Made by a program: the position numbers and the translations under genes | The notes under the pieces: model-generated | The model's database searches: none | Told to the model about the DNA's origin: nothing | What the model saw: only the letters and a program-made list of their open reading frames with translations | Shown: positions 1 through 64,000 of the stretch, in pieces | Layout of the letters: each line of letters begins with the position of its first letter | How positions within the stretch are numbered: position 1 is the stretch's first letter | Assembly (NCBI RefSeq): GCF_027587175.1 | Contig: NZ_JAPCID010000007.1 | Coordinates: 62,001 to 126,000, forward strand | Reading direction: 5' to 3' | DNA: 64,000 bases | DNA from: Solirubrobacter deserti | GTDB taxonomy: Bacteria; Actinomycetota; Thermoleophilia; Solirubrobacterales; Solirubrobacteraceae

Positions 1-1
1 C

Positions 2-1246
<1,245 letters not shown>

Positions 1247-1262
1247 GTGCGGGCACCCGCAC
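1247..1262. terminator. Hairpin just after acs
   Basis: GTGCGGG and CCCGCAC form a perfect 7-bp stem with a 2-nt loop immediately after the acs stop codon. There is no T-tract, so it is only a possible terminator. Confidence 0.3.
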
Positions 1263-1334
1263 CCGAGAACTTCAGGGATAGGTTCGGGGCCGGGTGCCGA
1301 TGTCACGGCGCCCGGCGGCGCCGATGATGGCGCC

Positions 1335-1829
1335 ATGAACCGACTCTTCCTCAGCCTGCTGGCTGCGCTGATCCTCACCCTGGCCGGGGCGGGCACCGCC
1401 TCGGCCGCCAACGCCCCGATGGGGCTCGTCATCGACGGCGGTGGCTGGTTCTCGGTCACCGACGAGGACGTCTGGAGCAAGGAATCCAAGACGTGGAGCC
1501 TCGGCGGCATCACCGTCGGCGTCCTCGGGTCCGGCAACAGCACCTTCAACTACAAGTACTCGCGCTGCTACGGCGGTGAAGTGCGCGCCGAGCTCATCAT
1601 CACCGGGTATCGCTGGAAGACGTCCACCGAGGCGACGGTCACCGCCCACATCGACCTGTACGAGGGGGCGAGCTGCGCGACGACCGACTTCGACGGCCAG
1701 TCCGAGCTGTACACGTTCAACATCAAGATGGGCCAGACGATCGGCGTGTACCTGAACGCGATCAACGACCACGAGGACGCCGCCGACGGTGGGCACACGC
1801 TGTTCCGGCTGCGGGCGGTGCCCGCGTAG
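1335..1829 (+). CDS. Secreted protein of unknown function, paralogue 1 of 3
   Basis: 164 residues. The N-terminus is a typical Sec signal peptide (MNR, then a Leu/Ala-rich core, cleavage near GTASA-A), so the protein is probably exported. The mature part has two cysteines, one in a YSRC context and one in LYEGASC. The same layout (signal peptide, S-x-C mid-protein, YEG-x-x-C motif) recurs at 7918-8436 and 9416-9955, so these three form a local paralogous family. The two cysteines may form a disulfide. I do not recognise a named domain. Confidence 0.8.
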   Translation: MNRLFLSLLAALILTLAGAGTASAANAPMGLVIDGGGWFSVTDEDVWSKESKTWSLGGITVGVLGSGNSTFNYKYSRCYGGEVRAELIITGYRWKTSTEATVTAHIDLYEGASCATTDFDGQSELYTFNIKMGQTIGVYLNAINDHEDAADGGHTLFRLRAVPA

Positions 1830-1958
1830 GGGGAATCCGTCCGTCGTGGTGGCGCGACCGTTCGTCGCGCCACAACCACCGTCCGTCGATTGCGCGTTTC
1901 GATACTTGCGCGGTCGCGCAAGGCTCCTCCAAATCGCTGCAAGGAGGAGAGAGACGCG

Positions 1959-2309
1959 ATGCCGGACTGGGAACGCATCGAGCGCTCGGACGAGTTCAGA
2001 GAGCTCGTCAAGCGCCGGAAGAGCTTCGTCGTACCCGCGACGATCTTCTTCCTCGCGTACTACATGGGCTTCATCCTGCTCGCGGGGTACGCGAGCGACT
2101 TCATGGGCGAGTCGGTCTACCAGGGGCTGACCGTCGGCTACTGCCTCGCGCTGACCCAGTTCCTGATGGTCTTCGTGCTGGGCATCTGGTACCTGCGCAA
2201 GTCCGAGAACGAGTTCGACCCGCTCGCGGACAAGGTCGTCGAGGCGGCCGCGGAGGCCGAGGACGCGCGCTTCGTGCGTAAGGACGAGGGAACCGGGGTG
2301 AAGGCCTGA
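1959..2309 (+). CDS. DUF485 family small membrane protein, symporter partner
   Basis: 116 residues with two hydrophobic helices (about residues 25-48 and 62-85) and a charged tail. DUF485 proteins are commonly encoded directly before acetate-type sodium:solute symporters, as here. A strong Shine-Dalgarno AAGGAGGAG lies about 11-19 nt before the chosen ATG, and the stop codon overlaps the ATG of the symporter gene (TGATG), so the two are translationally coupled. It is presumably an accessory subunit or stability factor for that transporter, which is inference from gene order. Confidence 0.85.
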   Translation: MPDWERIERSDEFRELVKRRKSFVVPATIFFLAYYMGFILLAGYASDFMGESVYQGLTVGYCLALTQFLMVFVLGIWYLRKSENEFDPLADKVVEAAAEAEDARFVRKDEGTGVKA

Positions 2310-3910
2310 TGGTGTCCCTCTTCGCTGAGGTCAACGTCGAAGCGCTGGTGATGGCGGCGATCATCCTCGCCATCACGCTCGGCATCACGTTCTGGGCGTC
2401 CAAGAAGGCGTCCAGCGCGGTCGGCTTCTACGCTGCCGGCCGGCAGATCACCGGCCGCCAGAACGGGCTCGCGATCTCGGGCGACTACCTGTCGGCCGCG
2501 TCGTTCCTGGGCATCGCCGGCCTGATCTTCCTGTACGGCTTCGACGGGTTCCTGTACTCGATCGGCTTCCTCGTCGCGTTCCTCACGGTCATGTTCCTGC
2601 TGGCCGAGCGGATGCGCAACGCGGGCAAGTACACGATCGCCGACGTGCTGTCGTTCCGCCTGAACGAGACCCCGGCGCGCGCCGCCGCCGCGCTCGGCAC
2701 GTTCGCGGTCGTCACCTTCTACCTGATCGCGCAGATGGTCGGCGCGGGCGTGCTGATCGAGAAGCTCGTCGGCATCAACTTCTCGCTCGCGGTGATCCTG
2801 ACCGGCGTCTTCATGCTCTGCTACGTGATCTTCGGCGGCATGGTCGCCACCACGTGGGTGCAGATCGTCAAGGCCGTCCTGCTGATGGCGGGCATCTTCA
2901 TGATGTCGGTGTTCGTGCTCGCGAAGGTCGGCTTCAACCCGGTGGAGCTGTTCAACCGCGCGGACGCGAACAAGGGGCCGGACTCGACCTTCTCGCTGGC
3001 GCCCGGCACCTACCTGCCGAAGCCGCTGGACACCGTGTCCCTGGGCCTCGCGCTCGTGCTCGGCACCGCCGGCCTGCCGCACATCCTGATGCGGTTCTTC
3101 ACCGTGCCCAACGCCAAGGCCGCGCGCTCGTCCGTGGTCTGGGCGATGTTCATCATCGGCTTCTTCTACCTGCTGACGACGTTCATCGGCTTCGGCGCGC
3201 GCGCCTTCCTGGGCGAGGGCGGCGTGGAGGCCGCGGGCACCGGCGGCAACCTCGCGGCCCCGATCCTGGCCGAGTTCCTCGGCGGCGGCGAGGGCACGTT
3301 CGGCGGCTCACTGTTCCTCGCGTTCATCGCCGGCGTCGCGTTCGCGACGATCCTCGCGGTGGTCGCGGGCCTCGTGCTCAGCGCCTCGGCGGCGTTCAGC
3401 CACGACATCTGGTCCTCGATCGTCCGCAAGGGCAAGGACTCCGAGCACGAAGAGGTGCTCGTGGCGCGGATCGCCGCGTTCGCCATCGGCGTGATCGCGA
3501 TCATCATCGCCGTCATCGGCGGCTCCGGCCTGAACGTCTCGTTCATGGTGGGTCTGGCGTTCGCGGTGGCCGCGAGCGCGAACTTCCCGGCGCTGCTGCT
3601 CGCGCTGAGCTGGCGGCGCTTCAACACGACGGGCGCGATCGTGGGCGTGGTGACGGGCGTGGTCAGCTCGATCTTCCTCGTCATCGTGAGCCCCAAGGTG
3701 TGGCCCGGCGCGGACACCGTCACGGGCTCGCCGATCGGCTGGACGCTCAACAACCCGGGCATCATCTCGATCCCGCTCGGGTTCCTCGGCTGCTTCCTCG
3801 GCACGATCCTCAGCAGCGGCAAGCCGTCCGAGCACAGCAGCTACGACGAGCTGTTCGTGCGCGCGGAGACGGGCCTGGGCTCCGAGCGAGCCTTGGAGAA
3901 GGTCGCCTAA
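2309..3910 (+). CDS. Cation/acetate symporter, SSS family (ActP/MctC-like)
   Basis: 533 residues with about 13 predicted membrane helices. It belongs to the sodium:solute symporter family, which couples inward sodium or proton flow to uptake of acetate or other short monocarboxylates. The N-terminal AGRQITGRQNGLAISGDYLS segment and the GLPHILMRFFTVP motif are typical of the ActP/MctC branch. It overlaps the DUF485 gene and lies downstream of acs, which supports acetate as substrate. It faces a second symporter gene, with only 11 bp between the two stop codons. Confidence 0.92.
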   Translation: MVSLFAEVNVEALVMAAIILAITLGITFWASKKASSAVGFYAAGRQITGRQNGLAISGDYLSAASFLGIAGLIFLYGFDGFLYSIGFLVAFLTVMFLLAERMRNAGKYTIADVLSFRLNETPARAAAALGTFAVVTFYLIAQMVGAGVLIEKLVGINFSLAVILTGVFMLCYVIFGGMVATTWVQIVKAVLLMAGIFMMSVFVLAKVGFNPVELFNRADANKGPDSTFSLAPGTYLPKPLDTVSLGLALVLGTAGLPHILMRFFTVPNAKAARSSVVWAMFIIGFFYLLTTFIGFGARAFLGEGGVEAAGTGGNLAAPILAEFLGGGEGTFGGSLFLAFIAGVAFATILAVVAGLVLSASAAFSHDIWSSIVRKGKDSEHEEVLVARIAAFAIGVIAIIIAVIGGSGLNVSFMVGLAFAVAASANFPALLLALSWRRFNTTGAIVGVVTGVVSSIFLVIVSPKVWPGADTVTGSPIGWTLNNPGIISIPLGFLGCFLGTILSSGKPSEHSSYDELFVRAETGLGSERALEKVA

Positions 3911-3921
3911 CAGGCATAGGG

Positions 3922-5553
3922 TCAGGGGGACACCGGCTCCGGAACGTGCAGCGCCGCCATCACGGCGCTCACGTTCTGGGGCGGCCTGCGCAGCGAGATC
4001 ACGATCATCGCCGCGAACGCGATCGGCACGGAGACGGCCGCGGGCTGGGTGAGGATGGCGCCCGCGGCCGTTTCCTGCGACACGTCGCCGATCAGCCCTG
4101 CGGCGATCATGCCGGTCGCGACCGTCGCGCCGGCGAGCATGCCCGCCGCGGCGCCGGACGCCGTCAGGCGCGGCCACCAGACGCCGAGCAGCAGCAGCGG
4201 GCAGAACGTGCTCGCCGCGAGCGCGAAGGCCCAGCCGACGAGCACGCTGATGTCCACGTTCGGCGTGGCGAGCGCGAGCAGCGCGGGCGGCAGCATGCCG
4301 ACCACGCTGACGATGCGAAAGCGCGTGCGTCGCTTGCGCGCCTTCCCGGGCACGACGTCGTGGGAGACCGTGCCGGCGATGCTCACCAGCAGGCCGGAGG
4401 CGGTGCTCATGAACGCCGCGAATGCGCCGGCGGCGACGATCGCGGCCAGGATGTCGCCCATCGGGCCGGGCCACGCGGCGGCCGGGACGCGCAGGACCAC
4501 GGAGTCGGTGTCGCCGGTGACGTAGAGCTCGGGCGTGAACGCGCGGCCGAGCAGGCCGTAGACGGCGGGGAACAGGTAGAAGACGCCGAGCAGGCCGAGC
4601 ACGCGCACCGTGGTCCGGCGCGCGGCGCTCCCGTCCGGGTTGGTGTAGAAGCGGACGAGGATGTGCGGTAGCCCCATCGTGCCCAGGAAGGTGGCGAGCA
4701 GCAGGCTGTAGATGAGGATCGGCGAGCCGCGGCCGGACTCCGCGACGGGGCGCGACCACTCGTCGCCGGTCTGGGCGTCGATGCCCTCGGCCACGGGGAA
4801 CGCGTCGCCGCGCGCCAGCTCCACACGGCTCACGACCCGCGTCTCGCCGGTGTCGGGGAACGTGACGGGCCGCGGCGCGTCGAGCTCGATCACCATGGCG
4901 CGGTCCGCGCGGGGGATCTCCTCGCCGAACAGCGCCGCGCGAGCGGGGAGGCCGCCGAGGTGGATCAGCAGCAGCAGCGCCGGGAACGCGATCGCGAACA
5001 CCTTCACCCAGTACTGGAAGGCCTGCACGTAGGTGACGCCGCGCATGCCGCCGAGGCTGACGTTGAGCGCGACGATCAGGCTCACGAGCGCGACGCCGAC
5101 CCAGTACGGCGCGTCGGTGATGGCGCGCAGCGTCACCCCCGCGCCCTTGAGCTGCGGCACCAGGTAGCAGCCGCTGATCAGCAGCACGATGCCGGCGGCG
5201 AGCAGGCGCATGTACGGCGCGGGCAGGCGGGCCTCGGCGAAGTCGGGGATCGTGTAGGAGCCGAACCGCCGCAGCGGCGCGGCCACGAACAGCAGCAGCG
5301 TCAGGTAGCCCGCGGTGAAGCCGACCGGGAGCCACAACGCGCTGGCTCCGAACTTCAGCATCAGCCCGGAGACGCCCAGGAAGCTCGCCGCGCTCAGGTA
5401 CTCGCCGGAAATCGCGGCCGCGTTCCACCACGGCGAGACGGCGCGCGACGCGACGAACAGGTCCGACGTGGTGCGGGCGAGCTTGACGCCGTAGGTGCCG
5501 ATGCCGAGCGCTGCGCCCGTCACCGCGATCACGGCGATGATCGAGAGCGTCAT
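3922..5553 (-). CDS. Second sodium:solute symporter (ActP-like) with soluble insertion
   Basis: 543 residues, SSS family, with the same GLPHILVRFYTNP core motif and SGEYLSAASFLG N-terminal motif as the neighbouring symporter. It differs by a hydrophilic insert at about residues 205-278 between membrane helices. The start overlaps the stop of the upstream small membrane gene (ATGA). The LytTR regulator and LytS-like kinase genes lie just upstream on the same strand, so this is likely the transporter they regulate. Substrate is probably acetate, pyruvate or a related acid, but the sequence does not decide this. Confidence 0.9.
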   Translation of the reverse strand: MTLSIIAVIAVTGAALGIGTYGVKLARTTSDLFVASRAVSPWWNAAAISGEYLSAASFLGVSGLMLKFGASALWLPVGFTAGYLTLLLFVAAPLRRFGSYTIPDFAEARLPAPYMRLLAAGIVLLISGCYLVPQLKGAGVTLRAITDAPYWVGVALVSLIVALNVSLGGMRGVTYVQAFQYWVKVFAIAFPALLLLIHLGGLPARAALFGEEIPRADRAMVIELDAPRPVTFPDTGETRVVSRVELARGDAFPVAEGIDAQTGDEWSRPVAESGRGSPILIYSLLLATFLGTMGLPHILVRFYTNPDGSAARRTTVRVLGLLGVFYLFPAVYGLLGRAFTPELYVTGDTDSVVLRVPAAAWPGPMGDILAAIVAAGAFAAFMSTASGLLVSIAGTVSHDVVPGKARKRRTRFRIVSVVGMLPPALLALATPNVDISVLVGWAFALAASTFCPLLLLGVWWPRLTASGAAAGMLAGATVATGMIAAGLIGDVSQETAAGAILTQPAAVSVPIAFAAMIVISLRRPPQNVSAVMAALHVPEPVSP

Positions 5554-5855
5554 TCGACGAGGTCGCGGAACGCTTCGTCGAGCCCGTCGGCGCGACGCTG
5601 TTCGAGCCAGCCGATGAAGAAGAACAGTGGGAACGGCGGGACGACCACGAGCCAGATCGGCACCGGGACGCCGAGCACCTGGGTGTCGTGCAGGCCGGGC
5701 AGCAGGTAGAGGATCAGCGGCAGCGCGCCGATCGCACCGCCGAACGCGACGAGGCTCAGAAGCGCGAGCCGCAGCTGCTCGCGGCGCAGGCGGCGCAGAT
5801 AGACCGCGGCGTGGGCGGTCGCCTCGGAGAGGTCTTCGGAGGGGAGCCGGCTCAC
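5550..5855 (-). CDS. Small two-helix membrane protein, symporter partner
   Basis: 101 residues with two hydrophobic segments (about residues 30-52 and 64-82) and charged ends. It precedes and overlaps the symporter gene by 4 nt. It occupies the same position as the DUF485 gene at 1959-2309 but differs in sequence, so it is probably a functional analogue: a small accessory subunit. Family name not assigned. Confidence 0.8.
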   Translation of the reverse strand: MSRLPSEDLSEATAHAAVYLRRLRREQLRLALLSLVAFGGAIGALPLILYLLPGLHDTQVLGVPVPIWLVVVPPFPLFFFIGWLEQRRADGLDEAFRDLVE

Positions 5856-5892
5856 AGGACCACCCGTTCCGAGGGATTCCCTGACGGCACGC

Positions 5893-6591
5893 TCACGAGC
5901 GCAACCGCCGGCGCAGCTCGGCCACCTCGCGGCGGGCGATCGGGAGCTCGCCGCCGTCGGCCAGGATCAGCACGGCGGTGCCGTTGAGCTGCGGCCGGAC
6001 CTCGGTCACGCGCGAGAGGTTGACGAGGTAGCGCCGGTGCACGCGGTGAAAGCCGTGCGGCGCCCAGCGACGCTCGATCTCGTTCAGCGTGCCGCGGACG
6101 AGGTGGCGGGCGTCGGCGGTGACGACGCGCACGTAGTCCCCGTGGGCCTGCAGGTAGAGGATGTCCGCGCGCTGGACGAGGCGTGTGCCGCCGCCGGGCG
6201 CGTCGACCGCGAGCGTCTGCGTCGTGTCCTCCGGCTTCGCCTCGATCCGCCCGAGCGCCTCGGCCACGCGCGCCTTGGACACCGGCTTGAGCAGGTAGTC
6301 GAGCGCGCGCAGCTCGAACGCCTCGACCGCAGCGGACTCGTACGCCGAGACGAAGATCAGCGCCGGCGGCGCCGCGAAGCGCCGCAGCACGCGGGCGAGC
6401 TCGACGCCGTCGAGTCCCGGCATGCGCACGTCGAGGAAGACGGCGTCGTAGTGCTCGCCGCCGGCGAGCGCGTGCAGCGCCTCCTCACCGGACTCGGCCG
6501 TGTCCACCTCGGAGACCGACGGCTGCGCGCGCAGGACGCGGGCGAGGTCGTCGAGCGCGGGCCGCTCGTCGTCGACGGCCAGGATCTTCAC
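5893..6591 (-). CDS. LytTR family response regulator
   Basis: 232 residues. The receiver domain covers residues 1-120: acidic pair D7/D8, phosphorylatable D54 in VFLDVRMPG, and conserved K in DYLLKPVSK. A LytTR DNA-binding domain follows, with the ILYLQAHGDYVRV and HRRYLVNL motifs. It would be phosphorylated by the kinase encoded upstream and activate promoters nearby. In known LytS/LytTR pairs the target is often a pyruvate or acetate transporter; the symporter downstream fits. Confidence 0.93.
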   Translation of the reverse strand: MKILAVDDERPALDDLARVLRAQPSVSEVDTAESGEEALHALAGGEHYDAVFLDVRMPGLDGVELARVLRRFAAPPALIFVSAYESAAVEAFELRALDYLLKPVSKARVAEALGRIEAKPEDTTQTLAVDAPGGGTRLVQRADILYLQAHGDYVRVVTADARHLVRGTLNEIERRWAPHGFHRVHRRYLVNLSRVTEVRPQLNGTAVLILADGGELPIARREVAELRRRLRS

Positions 6592-6634
6592 GGGCCGCCC
6601 GCCTCCGGCGGCCCCGCGGCTTCGCCGCGCGCCG

Positions 6635-7813
6635 TCACGCCGCGCGCACCCCGGCGCGGAACTTCGGCACGAGCATCTTCACGACGGTCCCCTGTCCGGG
6701 CGTCGACTCCACCTCCAGACCGTACTCGGGCCCGAACGTCGACTGCAGCCGCGCGTGCACGTTCGCGAGCCCGATCCCGCCCGCGCGGCCGTGCAGCGCG
6801 GCGTCCGCCGCCTCGGCGTCCATGCCGGCGCCGCCGTCGCGGACGGTCAGCTCCACGTCGGTGTCGAGGTCCGCGCCGAGGATCTCCACGCGGCACGGTC
6901 CGACCGCCTTCTCCACGCCGTGCCGGACCGCGTTCTCCACCAAGGGCTGCATGCTCAGCACGGGCACGACCGCGGTGAGCACCTCGGGCGCGACCGACAC
7001 GCGCACGTCCAGCCGGTCGCCGAAGCGCGCCTGCTCGAGCCGCAGGTACTTCTCGACGTAGTGCAGCTCGTCGGCCAGCGTCACGTAGGAGCGGTTGCCG
7101 CGGAACGCGTAGCGCGTGAACTCCGCGAACTCGGTCAGCAGCTCGCGCGCCTCCTCCGGCTTGGTGTGGATGCTGTTCGCCACGGCCGCGAGCGCGTTGT
7201 AGATGAAGTGCGGCGAGATCTGCGCGCGCAGCGCCCGCAGCTCGGCCTGCGCGAGCCGCTCCTCCTGCTCGGCCAGCACGGACAGCTCGACCTGCGCGGA
7301 CACGAGTGCCGCGACCTCGCTCACCACCCGCGTGTCCTCCGGCCGCAGCCGCCGCTCCGGCCCGTAGAACGCCGCCAGCCGGCCGATCCGCTCGCCGCCG
7401 ACCATCAGCGGCGCGACCACCGTGTTCCCGAACGGCGCCGGCCCGCTGTGCACCTCCACCCGGCTCGAGTCCGGCAGCCAATCGAGCGCGTTTCCTAAAG
7501 AGGGACAGTCCCTCTTTAGCGACACATGTCGCGTTTCCGCCGGGAGGCCGTCGGCCGCGAGGACGGTCTCGCCGTCGTCGATCAGCACGCCTGCGGCCTG
7601 GGTGAGCGCGTGCAGGTGGCCGATCGCCTTGCCGGCCGACTCGCGCGTGAGCCCTTTGCGCAGGTGTGGGAGGGTCGCCGCCGCGGCGTGCAGCGCCGCG
7701 CGCACGCCCTCCTCGCCCGGCGCCAGCACCCGTCGCGGCGCGAGCAGCCGGCTGACCGCGAACACCGAGGCGCTGAGCACGACGCCCAGCAGCACGCCCA
7801 GGAGAACGTCCAC
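6635..7813 (-). CDS. LytS-type sensor histidine kinase
   Basis: 392 residues: one N-terminal membrane helix (about 3-24), a GAF-like sensory region (about 35-180), then a His_kinase (PF06580-type) domain with the phospho-acceptor in ISPHFIYNAL, and an ATPase domain with LVENAVRHG and GIGLANVHARL. The regulator gene starts 43 bp downstream, so the pair is co-transcribed. A 25-bp perfect palindrome sits inside the sensory region in frame and encodes residues about 98-106, an unusual feature (see the repeat entry). The gene is divergent from a secreted-protein gene, with a 104-bp shared intergenic region. Confidence 0.92.
   Translation of the reverse strand: MDVLLGVLLGVVLSASVFAVSRLLAPRRVLAPGEEGVRAALHAAAATLPHLRKGLTRESAGKAIGHLHALTQAAGVLIDDGETVLAADGLPAETRHVSLKRDCPSLGNALDWLPDSSRVEVHSGPAPFGNTVVAPLMVGGERIGRLAAFYGPERRLRPEDTRVVSEVAALVSAQVELSVLAEQEERLAQAELRALRAQISPHFIYNALAAVANSIHTKPEEARELLTEFAEFTRYAFRGNRSYVTLADELHYVEKYLRLEQARFGDRLDVRVSVAPEVLTAVVPVLSMQPLVENAVRHGVEKAVGPCRVEILGADLDTDVELTVRDGGAGMDAEAADAALHGRAGGIGLANVHARLQSTFGPEYGLEVESTPGQGTVVKMLVPKFRAGVRAA
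7495..7519. repeat. REP-like 25-bp palindrome inside the kinase gene
   Basis: Two 12-bp arms, CTAAAGAGGGAC and GTCCCTCTTTAG, are perfect inverted copies separated by a single A. The arms are much more AT-rich than the surrounding gene. The palindrome keeps the kinase frame open. It looks like a repetitive extragenic palindrome or mini-element inserted into a coding region. No second copy was seen in this window. Confidence 0.7.
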
Positions 7814-7917
7814 GGACGAAAGCTATCCGCACCCGACCCGTGCGGGAGCCCACACCCGCAAAGATCAGGGGGCGATCACCGATGCGCCGCGCATCGCGGG
7901 CCACGAGCATGCGTCCC

Positions 7918-8436
7918 ATGAGAACGACACTTTCCCGGCTGCTCCTGACCGCCCTGACCGTCGCCGCCTTCGCGGGGCTCACGACGTCCGCCTCGGCCGC
8001 GTCGTGGGGCAACGAGCACGCCAAGGTCCGCGCGTACCTCGGCCACATCGGCATCACCGACCACGAGGGCAGCGGCAACCATGAGTACAAGCAGTACAAG
8101 TTCGACGGTCGGGTGTTCGGCAAGCTCTCGCCGACGAGCCTGAGCTTCAAGGCGTCCCCGGCCTACTGCGCCGGCGACGAGGTGCGGGTGCACGTCGTCG
8201 TGACCGGCCAGACCTGGGTCAACGACCGCACCATGAAGGTCACCGCCCAGCTGGTGATGTATGAGGGCGCGAGCTGCAACAGCGACGACCTCGACGGCGT
8301 CAGCGCGCCGATCACGTTCAACATGCAGCCGGGCGACATGGCGACCAAGTACCTGCACGTCGACAACACGGACGAGGGCGGCGACTGGGCCGGCGCCTGG
8401 ATCACGTTCGAGGCGCTCAAGGGCGTCGGGGTCTGA
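7918..8436 (+). CDS. Secreted protein of unknown function, paralogue 2 of 3
   Basis: 172 residues with a Sec signal peptide (MRTTLSRLLLTALTVAAFA, cleavage near ASA-A). The start was chosen because the signal peptide begins here and closely matches that of paralogue 3 (MSTTLSRLLLVALTITAFAG). The mature protein carries the shared C-G-D-E-V-R segment around residue 83 and the MYEGASC motif around residue 121. It is divergent from the sensor kinase gene. Function unknown; the resemblance to the other two copies implies local duplication. Confidence 0.8.
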   Translation: MRTTLSRLLLTALTVAAFAGLTTSASAASWGNEHAKVRAYLGHIGITDHEGSGNHEYKQYKFDGRVFGKLSPTSLSFKASPAYCAGDEVRVHVVVTGQTWVNDRTMKVTAQLVMYEGASCNSDDLDGVSAPITFNMQPGDMATKYLHVDNTDEGGDWAGAWITFEALKGVGV

Positions 8437-8440
8437 GAGC

Positions 8441-9325
8441 ATGCGGCGCGCGATGCGCCGCGCTCCGTGGGTCCTGATCGCGTTCGTCCTGCTCGTCCCC
8501 ACGCGGGCCGACGCCGCCTGTGGCGTCAAGCCCGCGCGGGCCGAGTACGAGACGCCCGAGGTCCAGGTCTACGCGCGCGGCTCCAAGCTCCTCGCCTGCC
8601 ATCGCGCCACGCGGCGTGAGCGGCAGGTCGGGGTGCGTGTCAACGACGGTATGGGCACCGACGAGTCCTCCTACGTCAGCGGGATCGTCGGGCGGCGCTG
8701 GCTGTGGACGACGATGCACGCGTCGTTCGCCGAGTCGCCCGACGTGCGCGAGGACACGCTGACCGACCTGCGGACCGGTGACTCGGTCACGGTCGGCAAC
8801 GAGGAGGCGGACGTGGTCGCGTTGCCGGGCATGCTGGTCTTCGCCTCCGACGAGGGCGTCACCGCGCACTTCAGCGACCGGCGACCCGTCGAGCGGCTGA
8901 GTGCGGAGCCGGCCTCGCACCCCGCGGGAGCCGGAGCGCGGCTGTACTGGACGGAGGGGACGACGGTGGCGCGCACGCGGGTCTTCACGCTGCCCGCGGG
9001 CGATCCGCCGCGGCCACGTCCGCTCGCCCGCACGGTCGGGCGCTGCGCGCCGCGGCGCGGCGCACGGCTGATCCTGCGCGACGGCAACCTGGTGGTGAGC
9101 CGCGCGGCCGGGGCGACGTGGGCGTGCCGCGGCACGAAGCAGCGCCGGGTCTCGGACTCGCCGGAGGTGACCGCGCTGACGCCGCGCCATCTGCTGCACC
9201 CTGGCGGCGTGTTCTCCGTCTCCGACGGCCGGCGGCGGACGCTGGAAGGCGCCGAGCCCGCGACCGACCTCACCACCCGCTACTGGCTCGACGGGGCCGG
9301 CGTGCCGCAGCGCGCGGACTTCTGA
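8441..9325 (+). CDS. Secreted protein of unknown function, possible beta-propeller-like
   Basis: 294 residues, with a signal peptide over about residues 7-28 ending at ADA-ACG. The mature part is rich in beta-type segments of the pattern G-x-R-W-L-W-T and contains cysteines that could pair. No recognised domain or catalytic motif is visible. It starts 5 bp after paralogue 2, so it probably shares its transcript. The repeat-like rhythm of short strands suggests a propeller-type fold, but this is weak inference. Confidence 0.65.
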   Translation: MRRAMRRAPWVLIAFVLLVPTRADAACGVKPARAEYETPEVQVYARGSKLLACHRATRRERQVGVRVNDGMGTDESSYVSGIVGRRWLWTTMHASFAESPDVREDTLTDLRTGDSVTVGNEEADVVALPGMLVFASDEGVTAHFSDRRPVERLSAEPASHPAGAGARLYWTEGTTVARTRVFTLPAGDPPRPRPLARTVGRCAPRRGARLILRDGNLVVSRAAGATWACRGTKQRRVSDSPEVTALTPRHLLHPGGVFSVSDGRRRTLEGAEPATDLTTRYWLDGAGVPQRADF

Positions 9326-9415
9326 GTTCGTCGCGCGGTCGGCGCCCGGGGACAAGGGCACGGATCAGTGAGGTGCCTGATGCCGGCGCCGACGACGGCC
9401 GCGAGCATCGCCGGC

Positions 9416-9955
9416 ATGAGCACGACCCTCTCCCGATTGCTGCTCGTCGCGCTGACCATCACCGCGTTCGCCGGTCTCTCCTCGTCCGCGAACGCGCAGA
9501 CCCCGTGGCAGTTCCCGTACTGGAGCGATGGTGAGACCCTCAAGCTCGTCGCCATGCCCGGCTCGTCGATGAAGATCGTCGACGACGAGTGGGGCGCCGA
9601 CGAGGTCCAGATCCACGACCTCTACGGCACCGTGTTCGGACCCGTCGGCTCCCTCCCGACCTACAAGCTGCAGTCCTTCTCCCGTTGCACGGGCGACGAG
9701 GTCCGCGGCGCCGTCTACTCGACCGTCACCGCGGCGGCGGACCACCAGATCCGGCTCAAGAAGCTGCGGCTCGAGCTCTATGAGGGCCAGAACTGCGCCG
9801 CGCCGATCATGAAGGACTACATCCAGCTGCCCTATTCGATCTGGTTCGACGCCTACGACAGCCACACCGTCACGCTCTACGCCAAGAACTACATGGACGG
9901 CGACGACTCGATCACGCTGACGCTCAAGCTCAAGGCCTATCCCCAGGTGCTCTGA
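9416..9955 (+). CDS. Secreted protein of unknown function, paralogue 3 of 3
   Basis: 179 residues with signal peptide MSTTLSRLLLVALTITAFAG and cleavage near ANA-Q. It shares SRCTGDEVRG and LYEGQNC with the other two copies, both containing the conserved cysteines. It is the most divergent of the three after the second cysteine. The start was set at the ATG that begins the signal peptide, although the frame is open further upstream. Confidence 0.8.
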   Translation: MSTTLSRLLLVALTITAFAGLSSSANAQTPWQFPYWSDGETLKLVAMPGSSMKIVDDEWGADEVQIHDLYGTVFGPVGSLPTYKLQSFSRCTGDEVRGAVYSTVTAAADHQIRLKKLRLELYEGQNCAAPIMKDYIQLPYSIWFDAYDSHTVTLYAKNYMDGDDSITLTLKLKAYPQVL

Positions 9956-10024
9956 GCGGAAGGCGCCGGCCCCACGGTCGGCGCCTATCCTCTTTCTGGC
10001 CGTCGCGAGACCGAGGGAGGAGCC

Positions 10025-11590
10025 GTGTCGCCGCAGTCCTACGAGGAAGCTGTCGCGAGCCACGCGTGGCACGTGCCGGAGCGGTACAACATCGCGCAGG
10101 ACGTGTGCGACAAGCACCCGGCCGACAAGCCGGCGATGATCCACGAGCACTTCGACGGGACGGTCCGCGAGGTGCTCTGGGGCGAGCTGCAGGAGCGCTC
10201 CAACCGGTTCGCGCACGTGCTGCGGGCGCACGGGGTGCAGAAGGGCGACCGCGTGGCGATGCTGCTGCCGCCGACGCCCGAGACCGCGGCGGCGTTCTTC
10301 GGCACGTGGAAGTGCGGCGCGATCCTGCTGTCGATGTCGGTGCTCTACGGGGATGACGGGATCCGCCACCGCGTCAGCGACTCCCAGGCCAAGGTCCTCG
10401 TCACCAACGAGGCGAACAAGGACCGCGTCGACCCGGCGCTCGTCGAGCACGTGCTGGTGCTGGACGATGCGGTGTTCGCCGGCGGCGAGCCGGAGTTCGA
10501 GCCCGAGGACACGCTGGCCGACGATCCGGCGCAGCTCTACTACACGAGCGGCACGACGGGGCTGGCCAAGGGCATCATCCACGCGCACCGGTACCTGCTC
10601 GCGCACGAGGAGTTCATCTACTGCCACGACGTGCAGGACGGCGAGCGCTTTCACGGCATGGGGGAGTGGGCGTGGGCGGCGGGCATCGCGCCGCTGCTCG
10701 GGCCGTGGCGGCTCGGCGCGGTGCAACTCGTCTACCAGCGCGAGGGCGGCTTCGATCCGCACAAGCAGCTCGACTTCCTCTCCCGCCACGAGGTCTCGAA
10801 CGTCTTCACGACGCCGACCGCGATGCGCTCGATGATGTCGATCGGCGACGCCGGGACCCGGTATCCGCAGAAGTTCCGGATCGTGTGCAGCGCCGGCGAG
10901 CCGCTCAACCCCGAGGCCATCCGCTGGTTCCGCGAGCAGTACGGGGTGACCGTGCTCGACTATTACGGGCTCACCGAGTCCTACCCCCTGTGCGCCAACT
11001 TCCCGTTCATGGAGGTGCGCGAGGGCTCGATGGGCAAGCCGATGCCCGGCTGGGACGTGCAGATCCTCGACCAGGACGAGCACCCGGTGCCGCAGGGCGA
11101 GCGCGGCGAGATCTGCCTGCGCGCGCGCTCGAATCCGCACTATCCGCTCGGCTACTGGCGCAACGAGGAGGCCGCGCGCGAGACGTTCGGCGGCGAGTGG
11201 TTCCACACCAAGGACGCCGCCCGCTTCGACGAGGACGGCTACGTCTGGTACGAGGGCCGCGCGGACGACGTGATCATCGCGGCCGGGTATCGGATCGGCC
11301 CGTTCGAGGTCGAAAGCGCCTGCTTGGAGCACCCCGCGGTGAAGGAGGCGGCGGCCGTCGCCTCGCCCGACGAGCGGCGGGGCAGCGTGGTCAAGGCGTT
11401 CATCGTGCTGGCCGAGGGGCACGACGGCTCCGACGAGCTCGTGGCCGAGATCCAGGCTCATGTGCGTAATCGCCTGTCCGCCTACGCGTACCCTCGGAGG
11501 ATCGAGTTCGTCGACGACCTCCCGAAGACCCTGACCGGCAAGATCCGGCGCATCGAGCTGCGCCAGCGCGAGCTGGAGGGGAACGCCTAG
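10025..11590 (+). CDS. AMP-forming acyl-CoA synthetase
   Basis: 521 residues of the ANL superfamily, activating a carboxylic acid with ATP and CoA. Motifs: P-loop YYTSGTTGLAKG, the A5-type YYGLTES, hinge GRADDVIIAAGYRIGP, and the A10 lysine in LPKTLTGKIRR. The order and spacing resemble medium-chain acyl-CoA or acetate-type synthetases rather than Acs itself; the acid is not determined. Start is GTG, preceded by GAGGGAGGAG-type Shine-Dalgarno sequence. The next gene starts 3 bp after the stop, so they are co-transcribed. Confidence 0.92.
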   Translation: MSPQSYEEAVASHAWHVPERYNIAQDVCDKHPADKPAMIHEHFDGTVREVLWGELQERSNRFAHVLRAHGVQKGDRVAMLLPPTPETAAAFFGTWKCGAILLSMSVLYGDDGIRHRVSDSQAKVLVTNEANKDRVDPALVEHVLVLDDAVFAGGEPEFEPEDTLADDPAQLYYTSGTTGLAKGIIHAHRYLLAHEEFIYCHDVQDGERFHGMGEWAWAAGIAPLLGPWRLGAVQLVYQREGGFDPHKQLDFLSRHEVSNVFTTPTAMRSMMSIGDAGTRYPQKFRIVCSAGEPLNPEAIRWFREQYGVTVLDYYGLTESYPLCANFPFMEVREGSMGKPMPGWDVQILDQDEHPVPQGERGEICLRARSNPHYPLGYWRNEEAARETFGGEWFHTKDAARFDEDGYVWYEGRADDVIIAAGYRIGPFEVESACLEHPAVKEAAAVASPDERRGSVVKAFIVLAEGHDGSDELVAEIQAHVRNRLSAYAYPRRIEFVDDLPKTLTGKIRRIELRQRELEGNA

Positions 11591-11593
11591 CCC

Positions 11594-14071
11594 GTGGCCA
11601 CGGCGGTCGTTGCAGGGCGGCGCGACCGGTCGCGCCCGGCCAACCGCGTGCTGTTGCCGCAGTGGGGCGCGCGGCTCTTCGGGCTGGCGGCGCTGAGCAC
11701 GGTCGGCGCGCTGGAGTGGCAGCGCCTCGTGCAGGGCCTGTCCACGGGGCGCGTGCTGCTGTGGGTGCTCGCGGCCGTCGGGGCGGCGCTGGCCGTGCTG
11801 CTGGTGAGCGCGCCGCCGCGCCGGCACTGGCGCCTCGGGCCGCGCACGCGCGCGGCTGCGCTGCTCTTCATCGTGCTCGCGGCGCTGTTCGCCGGCTACC
11901 TGTTGGCCGGTCCGGAGCTGCGCCTGCTGCGTCCGCGCCACTGGGACGAGCTGGTCTCGGGCCTCGCCAGCGGGCTGCAGGCGCTCGGCACCGTGCGGCT
12001 GCCGTACGCGAGCGCCGACCCGTGGCCGCGGATCGTGCTCGAGCTGCTCGGCGCGCAGCTGCTGATCCTCGCGGGACTGCTCACGTTCTGGCCCCGTGTG
12101 GCGATGCGCTCGAGCGAGCGCGTGCCGCTGAAGGTGCCCGAGCGCGGCTATCCGTTCGTCGCGCTGGCCGTGATGATCGTCGTGGTCGCGTCGCCGATCA
12201 TCTCGATCGGCGGCACCCGCCCGGTGCTGCTGGGGCTGATCATCGCCGCCCTCGCCGTGTGCTTCTTGTGGCTGGAGCGGCTGCCGCTGCGGCCGGGCCT
12301 GGGCGTGGCGGGGCTGCTCCTGCTCGCACTCGTGGGCGCGCTGCCGGTGGCCGCGACGGCCGACCGCGGCCAGCCGTGGTTCGACTACCGCGCCTTCGCC
12401 GAGAGCCTCGGGCCCGCCGATCCCGTGCGCTTCTCGTGGGCCCAGAGCTACGGGCCGATCACGTGGCCGCGCGAAGGCACTGAGGTGATGCGGATCGTCT
12501 CCGGTGACCCGCTGTACTGGAAGGCCCGCAACCTGGACACCTTCAACGGCGACGCCTGGCAGGTGCGCGAGGACGTGCAGGACACCGCGTTCTTCGACGA
12601 GCCGTGGGAAGCCGACGTGCCCGAGGAGTGGGATGACCGCCCGGCGTGGTCGAGCGAGATCGAGGTGTCGGTCAAGCGCGTGCAGACGACGGACGTGATC
12701 GGCGCGGGCACGATCACGGAGGTCAGCGACAACTCTGACCTGGTTCGGCCTGGCTTCTCGCCCGGCACCTGGGACGCGCCGAACGGGTTGCGCCGCAACG
12801 ACTCCTACCGCGCACGCGTGTACGTGCCCAACCCGGTCGGGGACCGGCTCGAGGAGGCGACGACCGGCCGGGCCGAGCGCCAGGACGGCTCGCGCACCAT
12901 CACGGTGCCGTTGCAGACCGGGCAGGAGATCGTGCAGGAAGGCGCGTTCGGCGGCAGGATCGGCGAGGCGCGCGTGTACTTCGCGCCGTTCGGCTCGATG
13001 GAGCCCTCCTACGCGACCTACCCGCGGCGCGGGGGACGGATCGAGCGCTCGATCGACGAGGTCATGGAGCGCTCGAGGTACGAGCGCACGTGGCAGCTCG
13101 TGCAGCGGCTCAAGTCCGAGTCCGACACGTCGCTGGACTTCATCCGCGCCGTCGACGCCTACCTGCACCAGCCCGAGTTCCGCTACGAGGAGCGCCCGCC
13201 GACCACGCCGCCGGGGAAGGAGCCGCTGGACTACTTCATCAACGAGTCGTTCCTCGGCTACTGCCAGCACTACGCGGGCGCGATGGCGCTGATGTTGCGC
13301 ATGGGCGGGATCGCCGCGCGCGTCGCGACGGGCTTCTCGCCGGGCGGCTACTCGGAGTCCAAGCAGGCGTGGATCGTCCGCGACACCGACGCCCACGCGT
13401 GGGTCGAGGTCTGGTTCGACGAGATCGGCTGGGTGACGGTCGATCCGACGCCGGCCGCGACGCCCGCCCGCTCGCGCGTCGCCGGCTCGATCACGGCCCC
13501 GCCGGCCGCGGCGCAGGCGACGCCCGACAGCGGTGGCAACAGCACCGCCCCGGGCGCCGACGGGACGAACCCGCAGGCGGTGCGCCCGGACCTCCAGACG
13601 GGCACGGGCGACACCACCGCCGCGGACGACGAGGGCGGCAGCTGGCGCTGGCTGCTGTGGGTCGGCCTCGTGATCGCGGCGATCGCCCTCGTGCTGGCCG
13701 TGGTCCTGTTCATCCGCCGCCCGCGCGGGGCGACCCCGATGGACCGCGCGATCGCCGAGGTCGAGGACGCGTTGCGCCGCGTCGGCCGGCCCGTGTCCAC
13801 GGGTACCACGTTGCGCGAGCTCGAGCGCCGGCTGGGATCGTCCTCGCCGGAGGTGGCTTCATACCTGCGGGCGCTCGCTTCGGGGCGCTACGCGCCGGTT
13901 CCGGAACGGCCCTCGCGGTCGGGGCGCCGCGCGCTGCGGCGCGCTCTGGCGCAGGGCCTGGGCTTCGGCGGCCGGCTGCGCGCGCTGTGGGCGATGCCGC
14001 CGCGCGTCGAGCGCGGCTGGTCCTCGCCGCGGTCGCGCACCCTGGAGGTCGACGCCTCCGTGCGCGCCTGA
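11594..14071 (+). CDS. TgpA-like transglutaminase membrane protein (DUF3488)
   Basis: 825 residues. The N-terminal third holds several membrane helices (DUF3488 region), followed by an extracytoplasmic domain with a transglutaminase core at about residues 540-620: catalytic Cys in GYCQHYAGAM, His in DAHAWVEVWF and Asp in TVDPTP. A Pro/Ala/Thr-rich linker, one further membrane helix (WLLWVGLVIAAIALVLAVV) and a DUF4129-like cytoplasmic tail follow. Proteins of this build are membrane-bound cysteine peptidases or transglutaminases at the cell surface; substrate unknown. GTG start. Confidence 0.88.
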   Translation: MATAVVAGRRDRSRPANRVLLPQWGARLFGLAALSTVGALEWQRLVQGLSTGRVLLWVLAAVGAALAVLLVSAPPRRHWRLGPRTRAAALLFIVLAALFAGYLLAGPELRLLRPRHWDELVSGLASGLQALGTVRLPYASADPWPRIVLELLGAQLLILAGLLTFWPRVAMRSSERVPLKVPERGYPFVALAVMIVVVASPIISIGGTRPVLLGLIIAALAVCFLWLERLPLRPGLGVAGLLLLALVGALPVAATADRGQPWFDYRAFAESLGPADPVRFSWAQSYGPITWPREGTEVMRIVSGDPLYWKARNLDTFNGDAWQVREDVQDTAFFDEPWEADVPEEWDDRPAWSSEIEVSVKRVQTTDVIGAGTITEVSDNSDLVRPGFSPGTWDAPNGLRRNDSYRARVYVPNPVGDRLEEATTGRAERQDGSRTITVPLQTGQEIVQEGAFGGRIGEARVYFAPFGSMEPSYATYPRRGGRIERSIDEVMERSRYERTWQLVQRLKSESDTSLDFIRAVDAYLHQPEFRYEERPPTTPPGKEPLDYFINESFLGYCQHYAGAMALMLRMGGIAARVATGFSPGGYSESKQAWIVRDTDAHAWVEVWFDEIGWVTVDPTPAATPARSRVAGSITAPPAAAQATPDSGGNSTAPGADGTNPQAVRPDLQTGTGDTTAADDEGGSWRWLLWVGLVIAAIALVLAVVLFIRRPRGATPMDRAIAEVEDALRRVGRPVSTGTTLRELERRLGSSSPEVASYLRALASGRYAPVPERPSRSGRRALRRALAQGLGFGGRLRALWAMPPRVERGWSSPRSRTLEVDASVRA

Positions 14072-14090
14072 ACCGGCATCGAGTGCTCAA

Positions 14091-14113
14091 TTGGTCAACC
14101 AGAGGTTGACCAA
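14091..14113. terminator. Hairpin between convergent genes
   Basis: TTGGTCAACC and GGTTGACCAA form a perfect 10-bp stem with a 3-nt loop in the 57-bp gap between two convergent genes. It is AT-richer than its surroundings. Probably a bidirectional terminator, although no long T-tract follows. Confidence 0.6.
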
Positions 14114-14128
14114 CCGACCGCTCGGCGA

Positions 14129-14647
14129 CTAGGCGGCGCGGTGGAAGTCGCCGTTGCACGCGCCGTACACGCCCGCGCCCCGCGCCCGCGCGTCGGCCGC
14201 CGCCGAGCGGTATCGACCCGCCCGCGCGAACTCGACGTCCCCGTACACGTACGGCTTCGCCCAGCCGGACGCGACCATCGCCTCGCCGGCGTCCTTCCCG
14301 GCGACGCTCACATAGGCGAGCGTACGGCCGAACCGGTCGGTGGCGTCCTGGGTCGGGTCGCGCACGAGCGTGACCGTGCGGCCCTCCACGAGCCGGCGAA
14401 GGGCCGTGGCCGCCTTCTTGGAGCCGCACTCGACGGGCGTCTGCGGCCGGCGGCTCTCGGGCGTGTCGATGCCGAGCAGCCGGACCGTCTCGCCGCCGAG
14501 CTTGACCGTGTCTCCGTCGACGACGCGCGTCACACGGCCCCGGCGCTCGGTGCGGTCGGGCTCGGTGGTGACGGAGACGTCGGCGCAGCCCGCGCCGGCC
14601 AGCGCTAGGACCGCGGCGGCCCAGCGTGCGCCGCGAGCACGCGCCAC
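14129..14647 (-). CDS. Secreted thermonuclease-like lipoprotein (SNase fold)
   Basis: 172 residues. A signal segment ending in the lipobox LAGAGC places the mature protein on the outer face of the membrane. A staphylococcal-nuclease domain follows: VVDGDTVKL, the catalytic Arg in VRLLGIDTPESR, and DRFGRTLAYV. It would degrade DNA or RNA outside the cell. The start is a GTG chosen because the signal sequence begins there; it overlaps the end of the upstream gene by 43 bp. Confidence 0.85.
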   Translation of the reverse strand: MARARGARWAAAVLALAGAGCADVSVTTEPDRTERRGRVTRVVDGDTVKLGGETVRLLGIDTPESRRPQTPVECGSKKAATALRRLVEGRTVTLVRDPTQDATDRFGRTLAYVSVAGKDAGEAMVASGWAKPYVYGDVEFARAGRYRSAAADARARGAGVYGACNGDFHRAA

Positions 14648-14976
14648 GTCCCCTCCTCGCGCACCCAGGTCAGCGTGAGCGGCATGTCCAGCGTGCCCGG
14701 CTCGCCCGCGCGCTCGAACTCGTCGTGGACGACGCCGACGAGCACCGCGGTGTCGCCGTGCACGAGCACCTCGACCTCGAGCAGGTGCTGCGCCCGCCAC
14801 ACGAGGTCGCCCTCCGTGTTGCCGGCGATGTACGCGGTGCGGTCGCGCACGTCGCCGCGGTGCGTCGTCCAGCGCAGATCGGGGTGGTGCAGCTCGCGCA
14901 GGACGACCGGGTCGCGCGCCACGAGCGCCTCGGACCGCCGCGCCGCGGCGGCCAGGACCTCTTCGGCCGCGCTCAC
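14605..14976 (-). CDS. SnoaL/DUF4440-like NTF2-fold protein
   Basis: 123 residues with the pattern of the NTF2-like superfamily: N-terminal helix SAAEEVLAAAARR, ALVARDPVVLRELHHPDLRW, and the C-terminal strands LTLTWVREEGTWRVLAAH. Such proteins are small enzymes or binding proteins, often of unknown substrate. The GTG start overlaps the stop of the ThyX-like gene (GTGA), so it is translationally coupled to it. Confidence 0.75.
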   Translation of the reverse strand: MSAAEEVLAAAARRSEALVARDPVVLRELHHPDLRWTTHRGDVRDRTAYIAGNTEGDLVWRAQHLLEVEVLVHGDTAVLVGVVHDEFERAGEPGTLDMPLTLTWVREEGTWRVLAAHAGPPRS

Positions 14977-16550
14977 GCCGTGAGCTGCGCGCGGCGGGAC
15001 TCGCCGCGGATCTCCGCCAGGATGCGCTCGAGGCGGGGCTCGGTCGAATGGTCGACGTGCTTCATCGTGGCGGCCACGGCGGGGTGGACGTCGGCGATCG
15101 CGGTGTGCATCGCCTGGGCGACGGCGCGGTAGCTCGAGTGGCCCTCGCGGGCGCTGCGCAGCTCGCACAGGTGCATCGCCTCGCGGGCATTGAGGTCCAG
15201 CACGTAGCGGATGCGGTAGCCGAGGCAGAGCGCGTACGGCGCCGCGTCCGTGAGGCCGGCCTCGTGCAGGCGCGCGTACTCGGCGCGGGAGCGGTCCAGC
15301 GCGCGCTCGTACAGGTCTCCGCACCCGGCGGCGACGACCTCCTCGGGCACCTCGGCGCCGAGGTCCGGCGTGAGGCCCTGCCACTGCACGGTGAGCATGC
15401 GGTGGCGCTGGAGGTCGCGGAACGCGCCGTAGTCGGAGACGATCTCGAAGCGGTAGCGTAGCGCCTCGAACCCGCGGCCCGGGCGGTGACGGCGGTTCGC
15501 GCGCTCGCCGACGAGGTCGCTGAGCATCGCCGCGCGCGCCTCGCTGTCCAGGTCCGCGACGGCGGCGAGCGTGCGCTCCTCCGGGACGCCGGCGGCCTCG
15601 AACAGCAGCGCGGCGAGCAGCTGGTCCTCGGTGCCGTCCACGTGCACGAGCCGCACGGACGAGCGCTCCTCGGCCGCCTCGTCACGGTCCAGACCGAGCC
15701 GCTGCACCCACGTGCGCTCGGCGGTGCGCCGGCCACTGAGGTAGTCGACCCACACGTCCCCGCGGCCCTCGCGCTCCACGCGCGAGACGAAGCTCGGGAT
15801 GACCGACTTGACGGCCTCCAGCATCCGCTGCCCGCACAGCCGCGCCTCCGGCAACGGATGCGCGAGCAGGTGCAGGATCAGCTGCTCGTACATCTGGCCG
15901 CTGGCATAGATGCCCATGTGCGACAGTGACGCCGCGGGCAGCAGCCCGCGCAGCAGATCGAGCGCCTTGGCCTTCACGGCCCGCCGGCGCGCGGCCTCGG
16001 ACTCCCCGGACGACGTCGGGTAGGACTCGTCCACCCACGCGCTCACGCGCGGCAGCGCCTCGGCGTAGGCGTCGAACAGGAAGTCCATCGACGCCGCGTA
16101 CTCCGCCCCCAGCGACGCTTCGCGGTAGTAGCGGTAGCCGCCGCCGGGCATCGGCGCGTCGTAGGCGATGTAGCGCGTGGACTGCTCCAGGTAGCCCGCG
16201 ATCCGCGGCCGTTGCAGCACCTTGGTGAGCACGTTCGAGCACCACTCGACCGCCAGGTGCGCCCCGCCCAGCTGCGCGACCGAGTCGTCCCCGTAGCCGA
16301 CGAAGATCCGCTCGAACAGCTCCGCCGCCCGCGCGCCCTCGACGTCCTCGCCGCCACCGCGGCCCGCCGGCAACGTGTCCGCGAACTCGTCCAGGAACAG
16401 CCGCCGCAGCGTCCCCGGATAGCGCGAGTAGCGGGCGAACATGGCCGCCTTCACGGTCTCCGGCAGATCGACGAGCGCGAACACCGGCCCGTCGACGTTC
16501 GAGAAGTACGGGGCGAGGCGCGCGCGTTCGTCAGCGGTGAAGGACTCCAC
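14973..16550 (-). CDS. Tandem-domain ThyX-like (flavin-dependent thymidylate synthase) protein
   Basis: 525 residues, about twice the length of ordinary ThyX (about 220-260). Canonical ThyX carries the signature RHRxxSxNExSxRY, which binds FAD and dUMP for methylation of dUMP to dTMP. Here the signature is split: the N-terminal half has QRPRIAGYLEQSTRY (His replaced by Pro), while the C-terminal half has LQRHRMLTVQWQGL (RHR retained, the downstream part altered). The protein may be a two-domain ThyX in which each half contributes part of the site, or a divergent paralogue. The start is GTG at VESFTADERAR. Confidence 0.75.
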   Translation of the reverse strand: MESFTADERARLAPYFSNVDGPVFALVDLPETVKAAMFARYSRYPGTLRRLFLDEFADTLPAGRGGGEDVEGARAAELFERIFVGYGDDSVAQLGGAHLAVEWCSNVLTKVLQRPRIAGYLEQSTRYIAYDAPMPGGGYRYYREASLGAEYAASMDFLFDAYAEALPRVSAWVDESYPTSSGESEAARRRAVKAKALDLLRGLLPAASLSHMGIYASGQMYEQLILHLLAHPLPEARLCGQRMLEAVKSVIPSFVSRVEREGRGDVWVDYLSGRRTAERTWVQRLGLDRDEAAEERSSVRLVHVDGTEDQLLAALLFEAAGVPEERTLAAVADLDSEARAAMLSDLVGERANRRHRPGRGFEALRYRFEIVSDYGAFRDLQRHRMLTVQWQGLTPDLGAEVPEEVVAAGCGDLYERALDRSRAEYARLHEAGLTDAAPYALCLGYRIRYVLDLNAREAMHLCELRSAREGHSSYRAVAQAMHTAIADVHPAVAATMKHVDHSTEPRLERILAEIRGESRRAQLTA

Positions 16551-16589
16551 GGCTTCGACACTAGCGGGCAACACGGCAGAATCGGACCG

Positions 16590-16994
16590 ATGGGCATCCC
16601 AGTTACCGGTGTTAGCGAGCTCGTGCTCGAGGTGGTCGATCTCGAGGCCGCCGAGGCCTTCTACAACGGCATCCTCGGCCTGCCGGTGGTGGACCGCTGG
16701 CCGGACCGCGAGGCGATCTGGGTGATGGCCGGCGACCGCACCCGGATCGGCCTCTGGCGCCCGCAGGTCGGCCTGGCGAAGGGCCGCGGCGGCATCCATG
16801 TCCACTTCGCCATGCACATCGCAGCCGACGACTACGAGGACGCCGTAGCGCACCTGCGCCAACAGGGCCTCGACGTCCTCGAGCACGAGTTCGGTACGCG
16901 GCCGCATTCGAGGGCGGCCTACGTCGACGACCCCGACGGCAACGTCGTCGAGCTGTGGACCTGGGACGTCGCGCATCACTTGACGCAGTCGTAG
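16590..16994 (+). CDS. VOC (glyoxalase/bleomycin-resistance) family protein
   Basis: 134 residues with the paired beta-alpha-beta-beta-beta units of the VOC fold: VSELVLEVVDLEAAEAFYNG at the start and YVDDPDGNVVELW at the end. The His/Glu residues typical of the metal site are at HVHF and VVELW. Possible roles are a metal-dependent isomerase, dioxygenase or resistance protein; the substrate cannot be read from sequence. The 3' end overlaps the convergent gene by 19 bp. Confidence 0.85.
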   Translation: MGIPVTGVSELVLEVVDLEAAEAFYNGILGLPVVDRWPDREAIWVMAGDRTRIGLWRPQVGLAKGRGGIHVHFAMHIAADDYEDAVAHLRQQGLDVLEHEFGTRPHSRAAYVDDPDGNVVELWTWDVAHHLTQS

Positions 16995-18127
16995 CGCTGT
17001 CGCTCGAACCCGCCCGCCCGCGCGGAGGCCGAGACCAACGAGCGGTGGACCTTGATGCGCTTGACGCTGCCGCCGAACTTCCAGCCGCCCTTGACCGACC
17101 CGGAGATGCCGCGCGTGTCGTCCTCGACCGAAGAGACGGTGCGTTCGATCGTGCCGTGCGTGGAGATCCGCTCGGCCGCCGCCGCGAGCGCCGCGCGATC
17201 GCGCCACGGCCACTTCATGGCCAGCAGCGGAGCGGCGACCGCCCGGTTCGCCGGGTCGCGCAGGTCGAGCCGCGACACGGTCTCCGTGACGCGGCTGTCC
17301 AGCTCGGACGCCGCGGCGTGCCGGAACGCGAGCTCGCGCGGGCCGTCCGGCCCGAACGTCACCTCGGCGAGCCACTCGTGCTTGCCCAACCCCGTGGACG
17401 GGGTGAGCGGCAGCTGCAGCTCCGGGCCGTCGGTGGCCACGCGGCCGTAGACCGTGACCACCCGGCCAGGCGCGATCCGCGCTCCGAGCGCGGCCTGGCC
17501 CGACGCGGCGACGCCGATCAGGTCGGCCTGTTCCTTGCCGCCGAACGCGAGGCCGAGCGCGGCGCTGACCTCCTCGCCGCCCTCGATCGAGTTCCACGCG
17601 GGAGGAAAGCGCTCCCACCGGAAGCCGTTGACCACGGCGTGGCGGAGGAACTCGTCCGCGGCCGCCTGGTCCGGGAACACCCACGCCCGCGCGGCCTGGA
17701 CGCGGGCGGTCAAGCCGGCGTTGCCGCCGAGCTGGAACGCGACAGGGCCCACCGCGACGTCGTACCCCACGCCGCCGGAGCCTCCGGCGGTGCCGCTGGC
17801 GGACCGCACCACGGTCACCGTGCCGTCGGAGTTCGGCGTGACGGTCAGCGTGAGCCGGTGCCCGAGCTCGATGCTGAACGCGGTCCCCGTCGCCTCGTGC
17901 CCCGTGACGTCCGTCTTGAGCGGGCACGGGGCGAGCCCCGCGTCGCGGGCCATCCGCGCGTCGCAGATGTCCAGCCCCGCGATGCAGAGCGCGCGCTCCA
18001 TCTGCGCGACGACGGCCGCGGCGACGGACGGCGCGCCCACCGCCGGCGCGGCGACGACGAGCAGCGCCGCGATGAGGGCGATCGCGGCGACGTACTCGAT
18101 GGTGGCCTGGCCGGCGGTGGAGCGCAC
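16976..18127 (-). CDS. Large pseudopilin-like exported protein
   Basis: 383 residues. The N-terminus STAGQATIEYVAAIALIAAL resembles a class III (Flp/Tad-type) prepilin: a short basic leader, Gly-Gln, the conserved Glu-Tyr and a hydrophobic helix. The remaining 350 residues are soluble, far longer than an Flp pilin (about 50-80). They contain four cysteines near residues 48-68 (ALCIAGLDIC, PCPL) and a C-terminal Cys. It could be a minor pilin carrying an adhesive head. No other Tad genes are in the window. Confidence 0.65.
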   Translation of the reverse strand: MRSTAGQATIEYVAAIALIAALLVVAAPAVGAPSVAAAVVAQMERALCIAGLDICDARMARDAGLAPCPLKTDVTGHEATGTAFSIELGHRLTLTVTPNSDGTVTVVRSASGTAGGSGGVGYDVAVGPVAFQLGGNAGLTARVQAARAWVFPDQAAADEFLRHAVVNGFRWERFPPAWNSIEGGEEVSAALGLAFGGKEQADLIGVAASGQAALGARIAPGRVVTVYGRVATDGPELQLPLTPSTGLGKHEWLAEVTFGPDGPRELAFRHAAASELDSRVTETVSRLDLRDPANRAVAAPLLAMKWPWRDRAALAAAAERISTHGTIERTVSSVEDDTRGISGSVKGGWKFGGSVKRIKVHRSLVSASARAGGFERQRYDCVK

Positions 18128-18216
18128 GACCGATAGAGGCGGCCCCGGAAGAAGTTCGCCCCCGGGGATCAGCCGGGGGCGAAGATTTCACGAAGCGAGG
18201 GTGTTTCGGCGCGAAC

Positions 18217-19839
18217 TCACCGCAGCGACTGGAGCGCCTCGCCCGCGTCGCGGGCGACGTCCATCAGCGGCTCGGGGTAGACGCCGAACGCGATCGTGAC
18301 GAGCGCGCAGAAGACCGCGACGAAGATGACCTCGGGCTGGGAGATCCGCGGCCCGCTCGTGATGATCGAGGGCTCGCCGAAGTCCTCGGACACGACACGG
18401 CCGACGTCGGCACCGGGCTCGCGGCCCGCGGCGTACGCGGCCTCGTCCCCCTCGGGCGACCCGCCGGCCATGATCGGCACGGCGGAGAGCGACGTGGAGG
18501 CCGCGGGTGCCTCGCGCATCCACACGGCGGCGACCACGCGCAGGTAGTACGCCAGCGAGATCGCCGAGCCGACCACGATCACGACGCCGAGCCAGCCGTA
18601 GCCGTTGTTGACGGCCGCGTTGATCAGGTAGATCTTGCCGAAGAAGCCCGCCGTCACCGGGAAGCCCGCGAGCGCGAGCATGGCGATCGTCATCGGCCAC
18701 GCCAGGAAGGGGCGGTCGCGGCCCAACCCGTACAGCGAGGAGATGTCGTCGCCGAGCCCGGTCTCCCGCTCGCGCGCGGTGATGACCGCGAACGCGGCGA
18801 GGTTCATGACGACGTAGATCGCCAGGTAGAAGACGGTGGCGGCGATGCCGAGCTGGGTCGTGACCACGACGCCCGCGATCATGTAGCCCGCCTGCGCGAC
18901 CGACGAGTAGGCCAGCATGCGCTTCAGCGACGACTGGCCGAGCGCGCCGACGTTGCCGACGATGATCGTGATCACGGCCAAGGTCGCAAACGCGGGAGCC
19001 CACGTGGTCGTCGCGTCGATCAGCGGCCCGACGAACAGGCGGATGATCACGCCGAAGGCCGCGGCCTTGGTGGCGACGGCCATGAAGCCGGTGACCGGGG
19101 TCGGCGCGCCCTCGTAGACGTCCGGCGTCCACTGGTGGAACGGCGCGACCGAGGCCTTGAACGCCAGGCCCGCGAGCACCAGGCCGATGCCGACCATGAA
19201 CAGCGTGTCGTCGGCCATCTCGGCCGCGACCGCGGCGATGTCGCCGTAGTTGGTGCCGCCGGCGGCGCCGTAGAGCATCGCCAGGCCGTACAGCAGCGTC
19301 GCGGAGCCGACCGAGCCGATGATCAGGTACTTCAGGCCCGACTCGAGCGACTGCTCGCGCCGCATGTGCGTCGCGCACAGCACGTACAGCGGGATCGACA
19401 GCAGCTCGAAGCCGATGAACAGCACGACCAGGTCGTTCGCCGCCACCAGCACGAGCATGCCGAGGATCGACATCAGCATCAGCGCGTAGTACTCGCCCTC
19501 GCCCGCCTCGGCGGAGGCGATCGAGCGCCAGCTCAGGAACACGGCCGCGATCCCGCCCGCGACGAAGATCATGGTCAGCGCGAGCGTCAAATTGTCGACG
19601 ACCATCGCGTTGGCGACGATCCCCTCGTTGATGTCCCACTGCCAGACGCCGAGGCCGGCGGTGGCGCCGAGCGTCAGCAGGGTCAACACCGGAACGACCT
19701 GGCGGCGGATGAACGCGCTGCGCGCGAGCCCCACCAGGAGCACGATGCAGCCGCCCGCGACGAGCGCGATGAAGGGAGACAGCGCCTCCCAGTTGATCGG
19801 CGGACCCTTCGTGGTCGCCTGGGCCAGCAAGCCGGTCAT
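18217..19839 (-). CDS. nuoN: NADH-quinone oxidoreductase subunit N
   Basis: 540 residues, about 14 membrane helices; one of the three antiporter-like proton-pumping subunits of complex I. Conserved lysines and glutamate of the channel are visible in the GLAFKASVAPFHQWTPDVYEGAPTP region. It is the last gene of the nuo operon, and its start overlaps nuoM by 4 nt. A roughly 50-residue hydrophilic insert with Pro/Ala/Glu (about residues 435-490) lies before the final helices. Confidence 0.97.
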   Translation of the reverse strand: MTGLLAQATTKGPPINWEALSPFIALVAGGCIVLLVGLARSAFIRRQVVPVLTLLTLGATAGLGVWQWDINEGIVANAMVVDNLTLALTMIFVAGGIAAVFLSWRSIASAEAGEGEYYALMLMSILGMLVLVAANDLVVLFIGFELLSIPLYVLCATHMRREQSLESGLKYLIIGSVGSATLLYGLAMLYGAAGGTNYGDIAAVAAEMADDTLFMVGIGLVLAGLAFKASVAPFHQWTPDVYEGAPTPVTGFMAVATKAAAFGVIIRLFVGPLIDATTTWAPAFATLAVITIIVGNVGALGQSSLKRMLAYSSVAQAGYMIAGVVVTTQLGIAATVFYLAIYVVMNLAAFAVITARERETGLGDDISSLYGLGRDRPFLAWPMTIAMLALAGFPVTAGFFGKIYLINAAVNNGYGWLGVVIVVGSAISLAYYLRVVAAVWMREAPAASTSLSAVPIMAGGSPEGDEAAYAAGREPGADVGRVVSEDFGEPSIITSGPRISQPEVIFVAVFCALVTIAFGVYPEPLMDVARDAGEALQSLR

Positions 19840-21302
19840 CGCAACACCGCTTCCACCGTCGAACGAACCGTCGCCTCACCCGCGTCCAGCGCGAGCTGCG
19901 GGTACAGCGCGAAGGCGATGATCGCGAGCACCAGCGGCACGAGCACCAGGCCGTCGCGCAGCGTCATCTCGAACGAGGTCACCTTCGGGCCGACCCGGTT
20001 GTGCATCGAGCGGATGTACATGCGCAGCGCGTAGACCGAGGCCAGGATCACGCCGATCGAGGCCAGGAAGGCGAGCGCCTGCACCGACGAGAAGGCGCCG
20101 AGCAGGATCAGGAACTCGCCCGCGAAGTTCGCGGACCCCGGCATCGCGAGCGTCGCCAGCGCCACGATCAGGAACAACGCCGCCAAGACCGGTGCACGGA
20201 ACGCGATCCCGCCGTAGTCGCGGATGTCCTCCGAGCCCTCGGCGCGCTCGGCGAGCAGCGCCACGACGAAGAACAGCGGCGCGACCACCAGCCCGTGGTT
20301 GATCGACTGCAGCAGCGCGCCCTGAGCGCCCTGGCCGGACGCGTCGATGGCGAAGATGCCGAGCGTGATGAACCCGAGCTGGGCGATCGACGAGTAGCCG
20401 AGGATCAGGCGCGCGTTGGTCTGCGTGAAGGCCTGGATCGAGCCGTACAGGATCGAGATCACGGCCAGGATCAGCAGGATCACGTTCCAGTCGTTGGTCG
20501 CCGCCGGGAACAGCGGCAGCACGAGCTTCAGGAAGCCGTAGGCCGCGACCTTGGACACCACGCCGGAGAAGAACGCCAGCGCCGGCAGCGGCATCGAGCG
20601 GTACGCGTCCGGCATCCAGCCCTGGAACGGGAACGCCGGCATCTTGATCAGGAACGCGAGCGCGAAGGCCACGAACAGCCACTTCTGCTGGGACTCCGAC
20701 AGCAGGTTGGCCTGCAGGTCGGTGAGCACGAACGACAGCTCGCCGCCCGGGTTCGACAGCACCGCCGTGGCGACCGCCGCGGCGAGCATCAGCAGCGAGC
20801 CGACGAGCGTGTAGATGACCATCTTCAGCGCCGCCGCGGCACGGTCGCCCGAACCCCACTGGCCGACGATGAAGTAGAAAGGCACCAGCATCAGGTCGAA
20901 GAACAGGACGAAGAGCGCGAGGTCCTGCGCCACGAACGCGCCGAGCACGGCCGTCTGGCCGAGCGCGAAGTGGAAGCAGAAGAGCCCGGCGCGCTCGGGC
21001 GTCCGGACCGACAGCCAGACGGCGGAGGCGAACGCGACGACGCAGGTCAGCGCGATCAGCCACAGGTTCAGGCCGTCGATGCCGAGCTTGTAGCGGATGC
21101 CCAGCTCGGTGATCCAGGCGTCGTCGGTGACGTACTGCAGCCCGGCGCCGGCGTCGAAGTCCGTGATCATGTAGATCGTGTACGCCAGCGGGATCAGCGT
21201 CCCGACCAGCAGGATCTTCGGCGCGAGGCTCCGCGGCGAGAACGCCGACACGAGCCCCATCAGCGCGGGGAAGAAGACGAGGATGCTCAGGTGGATGGTC
21301 AT
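19836..21302 (-). CDS. nuoM: NADH-quinone oxidoreductase subunit M
   Basis: 488 residues, antiporter-like membrane subunit of complex I. Characteristic motifs are the channel segment KMPAFPFQGWMPDAYRSMP and SSIAQLGFITLGIF. The ATG was chosen because it overlaps the nuoL stop (ATGA) and begins the first membrane helix (MTIHLSILVFFPALMG). The frame is open upstream but only as out-of-frame nuoL sequence. Confidence 0.97.
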   Translation of the reverse strand: MTIHLSILVFFPALMGLVSAFSPRSLAPKILLVGTLIPLAYTIYMITDFDAGAGLQYVTDDAWITELGIRYKLGIDGLNLWLIALTCVVAFASAVWLSVRTPERAGLFCFHFALGQTAVLGAFVAQDLALFVLFFDLMLVPFYFIVGQWGSGDRAAAALKMVIYTLVGSLLMLAAAVATAVLSNPGGELSFVLTDLQANLLSESQQKWLFVAFALAFLIKMPAFPFQGWMPDAYRSMPLPALAFFSGVVSKVAAYGFLKLVLPLFPAATNDWNVILLILAVISILYGSIQAFTQTNARLILGYSSIAQLGFITLGIFAIDASGQGAQGALLQSINHGLVVAPLFFVVALLAERAEGSEDIRDYGGIAFRAPVLAALFLIVALATLAMPGSANFAGEFLILLGAFSSVQALAFLASIGVILASVYALRMYIRSMHNRVGPKVTSFEMTLRDGLVLVPLVLAIIAFALYPQLALDAGEATVRSTVEAVLR

Positions 21303-23308
21303 GCGGAGATCAGGAAGTAGGCGCCCAGGCCGCTGAACCCGATCAGCAGCAGCGCGGCGTAGTAGCGCAGGTAACCGGACTGGATGCTGCGCACCGCGGC
21401 CGACAGCGCGCGGATCGCGCCCGACGAGCCGCCGACCAGCGCTCCGTTGACGAACAGCCGCTCGAACGTCGAGTTCGCGAACCGGCCCATCCAGGCGGCG
21501 GGGCGGACGATCAGGAAGTCGATGGCCTCGTCGAAGAACCACTTGTTGACGAAGAACGTGTGGACCGGCTTCAAGCGGGCCTGGAAGCTCGCCGCGTTGC
21601 CGCCCTTGCCGTAGATGGTCCAGGCGGCGAAGATGCCGGCGGCGCCGATCAGCGCGCCGATCGCCAGCCCGATCCACTCGGCCGTGTGCGACGGGTGGAT
21701 CTCCTCGAACAGCTCCGAGTCATGGAACGTCGGGTGCAGGAAGTCGTGGAGCGCGGACGTCACGCCCGGGATCTGCACGAAGCCGCCGACGATCGCGAGC
21801 ACGGCCAGGCCGCCCATGGCGATCTTCATGCCGCCCGCGCGCTCGGCGATGTGGTGCTCCGGGCCGGGGAAGCCGACCTCGGTGTCCTCGACCTCGCCGT
21901 TGGCCGGGTTGGTCGGCTCGGGCGCGTGGTAGAGGTGGCCGTGCGAGAGCTCCTCGGCCTCCGGCGACATCTTCCCGAAGAACGCGCGGAAGATCATCCG
22001 GAACGTGTAGAAGGCCGTCATCAGCGCGCCGACGTAGCCGAGGATCGCCATCACGAGGTAGACCCCGCCGCGGTCGATCATGTAGGCCAGGATCTCGTCC
22101 TTGGAGAAGAAGCCCGAGAACGGCGGGATGCCCGACAGCGCGAGGCCGCCGATGACCATGCACGCGAACGTGAACGGCATCACCTTGCGGAAGCCGCTCA
22201 TGCGGTCCAGGTCCTGGTTGCCGCCCATCGCGGAGATCACCGAGCCGGCCGCCATGAAGAGCAGCGCCTTGAAGAAGGCGTGCGTCATCAGGTGGAACAT
22301 GCCCGCCGCGTAGACCGCGGAGGACACGGCCATGATCATGTAGCCGATCTGCGACATCGTCGAGTAGGCGATGACGCGCTTGAGGTCGGTCACGACCAGG
22401 CCGATCGTGGCCGCGATCAGCAGCGTCGCGCAGCCGATGATCGAGCCGACCATCGCGGCGTCCGGCGCGTGCTCGAACAGCGGGTGCAGGCGGGCGATCA
22501 GGTAGACGCCCGCGGTGACCATGGTCGCCGCGTGGATCAGGGAGGAGACCGGCGTCGGGCCCTCCATGGCGTCCGGGAGCCAGGTGTGGAACGGCACCTG
22601 CGCGGACTTGGCGAACGCGCCGACCAGCAGCAGGATGCAGCCCGCGACGAGCTCGGTCTGGTTCTCGGTGAACGCCTCGCCGACGCGCTCGAAGCTCGTC
22701 AGGAAGTCCAGCGAGTTGGTGCCCTGGAAGATGAAGTAGGCGCCGAGCACGAGGCCGACGTCGCCGGCCACGTTGATCACGAACGCCTTGATGCCGGCGG
22801 CCGTCGCGGTCGTGCGCCGGTACCAGAACGAGATCAGCATGTACGAGGCCGCGCCGACGAACGCCCAACCCACGATCAGCAGGAAGAAGTTCGCCGCCAG
22901 GACCAGCAACAGCATGCTGAACACGAAGAAGTTCAGGTAGGCGAAGAAGCGCGTGTAGCCGCGGTCGCCGCCCATGTACGAGAACGAGTAGAGGTGGATC
23001 AGCGTCGAGACGCCCGTCACCACCAGGCACATCAGGACCGACAGCGGGTCGATCAGGATCGCGAGCTGGGCGTCCACGCCCACCGTGTTCGCGTAGTCCC
23101 AGGCGACGGAGACGAGCTGGCGCTCCTCCTCACCGCGGTCCTGCAGGCCGAAGAACATCAGCACGGCGAAGACGAAGGCGAGGCCGATGGCCGCGGTCCC
23201 GAGTGCGCCGTGCACGCGCTGGGGCAGCGCCTTGAAGGTGAGGCCGATCAGCACCGAGCCCGCGAGGGGCGTCAGGAGGACGAGCCATCCGAGGGTTGTC
23301 ACGCTCAT
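21299..23308 (-). CDS. nuoL: NADH-quinone oxidoreductase subunit L
   Basis: 669 residues, the largest antiporter-like subunit of complex I with the long C-terminal lateral helix expected. Motifs: AKSAQVPFHTWLPDAMEGPTP with the key lysine and SLIHAATMVTAGVY. It overlaps nuoK upstream and nuoM downstream by 4 nt each. A hydrophilic loop rich in Glu/His/Pro at about residues 445-490 is lineage-specific. Confidence 0.97.
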   Translation of the reverse strand: MSVTTLGWLVLLTPLAGSVLIGLTFKALPQRVHGALGTAAIGLAFVFAVLMFFGLQDRGEEERQLVSVAWDYANTVGVDAQLAILIDPLSVLMCLVVTGVSTLIHLYSFSYMGGDRGYTRFFAYLNFFVFSMLLLVLAANFFLLIVGWAFVGAASYMLISFWYRRTTATAAGIKAFVINVAGDVGLVLGAYFIFQGTNSLDFLTSFERVGEAFTENQTELVAGCILLLVGAFAKSAQVPFHTWLPDAMEGPTPVSSLIHAATMVTAGVYLIARLHPLFEHAPDAAMVGSIIGCATLLIAATIGLVVTDLKRVIAYSTMSQIGYMIMAVSSAVYAAGMFHLMTHAFFKALLFMAAGSVISAMGGNQDLDRMSGFRKVMPFTFACMVIGGLALSGIPPFSGFFSKDEILAYMIDRGGVYLVMAILGYVGALMTAFYTFRMIFRAFFGKMSPEAEELSHGHLYHAPEPTNPANGEVEDTEVGFPGPEHHIAERAGGMKIAMGGLAVLAIVGGFVQIPGVTSALHDFLHPTFHDSELFEEIHPSHTAEWIGLAIGALIGAAGIFAAWTIYGKGGNAASFQARLKPVHTFFVNKWFFDEAIDFLIVRPAAWMGRFANSTFERLFVNGALVGGSSGAIRALSAAVRSIQSGYLRYYAALLLIGFSGLGAYFLISA

Positions 23309-23604
23309 CCTTGAAGCTCCCGCAGCTCATCCACGTCGATCGGCAGGCGGCGCCGGTAGATCGCGACGACCAGGCCGAGGCCGACGGCGACCTCGCAGGC
23401 CGCGACGACCATGACCATCAGCGCGAAGATCTGCCCGCCCATGTCCCCGTGCGCGCGCGCGAAGGCGACCAGCGCCAGGTTCGCGGCGTTCAGCATCAGC
23501 TCCAGGCACAGCAGGACCACGAGCGGGTTGCGGCGGGTGAGGACGCCTCCGGCGCCGATGCAGAAGATCAGCGCCGAGACGATCAGGTACCAGATCAGAT
23601 CCAT
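23305..23604 (-). CDS. nuoK: NADH-quinone oxidoreductase subunit K
   Basis: 99 residues, three membrane helices, with the conserved buried glutamate in LLCLELMLNAANL and the second one in VAACEVAVGLGLVV. It is the usual length for NuoK. Its start overlaps the nuoJ stop by one base and its end overlaps nuoL by 4 nt. Confidence 0.97.
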   Translation of the reverse strand: MDLIWYLIVSALIFCIGAGGVLTRRNPLVVLLCLELMLNAANLALVAFARAHGDMGGQIFALMVMVVAACEVAVGLGLVVAIYRRRLPIDVDELRELQG

Positions 23605-24224
23605 CAGATGCCCCGGGGCCCGCCGGCTTCGATCATCTCGCCCGTCTCGCCCTGGCCCTTGGTCAGCTCGTCGCGCTTGAGGAAGTCGGTGACGGAGATC
23701 TCGTTCGCGTCGCCGAGCCCGGAGCGCCGGCGCGCGAGGATCACGGCGCCGACGGCCGCGACCAGCAGCAGCAGCGACGCGACCTCGAAGGCCACCAGGT
23801 AGTCGGTCAGGAACAGGCGGCCGACCTCGGAGGGCTCACCGAACGGCGCGCGATAGCCCGCGCCCTCGGTGTTGATGGCCTCCAGGCCCGTGCCGACCAG
23901 CGCGATCGTCAGCTCGACGAACAGCGCGGCGGCGAACAGCACGGAGATGACCCGCAGGGCCGGACCCGAGCGGCCGGCAAGACCGGCCTCCAAGCCGCCG
24001 ACGTAGCCGACGACGAAGACGTAGAGCACCATCACGGCGCCCGCGTAGACGATCACCTGCGCGGCCGCGACGAACTCCGCGCGCAGCAGCAGGAACAGCA
24101 TCGCCAGGAAGATCAGGTGGGTGACGAGCGCGAGCACGCTGTAGAAGGCGTCGCGCAGCATCACCGTGCCCGCGGCGCCGCCCACGGCGCCGATGGCAGC
24201 GAGGAAGAAGAAGAACTCAGCCAC
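23604..24224 (-). CDS. nuoJ: NADH-quinone oxidoreductase subunit J
   Basis: 206 residues, five membrane helices in the first 165 residues, including the conserved helix 3 segment QVIVYAGAVMVLYVFVV. A hydrophilic tail ends the protein. It is separated from nuoI by 57 bp, the widest gap within the operon. Confidence 0.96.
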   Translation of the reverse strand: MAEFFFFLAAIGAVGGAAGTVMLRDAFYSVLALVTHLIFLAMLFLLLRAEFVAAAQVIVYAGAVMVLYVFVVGYVGGLEAGLAGRSGPALRVISVLFAAALFVELTIALVGTGLEAINTEGAGYRAPFGEPSEVGRLFLTDYLVAFEVASLLLLVAAVGAVILARRRSGLGDANEISVTDFLKRDELTKGQGETGEMIEAGGPRGI

Positions 24225-24281
24225 GCTTAGCCCGCCGCGTAAGGTCGGATGATCGGGGTGGGGTGGAGGGGCTGCATCGCC

Positions 24282-24812
24282 TTACTCATCTGGTGTCCGC
24301 AAGGGAGTGCGCTCGAGCGGCTCGGCGAGCAGCATCTCCTTGGTGAAGATCAGGTCGGACCGGTTGTAGTCCGCCATCTCGTAGTCGTGGCCGAGCGTGA
24401 TCGCGTCGAACGGGCACGCGATCTCGCAGTAGCCGCAGAAGATGCAGCGCGAGAGGTTGATCTCGTAGACGGCGGCGTAGCGCTCACCGGCGCTGACGCG
24501 GTTCTCCGGCGTGTTCTCGGCCGCCACGACGCGGATGCAGTCCGCGGGGCAGGCCGCCGCGCACAGCGAGCAGCCGACGCACTTCTCGAGGCCCGTGTCC
24601 TCGAAACGGTGGAGCTTGTGCCGGCCGCGGAAGCGCGGGTACACCGGCGTCTTCTCCTCGGGATAGCCGATCGTCGTCGTACCTTCCACCGCGCGGGAGA
24701 AGGTCATCTTCAAGCCCTTCAGGGTCGCGGCGAATGCGCGGAAGGTCCCGCTGGCCGCGCCCTCACGGGGCTGATGGATGACGACGACGTCGTCGCCGGG
24801 GTCATAGGGCAT
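24282..24812 (-). CDS. nuoI: NADH-quinone oxidoreductase subunit I
   Basis: 176 residues. Two ferredoxin motifs, [15 protein letters not shown] and [15 protein letters not shown], hold the two [4Fe-4S] clusters (N6a/N6b) that pass electrons towards NuoB. The ATG shares its A with the nuoH stop codon (TGATG). Confidence 0.97.
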
Positions 24813-25843
24813 CAGTCGAGCACCACCACGAGAACTGCAGTGACAAGGGCATTGAGCGTCGCGAGCGGCAGCAGGATCTTCCAGCCGAACGACATCAGCT
24901 GGTCGTAGCGCAGGCGGGGGAGCGTCGCGCGCACCCAGATGAAGAAGAAGATGAAGACCCACATCTTCGCGAGCACGACGATCGGCTCGATCCAATTGGG
25001 CTGATCCCAGAACGGCACGTCCCAGCCGCCGAAGAAGATCGTCGTGAACAGCAGCGAGACGACGACCATGTTCAGGTACTCGGCGGCGAAGAACGCCGCG
25101 AAGCGGCCGCCGCTGTACTCGGTGAAGTAACCGCCGACGAGCTCGGCCTCACCCTCGGCGAGATCGAACGGCGGGCGGTTGGTCTCGGCGAAGCCGGCGA
25201 CCAGGAACACGAGCCAGCCGACGAACTGCGGGATGAACAGCCAGACGTTCTGCTCCTGCCACGTGACGATGTCCACCAGTGACAGCGAGCCGACCATCAT
25301 GATCACGCCGATGATCGAGAGGCCCTGGGCGATCTCGTAGGAGATCAGCTGGGCGGCGGCGCGCATCGAGCCGAGGAACGAGTACTTCGAGTTCGACGAC
25401 CAGCCGCCGAGCATCAGGCCGTAGAAGGCGATGCCGCCGAAGGCGAAGGCGAAGAGGATGCCGATCGACGGGTCGACCCCGTAGAGGCCGGTCTTGACGC
25501 CGAAGATGTCGACGGTGTCCGAGAACGGGATGATCGCGAGCGTCGCCGCCGCGGTGACCATCGAGATGATCGGCGCCGCGATGAACAGCCACTTGCGCGA
25601 GTCGCGCGGGACGAACTGCTGCTTGAACAGCAGCTTGCCGATGTCCGCCACGGCCTGCAGCAGGCCGAACGGGCCGACGCGCGTCGGGCCGTAGCGGTGC
25701 TGGAAGCGGCCGAGCAGCTTGCGGTCGGCCAGCAGCGCCATCGGCACCATGTTGAAGACGACGAGGAAGATCGCCAGTGCCTTGGCGATCTGCATCCACC
25801 ACGGCTCGAAGTAGCCGATCTCGGCGTAGAGAGGCGCGCTCAT
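24812..25843 (-). CDS. nuoH: NADH-quinone oxidoreductase subunit H
   Basis: 343 residues, eight or so membrane helices; forms the quinone entry chamber. Family signatures are visible: [18 protein letters not shown] near the N-terminus and [19 protein letters not shown] in the conserved loop. Start overlaps the nuoG stop by 4 nt. Confidence 0.97.
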
Positions 25844-28437
25844 GTGACTTCCCGGGGCGGAATCGGCAGGCCGGCGGAGGGCGGCATCTCGGCCCGGCCC
25901 TCGACAGCGGGGGTCGACTGGATCGGGATCGACGTCGCGTCCGTCGAGCCCGGGCCGACGCGGTGCACCTCGACGATGCCGTGCGTGAGCACGTTCGCGT
26001 TGTGCTCGGCGATGCCCTCGGCGACGAACACGCTGCCGGCCGGGATCGCGGCGCGGATGCGCGCGGTGCCCGGGATGCGGGTCCCGTTGCCGATCTCGAC
26101 GCGGTCGCCCTCGCCGATGCCGCGCGCGTCGGCGTCGGCCTTGGACAGCTCGACGACCTGCTTGGCGCGGATGAACTGCAGCGCGGGCGACAGGTCGACG
26201 TCCTTGTGCGCCCACAGCGGGCGGAAGGTGCCGAGCCGCAGCTCGCTCTCGCCCTTGGCCGGCAGGGACGCGGGGACCGCCAGCACGAACGGGTCCGACT
26301 GCTCGACCTCGAACGTCGCGTGCTCCTGCCAGCGCAGGCCGCGGCCGCCGATGCCGTCGAGCGTCATGCCGTTGTAGAACGGCACGGCTTCGAACACGCG
26401 CTTGGACACGACGGCGCCCGCGATCGCGGTGCCGGCGCTGTGGCCCAGCTCACGCGCGACGTCCGAGATGACCTGCCACAGGGCGCGCACGCCCGAGCCG
26501 GGCACGTCGCTCGCGGCGCGCGGGTGGCCGATCGCCTGGCGCAGGCGCTGCACGCGCCCGTCCGGATGCGTGATCGTGCCTTCCTTCTCGGGGTAGGCCT
26601 CGGCTGGGAAGACGACGTCCGCGTACTCGCGCACCGTGTCCGTCAGCTGGGACTCGACCGCGATCACGGTCTGGGCCGTGCCCAGGGCCTTCTCCCACGC
26701 GGGGCGGTTCGGGTAGTTGCGCAGCGGGTCGACGTGGTGCAGCCAGACCGTGTGCAGGTCGCCGGAAGCGAGGCCGGAGGCGATCGCCTCGGCGCCGTGG
26801 CCGGGTGCGGAGATCGTGGAGAAGCCCGGGCCGTGACCGGCGGCGAAGCCGACCTCGCGCAGGCCGCGGCCGTTCGGCGTCGAGGGCAGCTCGAGCAGGC
26901 CCGCGTTGGCGACGTTCGCGAGGTTCAGGCGGGAGGCGATGTTCAGCAGCGCCCGGCCGGCGGAGCCACGGAGCGCGCGGTCGCCGTACACGATCACGAC
27001 CTCCTCGCCGCCGGCGCGCAGCGCGTCGGCGAACTCCTGGATCGCGGTCGCGTTCGTGCCGGCCGCGGAGGCCGCGCCGCCGAGGTTGCCGGCGTCGCCG
27101 CTGAGGGCCGCGTCGAGCGCGACGAGGAAGCCCTCGGCGCCACCCGGCGCGAAGCGCAGCGTGGCGGCGGCGTTCTGATCGAGCGCGGTCGGCCGCGCGG
27201 ACGCGACGACGAGCTTGGTGCCGTGGCGGCGCACTCCCTTGCGGATGCGCAGGTCCCACACGGGCGCCTCGTCGATCGGATCGCAGTCGACGAGCAGGAC
27301 GGTGTGCGCGAACTCGAGGTCCGGCACGGTCGCCTGCAGCTTCGGGTCGGCGAGCGCGCGCACGACGTCCAGCGGCTGCTCGCCGCCGACTCCGGTGGCC
27401 AGATGGCTGGAGCCGAGCTTGTCGCGCAGCAGGCCGGAGAGCAGGAACGCCTCTTCGTTGGTCGTCGTGCCGCCCGCGAGCGCGGCGGCACGGTCGCCCG
27501 CCTTCTTGAGCGCGGCCGCGGCGGCCTCGATCGCCTTCTCCCACGAAGCGGGATGCAGCTCGGCGCCCTCGCGCACGAGCGGCTGCGTGATGCGCTCCTC
27601 GGCGTGCACGGCCTGGTAGCTGAAGCGGCCCTTGTCGCACAGCCAGCCGTCGTCGACCTCGGAGTGGTCGCGGCTGAGCACGCGCAACACGCGCTCGTCG
27701 CGGACGGTCAGCTCGACGTTGCACTGGGCGGTGCAGCCCGCGCACACGGTGCCGGCGCCCTCGATGTCCCACGGGCGCGCGCGGAAGCGGTAGGCCCGTG
27801 ACGTGAGCGCGCCCACCGGGCACAGCTCGATGATGTTGCCGGAGAACGGCGCGACGTACGGGTGCCCGTCGAACGTCGAGACGTAGGACGCGGCGCCGCG
27901 CTGCTGGAGCACGAGCTGGTAGTCCTCGGCGACCTCCTGCGAGTAGCGCACGCAGCGGTAGCAGAGGATGCAGCGCTCGCGGTCGATCGCGATCAGCGGG
28001 CTGAGCTCGAGCGGCTTCTTGAAGTGGCGCTTGGGCTCGATGAAGCGGGACGTCCCGGGACCCCACCCGTAGGTGATGTCCTGCAGGGGGCACTCGCCGC
28101 CCTTGTCGCAGACGGGGCAGTCGAGCGGGTGGTTGATCAGCAGGAACTCGACCACCGCGCGCTGCGCGTCGTGCACGCGCTGCGTCTGCGTGTGGACGAC
28201 CATGCCGTCACGGATCGGGGTGGAGCAGCCCGTCTGGAGCTTCGGGATGCCCTCGATCTCGACCAGGCACATGCGGCACGCGCCGACGGGCTGGCCGAGC
28301 TTGGGCTCGTAACAGAAGACGGGGATCTCGGTGTCGCCGTACTTGCCGGCGGCGTCCACCAGGATCATCCCCTCGGGCGCGGTGATCTCGCGCCCGTCGA
28401 GGGTGAAGGTGATCTCTTTGACTACGGGGCGAGGCAT
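25840..28437 (-). CDS. nuoG: NADH-quinone oxidoreductase subunit G
   Basis: 865 residues. The N-terminal 2Fe-2S ferredoxin domain (CYEPKLGQPVGACRMCLVE) is followed by the HPLDCPVCDKGGECPLQD motif and further Cys motifs (ERCILCYRCVR; CAGCTAQC) for the 4Fe-4S clusters. A molybdopterin-oxidoreductase-like domain without active cofactor makes up the rest. The last 150 residues form the formate-dehydrogenase-type C-terminal domain. It follows nuoF with no gap. Confidence 0.96.
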   Translation of the reverse strand: MPRPVVKEITFTLDGREITAPEGMILVDAAGKYGDTEIPVFCYEPKLGQPVGACRMCLVEIEGIPKLQTGCSTPIRDGMVVHTQTQRVHDAQRAVVEFLLINHPLDCPVCDKGGECPLQDITYGWGPGTSRFIEPKRHFKKPLELSPLIAIDRERCILCYRCVRYSQEVAEDYQLVLQQRGAASYVSTFDGHPYVAPFSGNIIELCPVGALTSRAYRFRARPWDIEGAGTVCAGCTAQCNVELTVRDERVLRVLSRDHSEVDDGWLCDKGRFSYQAVHAEERITQPLVREGAELHPASWEKAIEAAAAALKKAGDRAAALAGGTTTNEEAFLLSGLLRDKLGSSHLATGVGGEQPLDVVRALADPKLQATVPDLEFAHTVLLVDCDPIDEAPVWDLRIRKGVRRHGTKLVVASARPTALDQNAAATLRFAPGGAEGFLVALDAALSGDAGNLGGAASAAGTNATAIQEFADALRAGGEEVVIVYGDRALRGSAGRALLNIASRLNLANVANAGLLELPSTPNGRGLREVGFAAGHGPGFSTISAPGHGAEAIASGLASGDLHTVWLHHVDPLRNYPNRPAWEKALGTAQTVIAVESQLTDTVREYADVVFPAEAYPEKEGTITHPDGRVQRLRQAIGHPRAASDVPGSGVRALWQVISDVARELGHSAGTAIAGAVVSKRVFEAVPFYNGMTLDGIGGRGLRWQEHATFEVEQSDPFVLAVPASLPAKGESELRLGTFRPLWAHKDVDLSPALQFIRAKQVVELSKADADARGIGEGDRVEIGNGTRIPGTARIRAAIPAGSVFVAEGIAEHNANVLTHGIVEVHRVGPGSTDATSIPIQSTPAVEGRAEMPPSAGLPIPPREVT

Positions 28438-29790
28438 CTATGCCGCCTGGGCGGGTTGCAGGAGCGGGCCGGGGCCGGCGTGCGCGCCGCGGTTGGTCTG
28501 CGGGATGGCGACGCCGAAGCCCGCCTCCTCGCGCTTGGCCTCGATGTAGGCCTCGAACTCCGGCCGGAAGTGCTTGATCATCGACGAGACCGGCATCGCC
28601 ATGGCGTCGCCGAGCACGCACAGGCAGTTGCCCATGATCTGGTTGCAGACGGACTCGATGATGTCGAGGTCCATCGGGGTCGCGTCGCCGTTCTTGATCC
28701 GGACGAGCATCTTCTCCGTCCAGTTGCAGCCCTCGCGGCAGGGCGAGCACTTGCCGCAGGACTCGTGGCGGTAGAAGTGCGCCGTCTTGTAACAGACGTC
28801 AACGATCGAGGTGGAGTCGTCGAAGACGATGATCGCGCCCGAGCCGAGCATCGAGCCGGCCTTGGCGATCGAGTCGAAGTCGTACGGCATCTCGAGCACT
28901 TCCTCGGTGAGCGGCATCACCGGGGAGGACGAGCCGCCCGGGAACCACGCCTTGAACGTGCGGCCCTCGAGCGGGCCGCCGCCGAGGTCGAAGAGGATGT
29001 CCCGGGTCTTCATCCCGAGCTCGATCTCGTAGTTGCCCGGGTACTTGATCTGCCCGGAGATCGAGATCATCTTCGTGCCCGTGGAGGTCTCGGTGCCGAT
29101 CTTCGCGTACTCGGCGCCGCCCATGTTCAGGATCACCGGGACGTTCATCAGCGTCTCGACGTTGTTGATCAGCGTCGGGCCCTGGTAGAGGCCCTGGACG
29201 GCCGGGAACGGGGGCTTCAGGCGCGGGTTGCCGCGCTTGCCCTCGAGCGAGTCGAGCAGCGCGGTCTCCTCGCCGCAGATGTAGGCGCCGGCGCCGCGGT
29301 GCACGACCAGGTCGATCGTGTGATCGGAGCCCAGGATGTTCTCGCCCAGGTAGCCGGCCGCGCGGGCCTCGGCCACCGCCGCGTCGAGGATGTCCGCGAC
29401 GTAGTCGTACTCGCCGCGGATGAAGATGAAGGACTTCGAGGCGCCGATGCAGTAAGCGCCGATGATGATGCCCTCGATGAGCAGATGCGGGTTCTTCTGC
29501 ATCAGCTCGCGGTCCTTGAAGGTCCCGGGCTCGGACTCGTCGGCGTTGCAGACGAGGTACTTGTCCATCGTCCCCTTGGGGATGAAGGACATCTTGCGGC
29601 CCATCGCGAAGCCGGCGCCGCCGCGGCCACGCACGCCCGACGCGAGCATCTCGTCCAGGACGGCGCTGGGCTCCATCTTCAGGGCCTTGCGCAGCATCTC
29701 GTAGCCACCGCGGCGCTCGTAGACCTCACGGGTGTTGAGGCCGGGCTCGTCGATGTCCTTGAAGAGGATCGTGTCGATGTTCGCGGGCAT
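28438..29790 (-). CDS. nuoF: NADH-quinone oxidoreductase subunit F
   Basis: 450 residues. NADH/FMN-binding glycine-rich segment GVRGRGGAGFAMGRK near residue 55, and the 4Fe-4S (N3) motif ESCGKCSPCREGC near residue 355. This subunit oxidises NADH. It sits directly between nuoE and nuoG with no intergenic bases. Confidence 0.97.
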   Translation of the reverse strand: MPANIDTILFKDIDEPGLNTREVYERRGGYEMLRKALKMEPSAVLDEMLASGVRGRGGAGFAMGRKMSFIPKGTMDKYLVCNADESEPGTFKDRELMQKNPHLLIEGIIIGAYCIGASKSFIFIRGEYDYVADILDAAVAEARAAGYLGENILGSDHTIDLVVHRGAGAYICGEETALLDSLEGKRGNPRLKPPFPAVQGLYQGPTLINNVETLMNVPVILNMGGAEYAKIGTETSTGTKMISISGQIKYPGNYEIELGMKTRDILFDLGGGPLEGRTFKAWFPGGSSSPVMPLTEEVLEMPYDFDSIAKAGSMLGSGAIIVFDDSTSIVDVCYKTAHFYRHESCGKCSPCREGCNWTEKMLVRIKNGDATPMDLDIIESVCNQIMGNCLCVLGDAMAMPVSSMIKHFRPEFEAYIEAKREEAGFGVAIPQTNRGAHAGPGPLLQPAQAA

Positions 29791-30420
29791 TTATCGGTTC
29801 CAGTGCTTGGAGGCGGCCTTGCGCTTGGCCAACTGCTTGTCCGGAAGGACTTCGCGGCCTTCCTTGATGTCTGCCTTGATCTGCGCGCAGTCGTCCTCGG
29901 TCAGCGGGCCCACGTAGACCCCGTCGACGGACGCCATCGGCGCGATGTCGCACGCGCCCAGGCACTCGAACGCGCGCACGTTGAAGTCCGGGTCGCCCTC
30001 CATCTCGTCCTTCATCCGCGCGTAGACGCCGTCGGCGCCCAGCAGCGAGCACGAGATGTTGGTGCAGACGTACACGTCGTGCTTGCCCTTGGGGGTGAGC
30101 TCGAACATGTCGTAGAAGGACGCGACGCTGACCATGTAGGCGGGCGTCAGGCGCAGCACGCACGCGGCCTGCTCCATCGCCGTGGGCGACAGCCAGCCGT
30201 GCTCGCGCTGGACGATGAACATCGCCGGGATGGCGGCGCTGCGCACGTCCGGGTACTTGGCCATGAGCGTCTCGATCGCCTCGCGCACGTGGTCCGGGAC
30301 GTACGTGGTCGCGGGATCGGGGACGACCGACGGGTCCTTGCTCAGGTCCGCGGCCTCGTCCCAGCCCGGGACGCGCGAGCCGTGCGAGTAGCGCTTGATC
30401 TTGCTCGGATCGATGGCCAT
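29791..30420 (-). CDS. nuoE: NADH-quinone oxidoreductase subunit E
   Basis: 209 residues, thioredoxin-like 2Fe-2S protein with CTNISC and CLGAC cysteines (cluster N1a). About 40 extra N-terminal residues before the conserved region are Asp/Pro/Ser-rich. The start ATG overlaps the nuoD stop by one base; the protein pairs with NuoF in the peripheral arm. Confidence 0.96.
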   Translation of the reverse strand: MAIDPSKIKRYSHGSRVPGWDEAADLSKDPSVVPDPATTYVPDHVREAIETLMAKYPDVRSAAIPAMFIVQREHGWLSPTAMEQAACVLRLTPAYMVSVASFYDMFELTPKGKHDVYVCTNISCSLLGADGVYARMKDEMEGDPDFNVRAFECLGACDIAPMASVDGVYVGPLTEDDCAQIKADIKEGREVLPDKQLAKRKAASKHWNR

Positions 30421-31694
30421 CAGCGATCGATGCCTCCGAGGATCGGGTCCAGCATCGCCAGGCAGGCGATCAGGTCGGCGACGTAGGTGCCTTCGACCAT
30501 CGGCTTGAACGCCTGCAGGTTCACGAACGAGGGGTCGCGCATGTGCACGCGTGCCGGCTTGGAGGAGCCGTCGGAGCGCACGAAGCAGCCGAGCTCGCCG
30601 CGCGGGGACTCGATCGGGTAGTAGGCCTCGCCCGGCGGGACGCGGAAGCCCTCGGTCACCAGCTTGAAGTGGTGGATCAGGGCCTCCATCGACGTCGCCA
30701 GCTCGTGCCGCGGCGGCAGCGCGTACTTGCGGTCGCTGGTGATGTAGTCGCCCTCGGGGAGCCCGTCGACGGCCTGGTCGATGATCCGGACCGACTCGCG
30801 CATCTCGGCCATGCGGATGCGGTAGCGGTCGTAGTTGTCGCCGACCGTGCCGATCGGGATCTTGAAGTCGAAGTGGTCGTAGCTCGAGTAGGGGTGCGCC
30901 TTGCGCAGGTCCCACGGGTTGCCGGCGGCGCGCAGCAGCGGACCCGTCACGCCGTACTGCAGCAGCGTGTCCTTGTCGACGATGTTGGTGCCGCGCAGGC
31001 GCGAGAGCAGCAGCTGGTTGTTGTCGATCAGCTCGGCGTACTGGTCCAGGCGCTTCGGGAAGATCGACGTGAACTTCTTGACGTTGCGGACCCAGCCGGG
31101 CGGGATGTCCTCGGCGACGCCGCCGACCTGGAAGTAGCGCGGGTGCATGCGCTGGCCCGACGACATCTCGAACAGGTCGAGGATGGTGTCGCGGTCGCGC
31201 CAGCCGTAGAAGAAGACGGACATCGCGCCGAGGTCCAGGCCGCCGGTGGCGAGCCACAGCAGGTGGGACGCGATCCGGTTGAGCTCGAGGTGCGCGACGC
31301 GCAGGTACTGCGCGCGCGGCGGGACGTCGATGTCCAGCAGCGTCTCCACGGCGCCGCAGTAGGCCATCGCGTTGAAGTAGTACGACAGGTAGTCCATCCG
31401 CTCGACGAGCGGGATGACCTTCCAGTACGCCTTGTCCTCGCAGTTCTTCTCGATGCCCGTGTGGACGTAGCCGATGACCGGCTTGATGTCCCGGACGATC
31501 TCGCCCTCGAGCGTCGAGATCAGGCGCAGCACGCCGTGCGTGGCGGGGTGGTGCGGCCCGAAGTTGAGGGTCAGCAGCTCCTCGTGCTCGGGATGCTCGA
31601 CGTAGGAGACGTCGTAGGACTGCTCCATCTCCCGGTAGGTCGCACCGGGGATCGCGGACTGTGCGCCGGAGCGCTGCTGCGTGACGTCGCTCAC
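30420..31694 (-). CDS. nuoD: NADH-quinone oxidoreductase subunit D
   Basis: 424 residues, 49-kDa subunit forming the quinone site with NuoB. Signature LNFGPHHPATHGVLRL is near residue 48. I chose the GTG whose G is shared with the last base of the nuoC stop (TAGTG); an internal ATG (MEQSYDV) is the alternative start. Confidence 0.96.
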   Translation of the reverse strand: MSDVTQQRSGAQSAIPGATYREMEQSYDVSYVEHPEHEELLTLNFGPHHPATHGVLRLISTLEGEIVRDIKPVIGYVHTGIEKNCEDKAYWKVIPLVERMDYLSYYFNAMAYCGAVETLLDIDVPPRAQYLRVAHLELNRIASHLLWLATGGLDLGAMSVFFYGWRDRDTILDLFEMSSGQRMHPRYFQVGGVAEDIPPGWVRNVKKFTSIFPKRLDQYAELIDNNQLLLSRLRGTNIVDKDTLLQYGVTGPLLRAAGNPWDLRKAHPYSSYDHFDFKIPIGTVGDNYDRYRIRMAEMRESVRIIDQAVDGLPEGDYITSDRKYALPPRHELATSMEALIHHFKLVTEGFRVPPGEAYYPIESPRGELGCFVRSDGSSKPARVHMRDPSFVNLQAFKPMVEGTYVADLIACLAMLDPILGGIDR

Positions 31695-32203
31695 TACTGC
31701 CACCACCCGGGAAGACGCGGCTCGTTGTGGGTGAAGAGGATCGCCTCGCCGCCCATCGGGAAGTCGCGGCGCTGGGGGAAGCCCTCGTAGTCCTCGGGCA
31801 TCAGGATGCGGCGCAGGTCCGGATGGTCGTCGAAGATCACGCCGAACATGTCGTAGACCTCGCGCTCCTGATGGTTCGCGGTCGGCCACGCGTCGGTGAC
31901 GGAGGGGACGTGCGGCTCGTCGAGCGGGACGCGCACCTTGACGGTGAGGCGGTCCACCTCGTGCATGTCCAGCATCTCGTAGTGGACGCCGAGCCGCGGC
32001 TCCTCGGGGAAGTAGTCCACGCCGTGCACGGACGCGAGGAAGTTGAAGCCCTTCGTGCGCAGCCACTCCAGCGTCTCGCGGATCGAGCCCGCGGTGACGG
32101 TGATCGCGGCCTTGTCGCGGAAGTGGTTGGTGTCCAGCACCGAGTCCGCGTCGCGCTCGCGCAGTTCCTGGGCGATCAGCTCCAGGCCGGTGGCGTCAGG
32201 CAC
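31694..32203 (-). CDS. nuoC: NADH-quinone oxidoreductase subunit C
   Basis: 169 residues, 30-kDa subunit with the signature [20 protein letters not shown] and [20 protein letters not shown]. It overlaps nuoB by 8 nt at its GTG start. It is separate from nuoD, as in most actinobacteria. Confidence 0.96.
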
Positions 32204-32879
32204 TGGTGCCCGTCCTGCCGAGGGCGCCCGCGACGTTGACCGCGTTGGGGTCGACCGCGATCTCCTCCGGGTCGAACTCCTCGGTGCCCTTGCCGCCGTA
32301 GCGGGTGCGCCAGCCCTGGTCGGGCTTGGCCAGGATCATGTTGCGGAGCTTGAGGATCCCGTACATCAGCGACTCCGGCCGGGGCGGGCAGCCCGGGATG
32401 TGGAGGTCCACCGGCAGGAACTTGTCGGCCGGCACGATCGCGTAGTTGTTGAAGACGCCCGTCGACGAGCTGCACGCGCCCATCGCGATCGCCCACTTGG
32501 GCTCGAGCATCTGGTCGTACACACGGCGCACGACCGGCGCCATCTTGATCGAGACCCGGCCCGAGATGATCATCAGGTCGGCCTGGCGCGGGGAGGCGCG
32601 GAAGGCCTCGAAGCCGAAGCGCGCGACGTCGTAGCGCGGGCTGACCATGGCCATCATCTCGATCGCGCAGCACGCGAGGCCGAACGTGGCGGGCATGAAC
32701 GCGTTGCCGCGGGCCCAGTTGCCGGCCTTCTCGAGCGTCGTCGTGAGCAGCCGCTCCTCGACGTAGTCCTGGAGCTCCTGGCCTTCGAGCTCGTTGTTGA
32801 GCATGCGGCGGGCAGAGAGCTGGCGCGAGCGGAACTCGCCCTTGTCGCCGCTACCCAGCTGCTGGCGAACTATTTCCAT
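32196..32879 (-). CDS. nuoB: NADH-quinone oxidoreductase subunit B
   Basis: 227 residues, carries cluster N2: tandem Cys in [13 protein letters not shown], then [10 protein letters not shown] and [14 protein letters not shown] chose the ATG at MEIVRQQ, which overlaps the nuoA end by 10 nt; a start 21 bp upstream is possible. The N-terminal 40 residues are charged and lineage-specific. Confidence 0.96.
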
Positions 32880-33250
32880 TCCAGAGCACCTCTGCGCCAC
32901 ACGTAGATGAAGGCGACGAACAGCAGGACGATGAAGACCGAGATCTCGATCAGGGCGAACGTCCCGAAGGCCTTCAGCTGCATCGCCACCGGGAACAGGA
33001 AGATCGTCTCGATGTCGAACAGGATGAAGAGCATCGCGACGAGGTAGAAGGAGATGCCGAAGCGCATCGTCTTCTTGACCTCGGAGGGCAGCCCGCTCTC
33101 ATAGGGCTCGGCAGTGGCCCGGCGCGCGTGCTTCGGCTTGGGGCCGAGCACGCTGTTCAGCGACGCGAAGACAGCGCCCAGGCCGATGCCAAGGACCACG
33201 AAGACGATCGCCGGCAGGTACGCGCGGATCACGTCTTGGATTTGTAGCAC
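32870..33250 (-). CDS. nuoA: NADH-quinone oxidoreductase subunit A
   Basis: 126 residues with three membrane helices and the conserved [20 protein letters not shown] loop. First gene of the 14-gene nuo operon, which runs from here to nuoN on the minus strand. The operon promoter should lie in the AT-richer stretch just upstream. Confidence 0.96.
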
Positions 33251-33424
33251 CTTGTGCGCCGGTGTTACTTAGTTACAAAGCGCACCTAAAGACCTACCGG
33301 AATGGTCGGAATAGAGCCAAATCTAACGGGTGTGGCCGTGGCGTGCGTGGTGGGTCGCGGGGGTCAGCGCGCTCAAACCCGTTGAGCGGTCAGCTATACG
33401 ACGGCGAATCTGGCGCCGGCCGGC
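33251..33424 (-). promoter_or_regulatory. Upstream region of the nuo operon
   Basis: A 174-bp gene-free gap. Its nuo-proximal 60 bp are unusually AT-rich for this genome and contain GTTACTTAGTTAC with two GTTAC copies, about 20 bp before nuoA. Probable promoter and control region for nuo; I cannot assign -35/-10 boxes with confidence. Confidence 0.4.
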
Positions 33425-33865
33425 TCAGAACCAGAGCTGCGCTCGTGCCACCAGCGTGGCCACGACGCCGGCTGACGTGGCCATGATCGCCAGCTCGCGC
33501 CGGAGGATCGCGCTGACGAGCGCCTGCTGCTCGATCTGCGGGAGCTTCGCCACGTCTTTGCCGCTTTCCAGCCCGCGTTGCTCGAGGAACGTCGGGGTGG
33601 TCACGATCCGCAGCTGCTCGGCGAGGAAGCTCACGGCGACCGGGGTGAGCGCGTAGACGAGGTGCAACCGCGGGAGGTCGCGGCCCTCGAGCAGGAGCAC
33701 GGAGCCGATCACGGCGGAGACGATCACGAGCGCCTGGCCTGCGCGCAGCGTCCACCAGAACGCCTTCGGGTTGGCCCAGAACGCCCAGGCGATCGCGCCG
33801 ATCACGCACGCGATCGCGTTCGCGCCCACCGTGGCGCCACCGACCCAGACGTGGATGTCCCTCAT
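33425..33865 (-). CDS. Four-helix membrane protein, unknown function
   Basis: 146 residues with four hydrophobic segments (about 10-30, 40-58, 68-84 and 122-140). The start overlaps the stop of the flavin reductase gene by 4 nt (ATGA), so the two are translated together. No catalytic motif recognised. Confidence 0.75.
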   Translation of the reverse strand: MRDIHVWVGGATVGANAIACVIGAIAWAFWANPKAFWWTLRAGQALVIVSAVIGSVLLLEGRDLPRLHLVYALTPVAVSFLAEQLRIVTTPTFLEQRGLESGKDVAKLPQIEQQALVSAILRRELAIMATSAGVVATLVARAQLWF

Positions 33866-34332
33866 CGGTACTCGCCCCGGTACCAGATCAGCGGGTCGCG
33901 CTCGGCGGCCTTCTCGGCGGCGATCACGGCGCCGAGCCCGATCGTGTGGTCGCCGCCCGGAATCAGCTGCTCGAGCGTGCATCCGACCCAGGCGAGCGTC
34001 CCCTCGATGACCGGGATGCCCTCGTGCACGGTGTGTTGCACGCCCGCGAACTTCTCGGACTCCTCGACCTTGGAGGCGAACAGGCGGGCGAGCTCCTGCT
34101 GGCCGGCGGCCAGCACGTTGATGCCGAAACGGCGCTGCTCGCGCACCACGCGCAGCGTCCGCGCGCCGTTGTCGAAGCACACGAGCGCGAGCAGCGGGTC
34201 CAGCGAGAGCGAGCAGACGGCGTTGGCCGTCATGCCGACCGGGCCGTCGGGGCCGGTCGCCGTCACCACGGTGACGCCCGTGGCGAAGTGGCCCATCACG
34301 TCGCGGAAGCGCTGGGGCTCGACGACCTTCAT
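33862..34332 (-). CDS. Flavin reductase family protein
   Basis: 156 residues. Matches the flavin-reductase/HpaC fold: FRDVMGHFATGVTVVTA, GMTANAVCSLSLDPLLALVCFD, and the C-terminal GDHTIGLGAVIAAE. It would reduce FMN or FAD with NAD(P)H, usually to supply a partner monooxygenase; none is visible next to it. Start overlaps the cupredoxin gene end by 4 nt. Confidence 0.88.
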   Translation of the reverse strand: MKVVEPQRFRDVMGHFATGVTVVTATGPDGPVGMTANAVCSLSLDPLLALVCFDNGARTLRVVREQRRFGINVLAAGQQELARLFASKVEESEKFAGVQHTVHEGIPVIEGTLAWVGCTLEQLIPGGDHTIGLGAVIAAEKAAERDPLIWYRGEYR

Positions 34333-34703
34333 CCGACCTTCAGCGACCCGTTCAAGCCGAGCTCCTCGTGGTTGGCCAGCACGCAGTAGATCGTGTAGGT
34401 GCCTGGCCCCGGCTTGAAGGTGCGGGTCTCCGACGCGCCCGGCCGGGTGAAGTCGAACGCGAGGATGTTTCTGCTCGCGCCGCGGATTCGCAGCGAATGT
34501 CCCAGGCGGCCGCGGTTGATGACGGTCATGGTGAGACGCTTCCCTTTCGGGACGCGCAGCTGCTGCGGGCGGACCAGGTAGTCGTCGACCGCGACGGTGA
34601 AGCTCGTGCCGCGCTCGCGGACGGGCTCGCCGCCGTCGCCGCAGCCGGCGAGGGTGAGCGCGATCGCGACGAGCACGAGTGGGGTAAGAGTCCGCAGACG
34701 CAT
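34329..34703 (-). CDS. Cupredoxin-like lipoprotein
   Basis: 124 residues with a lipobox LTLAGCGD at about residue 17-23. The mature part is a plastocyanin/cupredoxin-like domain: a His in RLGHSLRI and Cys-x4-His in YTIYCVLANHEELGL are likely copper ligands; the usual Met ligand position appears to be Leu. Probably a periplasm-side copper or electron carrier. Its start lies only 24 bp from the start of the divergent cytochrome c gene. Confidence 0.78.
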   Translation of the reverse strand: MRLRTLTPLVLVAIALTLAGCGDGGEPVRERGTSFTVAVDDYLVRPQQLRVPKGKRLTMTVINRGRLGHSLRIRGASRNILAFDFTRPGASETRTFKPGPGTYTIYCVLANHEELGLNGSLKVG

Positions 34704-34727
34704 CTCTCCCCTATGCTGTCGCACCCG

Positions 34728-35141
34728 ATGAAGAGGTTCCGCCGCGCCCTGCTGCTCGCCACCGTTCTCGCCGCGACCGCCGGCGGTGTCTCCGCTTGCG
34801 GCCAGGAGGGGATCAGCGTTCCCTCCGATCAGTCGGCGGCCGCGGACATCTTCAAGGAGAACTGCTCGGGCTGCCACACCCTCAGCGTGGCGGGGACGCA
34901 GGGCTCCACGACGAACATCCGGACCCGTGAGTACAAGGACGGGCCGAACTTCGACCAGCGCCACGTGTCGGTGAACTGCGCCTTGTACGCAATCCGCAAC
35001 GGCGGCTTCTCGTCCGGCCCGATGCCGCAGAACATCATCACCGGCGAGGATGCGCGGATGGTCGCCGAGTTCCTCGAGAAGTATTCCAAGCCGGAGGTCG
35101 TCGGCGGCGGCTCCGGCCAGGACTGCCCCGCCACCGAGTAG
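34728..35141 (+). CDS. Cytochrome c-type lipoprotein
   Basis: 137 residues. A signal peptide ends at a lipobox-like GVSACGQ. The heme c motif CSGCH is at about residue 46, with Met in SGPMPQNI as probable sixth ligand. It is a membrane-anchored monoheme electron carrier. An upstream in-frame ATG at 34713 is an alternative start. It is divergent from the cupredoxin lipoprotein; both probably serve extracytoplasmic electron transfer. Confidence 0.85.
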   Translation: MKRFRRALLLATVLAATAGGVSACGQEGISVPSDQSAAADIFKENCSGCHTLSVAGTQGSTTNIRTREYKDGPNFDQRHVSVNCALYAIRNGGFSSGPMPQNIITGEDARMVAEFLEKYSKPEVVGGGSGQDCPATE

Positions 35142-35150
35142 AACCTGGCG

Positions 35151-36383
35151 ATGCTGGACCTGCGGGCGATCAGCCGTGATCCCGAGCCGGCGATTGCCGC
35201 GCTCGCCCGCCGCAAGGACGGTTCCGACGACCGCCTGCGCGCCGCCTTGGCCGCCCGGGAGCGCCTGAACGCCATCCGGCCGGAGCTGGAGGCCGCGCAG
35301 GCCGAGCGCAACGCCGGCGCGAAGGCGATCGGCGACGCCAAGCGCACCGGCGCCGACGCGTCCGAGGCGATCGCGGCCATGCAGGCCGTCAGCGCCAGGG
35401 TGAAGGAGCTCGAGCCCGAGAAGGACCGGCTCGAGGAGGAGCTCAACCAGCTCGCCACCTCGCTCCCGAACCTCACCGACCCGTCCGCGGCCGACGAGGA
35501 CACCGCACTGCGCGAATGGGGCGAGCGCGCCGAGTCCGGCAAGGACCACCTCGAGCTGGCCGGCGCCATGATCGACATGGAGGCGGGCTCCAAGACGTCC
35601 GGCTCGCGGTTCGCGTACCTGAAGGGCGACCTCGTGTTCCTCGAGCTGGCGCTCGTGCGCTGGACGCTGGAGAAGCTGCGCGGGCACGGCTTCGAGCCCG
35701 TGATCCCGCCGGTGCTGGTCAAGGAGGACGCGCTGTTCGGCACGGGCTTCCTGCCGGACACCGAGCAGCAGATCTACCGCCTGGCCGACGATCCGCTGTA
35801 CCTGTCGGGCACGTCGGAAGTGGCGCTCGCGTCGCTGCACGCGGGCCAGATCATGGACGAGGTCCCGCGCCGCTACGCGGGCTTCTCGCCCTGCTTCCGG
35901 CGCGAGGCGGGCGCCGCCGGCAAGGACACGCGCGGCATCTTCCGCGTGCACCAGTTCGACAAGGTCGAGATGTTCTCGTTCGTGGAGCCGCAGGACTCCG
36001 CCGCGGAGCACGACCGCCTGCTCGCGATCGAGGAGGAGATCTGGCAGGGCCTGCAGATCCCGTACCGCGTCGTCAACATCGCCGTCGACGACCTCGGGAG
36101 CTCGGCCGCCAAGAAGTACGACATCGAGGCCTGGCTGCCGTCGCAGCAGAAGTTCCGCGAGGTGACCTCGACCTCGAACACGACCGACTTCCAGGCGCGC
36201 CGGCTGGACATCCGTTACCGGCCCGGCGGCGGCAAGCCCGCCCACGTGCACACGCTCAACGGGACCGCGGTGGCCGTCAGCCGCGCGCTGATCGCGCTGA
36301 TGGAGAACCACCAGACCGAGGACGGCGGGGTCGAGATCCCGCAGGTGCTGCAGGATTGGGGCGCCCCTGCGCGCCTGGGTTGA
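35151..36383 (+). CDS. serS: Seryl-tRNA synthetase
   Basis: 410 residues, class II synthetase. An N-terminal coiled-coil arm (about 30-105) binds tRNA-Ser. Motif 2 is near FSPCFRREAGAAGKDTRGIFRVHQF, and motif 3 is at LNGTAVAVSRALIALMENHQ. It charges tRNA-Ser; two tRNA-Ser genes lie further downstream (48.3 and 49.6 kb). Confidence 0.97.
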   Translation: MLDLRAISRDPEPAIAALARRKDGSDDRLRAALAARERLNAIRPELEAAQAERNAGAKAIGDAKRTGADASEAIAAMQAVSARVKELEPEKDRLEEELNQLATSLPNLTDPSAADEDTALREWGERAESGKDHLELAGAMIDMEAGSKTSGSRFAYLKGDLVFLELALVRWTLEKLRGHGFEPVIPPVLVKEDALFGTGFLPDTEQQIYRLADDPLYLSGTSEVALASLHAGQIMDEVPRRYAGFSPCFRREAGAAGKDTRGIFRVHQFDKVEMFSFVEPQDSAAEHDRLLAIEEEIWQGLQIPYRVVNIAVDDLGSSAAKKYDIEAWLPSQQKFREVTSTSNTTDFQARRLDIRYRPGGGKPAHVHTLNGTAVAVSRALIALMENHQTEDGGVEIPQVLQDWGAPARLG

Positions 36384-37098
36384 CCTCGAGGGCGCGGCGA
36401 ACGTCCGCGACGTCGGCGGGCTGCCCGTCGAGGGCGGCGGCGTCACCGCCTCGGGCGTGCTCATCCGCAGCGACAACCTGCAGGGCCTGAGCGCCGCGGA
36501 CATCGTCCGGCTCGTCGACGAGCTCGGCGTCGGCGTCGTCGTCGACCTGCGCACGGCGTACGAGATCGACCGCGAGGGCCCGGGCCCGCTCGTGGCCGAC
36601 GGCCGCGTGGAGATCCGGCACCGCGACCTCTACTTCGACCAGCCCGAGCGCGGCAAGGTGGTGTTCGGCGCCGACGACGAGCTGCCGTTCGTGAACTACT
36701 ACCTGCGCTACCTCGACCACCGGCCGGACTCCGTGCTCGCCGCGCTGAACGACATCGCCGAAGGGCCGGGCGCCGTGCTGGTGCACTGCGCGGCGGGCAA
36801 GGACCGCACGGGCATGATCGTCGCGCTCGCCCTGTCCGCCGTCGGCGTCGAGCGGGACGCGATCGTCGCCGACTACGTCGCCACCGCTGAGCGCATCACG
36901 CCGATCATGGCCCGCCTGCGCGCCTCCGAGACCTACCGCGCCGACCTCGAGCCCTACACCGACGCGTCCCGCGCCCCGCGCGCCGACGTGATGGAGTCGG
37001 TCCTCGCCGCGCTCGACGAGCACCACGGCGGCGCGGCGGGCTGGCTCGCGGAGCAGGGCTTCGACCCCGCTCCGCTGCGCGCACGGCTGCTGGGTTAG
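36367..37098 (+). CDS. Tyrosine phosphatase family protein, start uncertain
   Basis: About 240 residues. The P-loop HCAAGKDRTG holds the catalytic Cys and Arg of the C-x5-R phosphatases. The typical opening of this family, here VDLEGAANVRDVGG, is coded upstream of the first standard start (GTG at 36457). No ATG, GTG or TTG is in frame between the preceding stop codon at 36298 and 36457, so the gene must start at CTG 36367 or ATT 36355, overlapping serS, or the protein is shortened. I placed the start at the CTG. Confidence 0.7.
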   Translation: MRAWVDLEGAANVRDVGGLPVEGGGVTASGVLIRSDNLQGLSAADIVRLVDELGVGVVVDLRTAYEIDREGPGPLVADGRVEIRHRDLYFDQPERGKVVFGADDELPFVNYYLRYLDHRPDSVLAALNDIAEGPGAVLVHCAAGKDRTGMIVALALSAVGVERDAIVADYVATAERITPIMARLRASETYRADLEPYTDASRAPRADVMESVLAALDEHHGGAAGWLAEQGFDPAPLRARLLG

Positions 37099-37847
37099 GC
37101 GAGGGCGAAGACGCGGGTCGGCGACCCGGTGCCGCCGACGAGCTTGAGGGGCGCGATCACCGCGATCGCCCCCTGCGGCGGCAGCTCGGCCAGGTTCGCG
37201 AGCTGGGTGAGCCCGTACTTGCCGGCGCCGAGCAGCAGGTGGTGGACGGGAAACGCCGGGTCGAAGGAGTGGGCGAGGCCCGCGTCGGTGCCGACGGTCT
37301 CGCAGCCGAAGCCGACGATCGGCGCCCGCTCGGCGAGGTAGCGCGCGGCGTCGACGTCCGGGCCGGGCGTCTCGCCGCCGTTGAGGAACGCGGCCTGGTC
37401 GTGCGCGCGGGCATCCCAGCCCGTGCGCAGGAACAGCCAGCCGCCGTCGGGCAGCGCGCCATGCTCGTTCTCCCACGCCTGGATGTCCTCGACCGTGAGC
37501 AGGTAGTTGGGGTCGCTGCTCGCCTCGGCGGACTTGTCGATCACCGCGCAGGGCGCGACGAGCTTCTCGGGAGGTGCGCTCGCGACGTCCTCGAGGTCGC
37601 GACCCGTGACCCAGTGGATCGGCGCGTCGAAGTGCGTGCCGACGTGCTCGCCGACGGTGAGCGTCTTCCACGCCCACGCGGGGCCGGCGTCGTCGTACTC
37701 GCTGATCGTCTCGCGGCTCAGCCCGGGCGTGTTCGCGAACGGCGGCGGGAGCTGCAGCACGGGCGTGCTCTCGCTCAACGGCTGCGTGAGATCGACGACG
37801 CGGGTCGCGCCGCTCGCCAGCGCGGCGGCGAGTTCTTCAGTGGCCAC
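37095..37847 (-). CDS. Cyclase family (kynurenine-formamidase-like) hydrolase
   Basis: 250 residues. The metal-binding motif GEHVGTHFDAPIHW marks the cyclase/KynB family, which hydrolyses formamides or cyclic amides using a divalent metal. The GTG start is chosen from a good Shine-Dalgarno GAGGAGG 7 nt upstream, inside the 3' end of the preceding ThDP-enzyme gene. Substrate not known. Confidence 0.85.
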   Translation of the reverse strand: MATEELAAALASGATRVVDLTQPLSESTPVLQLPPPFANTPGLSRETISEYDDAGPAWAWKTLTVGEHVGTHFDAPIHWVTGRDLEDVASAPPEKLVAPCAVIDKSAEASSDPNYLLTVEDIQAWENEHGALPDGGWLFLRTGWDARAHDQAAFLNGGETPGPDVDAARYLAERAPIVGFGCETVGTDAGLAHSFDPAFPVHHLLLGAGKYGLTQLANLAELPPQGAIAVIAPLKLVGGTGSPTRVFALA

Positions 37848-39429
37848 GAAATGCCTCCTCAAGCCATTCGGCACAGATGTTGGGATCGACTTTGGCGTCC
37901 ACGACGAGCGGGCGGTCGCGGTCGTGCAGCCAAGCCTTGACGCCTTCGAGGTCGTCCTCGGTGCGTACGGTCAGGCCCTGGCACATGCTCGCCTCGGCGA
38001 GCGCGGCGAAGTCCACCGGCGGGAACTGGGCGAGCTCGACCGGGACGCCCAGCGGGCGGAAGTGGTGCACCTCGGCGCCGTAGGCGTCGTCGTTGTAGAC
38101 GATCACGACCATGTCGAGGCCCAGCCGGCCGAGCGTGTCGAGCTCGGGCAGCGACATCTGCAACCCGCCGTCGCCGACGGCGCACACCGTCATGCGGTCC
38201 GGCCGCGCGACGGCCGCGCCGATCGCGTTGCCCAGCGCCAGGCCGACGCACTGGAAGGCCTGCGGGAACACGAACCCGTGCGCGTCCGGGACGCCCAGGT
38301 ACATCGCGGGGTAGCCCATGAACGCGCCGCTGTCCACGACCACGGTGCGCTCGGCCGGCAGGATCTCGTCGAGCGCGATGGTGAGCGTCCGCGGGTCCAG
38401 CGCGTCGCGGCTCTCCTCGTAGGGCTCGTCCCGCCAGCGGCGCGCTTCGGGGAGCGGCTCGCGACCGCGTCCGGTCACGTGGGGGAGCAGCGCTTCGGCG
38501 ACGGCGCGGGCGTCGCCGACGACGCCGAGGTCCACCGGGCGGTGCGCGCCGATCGCCTCCACGTCGCGATCGACCTGGATCACCGTGCCGTTGACGAGCT
38601 TGCCGTGCCGCGTCGTCCACACGTTCAGCGCGGCGCCGAACGCGATCACGACGTCGGCGGCCGCCAGCTCGCGCTGCGCGAGCGGGGTCGAGAACCCGCC
38701 GGAGATGCCGAGGTCGAGCGGGTCGCCGGTGAACAGGCCGTTGGCGACCGCGGACGTGGCCAGCACGGCGCCGAGCCGCTCGCCGAGTGCGCGCAGCGCC
38801 GGCCCGGCGCCGGAGAGCACCGCGCCGCGGCCGGCGATGATCGCGGGCCGCTGGGCTCCGTTGAGCGCCTCGATGACGGCGGCGAGGTCGGTGGGTGCGA
38901 CCGACGCGAGCTCCGGCGCGGGCGGCGGCGGCACGAGGTCGATCTCGGCCGCCTGCACGTCCAGCGGGAGGTTGAGGACGACGGTGCGGCGCTCCCGGAC
39001 GGCACGGCGCACGGCGCGGGCGGTGTCGGCGACCGCGGTCTGCGGCGTGTGCACGCGCTCGGGCACGGCGCCCACGGAGGCGACCAGCGCGTCCTGGTCG
39101 ATCCGGAAGTTCGACCGCAGCTGGGCGGACGGCGTGTCCGCGGCGAGGAGCAGCACCGGTGTGCGGCTCTTCGCGGCCTCGGCGAGCCCGGTGATCGCGT
39201 TCGTCAGGCCCGGCCCCTGGTGCACGGACGCGACCCCGAGGCGCCCGCTCACCCGCGCGTATCCGTCCGCCATGCACACCGCACCGGTCTCGTGGCGCGA
39301 GGAGAAGAACCGCCCGCCGGCGGCCACGATCGCGTTCGTCACCGCGAGGTTGCCGCTCCCCATCAGCCCGAAGACGACCTCGCCGCCGAGGGCGTGAACA
39401 GTGCGGCCGACGGCCTCGGAGACGAGCAT
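37837..39429 (-). CDS. Thiamine diphosphate-dependent enzyme (acetolactate-synthase-like)
   Basis: 530 residues with three ThDP-enzyme domains. The catalytic Glu is in SSRHETGAVCMADGYARVS; the cofactor motif GDGGLQMSLPELDTL ends in VYNDDAYG. It resembles acetolactate synthase, benzoylformate decarboxylase and related enzymes; the specific reaction is not resolved. It overlaps the cyclase gene by 11 bp, and the pair may act in one degradation pathway. Confidence 0.87.
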   Translation of the reverse strand: MLVSEAVGRTVHALGGEVVFGLMGSGNLAVTNAIVAAGGRFFSSRHETGAVCMADGYARVSGRLGVASVHQGPGLTNAITGLAEAAKSRTPVLLLAADTPSAQLRSNFRIDQDALVASVGAVPERVHTPQTAVADTARAVRRAVRERRTVVLNLPLDVQAAEIDLVPPPPAPELASVAPTDLAAVIEALNGAQRPAIIAGRGAVLSGAGPALRALGERLGAVLATSAVANGLFTGDPLDLGISGGFSTPLAQRELAAADVVIAFGAALNVWTTRHGKLVNGTVIQVDRDVEAIGAHRPVDLGVVGDARAVAEALLPHVTGRGREPLPEARRWRDEPYEESRDALDPRTLTIALDEILPAERTVVVDSGAFMGYPAMYLGVPDAHGFVFPQAFQCVGLALGNAIGAAVARPDRMTVCAVGDGGLQMSLPELDTLGRLGLDMVVIVYNDDAYGAEVHHFRPLGVPVELAQFPPVDFAALAEASMCQGLTVRTEDDLEGVKAWLHDRDRPLVVDAKVDPNICAEWLEEAFRGH

Positions 39430-39454
39430 CGGCGGAACGCTAGCGTTTGACGCG

Positions 39455-40495
39455 ATGCGAATGGCGGCGTCGTTGCTCGTGCTCGGCGCCCTCACGGCGG
39501 TGGTCGCGTTCGCGCTCGACCTCGCCGGGCTCAGCTCGGCCACGCTGTTCGCCGCGCTGCTCGTCGGGCTCGCCGTCGCGCTCGCGCGGCCCGGGAAGGT
39601 GACCTTCCCGCGCGGCAGCTTCGTCTCCGCGCAGGCGTTGCTCGGCGTCACGCTGGGCGCCTACCTGGAGCCGGACGCGCTGCAGGCCGTGGGCGGCGAG
39701 TGGCTGCCGGTGGCGCTCGTGAGCGCGGGCACGCTCGTGGCCAGCATGCTCGTCGGGCTCGTGCTCGAGCGCCGGACCGAGCTCGACCGCCCGACCGCTC
39801 AGCTCGGCATGATCGCGGGCGGCGCCTCCGGGATCGTCGGCATGTCCGACGAGCTCGGCGCCGACGACCGGCTGGTCGCGTTCATGCAGTACCTGCGCGT
39901 GCTCGTCACCGTCCTGCTGACACCCTTGCTGGCGGCCGCGTGGGGTGGTGGCGACGGCGGCGGAGGACCGAGCGAGGCCATCCTCGCGAGCCCCACCGAC
40001 TGGCTCGTCACCGCCGCGGTCGCGCCCACGGCGGCGCTCGCCGCGCGGCGGCTCGGCGTGCCCGCCGGCACGCTGATGGGACCGATGGTCGTCGCGGGCG
40101 CGCTGACGCTCGCGGGCGTGGACTTCGTCGTCCCGCCCGTCGTGCGCGAGCTCGCGTTCGCGTTGATCGGCCTCCAGGTCGGCCTGCGGTTCACGACGGA
40201 CACGGTGCGCCAGATGGGGCGGCTGCTCGGGCCGGTGCTCGTCGGCGTCTTCGTGCTGCTGATCGCCTGCTTCGGGCTGGCCGTCGTCCTGCACCTGCTG
40301 ACCGGCATCAGCCTGCGCGACGCCTTCCTCGCCACCACCCCCGGCGGCATCTACGCCGTGCTCGCCGTCGCGTTCAGCTCGGGCGGGAACATCACGTTCA
40401 TCATCGCCGTGCAGAGCCTGCGCGTGATCGTGTCGGTCGTCCTCGCACCGCTCGCTGTGCGCCGGCTCGCCCGCCGGGGTAGGCCCGCTGCATGA
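39455..40495 (+). CDS. AbrB-type duplicated membrane protein
   Basis: 346 residues, about ten membrane helices in two homologous halves, each with a G-G-A/T-P-G-G-I type motif (IAGGASGIVGMSDELGAD; TTPGGIYAVLAVAF). This fits the AbrB/DUF families once annotated as ammonia-monooxygenase-like, whose members are putative transporters or regulators. Function unknown. Confidence 0.8.
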   Translation: MRMAASLLVLGALTAVVAFALDLAGLSSATLFAALLVGLAVALARPGKVTFPRGSFVSAQALLGVTLGAYLEPDALQAVGGEWLPVALVSAGTLVASMLVGLVLERRTELDRPTAQLGMIAGGASGIVGMSDELGADDRLVAFMQYLRVLVTVLLTPLLAAAWGGGDGGGGPSEAILASPTDWLVTAAVAPTAALAARRLGVPAGTLMGPMVVAGALTLAGVDFVVPPVVRELAFALIGLQVGLRFTTDTVRQMGRLLGPVLVGVFVLLIACFGLAVVLHLLTGISLRDAFLATTPGGIYAVLAVAFSSGGNITFIIAVQSLRVIVSVVLAPLAVRRLARRGRPAA

Positions 40496-40665
40496 GCGAG
40501 ACCCCGATCACGCCTGAGGACCCCGACATCCCCGACGATCCGCCGCCCGCCGAGGACGGCTCGCCCGAGACGAACGACCAGCCGATGGGCCCGCCCGCCG
40601 ACATGGACGAGGACGACGCGCCGCTGCCCGGGTTGCCCGAGAACGAGCCGCCGCAGGCCGATTGA
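40492..40665 (+). CDS. Small acidic proline-rich protein
   Basis: 57 residues, of which over a quarter are Asp/Glu and over a quarter Pro. The ATG overlaps the AbrB gene stop (ATGA) and the ferritin-like gene starts 1 bp after its stop, so it is the middle gene of a tight trio. It is probably disordered. No known domain. Confidence 0.55.
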   Translation: MSETPITPEDPDIPDDPPPAEDGSPETNDQPMGPPADMDEDDAPLPGLPENEPPQAD

Positions 40666-40666
40666 C

Positions 40667-41617
40667 ATGCGCCCGATCGAAGAGCAGCTCATCAAGTACC
40701 TCACCGATTGCCACGCCATGGAGGTGCAGGCGCTGGCGCAGATGCGCAAGGCGCCGGAGCTCGCGGGCGACCGCGACGTGGCCGCGGCCTTCGAAGTGCA
40801 CTGCACCGAGACCGAGCGCCACGAGGAGCTGATCCGCGAGCGCCTCGCCGCGTACGACGCGTCGCCGTCCCAGCTGGAGGACCTGCTCGGCCGCGTCAGC
40901 GGCAAGGGCTTCGTGCTGTTCGCGCAGCTCAATCCCGACACGCCGGGCAAGCTCGCCACCCACGCCTACTCCTACGAGCACATGGAGCTCGCCGCCTACG
41001 ACCTGCTCGAGCGGGTCGCGCAGCGCGCCGGTGACGAGGAGACGGCGGCCGTGGCGCGGACGATCCGCGCCGAGGAGGAGGCGATGGCGATCCGCATCGG
41101 CGAGTCCTGGGACAGGACCGTCGCGGCCTCGCTGCGCGACCGTGAGGCCGGCGAGCACATCACCGACTACCTCGCCGACGCGCACGCGCTGGAGGCGCAG
41201 TCCAACGCCCTGCTCGACCGCGGCCCGAAGCTCGCGGCGGGGACGTCGCTGGCGGCGGTCCTGGAGAACCACCACGCCGAGACGCAGGGCCACAGCGAGC
41301 TCCTCGAGCGCCGCCTGGGTGAGCTCGACAGCTCGCCGAGCCGGCTCAAGGACGCCGCGCTCAAGCTCGGCGGCATCAACTGGGGCGGGTTCTGGGCCGC
41401 GAACCCGGACACGCCGGTCAAGCTCGCGATGTTCGCCTACGCCGTCGAGCACCTCGAGATCGGGGCCTACGAGCACCTCACGCGCACCGCCCGGCTGGCC
41501 GGGGACGGCGACACCGCCATGGTCGCGGACACGATCCTCCCGCAGGAGCGCGCCGCCGCTGAGTTCATCTTCGGGACGTTCGACGACGCCCTGAACGCGT
41601 CACTTCAGCGGGGGTAG
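40667..41617 (+). CDS. Tandem DUF892 ferritin-like protein
   Basis: 316 residues: two copies of a four-helix DUF892 (YciE/YciF-like) unit, about 1-155 and 160-316. Each has the helix pattern ending in a KLA-x-x-AYSYEHMELAAYDLL-type segment with Glu/His residues of a di-iron site. Members are linked to stress responses. The repeat lengths match, suggesting internal gene duplication. Confidence 0.82.
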   Translation: MRPIEEQLIKYLTDCHAMEVQALAQMRKAPELAGDRDVAAAFEVHCTETERHEELIRERLAAYDASPSQLEDLLGRVSGKGFVLFAQLNPDTPGKLATHAYSYEHMELAAYDLLERVAQRAGDEETAAVARTIRAEEEAMAIRIGESWDRTVAASLRDREAGEHITDYLADAHALEAQSNALLDRGPKLAAGTSLAAVLENHHAETQGHSELLERRLGELDSSPSRLKDAALKLGGINWGGFWAANPDTPVKLAMFAYAVEHLEIGAYEHLTRTARLAGDGDTAMVADTILPQERAAAEFIFGTFDDALNASLQRG

Positions 41618-42003
41618 ATGCAGAAGGCCTCGTGGCTCTTGTTCAGGCACACGAGGCCTTCGAGCCGGTCCCCGTCGGTGACGACGGGGATGCGGCTCAT
41701 CTCGCGCTCGTTGAAGAGCTCGAGGGCCTTGTCCACCGGGTCGTCGGGCTTCAGCGACGGCGTGTCGGCGCGCACGTGCGGGCCGATCGGGCCGTCGTCG
41801 TCCGCGGGCAGATCGTCGCGCGTGACGGTGCCCAGGAAGCGCTCCCCGTCGGTGACGAGCATCAACTTCACCGACGGGCTGTCGAACGTCTCGCGGATCT
41901 GCGCGATCGGCGTGTCCGGGCCGACGGACCGCGGCTCGAGCATCATCACGTCCTTCACCGCCGGGCCGGCGTCCTCGAACGGGATGTGGACGGTTGAGCT
42001 CAT
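41605..42003 (-). CDS. Tandem CBS-domain protein
   Basis: 132 residues holding two CBS motifs (KLMLVTDGERFLGTVTRDDL and SRIPVVTDGDRLEGLVCLN). CBS pairs bind adenine nucleotides and act as energy sensors. It stands alone, so the partner is unknown. It overlaps the convergent DUF892 gene by 13 bp and the upstream oxidoreductase by 4 nt. Confidence 0.87.
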   Translation of the reverse strand: MSSTVHIPFEDAGPAVKDVMMLEPRSVGPDTPIAQIRETFDSPSVKLMLVTDGERFLGTVTRDDLPADDDGPIGPHVRADTPSLKPDDPVDKALELFNEREMSRIPVVTDGDRLEGLVCLNKSHEAFCIYPR

Positions 42004-42947
42004 GGCTCCAGCACCACCTTACCGGTCGCGCCGCGGCCGTCGATGAGCTGCAGCGCCCGGCTCGCCTCCGCAAGCGGGAAGCGGGCGCCGATGAGCGGGC
42101 GCACGTGGCCGGACTCGATCAGCGCGTCGAGCGCACGCGCCGTCTCCGCGAGCGTCTCCGGGCGCTGGGAGATGTAGGCGCCCCAGCCCGCGCCGACGAC
42201 GCTGATGTTGTTCAGCAGCAGCCGGTTGACCTTCACCTCGGGGATCGCGCCGCCCGTGAAGCCGACGACGATCAGCCGCCCGTCCGGGTTCAGCGTGCGC
42301 AGGCTGTCGGTGAAGCGGTCGCCGCCGACCGGGTCGAGCACGAGGTCGACGCCGCCGAGCGCCTTCGCCTCGTCCTTCCACGCACCGTCCGAGCGCAGCA
42401 CCTCGTCCGCTCCGGCCGTGCGCGCGACCTCCGCCTTCGCGTCGCTGGACACCACGGCCAGCACGCGGGCGCCCAACCCCTTCGCCACCTGGATCGACGC
42501 CGTCCCGACGCCGCCTGCCGCGCCGTGCACGAGCACCGTCTCGCCCGCGCGCAGCCGCCCGCGGTCCACGAGCGAGAAGTGCGCCGTGTGGTAGTTGAGG
42601 ATCAGCCCGGCGCCCTGCGCGAAGTTCAGCGCGTCCGGCAGCCGGAACGTCATCTGCGGCTGCGCGACGACCGTCTCCGCGAACCCGCCGAGCCAGCTGA
42701 GCGCCGCCACCCGCTCGCCCGCCGCGAAGCCGTGCGCGTCCGCGCGTACGACGCCCGCGACCTCGCTCCCCGGCACGAACGGCAGGTCCGGCTTGAGCTG
42801 GTACTGCCCGCGCGACTGCAGCACCTCCGGGAAGGAGACGCCGCACGCGCGGACGTCGATCACGACGCCGTCGCCCGCCGGCTCGTCGATGTCCGCGAGC
42901 TGCAGCGACTCGGGGCCGCCGAGCTCGACGATCTGGATCGCCCGCAT
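42000..42947 (-). CDS. Zinc-type quinone oxidoreductase, MDR superfamily
   Basis: 315 residues with a GroES-like N-terminal domain and a Rossmann NADPH-binding domain (VLVHGAAGGVGTASIQVAK). This is the QOR branch of medium-chain dehydrogenases, which reduces quinones or enones with NADPH and usually lacks zinc despite the name. Downstream gene overlap of 4 nt couples it to the CBS gene. Confidence 0.88.
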   Translation of the reverse strand: MRAIQIVELGGPESLQLADIDEPAGDGVVIDVRACGVSFPEVLQSRGQYQLKPDLPFVPGSEVAGVVRADAHGFAAGERVAALSWLGGFAETVVAQPQMTFRLPDALNFAQGAGLILNYHTAHFSLVDRGRLRAGETVLVHGAAGGVGTASIQVAKGLGARVLAVVSSDAKAEVARTAGADEVLRSDGAWKDEAKALGGVDLVLDPVGGDRFTDSLRTLNPDGRLIVVGFTGGAIPEVKVNRLLLNNISVVGAGWGAYISQRPETLAETARALDALIESGHVRPLIGARFPLAEASRALQLIDGRGATGKVVLEP

Positions 42948-42957
42948 GGAGCGGAGA

Positions 42958-44415
42958 CTACGGACCCTGATCCAGGATGCGGCAGTCGGGCCCGCCGCAG
43001 TCGCGCAGCTGCGCCAGCCGCCGCGCCAGGCGCTCACGCTGCTCCTCGGGGAGCGTCGGCCACAGGTTGTGCTGCTCGTGGGGATCGGTCCCGTGCTCGT
43101 AGTACTCGGGCGCCCGCTTGGGGTTGTCGTACTGCACGTACAGCGCCGCGTCGAAGCGCAACGCCGCGTAGCTCGGCGGCTTGCCCGCGAGGCGGTCCTG
43201 CGCGTCGGGATCGGACGCGTCGTGCGGCGGGCCGTGGTGCTCGACCAGCGTCGCGTCCCGCCAGCTCAGCACGGGCTCCTGCAGCAGCAGCGGCGCGAGG
43301 CTTCGGCCCTCGACGTGCGCGGGCGAGCGCACGCCCGCGAGGTCCTCGAACGTGGGCCGCAGGTCGACGTTGGCGGCGAGCTTGTCGATCACCCGCCCAC
43401 CGGTCACGCCGGGCCCGACGACCACCAGCGGCACGCGGATGTCGTGGTCCCACGGTCCCTGCTTGCCCGCCGTCAGCCGCCGCTCGCCCATGTGGAAGCC
43501 GTTGTCGGAGGCGAAGACGACGTACGTGTTCTCGTCCACCCCGAGCTCGACCAGCTGCGCGCGCAGGTCGCCGAGCATGCGGTCGATCGCCTGCACGGAC
43601 TGCACGCGCTTGCGGTAGTCGCGGTCGATGCGGGCGATCTCGTCCGGGGTGAGCGGGTCGCGCGGCAGCCAGTCCGGCGCGCCCGGCAGCGGCGCGGCGT
43701 CGAACAGCGGGCCGCGTGGGGCCTTCACGCCCGGGAAGCGGTCGCGGTCGCGCGGCGCCGGGGTGAACGGCGCGTGCGGCATGTAGGGCGCGAGCTTGAG
43801 CAGGAACGGGCGGCCGGAGCGCACCGACTCGGCGATGAACTGCCGGCCGCGGCGGGCGATCACGTCCGTCAGGTAGTCGCTCGCCCGGCGGCCGTGCCGG
43901 ACGGTCTGCGGCGGCAGCGGGCCCAGGCCCTTGACGAGCAGGTTGTAGTTGAAGCTCTCGTACGCCTCACCCGCGACGACCCACTCCGTCCAGCCCGGCG
44001 GGACGAACCGCGAGCCGGGCCGGTAGCCGTTGAGGTACTTGCCCATCATCGCCGTGCGGTAGCCCGCGTCCTGCAGGGAGGTCGCGAACGTGCTGCGCTC
44101 CTCCATGCGGGTGAAGACCTCGAAGCCGCCGTCGGGCGGCTGGTTGCGGAAGATGCCGGTGCTGTGCGAGTAGCGGCCGGTGAGGATCGAGGCCCGGGAC
44201 GGGCAGCACAGCGAGTTGGTGGCGACGAAGCGCTCGAAGCTCGCGCCCTCGGCCATCATCGCCTGCACGCGCGGCATGTACTGGACCAGGTCCATGGAAA
44301 GGTCGTCGGCGAGGACGAAGACGATGTTCGGGCGCTGCGCATGCGCGGGGGCCGGGACGGCGAGCGCCAGGAGCGCGAGCGCGAGCACAAGACGGGCGAG
44401 CATCCGGCGTGGCAT
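42958..44415 (-). CDS. Secreted sulfatase
   Basis: 485 residues with a signal peptide (residues 1-26, ending AHA-Q). The formylglycine site CCPSRASILTGR, with Cys in C-x-P-S-R context, and the metal-binding IVFVLADDLS and SDNGFHMGER segments identify a type I sulfatase. It needs a formylglycine-generating enzyme, not seen in this window. Natural substrate unknown, likely an environmental sulfate ester. Confidence 0.9.
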   Translation of the reverse strand: MPRRMLARLVLALALLALAVPAPAHAQRPNIVFVLADDLSMDLVQYMPRVQAMMAEGASFERFVATNSLCCPSRASILTGRYSHSTGIFRNQPPDGGFEVFTRMEERSTFATSLQDAGYRTAMMGKYLNGYRPGSRFVPPGWTEWVVAGEAYESFNYNLLVKGLGPLPPQTVRHGRRASDYLTDVIARRGRQFIAESVRSGRPFLLKLAPYMPHAPFTPAPRDRDRFPGVKAPRGPLFDAAPLPGAPDWLPRDPLTPDEIARIDRDYRKRVQSVQAIDRMLGDLRAQLVELGVDENTYVVFASDNGFHMGERRLTAGKQGPWDHDIRVPLVVVGPGVTGGRVIDKLAANVDLRPTFEDLAGVRSPAHVEGRSLAPLLLQEPVLSWRDATLVEHHGPPHDASDPDAQDRLAGKPPSYAALRFDAALYVQYDNPKRAPEYYEHGTDPHEQHNLWPTLPEEQRERLARRLAQLRDCGGPDCRILDQGP

Positions 44416-44425
44416 CGTAGGGGGC

Positions 44426-45526
44426 ATGAGCGCAACCGCAGTGAACGAGCGTCTCGCCGCCCTGACGGCGGCGGGCACGTCGATCTGGCTCGACCAGCTC
44501 TCGCGCGGGCTGATCGAGACCGGCGAGCTGGCGCGGATGGTCGAGCAGGACTCGCTGCAGGGCGTGACCTCCAACCCCGCGATCTTCGAGAAGTCGATCG
44601 GCCACGCCGACTACGACGAGGACATCCAGCGTCTGGTCACGGAGGGCAAGAGCGCCGGCGAGACCTACCGGGCGCTGGCGTTGCAGGATGTGCAGGCGGC
44701 CTGTGACGTCCTGCGGCCCGTCTATGACCGCACCGACGGCTTCGACGGCTACGTGTCCTGGGAGGTCGACCCCGACCTCGCGCACGACACCGAGCGCACG
44801 ATCACGCAGGCCCGGGAGTACTGGCAGGCGGTCGACCGCCCGAACCTGATGATCAAGATCCCGGCCACCGAGGCGGGGATCCCGGCGATCGAGCAGGCGA
44901 TCTACGACGGCCTGAACGTCAACGTGACGCTGCTGTTCGCGGTGGAGGCCTACGAGGCGGTCATGGAGGCCTACATCAAGGGCCTCGAGCGGCGCCAGGC
45001 GGAAGGGCTTGCGCTGGACCGCCACTCCGTCGCGTCGTTCTTCGTCTCGCGCGTGGACACCGAGGTCGACAAGCGCCTCGAGGCGGCCGGCAACTCCGAG
45101 CTGCAGGGCCGCGCCGGGCTGGCCAACGCGCGGGCGGCGTACGCCGCCTACCAGCGCATCTTCGAGGGCGAGCGCTTCGCGGCGCTGCGCGAGGCCGGCG
45201 CGCCGGTCCAGCGCCCGCTGTGGGCCTCCACCGGCGTGAAGAACCCCGCCTATCCGGCGACGCTGTACGTGTGGGGCCTCGTCGCTCCCAACACGGTGAA
45301 CACGATGCCGATGGCGACGCTCGAGGCCGCGCGCGCCGAAGGTGGCGTGGCGGGCGCGACCGGTGCCGAGGACCCGAGCGCGGACCTCGCCGCGCTGGCC
45401 GACGCGGGCATCGACCTCGAGGACGTCACCGACAAGCTCCTGCGCGACGGCATCGACGCGTTCGTGACCCCGATGGAGAACCTGCTGGCCCGGATCGAGG
45501 CCAAGCGGGCGGAGATCGCCGCGTGA
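44426..45526 (+). CDS. tal: Transaldolase
   Basis: 366 residues. Transfers a three-carbon unit between sugar phosphates in the non-oxidative pentose phosphate pathway. Signatures: GVTSNPAIFEKSI near the N-terminus and the Schiff-base lysine in NLMIKIPATEAG. Length and motifs match the longer actinobacterial transaldolase type. No other pentose phosphate genes are adjacent. Confidence 0.95.
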   Translation: MSATAVNERLAALTAAGTSIWLDQLSRGLIETGELARMVEQDSLQGVTSNPAIFEKSIGHADYDEDIQRLVTEGKSAGETYRALALQDVQAACDVLRPVYDRTDGFDGYVSWEVDPDLAHDTERTITQAREYWQAVDRPNLMIKIPATEAGIPAIEQAIYDGLNVNVTLLFAVEAYEAVMEAYIKGLERRQAEGLALDRHSVASFFVSRVDTEVDKRLEAAGNSELQGRAGLANARAAYAAYQRIFEGERFAALREAGAPVQRPLWASTGVKNPAYPATLYVWGLVAPNTVNTMPMATLEAARAEGGVAGATGAEDPSADLAALADAGIDLEDVTDKLLRDGIDAFVTPMENLLARIEAKRAEIAA

Positions 45527-45945
45527 GCGACGGCTACTCGATCGTCGGTGCCGACGACGCGCAGGACGTGTACGCCGGCACCGACGTCCCGGGCGAGTTC
45601 CGGCCGTTGACGGACGCGCTGGACGCCGAGCAGGTGGCCGTGACGCTGATCCGCGTCCCGCCGCACTCGGACTTCGAGCAGGGCACGGGGCACTTCCACC
45701 AGGAGATCGAGGAGCTGTACATCGTCGCGCGCGGGACCTTGACGTTCCGTGCGGGTGACGATGTGCATCGCGTGTCCGCGCCCTCGGTGGTACGCGTCGC
45801 GCCGAAGACCGCGCGCTCGCACCGCAACGAGGGCGACGAGCCGGTCGAGCTGTGGGCGATCTCCAAGCAGCTCGGGCGCGGCGACGCGACGAAGATCGAC
45901 GACTTCTGGGAGGCATCGCCGGAGGCCGCGCAGAAAAGGGGGTAG
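45523..45945 (+). CDS. Cupin-domain protein
   Basis: 140 residues, single cupin domain with the metal-binding pattern GHFHQEIEELYIV and a second histidine in SHRNEGDEPVELW. GTG start overlapping the tal stop by 4 nt, so co-translated with transaldolase. The linkage suggests a sugar or sugar-phosphate role, but that is only inference. Confidence 0.85.
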   Translation: MSDGYSIVGADDAQDVYAGTDVPGEFRPLTDALDAEQVAVTLIRVPPHSDFEQGTGHFHQEIEELYIVARGTLTFRAGDDVHRVSAPSVVRVAPKTARSHRNEGDEPVELWAISKQLGRGDATKIDDFWEASPEAAQKRG

Positions 45946-46346
45946 TGGACCCCTACGAGGCGCTCGGCATCGACCCGTCGTTCGACGGCGACCTGCGGGT
46001 CGTGCGCAACCGCCTCGTTAAGCAGTACTCCGAGGTGGGCGCGACGCCCGACGAGGAGCGCATGAAGGCGGTCAACCTCGCCTACGCGGCGTTGCGCGAC
46101 CGGCACGTGAGCCGGCCGCCGCGGGTGGTGTTCCGCGGCGGACCCGGCTCCTCCTTCGTGCTGGACGGGCAGCGGTTCGTGATCGCCCGCCGCCCCCGGC
46201 AGCCCGCGGCGATCGCGGCGCCGGTGCTCGGGGCGGGAGCGCTGGTGCTCGCGTTCGGGTGGGCGGGCGCGGCGGTCGTCGTCCTGATCGCGCTAGTGCG
46301 GCAGTACCAGCGCATGCACCGCCATCGCCGCCGCCATCGAGCCTGA
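45945..46346 (+). CDS. J-domain-like membrane protein
   Basis: 133 residues. The first 60 (DPYEALGIDPSF, RNRLVKQYSEVG, VNLAYAALRD) resemble a DnaJ J-domain, but the HPD tripeptide is absent, so it is probably not an active DnaK co-chaperone. One membrane hairpin follows (about 85-115), then a basic tail. Start GTG overlaps the cupin stop (TAGTG). Confidence 0.65.
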   Translation: MDPYEALGIDPSFDGDLRVVRNRLVKQYSEVGATPDEERMKAVNLAYAALRDRHVSRPPRVVFRGGPGSSFVLDGQRFVIARRPRQPAAIAAPVLGAGALVLAFGWAGAAVVVLIALVRQYQRMHRHRRRHRA

Positions 46347-47108
46347 GGCGACGGCGGCCGCGACCGACGGCGGCTTCCCGGTGAGGTCGCCCGCGGCGAA
46401 CACGCCGGGGACGTTCGTGGCGTGGCGCTCGTCGATGACCAGGCCGTCCTTGAACATCGGGTTGGGCTCCTGGGCGGTGACGCCGAGCTTGGCCGCGAGC
46501 CCGTCGCGCTGGGCGAGCTGGACGCCGACGAGCAAGCCGCCGCACGGGCGCGTGGTGCCGTCGGCCAGGACGATCTCGTCGTCGCGCAGCTCCTGCGGCG
46601 GGGCGTCGAGGAGCGTGACGTCGTCGCTCCAGGCGCTCAGCAGCTGCGCGCGCATCGGGCCGTGCTCGGACGGGTCGAGCACGAACAGCGGGCGGTCGCG
46701 CACCTCCCAGCCGTGGCAGAACGGGCAGTGGAAGGCGGTGCGGCCCCAGCGCTCCTGCAGCCCCGGCACGTCCGGATAGACGTAGTCCATGCCGGTGGCG
46801 AGGATGATGCTCGTCGTGGCTTCGCTGGTTCCGTCCGCGAGCGTGAGCGTGAAGCCGGGCTCGCCGTCCGTCACCTCGCCGCGCCGGTACTCCACGGTCG
46901 GATACTTCGCGAGCTCCGCGCGGCCGTCCGCGTAGAAGTCTTGCGGCGCGCGCCCGTCCTGGCCGAGCAGGCCGCCGATGCCGTGGGCGAAGCGGTTGCT
47001 CGGCTCGCCCTTGTCGATGATCAGTGTGCGCCGGCGCGCCCGGCCCAGGACGAGCGCGGCGCTCAGTCCCGCGGCCCCGCCGCCGACGACGATGCAATCC
47101 CAAGTCAT
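46293..47108 (-). CDS. Thioredoxin-reductase-like flavoprotein
   Basis: 271 residues with FAD-binding VVGGGAAGLSAALVLGRA at the start and the second nucleotide site GVFAAGDLTG near the end. The redox pair CPFC in AFHCPFCHGWE matches the thioredoxin-reductase class. It is shorter than TrxB (about 310), so it may be a related NAD(P)H-disulfide oxidoreductase. Divergent from the XRE-cupin regulator, which may control it. Confidence 0.85.
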   Translation of the reverse strand: MTWDCIVVGGGAAGLSAALVLGRARRRTLIIDKGEPSNRFAHGIGGLLGQDGRAPQDFYADGRAELAKYPTVEYRRGEVTDGEPGFTLTLADGTSEATTSIILATGMDYVYPDVPGLQERWGRTAFHCPFCHGWEVRDRPLFVLDPSEHGPMRAQLLSAWSDDVTLLDAPPQELRDDEIVLADGTTRPCGGLLVGVQLAQRDGLAAKLGVTAQEPNPMFKDGLVIDERHATNVPGVFAAGDLTGKPPSVAAAVASGSMAAAMAVHALVLPH

Positions 47109-47149
47109 TGCGGTTCAGGGTGGTGCGAGGCGAGAGATGTGTCAAGATC

Positions 47150-47168
47150 GTTTGCCATGACGGCAAAC
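47150..47168. promoter_or_regulatory. Inverted repeat over the XRE-cupin start codon
   Basis: GTTTGCC and GGCAAAC are perfect 7-bp arms with a 5-bp spacer that contains the ATG of the regulator gene. A -10-like TCAAGAT lies about 8 bp upstream and no Shine-Dalgarno is present, so the mRNA may be leaderless and the repeat may be an autoregulatory operator. Inference from position and symmetry. Confidence 0.5.
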
Positions 47169-47726
47169 GAAGCGGTGGACGCGCGGGTCCGGCGGCGGCT
47201 GCGCGAGCTGCGCGGTGAGCAGGGGCTGACGTTGCAACAGGTGGCCGAGCGGGCGAACATCGACGTGTCGACCTTGAGTCGTCTGGAGTCCGGCAAGCGT
47301 CGGCTGGCGCTGGACCATCTGCCCGGGCTGGCCGCGGCGCTGGGCGTCAAGGCCGACGACCTGCTGGGCAGCGCGCCGCCGCCCGACCCGCGCGTGCGGG
47401 CCAAGCCGCTGAAGATGGGCGCGATGACGGCGTGGCCGCTCACGAGCCGCGGCGGCGCCGGCGGGCTGCAGGCGTTCAAGCTGCTGGTGCCGTTCGACGG
47501 TGCCGAGCCGCCCGACGAGCTGCCCGTGCACGAGGGGCACGACTGGATCTACGTGCTGTCCGGGCGGCTCCGGCTCGTGCTCGGCGAGAAGGACTTCGTG
47601 ATCGAGCCGGGCGAGGCGGTCGAGTTCTCCACCTGGACGCCGCACTGGTTCGGCGCCGTGGACGGGCCCGTCGAGCTGATCGGCATCTTCGGGCCCCAGG
47701 GGCAGCGCCTCCACGTCCACGGCTGA
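47157..47726 (+). CDS. XRE-family regulator with cupin sensor domain
   Basis: 189 residues: helix-turn-helix XRE domain (LTLQQVAERANIDVSTLSRLESGKRRL, about residues 24-48) joined to a C-terminal cupin domain with the HEGHDWIYVLSGRL and TPHWFGA motifs. This architecture controls small-molecule metabolism and responds to a ligand in the cupin pocket. Divergent from the flavoprotein gene by 48 bp, which is its likely target. No Shine-Dalgarno is seen. Confidence 0.88.
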   Translation: MTANEAVDARVRRRLRELRGEQGLTLQQVAERANIDVSTLSRLESGKRRLALDHLPGLAAALGVKADDLLGSAPPPDPRVRAKPLKMGAMTAWPLTSRGGAGGLQAFKLLVPFDGAEPPDELPVHEGHDWIYVLSGRLRLVLGEKDFVIEPGEAVEFSTWTPHWFGAVDGPVELIGIFGPQGQRLHVHG

Positions 47727-47877
47727 GGCTCAGCCAGGCGAGCGCCGCCCGGATGCGGTGGGCGTCGGCGATCCAGTCGCTGCGGCTCGGGGTCAGCCGT
47801 CGCGTGAGCGTGACGAACGTCCGACACGGTGCACCTCTGCTCTGCGGCTCGAACCTAAGCGCTCAAGGATCGCTGTG

Positions 47878-48264
47878 TCAATCGGCCCAGAAACCGGGTG
47901 CGCGTTCGGTGTCGCCACCCGCCGGCCGCCGGCCGCCGACGCACAGCAGGTCGAGACCCTCGGGGCCGGCGGCGAACGAGCGCCACACGTGCGGGCTCAC
48001 GCGCAGCACGTCCCAGGTCGCCAGCTCGACGATCTCGTCGTCGAGCTTGGCGTGACCCGCGCCGCCGACGACCACGTAGACCTCCTCCTGCTCACGGTGC
48101 CGGTGACCGAACGGCATCCGGGCGGCGGGCTCATACGTGAACCGGCTCACGCCCAGCTCGCGCGTGCCGAGGGCGTCGCGCGCCATCTTCCACTGCATCG
48201 GCGCGTCGCTCGGGCTCTTGTCCTTGAGGCGGTGGAAGCTCGTCTTGGTCCAGTCGGTGGCCAT
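47878..48264 (-). CDS. Cupin-domain protein
   Basis: 128 residues, one cupin domain (MPFGHRHREQEEVYVVVGG, then LRVSPHVWRSFAAG). The ATG was chosen because it begins the conserved protein; the frame upstream runs through the neighbouring tRNA region and is not coding. Substrate unknown. The 151 bp between this gene and the XRE-cupin gene show no gene. Confidence 0.82.
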   Translation of the reverse strand: MATDWTKTSFHRLKDKSPSDAPMQWKMARDALGTRELGVSRFTYEPAARMPFGHRHREQEEVYVVVGGAGHAKLDDEIVELATWDVLRVSPHVWRSFAAGPEGLDLLCVGGRRPAGGDTERAPGFWAD

Positions 48265-48330
48265 GCGGCGCAAGGGTCGTTGCACGCGGGCCGCCGGCCA
48301 AGGGATCTTGCCGATCGGGCAAGGGCGGAG

Positions 48331-48417
48331 CGGAGGGGGTGGGATTCGAACCCACGGTCCGCTTACACGGACTCCGGTTTTCAAGACCGGTGCGATCGAC
48401 CACTCTGCCACCCCTCC
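48331..48417 (-). tRNA. tRNA-Ser (anticodon TGA)
   Basis: Reverse strand reads GGAGGGG acceptor stem, serine-type long variable arm, TTCGAAT loop and CCCCTCC plus discriminator G. The anticodon loop is CTTGAAA, giving anticodon TGA (UGA), which reads UCA/UCG. 87 nt. Confidence 0.97.
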
Positions 48418-48485
48418 GGAGGTTCGTAGGGTACGCCCCTGTTTCGAGGGGCATCGCCGCCGCGTGTGCTTGAGTGGGCGGCCGA

Positions 48486-49547
48486 ATGTCCCTCCGGCTC
48501 TTCGGCGGCTCCGGCCGACGACGTCATGTCGGCCGCCTGCGGTCGGGTGGCGACGTTGCGGTCGACCTTGGCACGGCCAACACGGTCGTGTACGTCCGCG
48601 GGCGCGGGATCGTCCTGTCAGAGCCGTCCGTGGTCGCGATCGACCAGCGCACGGGTGAGGTGCACGCGGTCGGCGCGGACGCCCAGCGGATGATCGGCCG
48701 CACGCCCGCGACGATCTCCGCCGACCGGCCGCTGCGGCACGGCGTGATCGCCGACTTCGAGGTCACCGAGGCGATGCTCCGCCAGTTCGTGGGCAAGGTC
48801 TTGCAGTCGCGCTTCGCCCGGCCGCGGATGGTCATCTGCGCTCCCTCCGGCATCACCGAGGTCGAGCGGCGGGCGGTCGAGGAGGCGACTTTGAGCGCCG
48901 GCGCGCGCGAGGTGCACCTGATCGAGGAGTCGCTGGCCGCCGCGATCGGCGCCGGCGTGGACATCGCCGAGCCCAAGGGCCGGATGGTGGTCGACATCGG
49001 CGGTGGTACCTCCGAGGTGGCGATCATCTCGCTCGGCGGGCTCGTGGTCGCCAAGTCGCTGCGGGTCGGCGGGTACGACCTCGACGACGCGATCACCAAC
49101 CACATCCGGCTCGAGCACCGGATGGCGATCGGGTCGCAGAGCGCCGAGGCGATCAAGCTCGCCGCCGGGTCCGCGATCCCGCTGCGCGAGGAGATCAAGA
49201 CGTCGATCCGGGGGCGCGACCTGGCGTCCGGATTGCCGCGCGAGATCGTCTTGACGTCGGAGGAGGTCCGCCAGGCGATCGCTTCGCCGCTGGCCGAGAT
49301 CATGGCGGCGATCCACGCGACGTTGGAGGAGACGCCGCCCGAGCTCGCCGCCGACATCACCACCGAGGGCGTGCTGCTGGCGGGCGGCGGGTCGCTGCTG
49401 CGCGGCTTCGAGGACCGCGTCGCGCGCGAGACGGGCATGCCCGTGCGGGTCGCCGACGACCCGCTGGCGTGCGTCGCCACGGGCGCCGGCATGTCGCTCG
49501 AGGAGCTGGACACGCTCCCCCGCGGGCGACGCAACCGCGCGAGTTGA
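48486..49547 (+). CDS. MreB-like rod shape-determining actin homologue
   Basis: 353 residues with the actin-fold phosphate loops VAVDLGTANTVVYVRGRG and RMVVDIGGGTSEVAIIS, and the adenosine site LLAGGGSLLRG. MreB polymerises to guide cell-wall synthesis. It is isolated from mreC/mreD, so a paralogue elsewhere in the genome may be the canonical one. An in-frame GTG at 48474 is an alternative start. Confidence 0.92.
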   Translation: MSLRLFGGSGRRRHVGRLRSGGDVAVDLGTANTVVYVRGRGIVLSEPSVVAIDQRTGEVHAVGADAQRMIGRTPATISADRPLRHGVIADFEVTEAMLRQFVGKVLQSRFARPRMVICAPSGITEVERRAVEEATLSAGAREVHLIEESLAAAIGAGVDIAEPKGRMVVDIGGGTSEVAIISLGGLVVAKSLRVGGYDLDDAITNHIRLEHRMAIGSQSAEAIKLAAGSAIPLREEIKTSIRGRDLASGLPREIVLTSEEVRQAIASPLAEIMAAIHATLEETPPELAADITTEGVLLAGGGSLLRGFEDRVARETGMPVRVADDPLACVATGAGMSLEELDTLPRGRRNRAS

Positions 49548-49576
49548 CGCGCGGCTCTCTACACTCCCGCGGACCG

Positions 49577-49667
49577 GGACAGGTGGCCGAGAGGCTGAAG
49601 GCGCTCGCCTGCTAAGCGAGTATGGGGTAATAAAGCTCCATCGCGGGTTCGAATCCCGCCCTGTCCG
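49577..49667 (+). tRNA. tRNA-Ser (anticodon GCT)
   Basis: GGACAGG/CCTGTCC acceptor stem, anticodon stem CTCGC/GCGAG with loop CTGCTAA giving anticodon GCT, a long serine-type variable arm and TTCGAAT T-loop. 91 nt, discriminator G. Confidence 0.97.
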
Positions 49668-49677
49668 CTGTTTCAGA

Positions 49678-49703
49678 CGCCCCGCTCGGTTGCGGGGCGT
49701 TTG
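49678..49703 (+). terminator. Rho-independent terminator after tRNA-Ser
   Basis: CGCCCCGC and GCGGGGCG make a perfect 8-bp GC stem with a 6-nt loop, followed by TTTG. It lies 10 bp after the tRNA and before the convergent TetR gene. Confidence 0.8.
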
Positions 49704-49707
49704 CGTT

Positions 49708-50277
49708 CTAGGCGCGCTTCCACGCGGGATACAGCTGGTCCACGACCTGCTCCGGCCACTCCGGCCCTGGGCGTCCGTGCTCGTAGAAGCGGGTGAAGAA
49801 CGAGCCGAACACCGCGTCCGCGGCGAGTTCGACGTCGAGGTCGGGTCTGAGTTCGCCGGTCTCGACGCCTTTGCGGATCGCGCGCCGGAACCGCTCCACC
49901 GCGGGCCGGATCATGTTCCGCCGCGCCACCTCGAGGATCTCCGGGTGTGTCTGCGCCTCCACCAGCACCGTCGCGGTAACGGTCGGGTCGACGCGCTGAC
50001 GGACCGCCTCCAGCGTGGCGATCAGGTCCGTCCGCGCCGAGCCGGTGTCGGGGTCGGCCGCGTCGGCGTTCAGGCGCGCGATCGCGGCCAGCGCCAGCTG
50101 CGCGGGCGAGGGATAGCGCCGATAGACCGTCGTCTTCGCCACCCCCGCCGCGGTCGCGACGCCCGGCACCGTCATCCGCTGCAGGCCGCCCTCGAGAAAG
50201 ATCGCCACCGCCGCCCGGACGATCGCCTCGTCGATGGCGGGGTCGAGCGGGCGCCCCCGTCTTGGTTCGGCTGGCAC
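49708..50277 (-). CDS. TetR-family transcriptional regulator
   Basis: 189 residues. N-terminal HTH domain (MTVPGVATAAGVAKTTVYRRY, about residues 35-55) and a ligand-binding C-terminal domain of TetR_C type. Divergent from a cupin gene with an inverted repeat in the gap, so it probably represses that gene and itself. The start is a GTG with AGGGTG upstream; two further GTG codons at 50286 and 50301 are alternatives. Confidence 0.9.
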   Translation of the reverse strand: MPAEPRRGRPLDPAIDEAIVRAAVAIFLEGGLQRMTVPGVATAAGVAKTTVYRRYPSPAQLALAAIARLNADAADPDTGSARTDLIATLEAVRQRVDPTVTATVLVEAQTHPEILEVARRNMIRPAVERFRRAIRKGVETGELRPDLDVELAADAVFGSFFTRFYEHGRPGPEWPEQVVDQLYPAWKRA

Positions 50278-50301
50278 CCCTTGCACCCTAATGCCGATCA
50301 C

Positions 50302-50333
50302 CGCTACCGTCCGTATCGAAACTACCGGTAGCG
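50302..50333. promoter_or_regulatory. Inverted repeat between TetR and cupin genes
   Basis: CGCTACCG (50302-50309) and CGGTAGCG (50326-50333) are perfect inverted arms; the right arm overlaps the palindrome CTACCGGTAG. Probable TetR operator controlling both divergent genes. No footprint evidence. Confidence 0.5.
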
Positions 50334-50348
50334 AAAAGGACGGCGCTC

Positions 50349-52132
<1,784 letters not shown>

Positions 52133-52136
<4 letters not shown>

Positions 52137-52333
52137 GGCCGGTTCTCCTCGATCAGCGCCGCCTCGACCTCGCTCCAGCGAAAGCGGACGGGGCGCCGCG
52201 GACCCTTGCGCAGCCGCCGGCCCGGCAACACGCCCTCGTCGTAGTAGCGGAGCACCGTGGTCGGAGCGATGCGGAGTCGCTCGGCGACCTCGCGGGCGGT
52301 CAGGAACGGCTCGAACTCGGCCGGGTCAGGCAT
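52133..52333 (-). CDS. xis: Excisionase (MerR-like helix-turn-helix)
   Basis: 66 residues, a single winged HTH of the HTH_17 type: LTAREVAERLRIAPTTVLRYYDEG then RRPVRFRWSEVEAAL. Such proteins bend att DNA and direct the integrase towards excision. It overlaps the rep gene end by 34 bp and the integrase start by 3-4 nt, as is usual for repSA-xis-int modules. Confidence 0.9.
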
Positions 52334-53760
52334 GTCGGCTCCCTTCGGGGTGGTGGTTGGTCGCACAGCTCTTCGCGGGCGATCCGGCGCATTTCGCGCT
52401 CTCTGGCGCGGCCTTGCTCGGCAAGAAGGGCCTCGACGTCGGTTCGGTGGCCCTGGCCGACGAACTCGAAGCGCCCACGCCGCTGCTCGGGCGCCGCCGT
52501 GGCGATCGCACGTTGTGATTCGTCGCGCGAGCGCGCAAGGATCTGCTCCAGGACGTGCGCCTCGCGATCGGCGCGGAGCTGCTTGAACGTCGTGGAGTAG
52601 CGGCGCGACTTGGTCAGGCAGTGGCCGCGGTAGCCGAAGGCGTGTGCGTTGCGCGCGAGCTTGCGGTTGTCGAGCTGCGCGTCGAGCGCGAACGCGTGGC
52701 GCAGATAGTGCTTGACGTGCTCGCGCACCGGGAGCTGGTTGACCTCGTGTTCGGTTACGCGGTGGAGCACGCCGCCGGCCTGCTCGGTCGCCTTGGTCGC
52801 GTACTTGGCGAGGTAGCCCGCGCAGTGGCCGGGTTCGAGCGCGCGGCCGGTGCCGATGTGCTGGACATCGAGCTGCGCGCCCCACGTCGCGTAGCCGCCG
52901 CCGATCTCCTGCGGCACAGGGACGGTCACCGTGGCCGCGGCGTTGCGCAGCGCGTCCTCGAGCAGCTCGACGGTGAACCGCAAACCGGGCGGGCGCACGT
53001 CGCCGGCCCGGTACTTGGGCATCGCGCGATCGAGCCGGATCACCAGGTGCAGGTGCACGAGCCCGCGCTGCTGGTACTCGGCGACCTTGACGTAGGCGAC
53101 GCGCACGCGGGCGCGAAGTTGCTTCTGCGTGAGGCCGACGAGCCGCGCCAGGGCGCGCGGCAGGTAGATCGTCGTGCGCCGCCACAGCTCGCCCAGGAGG
53201 TTGTTCCAGACCAGCGCGCTGTCGTAGTCGAAGCACTCGCGGCACAGCGGCTCGCCCAGGCACGGGTCGCCCTCGCGATGGAGGCGCGTGCAGCTGAGCG
53301 AGTTCCCGTGCGGGCAGACCGGCGCGTCACGCCGAGGACGACAGCGGCGCGGCTGCCCGTCAGGACCGGTCGCGCGCGAGTGCACCGCCCCGAACGTCGG
53401 CGCCGTCAGCGTCGCGAAGATCATCGGGTGCTCGGTCACCGTGTCCGGCACGCCTTTGCCGCCCCGCAGCCCTGCCGCGATCAGGTGGTAGGCGTCCTGG
53501 CGGTAGCGCTCCGCGCACGCAGGGCAGATCGCCTCGCGCCGGTTGCCGCAGGCCTTGCGGAGCACGCCGTCCGGCTGCGTGAGCGTCGACCAGGTAGAGC
53601 GCCAGCGCCCGTCCGCGCCGCACGTCTCGACGTGCCCCTTGAGCCGGACCGGCCGAGCGCAGTACCCGGACGAGCGCAGCTGCTTCTGCAGCGTCTCAAA
53701 GTCCGGGCGAGCCGCGCGCTCGGCCAGCTCGACATGCACCGGAGACGGCGCGACGGTCAC
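52300..53760 (-). CDS. Rolling-circle replication initiator (RepSA-like HUH protein)
   Basis: 486 residues. Motif 1 FATLTAPTFG (about 115-124), the HUH metal site in GLVHLHLVIRLD (His236, His238) and a YLAKYATK motif (Tyr316/Tyr320) with the likely DNA-nicking tyrosine. Several Cys pairs in the N-terminal third (CPAC, CTRL, CREC) suggest zinc sites. It would nick the double-strand origin, usually within or near rep, to replicate the excised circle. GTG start, overlapping the sigma-like gene stop. Confidence 0.9.
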   Translation of the reverse strand: MTVAPSPVHVELAERAARPDFETLQKQLRSSGYCARPVRLKGHVETCGADGRWRSTWSTLTQPDGVLRKACGNRREAICPACAERYRQDAYHLIAAGLRGGKGVPDTVTEHPMIFATLTAPTFGAVHSRATGPDGQPRRCRPRRDAPVCPHGNSLSCTRLHREGDPCLGEPLCRECFDYDSALVWNNLLGELWRRTTIYLPRALARLVGLTQKQLRARVRVAYVKVAEYQQRGLVHLHLVIRLDRAMPKYRAGDVRPPGLRFTVELLEDALRNAAATVTVPVPQEIGGGYATWGAQLDVQHIGTGRALEPGHCAGYLAKYATKATEQAGGVLHRVTEHEVNQLPVREHVKHYLRHAFALDAQLDNRKLARNAHAFGYRGHCLTKSRRYSTTFKQLRADREAHVLEQILARSRDESQRAIATAAPEQRRGRFEFVGQGHRTDVEALLAEQGRAREREMRRIAREELCDQPPPRREPTCLTRPSSSRS

Positions 53761-54422
53761 GCGGCCTGCCCGCCCGTCGTGGTCGAGTGCGCCTGATGCC
53801 GGCCCGTGCCGCGACGACGCAGACTTCGCCGAGCCTCACGCGCCGCGGGGAGTCGGTTCACCCAGCCGTAGACCGCGCCCTCGTTTACCCCGACTGCCGC
53901 CGCGGCGGTCGCGACGGTCCCGCCCTTGCGGATCACGCGCAGCGCCCGAGCGATCACGACCGGTGGGTGCACCTGCGAGACGTCCGGTTGGCAGGCCAGC
54001 TCGACGGCCTCGGGCAGCTGGCGCACGAACATGCGCAGCTGCTCGCGCACCAGGACGGCCACCGCGGGGTCTGTTCCCTCGACGGCGGGCATCTCGTCGT
54101 TGCCTCCGTCGAGCCAGACGGCGTCGTTGAGCACACGCGCGCCGGCCTGCCGGGTCCGCTCCCGCGCATTGAGCACGCGCCAGCGGACCGTTCTCGCGGC
54201 GATCGCCGCGAACGAGCACGCCGTCTCCACGCGGCAGGCCTCCAGTAACCCGACAAGCGCTTCCTGACGGAGATCGTCGGCGTCCAGGCCGAGCGGGGGA
54301 GACCAGCACACCGACCGCAGCAACGGCTCGTAGCGAGTCACCAGAACGCGGAACGCCAGCTCGTCGCCGGTCCGCGTCCGCTCCGCGAGCACCTCGTCGG
54401 TCACCTTCCGGCGCGCGCTCAT
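53757..54422 (-). CDS. Sigma-70-like factor in the AICE backbone
   Basis: 221 residues. A region-2-like segment, LDADDLRQEALVGLLEACR and SFAAIAARTVRWRVLNARER (about 55-105), is followed by a C-terminal HTH-like segment GTVATAAAAVGVNEGAVYGWVNR. It could direct RNA polymerase to element promoters, or act as a DNA-binding adaptor without sigma activity. The ATG overlaps the FtsK-like gene stop by 4 nt. Sigma function is inferred. Confidence 0.7.
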   Translation of the reverse strand: MSARRKVTDEVLAERTRTGDELAFRVLVTRYEPLLRSVCWSPPLGLDADDLRQEALVGLLEACRVETACSFAAIAARTVRWRVLNARERTRQAGARVLNDAVWLDGGNDEMPAVEGTDPAVAVLVREQLRMFVRQLPEAVELACQPDVSQVHPPVVIARALRVIRKGGTVATAAAAVGVNEGAVYGWVNRLPAAREARRSLRRRGTGRHQAHSTTTGGQAA

Positions 54423-55771
54423 GACCGCGTCTCCCCGTTCGAGAGCCATACGTCAGCCCGCAGCGCCGCTGCGCGTGCCGCCAGCTCGTCCGCGTCGGCG
54501 TCGTCCAGGTGGAACCCGCGCATCCGGACCGGCAGGCCGTCCTCGGCGAGCAGCAGCCCCACGCCACGCTGAACGGGCGCGATCGTCGCCGCGTCGTGCC
54601 CGAGCGACGCCCAGCCCTGCCCCAGGATCGTGTCCGACGCCTGTGGCGTGTTGCAGCGCAGCGCGAGCCGGAACCCGAAAAGATCGCGGAGCGCGCTCGG
54701 GACTACGTCCGCCGCGGGCTTCTGCGTGGCGGCGCAGACGATCACGCCGGCCGCGCGGCCCCTGGCGACGAGATCGCGCAGCAGCTCCGCGAACTCCTTC
54801 TGCTTCCTGCGGTCCTCGTGCCCGAGGTAGAACGCCAGCTCGTCGCACGCCACCAGGTTCAGCGGCAGCCCGTCCTCCCGCGCGACCTTCCGCTGACCGC
54901 GCAGGAGCAGCTCGCGGTACCGCTGCTCCATCTCGCCACGCAGCTCACGCAACAGCTCGATCGCCTCATCGATGTCCGGGCCCGCGAGCCGCTGCGCACA
55001 CGGAGCCCACACCGACAGCTCCACGAGCTTGCCGTCGAGCAGCCACACGCGCGTGCTCGGATCGAGCGCCGCGGTCGCCACGAGCAGCGAGAGCGCCGCA
55101 CTCTTGCCCGCCCCTGGCTCACCGCCAAGCAGCACGTTGCGCTCGGGCAGCGCCACCGAGACCGTCGCACCCAGCTCGTTGACGCCCATCGGGATCGGCT
55201 CCCACAGCGACAGTTCGGCCGCGTCGCGCTGAGGCCAGCGGACCGACGCCACACCCGCGAGCGGGTCACGCCGAACGAGCGTCACCGTGCCCGTGGCCGC
55301 GTTCTCCCGATCGCGAGTCACGCGGACCTCGCGCACCTGCAGGCACACGGCCAGCTCCTCCGCTCGGTGCTCGACATGCCCCAGCGACGAGCCACGCGAC
55401 GCGCGCACCCGCACCAGCTCTCCGGCCGGGATCGACGTCACTCGCCCCGCGCGTACACGGGGGAGACCGCAGTCCGTCCAGGCCGCCCACCACTTGCGCC
55501 GGACCCGAGCCGCCCGCAGCGCCGTCCGCAGCCAGCCGCGTGCCCTCGGAACTGCGAGCACGACAGCCACCAGGCCGAGAACGAGGCCCCACGCGGCCGC
55601 GGCACCCACGAGCCCGGCAAGCACGCGCTGCACGACGACGATCGCGCCGACGAGCGTCAGTTCCAGCCGTGATCGCCACAGCGCTCCGACCAGACCGCCC
55701 AGTAGCCGCAGCCACACGTCGCCTTCCGTAGCCCGTCGCGGCGTTCGCACACGGGACAGCTCGCCGGTCAT
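54419..55771 (-). CDS. FtsK/SpoIIIE-type DNA translocase (conjugative Tra)
   Basis: 450 residues: two N-terminal membrane helices (about 35-75), then the ATPase with Walker A GEPGAGKS (217-224) and Walker B LNLVACDELAFYL (about 309-321). In pSAM2-type elements a single FtsK-like hexamer moves double-stranded DNA between mycelia or cells. The ATG shares a base with the stop of the upstream gene (TGATG). Confidence 0.92.
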   Translation of the reverse strand: MTGELSRVRTPRRATEGDVWLRLLGGLVGALWRSRLELTLVGAIVVVQRVLAGLVGAAAAWGLVLGLVAVVLAVPRARGWLRTALRAARVRRKWWAAWTDCGLPRVRAGRVTSIPAGELVRVRASRGSSLGHVEHRAEELAVCLQVREVRVTRDRENAATGTVTLVRRDPLAGVASVRWPQRDAAELSLWEPIPMGVNELGATVSVALPERNVLLGGEPGAGKSAALSLLVATAALDPSTRVWLLDGKLVELSVWAPCAQRLAGPDIDEAIELLRELRGEMEQRYRELLLRGQRKVAREDGLPLNLVACDELAFYLGHEDRRKQKEFAELLRDLVARGRAAGVIVCAATQKPAADVVPSALRDLFGFRLALRCNTPQASDTILGQGWASLGHDAATIAPVQRGVGLLLAEDGLPVRMRGFHLDDADADELAARAAALRADVWLSNGETRS

Positions 55772-56118
55772 CACGCCGCCGCCTTCTCCCCGCCGGCCCG
55801 AGCGTTCGTCGAACGGATCGCCGTGGCGCGAAACGCCATGCCCGAGCGCCCGTCCATCTCCCATGCCTGCGCGGTCATGCCCTCGATGCGCACCATCACG
55901 CCCTGACCGACGCCGGGGTCACCGGGGAGGGTCACGCGGATGATCTCCGCCTCGTTGTCGCCGAACGCGACGACCTGGACACGCCAGAGCAACTCCCCGT
56001 TCTCATCGGTGCGAGGCGCCCAGGCCTCACGCGGCTTGCCGTCCTCGAACTTCTTCAGCGGCTCCGCGGCGCTGACCACGAGGAACTGCAGACGGCTCGT
56101 GTCGATCGGCAGACGCAT
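55771..56118 (-). CDS. SCO3933-like AICE regulatory protein
   Basis: 115 residues, mixed beta-strand protein without membrane segments (LRLPIDTSRL-type start, WRVQVVAF, GVMVRIEGMTAQAWEMDGRSGMAFRATAI). It resembles the SCO3933 family found directly before FtsK genes in streptomycete integrative elements, thought to be replication or regulatory. It is the first gene of the backbone operon and has a strong Shine-Dalgarno AAGGAGG. Confidence 0.7.
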   Translation of the reverse strand: MRLPIDTSRLQFLVVSAAEPLKKFEDGKPREAWAPRTDENGELLWRVQVVAFGDNEAEIIRVTLPGDPGVGQGVMVRIEGMTAQAWEMDGRSGMAFRATAIRSTNARAGGEKAAA

Positions 56119-56170
56119 CTGCTCGAACCTCCTTCACGTCGCCCATACGGGACGATCACTCGACTTGAAC

Positions 56171-56199
56171 AACATAGACAGCATGGCTAGCCATGTCAA
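56171..56199 (-). promoter_or_regulatory. Sigma-70-type promoter of the AICE backbone operon
   Basis: On the minus strand: -35 TTGACA, exactly 17 bp spacer, -10 TATGTT, about 50 bp before the first gene. This is near-consensus and stands out in such a GC-rich genome. The spacer holds the palindrome at 56182-56195. Confidence 0.75.
56182..56195. promoter_or_regulatory. Operator palindrome CATGGCTAGCCATG
   Basis: A perfect 14-bp palindrome within the promoter spacer and the last 2 bp of the -35 box, 44 bp before the divergent gntR. It is well placed for repression of integrase and replication genes by the GntR protein, as KorSA does in pSAM2. Binding not tested. Confidence 0.65.
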
Positions 56200-56238
56200 C
56201 CAAGTCAGGTCGCCTAGTCCGCAAGTAGACTTCGCCGT

Positions 56239-57084
56239 GTGAGCGCTCTCGATCCCGACGATCCGCGTCCGCCTTACATCCAAGTGGCCGGCGCCCTTCG
56301 CGCTGCGATCCTCACCAAGACCCTGCAGCCGGGAGACCAGCTGCCGTCCGGCAGTCAGCTCGCGACCCGCTACGGCGTCGCGCGCATGACGGTCCAGCAG
56401 GCGATCCGCATCCTGCGCGACGAGGGCCTCGTCGTCTCACGCCAGGGCAGCGGGGTCTTCGTGCGCGAGCGCACCGCCCGCCCGGTTGGCCTGCGCCCCG
56501 TCGTTGAGCGAGCGTTCCAGCGCCCGAACGTCACGATCGACTTCTTCGGCTTTACCGCCGAGACCCTGCTTGGAGCCGTGCAGGAACCGCTCGACAAGAT
56601 CCGGGCCGGTGCGGCCGCTCCCGAGTCGATCGCAATCCGCATCCTGGTCCCGGACAGCACCAAGCCCGCCGCATTGCCGTGCCGCGCCGACGACCTCGCC
56701 GACGACCCCGCCTTCCGCGAACGCTCGCGCGCAATGACGCAGCGCCACAACGAGGCGATCACCGACGCCGTGCACGAGCTCGACGAACTCGGCCTCGTCG
56801 GCAACGGCACCGTCGAGGTTCGCGTGCACCAGCTCTCGCCCCTCTTCAAGGCCTTCATCCTCAACCGCGAAGAGCTGTTCCTCGGCTTCTATCCCGTCGT
56901 CCGCCGCCAGGTTCAGCTCCACGCCGAGCCTCACGACATCTACGACCTCATGGGCAAGGACGCCACGCTCTTCCACCACGCAGCCAGTGACGACGACACG
57001 TCGACCGGCTCGCAGTACGTCGAGCAGATCCAGGCGTGGTTCGAGACGATCTGGACCACCGTGGCGCAGTCGCTCATCCGATGA
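56239..57084 (+). CDS. GntR-family repressor of the AICE (KorSA-like)
   Basis: 281 residues. GntR wHTH at residues 10-80 (GDQLPSGSQLATRYGVARMTVQQAIRILRDEGLVVSRQGSGVFV), then a C-terminal domain of unknown ligand. Divergent from the backbone operon with an operator palindrome in between, so the probable role is keeping excision and transfer silent. GTG start. Overlaps the HAD gene by 4 nt. Confidence 0.85.
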   Translation: MSALDPDDPRPPYIQVAGALRAAILTKTLQPGDQLPSGSQLATRYGVARMTVQQAIRILRDEGLVVSRQGSGVFVRERTARPVGLRPVVERAFQRPNVTIDFFGFTAETLLGAVQEPLDKIRAGAAAPESIAIRILVPDSTKPAALPCRADDLADDPAFRERSRAMTQRHNEAITDAVHELDELGLVGNGTVEVRVHQLSPLFKAFILNREELFLGFYPVVRRQVQLHAEPHDIYDLMGKDATLFHHAASDDDTSTGSQYVEQIQAWFETIWTTVAQSLIR

Positions 57085-57764
57085 AAGCCCCTCCAACCGC
57101 CGAGACGGCCCTGCTGTTACAACGGGCGCGCTTCCTGCTGCTCGACTTCGACGGGCCGGTTTGCTCCATCTTCGCGGGCACTCCGGCTTCCCGAGTAGCC
57201 AACGATCTTCTGGGCGCACTTCGTACCGAGGGCGTCAGCATTCCGGAGCGAATCAAGGCGACATTGGACCCGTTTGAGGTGCTGCGCTTCGCGCACTCGA
57301 TCAACTTCGCGGCTGCGGACCGCACAGAACGTCGACTACGTGAGGCTGAAGTCGCCGCGGTCCCTACAGCAATGCGCACGCCACACGCCGCCGACCTCAT
57401 CACAGCTTGGCGTAAGACCGGAAAAGCCGTGGCAATCGTGAGCAACAACTCGGAGGCCGCCGTCGTGGCTTTCGCTTGCCTTCATCGCCTCACGCTCGAC
57501 GCGGTCGTTGGTCGTACCTCTTCCGATCCGTCGCTTCTCAAGCCCAATCCGCATCTGGTCGAGCGAGCGGTCGACGCTCTCGGTGCTGCCGGCCCTGACA
57601 CAGTGCTCGTCGGAGATTCTCCAAGCGACATCGTGGCCGCCAAGGAGTCCTGCGTCAACGCGATCGGCTATGCCAACAAGATCGGAAAGTACGCGCGTCT
57701 TGTCGACGCAGGCGCGGACGGCGTAGTGGAAGACCTCGGCACGCTGCTAGATGCCCTTCGATAG
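57081..57764 (+). CDS. HAD-superfamily hydrolase
   Basis: 227 residues with all four HAD motifs: DFDGPV (nucleophile and acid Asp), VSNNS, the Lys in LLKPNPH, and GDSPSDI. A phosphatase of the phosphoglycolate-phosphatase type by layout. Coupled to gntR by an ATGA overlap; GntR-HAD pairs are common in actinobacterial integrative elements but their joint job is unclear. Convergent with the CBASS operon, 19 bp apart. Confidence 0.85.
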   Translation: MKAPPTAETALLLQRARFLLLDFDGPVCSIFAGTPASRVANDLLGALRTEGVSIPERIKATLDPFEVLRFAHSINFAAADRTERRLREAEVAAVPTAMRTPHAADLITAWRKTGKAVAIVSNNSEAAVVAFACLHRLTLDAVVGRTSSDPSLLKPNPHLVERAVDALGAAGPDTVLVGDSPSDIVAAKESCVNAIGYANKIGKYARLVDAGADGVVEDLGTLLDALR

Positions 57765-57783
57765 GCCGCTCACGCGATTCGAG

Positions 57784-58539
57784 TCAGCGCGCCCGCTGCA
57801 CATCCCACAGGAAAAGGTCGAGCTCGGCCGGTGAGGCATCGAGTTGTTCCGCCCACTGGAGGTACGCTCGCTCTATCTCGAGATAGTCGCGCGCGCTTGA
57901 CGGTCGCTTCTCGCTAACACCGGCTTCGGCCAGCGCGCGCAATACGTGCACATCGAGAATCGCGAGTCGCTCGGCCCAGCCGCAATTGCGCAGCAGCCAA
58001 CTTGCGGTTTTTAGACCGACGCCGGGGCAATCGCATAGCCACTGCCGCCGCTCATCTTCGCTCTGCTGCGCAGCGAGACCCGAGCGTAGGCCGCCACGGT
58101 CTCTGACCCACACGACAGCGTCGCTCACCAGCCGCGCCTTGCGAGCCGGGAATCGATACCGGCGCCAGGCACCATCGGCGCACGCCGGCTCGAACTGCGG
58201 CTTCCTCAGTTCGTGCTCGAGTCGCTGGCGGAGCTGATCGTGCGACCACAGGTCGTGAAACGGGTCCAGAGCCATCACCACTCTCGTAGCGGACCGCCCT
58301 AGCTCATACGTGACGCCATGCCCGCCCAGCAGGCAGAAGACCAACTCACGGCGAAGGTCTCTCTCGTCCGCTGGGACAGACGGTGCGGTGACGGCGTACT
58401 TGACCTTGTGACGCTCCCACACCGGGGACCACCACGGTTCGGAGAGTTCTGCCACACGGGCGGGGTCTACGTGCATCGTTCTTGGTTTCTCGAACCGCGC
58501 CCGGATCTCCTCCGTACACCGAGGCGGATGACGCGTCAA
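57784..58539 (-). CDS. OGG-like HhH-GPD DNA glycosylase/lyase (type IV CBASS Cap11-like)
   Basis: 251 residues from a TTG start that overlaps the queD stop (TTGA); an internal ATG at 58476 (MHVDP) is the alternative. The helix-hairpin-helix and active site are intact: CPGVGLKTASWLL with catalytic Lys177, and LAILDVHVLRAL with Asp196, as in 8-oxoguanine glycosylases of the OGG type. In type IV CBASS this gene is a hallmark accessory of unknown precise role. It may act on a deazaguanine-bearing substrate rather than 8-oxoG, which is inference. Confidence 0.85.
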   Translation of the reverse strand: MTRHPPRCTEEIRARFEKPRTMHVDPARVAELSEPWWSPVWERHKVKYAVTAPSVPADERDLRRELVFCLLGGHGVTYELGRSATRVVMALDPFHDLWSHDQLRQRLEHELRKPQFEPACADGAWRRYRFPARKARLVSDAVVWVRDRGGLRSGLAAQQSEDERRQWLCDCPGVGLKTASWLLRNCGWAERLAILDVHVLRALAEAGVSEKRPSSARDYLEIERAYLQWAEQLDASPAELDLFLWDVQRAR

Positions 58540-58919
58540 CTCGACCCGCCACCAGGATCGCGTGGGCCGCGATAGATGCACGATGCAGTGCACGTTTCCG
58601 CGACTCGTACGGCAACCAAACCCGGCAAAGTGCTCTCGATCTGGGTCCAGATCCATGCGGCGAGAAGCTCGGACGTGGGATTCTCGAGGCCCGCCACCTC
58701 GTTGAGGTAGTGGTGATCGAGTTGATCGTGCAGCGGGGCCCATGCGCTGGCGAGATCTGCGAAGTCGCAAACCCATCCCTCAGACGACAGGTCGCCGGCC
58801 ACGGTGAGTTCTACGACGAAAGAATGACCGTGCAGTCGCCGGCATTTATGGCCATGTGGGGCCTTGGGAAGCAAATGCGCCGCCTCGAACCGAAATGCGC
58901 GCGTAATCTCGAAGCTCAC
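58536..58919 (-). CDS. queD: QueD-like 6-carboxytetrahydropterin synthase
   Basis: 127 residues; converts dihydroneopterin triphosphate to 6-carboxy-tetrahydropterin. Zinc ligands His15 (FEAAHLL), His30 and His32, and catalytic Cys26 in the C-x3-HGH motif (KCRRLHGH), plus LDHHYLNE and AETCTASCIY, match the QueD/PTPS family. The GTG start overlaps the queE stop (GTGA). No folE is in the cluster, so the substrate would come from host GTP cyclohydrolase I. Confidence 0.92.
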   Translation of the reverse strand: MSFEITRAFRFEAAHLLPKAPHGHKCRRLHGHSFVVELTVAGDLSSEGWVCDFADLASAWAPLHDQLDHHYLNEVAGLENPTSELLAAWIWTQIESTLPGLVAVRVAETCTASCIYRGPRDPGGGSS

Positions 58920-59554
58920 GGGATACCAAGCACCTTGTGCCACTGGCGGCTTAGCTGCCAGGCCGGTCGGTCGCGGCACGTGGCGATCGTCACGGCGGTG
59001 TTGTGGTCCACGTCAGGGCCATCAATCGGCTGCAAGAACCGGTGTGAGAACTCCAAACGCTCGAGTTCCGCGAGGTCCAGGCCCGACTGCGGCCAGGCGA
59101 TCTTGATCTCGTCACCGCTACGTTGACGCAACGGAGCTCCGGATTTGGGACTCACGCAAATCCAGTCGACGCCCTCTGGGACAGGATTGGTTCCATTAGT
59201 CTCGATCGCCAATACTGCACCGTTCTCGCGTACTGCTCCGATTAGTGCCGCGTCCAACTGCAGTGTCGGCTCTCCGCCGGTGAAGACGACAAACGCGGGG
59301 CTGCTAAACGACCAGCACGCATGAATCGCCGCCGCCAGCGTCGCCGGAGATTCGAATCGGCCGCCTCCCTCGCCGTCTGTCCCAACGAAGTCGGTGTCGC
59401 AGAAGCCACAGATCGCGTTCGACCGGCCGCTCTCACGCCCATTCCACAGGTTGCAGCCGGAGAAGCGGCAGAAGACCGCCGGACGCCCGGTGTTGTAACC
59501 CTCGCCTTGAAGAGTCGGGAAGATCGACTTGACCATGTAGCGGCGCCGCCTCAC
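58916..59554 (-). CDS. queE: QueE radical SAM 7-carboxy-7-deazaguanine synthase
   Basis: 212 residues; rearranges carboxytetrahydropterin to 7-carboxy-7-deazaguanine (CDG). Family start FPTLQGEGYNTGRPAVF, then Cys34, Cys49 and Cys52 as C-x14-C-x2-C, the expanded cluster motif known in some QueE proteins instead of C-x3-C-x2-C, and FTGGEPTLQ for SAM. The GTG start overlaps the SLATT gene stop (GTGA); an ATG at 59536 is an alternative. Confidence 0.93.
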   Translation of the reverse strand: MRRRRYMVKSIFPTLQGEGYNTGRPAVFCRFSGCNLWNGRESGRSNAICGFCDTDFVGTDGEGGGRFESPATLAAAIHACWSFSSPAFVVFTGGEPTLQLDAALIGAVRENGAVLAIETNGTNPVPEGVDWICVSPKSGAPLRQRSGDEIKIAWPQSGLDLAELERLEFSHRFLQPIDGPDVDHNTAVTIATCRDRPAWQLSRQWHKVLGIP

Positions 59555-60219
59555 GATCTCGGACGATCCGTGTCGGCGAGCCCCTGTTCTCTGGGGAGAT
59601 CCGGAGTCACGGGGTCCGCTTCCGGCGGAGCCGTGATCTTGGCCGCCTTTCTGCTCTTCTGTGATCCGAACATGCTTCGCCAGAGCACGGTGCATCGAAG
59701 CCACCAGGTCGGTGACCCGGGGCGTTGGTCCGCGAGGGTGAAAACCTCGCGCTTCCGGTTGTGACGGGCCTTCAGCGATGCGGCCTTCATGTCCGGGATC
59801 GGCGCGATCGCCCCCATGACCCGCGCGTATTCGACAGCAAGATCTTTGTCCGGAACTGACCATCGTTCATTCTCGACCTCGGCGCGCGCGAAAACCAAGT
59901 TGAGTTCTCCAAGCTGCTTCGCGGCTTCGGCATGCGCCGCTGCTTGTGTCGGCCAGCCGACAACGAGATCAACAACGGAGACGAAGAAGGTCACGCCCGC
60001 AAGCGCCGCAAGGAAACTCTGCAGTCGTCCCTCGAGTCCGAGGATCGAGATCTGCTGGTCGTCGTTGGCCAACGCGAGCACGAGGCTCGTGATCGAGAAC
60101 GCCATCACGCCCAGCACGAGAAGACGCGCTCGCCGCAAGTATCGATCGCGCAGCGTCGCATGCGCCGTGAGCATCCAGCCGATTACTCGACGGCAGCGGT
60201 TGTACTCCTTCTGAGTCAT
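59551..60219 (-). CDS. SLATT-type two-helix membrane effector
   Basis: 222 residues. An N-terminal amphipathic region (EYNRCRRVIGWMLTAHATLRDRYL) precedes two membrane helices (about 32-51 and 68-89) and a soluble C-terminal half with AAAHAEAAKQLGELNLVFARAE. This layout is that of SLATT proteins, named for association with SMODS nucleotidyltransferases and SLOG sensors and predicted to form pores when triggered. It starts 1 nt after the CD-NTase stop, so it is the probable killing effector of this CBASS. Confidence 0.82.
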   Translation of the reverse strand: MTQKEYNRCRRVIGWMLTAHATLRDRYLRRARLLVLGVMAFSITSLVLALANDDQQISILGLEGRLQSFLAALAGVTFFVSVVDLVVGWPTQAAAHAEAAKQLGELNLVFARAEVENERWSVPDKDLAVEYARVMGAIAPIPDMKAASLKARHNRKREVFTLADQRPGSPTWWLRCTVLWRSMFGSQKSRKAAKITAPPEADPVTPDLPREQGLADTDRPRS

Positions 60220-60220
60220 C

Positions 60221-61138
60221 TTATTCGAGCAACCGCCGCCACTCCTCGGCGCTCCTCGCATTCTGCATTCGCGAAGCGATCCGACGGAGCGCGGTGGCGA
60301 CCCGCTGTCGATGTGGCGAGTTCTCAGCCCCGAAGGTCTCATCGATACGCGTCGATTGACCCGTCACGTCGGCGATCGGCCGTTTGATCCTCTCGGCGGC
60401 GTGACTAAAGAAGTGCCCGAGCATCGCTTTGGCGTTGCGGGGACCCTGGTAGCCACGAAAGGCATCGACCGCGAGCGCTTCCATGTGGTAGCCACCAGGA
60501 CGGTCGCGTTCTCCGAGCGACGCGTCCACGACCGCCTTAGCAAGCTTGATCGTCGGTACAACGCGTCCCCCTTGTTCACGGTTGGTGTGCGTCAAGCGCT
60601 CCTCGAATGCGCGTGGCCGGATGAACGACCACCCCGTGCCCGCCTTGTCGGAAATTGCAATGTTGCCGCCTCGCTCAACCGCCGGGAGCAGCTGAATCTG
60701 GTTGCCGTCCTTATACGTGACCGTGACTGCAAAACCCGCATCGATCGAAGCGACCCGGCCCATGTCAAGGCCCTGACGAAGGGCGCGCTCCATCGCGGAA
60801 CGAAGCGCGCTCGGCGTATCCCCGTCAAGCGCCTCATGCTTCAAGACGACGAGGGAATCGACATCGGAGAGACCGTCGACGTAGGTGTGCTTGGCGACCG
60901 AGCCGCCATAGAGCAAGCGATCAATTCCAGCTATGCGGTCTCCGAGAGCGTTCGTGATCTCGTCGAGCCGCTCGTTGACGAGTTCCGTGTCGCGGTTGTT
61001 GATGAGCGCAAGCTGCTCGTTGAGCAGGGCGTTGACATCGCTCTCGAGGCGAGCCTGTTCTAGTTCCTTCTGAACCTCGGCTCGGAGCTCATCGGCACTT
61101 CGACTGCTATGGAGCCCCCCGCCACCGCTCCCGCCCAT
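60221..61138 (-). CDS. CD-NTase, cyclic-oligonucleotide synthase of type IV CBASS
   Basis: 305 residues of the SMODS/CD-NTase family. The G-S motif is GGS80VAKHTYVDGLSD92VD94, with Asp92 and Asp94 as metal ligands; the third acidic position appears to be Gln149 in QIQLLPA. It would make a cyclic or linear nucleotide signal on phage infection. The protein opens with MGGSGGGG, a flexible Gly-rich tail before the first helix. It follows the TGT-like stop directly and has Shine-Dalgarno AAGGAG 7 nt upstream. Confidence 0.9.
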   Translation of the reverse strand: MGGSGGGGLHSSRSADELRAEVQKELEQARLESDVNALLNEQLALINNRDTELVNERLDEITNALGDRIAGIDRLLYGGSVAKHTYVDGLSDVDSLVVLKHEALDGDTPSALRSAMERALRQGLDMGRVASIDAGFAVTVTYKDGNQIQLLPAVERGGNIAISDKAGTGWSFIRPRAFEERLTHTNREQGGRVVPTIKLAKAVVDASLGERDRPGGYHMEALAVDAFRGYQGPRNAKAMLGHFFSHAAERIKRPIADVTGQSTRIDETFGAENSPHRQRVATALRRIASRMQNARSAEEWRRLLE

Positions 61139-62197
61139 TCAGGTTCTCCTTGCCATCGCAGAAAGGTACGCGCTCTGTAGGACGTCACCGAGGTGCTCGC
61201 CGGGCCGGCCCACCATGGGATCGTTGAAGATCGTCCAGTCGTACGACTCGGCTACGAATCGGCGCAGCCGCGACTGCAGCTGACCGAGAAATGTCAAGTT
61301 CGATGCCAGCGCGGCGAACCGGCGAACGTCGTCTCGCTGTTCGATCAAGCTCTGCAACAAGGGCGCTTGCTCGCGATGCACTGCGAGTCCGTGCCAGTAC
61401 GCGTACCGCAACCACGTCAATCCGTCGAAGATGTCCGCGCCGGCAGCGAAGTAGAGCGGCACGAACAGGGGATCGAGTGCCCCGAAAATATGGATCGGCG
61501 TGCTCAGTCTCGCCCGATCCAGTATCGAGCGCAGGCGCATGACACCGACTATGCGGTCGAGTAATGTCGCGCCGAGCTCGTGCTCTGTGATGCCTATGAC
61601 TCCGAAGAACGCGAGCTTCGACGCGCACGCTTCGAGCTCTTCCAGGTCGTGGATCGAGCCACGGCACGGTTTGAGGAGCACGATTGGAGTTAGAGCGCGA
61701 CGACCAGCAAGAAACTCCTGCGCGGACCGCAGCTGCGCCGCGTAGCTCTCGCCGGGACGATCCCAAGCGACTGCAGCACAGTTGACCGCAGCGGCGGGCA
61801 GGCGATCTAGCAGGACCCCGTAATCCGCTTCGGTCCACGGCAACGGCTCACGTAGATCTTGAAGCAGCTCGCCGCTGTCGACCTTTGGACGCACCTCATA
61901 GCCGCCACTGTCGATGATCAGAACTTCGGGACGCGATAGGAGACTTGCGCTCCAGTCTTCGTCTTCCAGGCTGTCGGCGGCGGCGAGCAAGCCGTGGTGC
62001 AGATCGTACGCCGACACCAGGAAGCTCTCGGTCAGGCGATCTGCGAAGAACTCGAGTGCGCTGGAAACCTCCGACCGTTCCGGCTCGCCCGGTTCACGGA
62101 TCGCTCCGAATCCACGCGATGAGAACGACGGAACGAGAAGCGGGGTCGCGATCTGGTCCCCCGACACCAACCGCAATGACCTGATCTCAGCCGACAC
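61139..62197 (-). CDS. TGT-like deazaguanine transglycosylase homologue (Cap10-like)
   Basis: 352 residues with a TIM-barrel TGT pattern: IIDSGGYE with Asp96 (substrate-contact Asp) and ADIFDGLTWLRYA with Asp258 at the nucleophile position of tRNA-guanine transglycosylases. The CxCxxC-His zinc site of canonical TGT is absent, so it may not bind tRNA in the usual way. I chose the GTG at 62197 with Shine-Dalgarno GGGAGG 6 nt before it; this overlaps queC by 11 nt. Upstream alternatives exist at 62218 and 62257. Confidence 0.82.
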   Translation of the reverse strand: MSAEIRSLRLVSGDQIATPLLVPSFSSRGFGAIREPGEPERSEVSSALEFFADRLTESFLVSAYDLHHGLLAAADSLEDEDWSASLLSRPEVLIIDSGGYEVRPKVDSGELLQDLREPLPWTEADYGVLLDRLPAAAVNCAAVAWDRPGESYAAQLRSAQEFLAGRRALTPIVLLKPCRGSIHDLEELEACASKLAFFGVIGITEHELGATLLDRIVGVMRLRSILDRARLSTPIHIFGALDPLFVPLYFAAGADIFDGLTWLRYAYWHGLAVHREQAPLLQSLIEQRDDVRRFAALASNLTFLGQLQSRLRRFVAESYDWTIFNDPMVGRPGEHLGDVLQSAYLSAMARRT

Positions 62198-62726
62198 CCA
62201 GGGCCTCCCGATCTGCACAAGACGAGCAGGCGCCGCACGCATCGTCCGACGCTTCACAGCTATGCGTCACCGAAAGCGGAACATCGAGGCGTAACGCGAG
62301 CGCGTGGATATCGCCTTTGCTCCAGTTCAGGAAAGGCGTCACGAGCTGCATCGCACCGTCACGGTGAAAATCGAGTGTGCGCTGCAGCAGATCGACGAAA
62401 TCCGGCGAGCAATCGCGATAGCCGGTCCCGGCATGGATCCCCAGACCGACTAGTGCCGCATCCGGTCGTAGGGCCGCGGCGCAGGTCACGAGCAGCGCGT
62501 TCCGCATCGGGATCTCTCCCGCGCTGATCACGAGACCTTGCACCTGAAGTTCTTGGACGGGAGCGGCGAAGTGGTGGCCAAGTGATCGCACTGCTTCGCG
62601 CTCCGCCTCACGCGCTGGCTGGCCATAGTCCACGAAGCAGAGCTCAACCTCTTGGTCCTCCGTAACCGCGAGCGCCGTGAGCGTCGCCGAATCAATACCG
62701 CCACTGCATAAGACGACGTAACCCAT
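62187..62726 (-). CDS. QueC-like PP-loop enzyme (type IV CBASS Cap9-like)
   Basis: 179 residues, shorter than housekeeping QueC (about 220). PP-loop ATP site SGGIDS (8-13), the substrate segment GIHAGTGYRDCSPDFVDLLQ, and zinc cysteines 157, 164, 167 and 170 (SCEASDDACGACSSC). QueC adenylates CDG and amidates it towards preQ0. In this context it is probably the CBASS Cap9 version that uses CDG on a protein or nucleic acid partner. First gene of the operon; a GTG 6 bp upstream is the alternative start. Confidence 0.88.
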   Translation of the reverse strand: MGYVVLCSGGIDSATLTALAVTEDQEVELCFVDYGQPAREAEREAVRSLGHHFAAPVQELQVQGLVISAGEIPMRNALLVTCAAALRPDAALVGLGIHAGTGYRDCSPDFVDLLQRTLDFHRDGAMQLVTPFLNWSKGDIHALALRLDVPLSVTHSCEASDDACGACSSCADREALGVG

Positions 62727-62868
62727 GATCACCTGGGAGAGCCTCGACCAATAGATTCTGTGACACCGTACGCAACGAGTCGGACGCGATCAACTGAGGC
62801 CTACCGGTCGCGAGATATGTCCCCTTGTCGCCCGTGATGACCTCCTCCACGACGTCAAGGGCGGCCTT
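62692..62868 (-). pseudogene. Possible gene remnant upstream of queC
   Basis: A frame ending at 62692 reads ALDVVEEVITGDKGTYLATG and continues to LMQWRY, overlapping the queC start. It looks more like coding sequence than the repetitive GC-rich DNA before it, but there is no obvious start with a ribosome site and I do not recognise the sequence. It may be the cut-off 3' end of a gene at the cargo-backbone junction. Confidence 0.2.
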
Positions 62869-62876
62869 CGGCCGCC
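62860..62876. repeat. Hairpin at cargo-backbone junction
   Basis: GGCGGCC and GGCCGCC pair perfectly around a 3-nt loop, followed by further GC-rich, CGC-repetitive sequence to 62930. No T-tract follows, so it is a structured element rather than a clear terminator. Confidence 0.45.
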
Positions 62877-62936
62877 GGCCGGCTGCGCGCGGCTCGCTTC
62901 GCTCGCCGTGCTCGCCGGCCAACACCGGCGCGCGCC

Positions 62937-63131
62937 TTAGGGGTTCGCGCTCGACTGGGCGCGCCGATTCCGTGTCCATTCGATCAAGCGGAAGACGACC
63001 TCCACCTGGAACGCCGCCCACAACAGCCCTACGTACCACGGCACGCCCACGGCCACAGCGACGCCCCACAGCCCGACGATCAGCGCCGCGTACACCCAGA
63101 ACCACTTGCCGCCCGTCATCGTCCAGGACAC
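62937..63131 (-). CDS. Small membrane protein
   Basis: 64 residues, Trp-rich, with two hydrophobic segments (about 9-28 and 30-47) and a basic tail RLIEWTRNRR. It is a plausible small membrane protein on the right arm of the element. No homologue recognised. Confidence 0.5.
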   Translation of the reverse strand: MSWTMTGGKWFWVYAALIVGLWGVAVAVGVPWYVGLLWAAFQVEVVFRLIEWTRNRRAQSSANP

Positions 63132-63577
63132 ATCGCGATGCTATCCGCGAACGTAAACCCGGGTCGACTCGTTTACGGCTAGCTCCGCCGTCCGGCGGCG
63201 TCAAGTGGACTGCTGCGCAGCTCGCTGCGCTCGGCCCTGTCGGGCTCCGCTTGACCCCACCGGCCGACTCCGCTGATGCGCGGGTCAAGGAGGCTCCGCC
63301 AGGACTGCCGCACCAAGGGCGGCGCTGAGCTGAGCTGAGCTGGCGGGCAGACCGGGTCTACTTCCTCGCCTTCTCCCCTCACGGGGACCGGTTTCCACCC
63401 CTTACCGCGAGATCGGCTAGGCCGTCAGGGTAGGCCGCGAACGGCGGTCGTCACCGGCCGCGCGTCGTGCCCACAACGTGCCCACTTCCACGAGAGGCCC
63501 CATTTCGGGCACCCATCCGACCCACGCTTACCGCGGCGTAGAGCCAAATGAGCGCCCTCAATGAACCGGTTTTCAGC
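63132..63577. other. Gene-free right end of the element with repeats
   Basis: About 440 bp without a convincing gene. It contains CCGCCG/CGGCGG (near 63187-63200), a GTCAAG...CTTGAC inverted pair (63209-63256) and a short tandem CTGAG run at 63326-63342. Such sequence could be a transfer or replication site, but I cannot assign one. Confidence 0.5.
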
Positions 63578-63973
<396 letters not shown>

Positions 63974-64000
63974 CGGCAGGTCTTCTCCTGGTCGAGGCAG

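Follow-up and report, generated by a model that had tools for sequence, protein, structure and literature searches.

Organization of the element and of its divergent intergenic region

The window analysed here, i.e. the whole stretch of 64,000 nt, contains an element of 12.6 kb between two identical att cores of 46 nt (attL, 50952-50997; attR, 63578-63623). The element is integrated at a tRNA-Arg gene (50920-50994) with attL in the 3′ part of the tRNA, and this tRNA-Arg is also present in congeneric genomes. On the minus strand, six genes overlap end to start: a pra-like gene of the SCO3933 family (55771-56118), a FtsK/TraB-type transfer ATPase (54419-55771; PF01580, NF041214), which shares an ATGA overlap with pra, a sigma-70-region-2-like protein identified by profile matches (53757-54422), which overlaps its neighbours, a RepSA-type replication initiator (52300-53760; PF20199, E = 4e-133), an excisionase-like HTH_17 protein (frame 52133-52336, with the start within this range; PF12728) and a tyrosine integrase (50967-52136; PF00589), the end of which reads into the att site. 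Against NCBIfam NF051478 the pra-like gene scores 71.8 bits (E = 4e-20), a little short of the curated threshold of 80. We assign the element to the AICEs on the basis of its genes for an integrase, an excisionase, a RepSA-type initiator and an FtsK-type transfer protein, flanked by att repeats at a tRNA gene. The sigma-70-region-2-like gene sits inside the transfer/replication operon (53757-54422).

Because the six genes overlap and no terminator-like sites were found between them, they are likely to be transcribed as a single pra-tra-sigma-like-repSA-xis-int message from a promoter, TTGACA/TATGTT, upstream of pra. An earlier reading of the sequence alone had placed this promoter at the head of an integration/replication operon, which agrees with the overlapping genes including repSA, xis and int, with pra and tra coming first.

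The 120 bp of 56119-56238 are exactly the divergent intergenic region between the pra-like gene, which starts at 56118 on the minus strand, and gntR, which starts with GTG at 56239 on the plus strand. Direct reading of the minus strand gives the promoter TTGACA-N17-TATGTT (56199-56171) as described before, with the -35 hexamer TTGACA at 56199-56194, a spacer of 17 nt and the -10 hexamer TATGTT, only a moderate match, at 56176-56171; a Shine-Dalgarno sequence of the pra-like gene, AAGGAGG, is read at 56134-56128 on the same strand. The perfect palindrome CATGGCTAGCCATG, the putative operator, occupies 56182-56195 (no strand assigned), 44 bp from the start of the divergent gntR, and this distance had been given correctly by the sequence-only reading. 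That reading had also put the palindrome within the promoter spacer, which is right for most of the palindrome, but the last two bases of the -35 hexamer are overlapped as well.

On the gntR side, a candidate -10 element TAGACT (56226-56231, plus strand) lies 7 nt before the GTG start, and TAGACT, TAGGCT, TACGCT or TACTCT is found ∼7-9 nt before ATG in many relatives; from this position, the gntR transcript is probably leaderless. Between this element and the palindrome lies a possible decayed second operator, AGGTCGCCTAGTCCGCAA (56207-56224, no strand assigned), which scores a weak -0.2 bits, in an interval that holds a second or third operator of good form in relatives. Sites near gntR are well formed in the relatives, whereas the window has only this decayed one there. 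As the additional operators of relatives are absent or decayed, a single good site remains versus 2-4 in relatives, and judging from this difference, control may be weaker here or the element may be decaying.

The GntR regulator and its coupled HAD gene

The gntR gene (56239-57084, plus strand) encodes a GntR-family protein (PF00392, 73.5 bits against a cut-off of 27), and AF2 models with their structure matches divide it into a winged helix (residues 13-75) and a C-terminal domain (residues 84-281). No Pfam match to a UTRA domain was found in the protein, and HutC/KorSA-family identity was rejected on this ground, the C-terminal domain matching the PLD fold instead. Modelled alone, the C-terminal domain of 198 residues reached a pLDDT of 92.8, and the model matched Zucchini (Z 11.3, rmsd 2.7 over 121 residues), Nuc (Z 10.5, rmsd 3.1 over 125 residues) and the sugar-binding domain of TrmB (Z 10.1, rmsd 2.8 over 117 residues), so by its predicted structure this domain has a PLD fold. 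The catalytic signature HxKxxxxD reads xFKxxxxN, with K204 and N209 invariant and the His position variable, and because of this reduction catalysis by the domain is unlikely. We infer that the PLD-fold domain would act as a phosphate-binding sensor. A literature search found no paper on a GntR protein with a PLD-fold sensor.

Next to gntR, with an ATGA overlap, is a gene for a HAD hydrolase (57081-57764, plus strand; PF00702), and a HAD gene directly follows gntR in 25/26 relatives. This conserved pairing makes it plausible that the HAD product is linked to the ligand of GntR. On a Streptomyces plasmid (L045, 5956-8984), a distant GntR of the PLD-like type is followed by HAD and phosphotransferase genes, the latter of which hints at a phosphorylated ligand.

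Beyond the HAD gene, the cargo on the minus strand (57784-62732) matches a type IV CBASS-like set in Pfam, NCBIfam and PADLOC, with an OGG-type glycosylase, QueD, QueE, a 2TM effector, an oligonucleotide cyclase, a TGT (Cap10-like) and QueC (Cap9-like). QueD and QueE inside this set may supply a deazaguanine precursor. The CBASS genes are convergent to gntR-HAD and lie in their own unit.

Conservation of the putative operator in GntR relatives

The GntR protein was scanned against bacterial and archaeal genomes, which returned 29 loci, and 26 of them (L015-L040; 59-65% identity over nearly the full length) served as the comparison set. These relatives come from Pseudonocardiales, Streptosporangiales, Nocardia and others, and they form 14 clusters below 80% protein identity; thus, they are not one recent copy seen repeatedly. 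When the palindrome CTTGnCTAGnCAAG was counted at up to 3 mismatches, all 26 relatives had 2-4 copies within 200 bp ahead of gntR, with 0.04 copies per 200 bp expected from the rest of the same loci as background; some matches are overlapping registers, and the real operator number is nearer 2-3. In at least 17/26 relatives, the palindrome begins at the same offset as in the window, exactly 2 nt into the -35 hexamer, and a -10 of the form NAnnnT follows 16-18 nt on. The 14-mer of five relatives (L016, L017, L029, L035 and L037) is identical to that of the window. One or two additional operators occur in the relatives: one lies 27-38 nt downstream, close to the start site, and the other close to the promoter of gntR.

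The gene divergent from gntR changes among the relatives, being SCO3933/Pra-like in about ten, an excisionase in two (L027, L032), WhiB in three (L024, L026, L030) and a sigma factor in one (L034). As compared across these loci, the motif tracks gntR and not the divergent gene, and because it stays with gntR while the partner changes, GntR is the predicted binding protein. Comparison with the 26 relatives thus supports, at the level of sequence, the earlier proposal that the palindrome is the operator of the divergent GntR, and CATGGCTAGCCATG is very probably the docking site of this protein. Outside the comparison set, the layout recurs, with a Pra-like protein encoded by the partner gene, in a relative with 51% identity (L064), and on a Nocardia plasmid (56%) the variant CCTGCATAGGCAGG adjoins TTGACC, ahead of an excisionase gene. 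The motif is absent in more distant GntR relatives with a PLD-like domain (29-37% identity), and thus these are no help in defining the operator.

The same GntR was not found in phages, and among 398 genomes of the host's class it occurs in this genome only (0/397 others), which points to a recent transfer from outside the class.

DISCUSSION

Data from the window and from the relatives indicate a conserved operator-promoter unit, which we regard, by sequence comparison, as a variant of the known AICE Kor/Pra switch. In the model that we consider highly probable, a GntR dimer binds CATGGCTAGCCATG and would cover the end of the -35 hexamer and most of the spacer, so that RNA polymerase would be excluded from the pra-operon promoter, and repression of pra-tra-sigma-like-repSA-xis-int would keep the element integrated and silent. 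Since the single site lies in the middle of the region, ∼50 bp upstream of the probable leaderless start of gntR, bound GntR would probably also tune gntR-HAD expression. Release would probably require binding of a small molecule to the PLD-fold domain at the C-terminus, and the HAD phosphatase, whose gene is translationally coupled to gntR, would produce or degrade this ligand. In other GntR divergons, a single central site usually controls both sides (PMC4494728), and the textbook operator core of the HutC subfamily is GT-N4-AC (same source); the core of CATGGCTAGCCATG is without GT-N4-AC, and has in common with it only the G at -4, the C at +4 and the central TA.

The palindrome and the promoter are weak evidence when taken alone, and it is the comparative evidence that is decisive for this sequence-based assignment. 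The window holds 19 perfect palindromes of 14 nt, CATGGCTAGCCATG alone being not rare, and a promoter scan with a scope of 14 kb found one site versus 1.0 in shuffles, i.e. chance level; accordingly, neither the rarity of the palindrome nor the promoter score was kept as evidence in its own right. These counts would suit a palindrome that arose by chance in an intergenic region, but comparison with relatives already contradicts such an origin, since the site is conserved at its position in 26 relatives and outscores the next independent site by 20 bits, and we give a chance origin a negligible probability. This difference in score comes from a weight matrix built from the relatives only, with the window excluded, in which 56180-56197 scored 24.8 bits, the best of 64,000 window positions, and the next independent site scored 5.1. 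A different question is whether another protein, i.e. the Pra-like protein, Xis, the sigma-like protein or a host regulator, binds the palindrome. The genes of the element's own candidates adjoin it, and in pSAM2 Pra has a regulatory role of its own (PMC3218068, PMC8584621). However, the motif accompanies gntR irrespective of the partner gene (excisionase, WhiB, sigma-factor or pra-like), it is missing from GntR relatives with ≤37% C-terminal identity, and a search for the family motif CnTGSCTAGSCAnG in the 7.55-Mb host genome gave the window operator as the sole exact match, with no second exact copy that would indicate a wider host regulon. From this single exact copy, GntR looks dedicated to the element, and we regard binding by another protein as very unlikely.

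Given that GntR binds the palindrome, it might also activate the pra operon or act mainly on its own promoter, since GntR proteins can act as activators too and the operator is also ∼50 bp upstream of the gntR start. The site, however, overlaps the -35 hexamer and spacer of pra, with the offset conserved in the relatives as described above, and an operator in this position normally blocks polymerase. Moreover, KorSA, the best-studied counterpart, is reported to be a repressor (PMC8584621), and we judge activation or a main action on gntR to be improbable, if slightly less so than another binder. The sequence-only reading had further proposed that phage-induced relief would link defence and mobility. 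On this view, phage infection, or else the CBASS signal, would open the switch. In its favour, type IV CBASS-like genes are part of the cargo, and nucleotide binding by a PLD-fold sensor is conceivable in principle. Against this, no operator was found upstream of the CBASS operon, where the best matrix score is -2.7 bits, and 56119-56238 contains no LexA-like box; across the window, LexA-like matches with one mismatch number 29 versus 18.7 expected. Furthermore, 0/26 relatives have CBASS within 4 kb, though they share GntR and the operator. We find little room for opening by phage or CBASS, and this part of the earlier proposal is not upheld.

Among known systems, the closest precedent with experimental data is SCO3932/SCO3933 of an AICE remnant in Streptomyces coelicolor. 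There, the promoter region common to the two genes is bound by SCO3932 both in vitro and in vivo, at the start site of SCO3933 (PMC8584621). In both cases the GntR gene is divergent from a pra (SCO3933) or pra-like gene heading tra-rep-int, and the regulator site lies in the shared intergenic region, where it is bound in S. coelicolor and predicted here. By contrast, SCO3932 is of the HutC type with a UTRA domain and the regulator here has a PLD-fold C-terminal domain; the HAD gene is coupled to gntR only here; and SCO3937 is a serine integrase whereas the integrase here is of the tyrosine type. SCO3932 recognizes sites like AC[TC]T[AG]TT[GC][TG][GT]ACG (PMC8584621), unlike the CTTGnCTAGnCAAG operator, and identity of the window operator with the SCO3932 binding sequence, the one published motif compared, was rejected.

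In pSAM2, an AICE that carries repSA, xis, int and a tra gene, pra is described as repressed by the GntR regulator KorSA (PMC8584621, PMC3218068), and the present element has a GntR regulator and a pra-like gene in the same company. The operator overlaps the pra promoter as in a KorSA/Pra switch, with binding predicted. According to these sources, pra lies downstream of korSA in pSAM2 and Pra activates a separate repSA-xis-int operon, whereas here the pra-like gene is divergent from gntR and apparently shares an operon with the genes that its product would activate; pSAM2 also uses the Nudix protein Pif for conjugal immunity, whereas the regulator of the present element is coupled with a HAD protein. 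Archaeal regulators of the TrmB type (PDB 2f5t, 3qph) also join a DNA-binding head to a PLD-fold ligand domain, and the C-terminal model matches them with Z ∼10 and rmsd 2.8-3.9 over 117-118 residues, but in the present regulator the head is of the GntR winged-helix type and the PLD-fold part has <10% sequence identity.

Little is known about the signal that makes AICEs excise from the chromosome. We tentatively raise the possibility, itself rather doubtful at present, that the PLD-fold GntR, HAD and CTTGnCTAGnCAAG operators form a portable signalling switch of actinobacterial mobile elements, in which a PLD domain without catalytic activity senses a HAD-controlled phosphorylated small molecule and thereby sets the time of excision and transfer. 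If so, the GntR-HAD pair would fit ahead of pra, excisionase, WhiB or sigma-factor genes, and HAD would fill the signal-degrading, conjugal-immunity role proposed for Nudix Pif of pSAM2. A type of GntR with a PLD-fold sensor would be added to the family. The repressor, operator, controlled operon and coupled enzyme are all defined by sequence, and they are conserved throughout Pseudonocardiales, Streptosporangiales and Nocardia; which ligand acts as inducer can therefore be tested directly with one protein and a DNA of 120 bp.

Further observations concern the ends of the element. None of its genes occurs in the next 12 kb to the right as a second tandem element, save the overlap of integrase end and att. 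Identical direct repeats of 21 nt, TCGTGCCCACAACGTGCCCAC, lie just inside the two ends (51068-51088 and 63465-63485) and are possible arm-type sites of the integrase. Beyond the window, ∼3.9 kb right of attR, a degenerate att core with 34/46 bases (L078, 4069-4114) may have been left behind by a previous integration at this tRNA.
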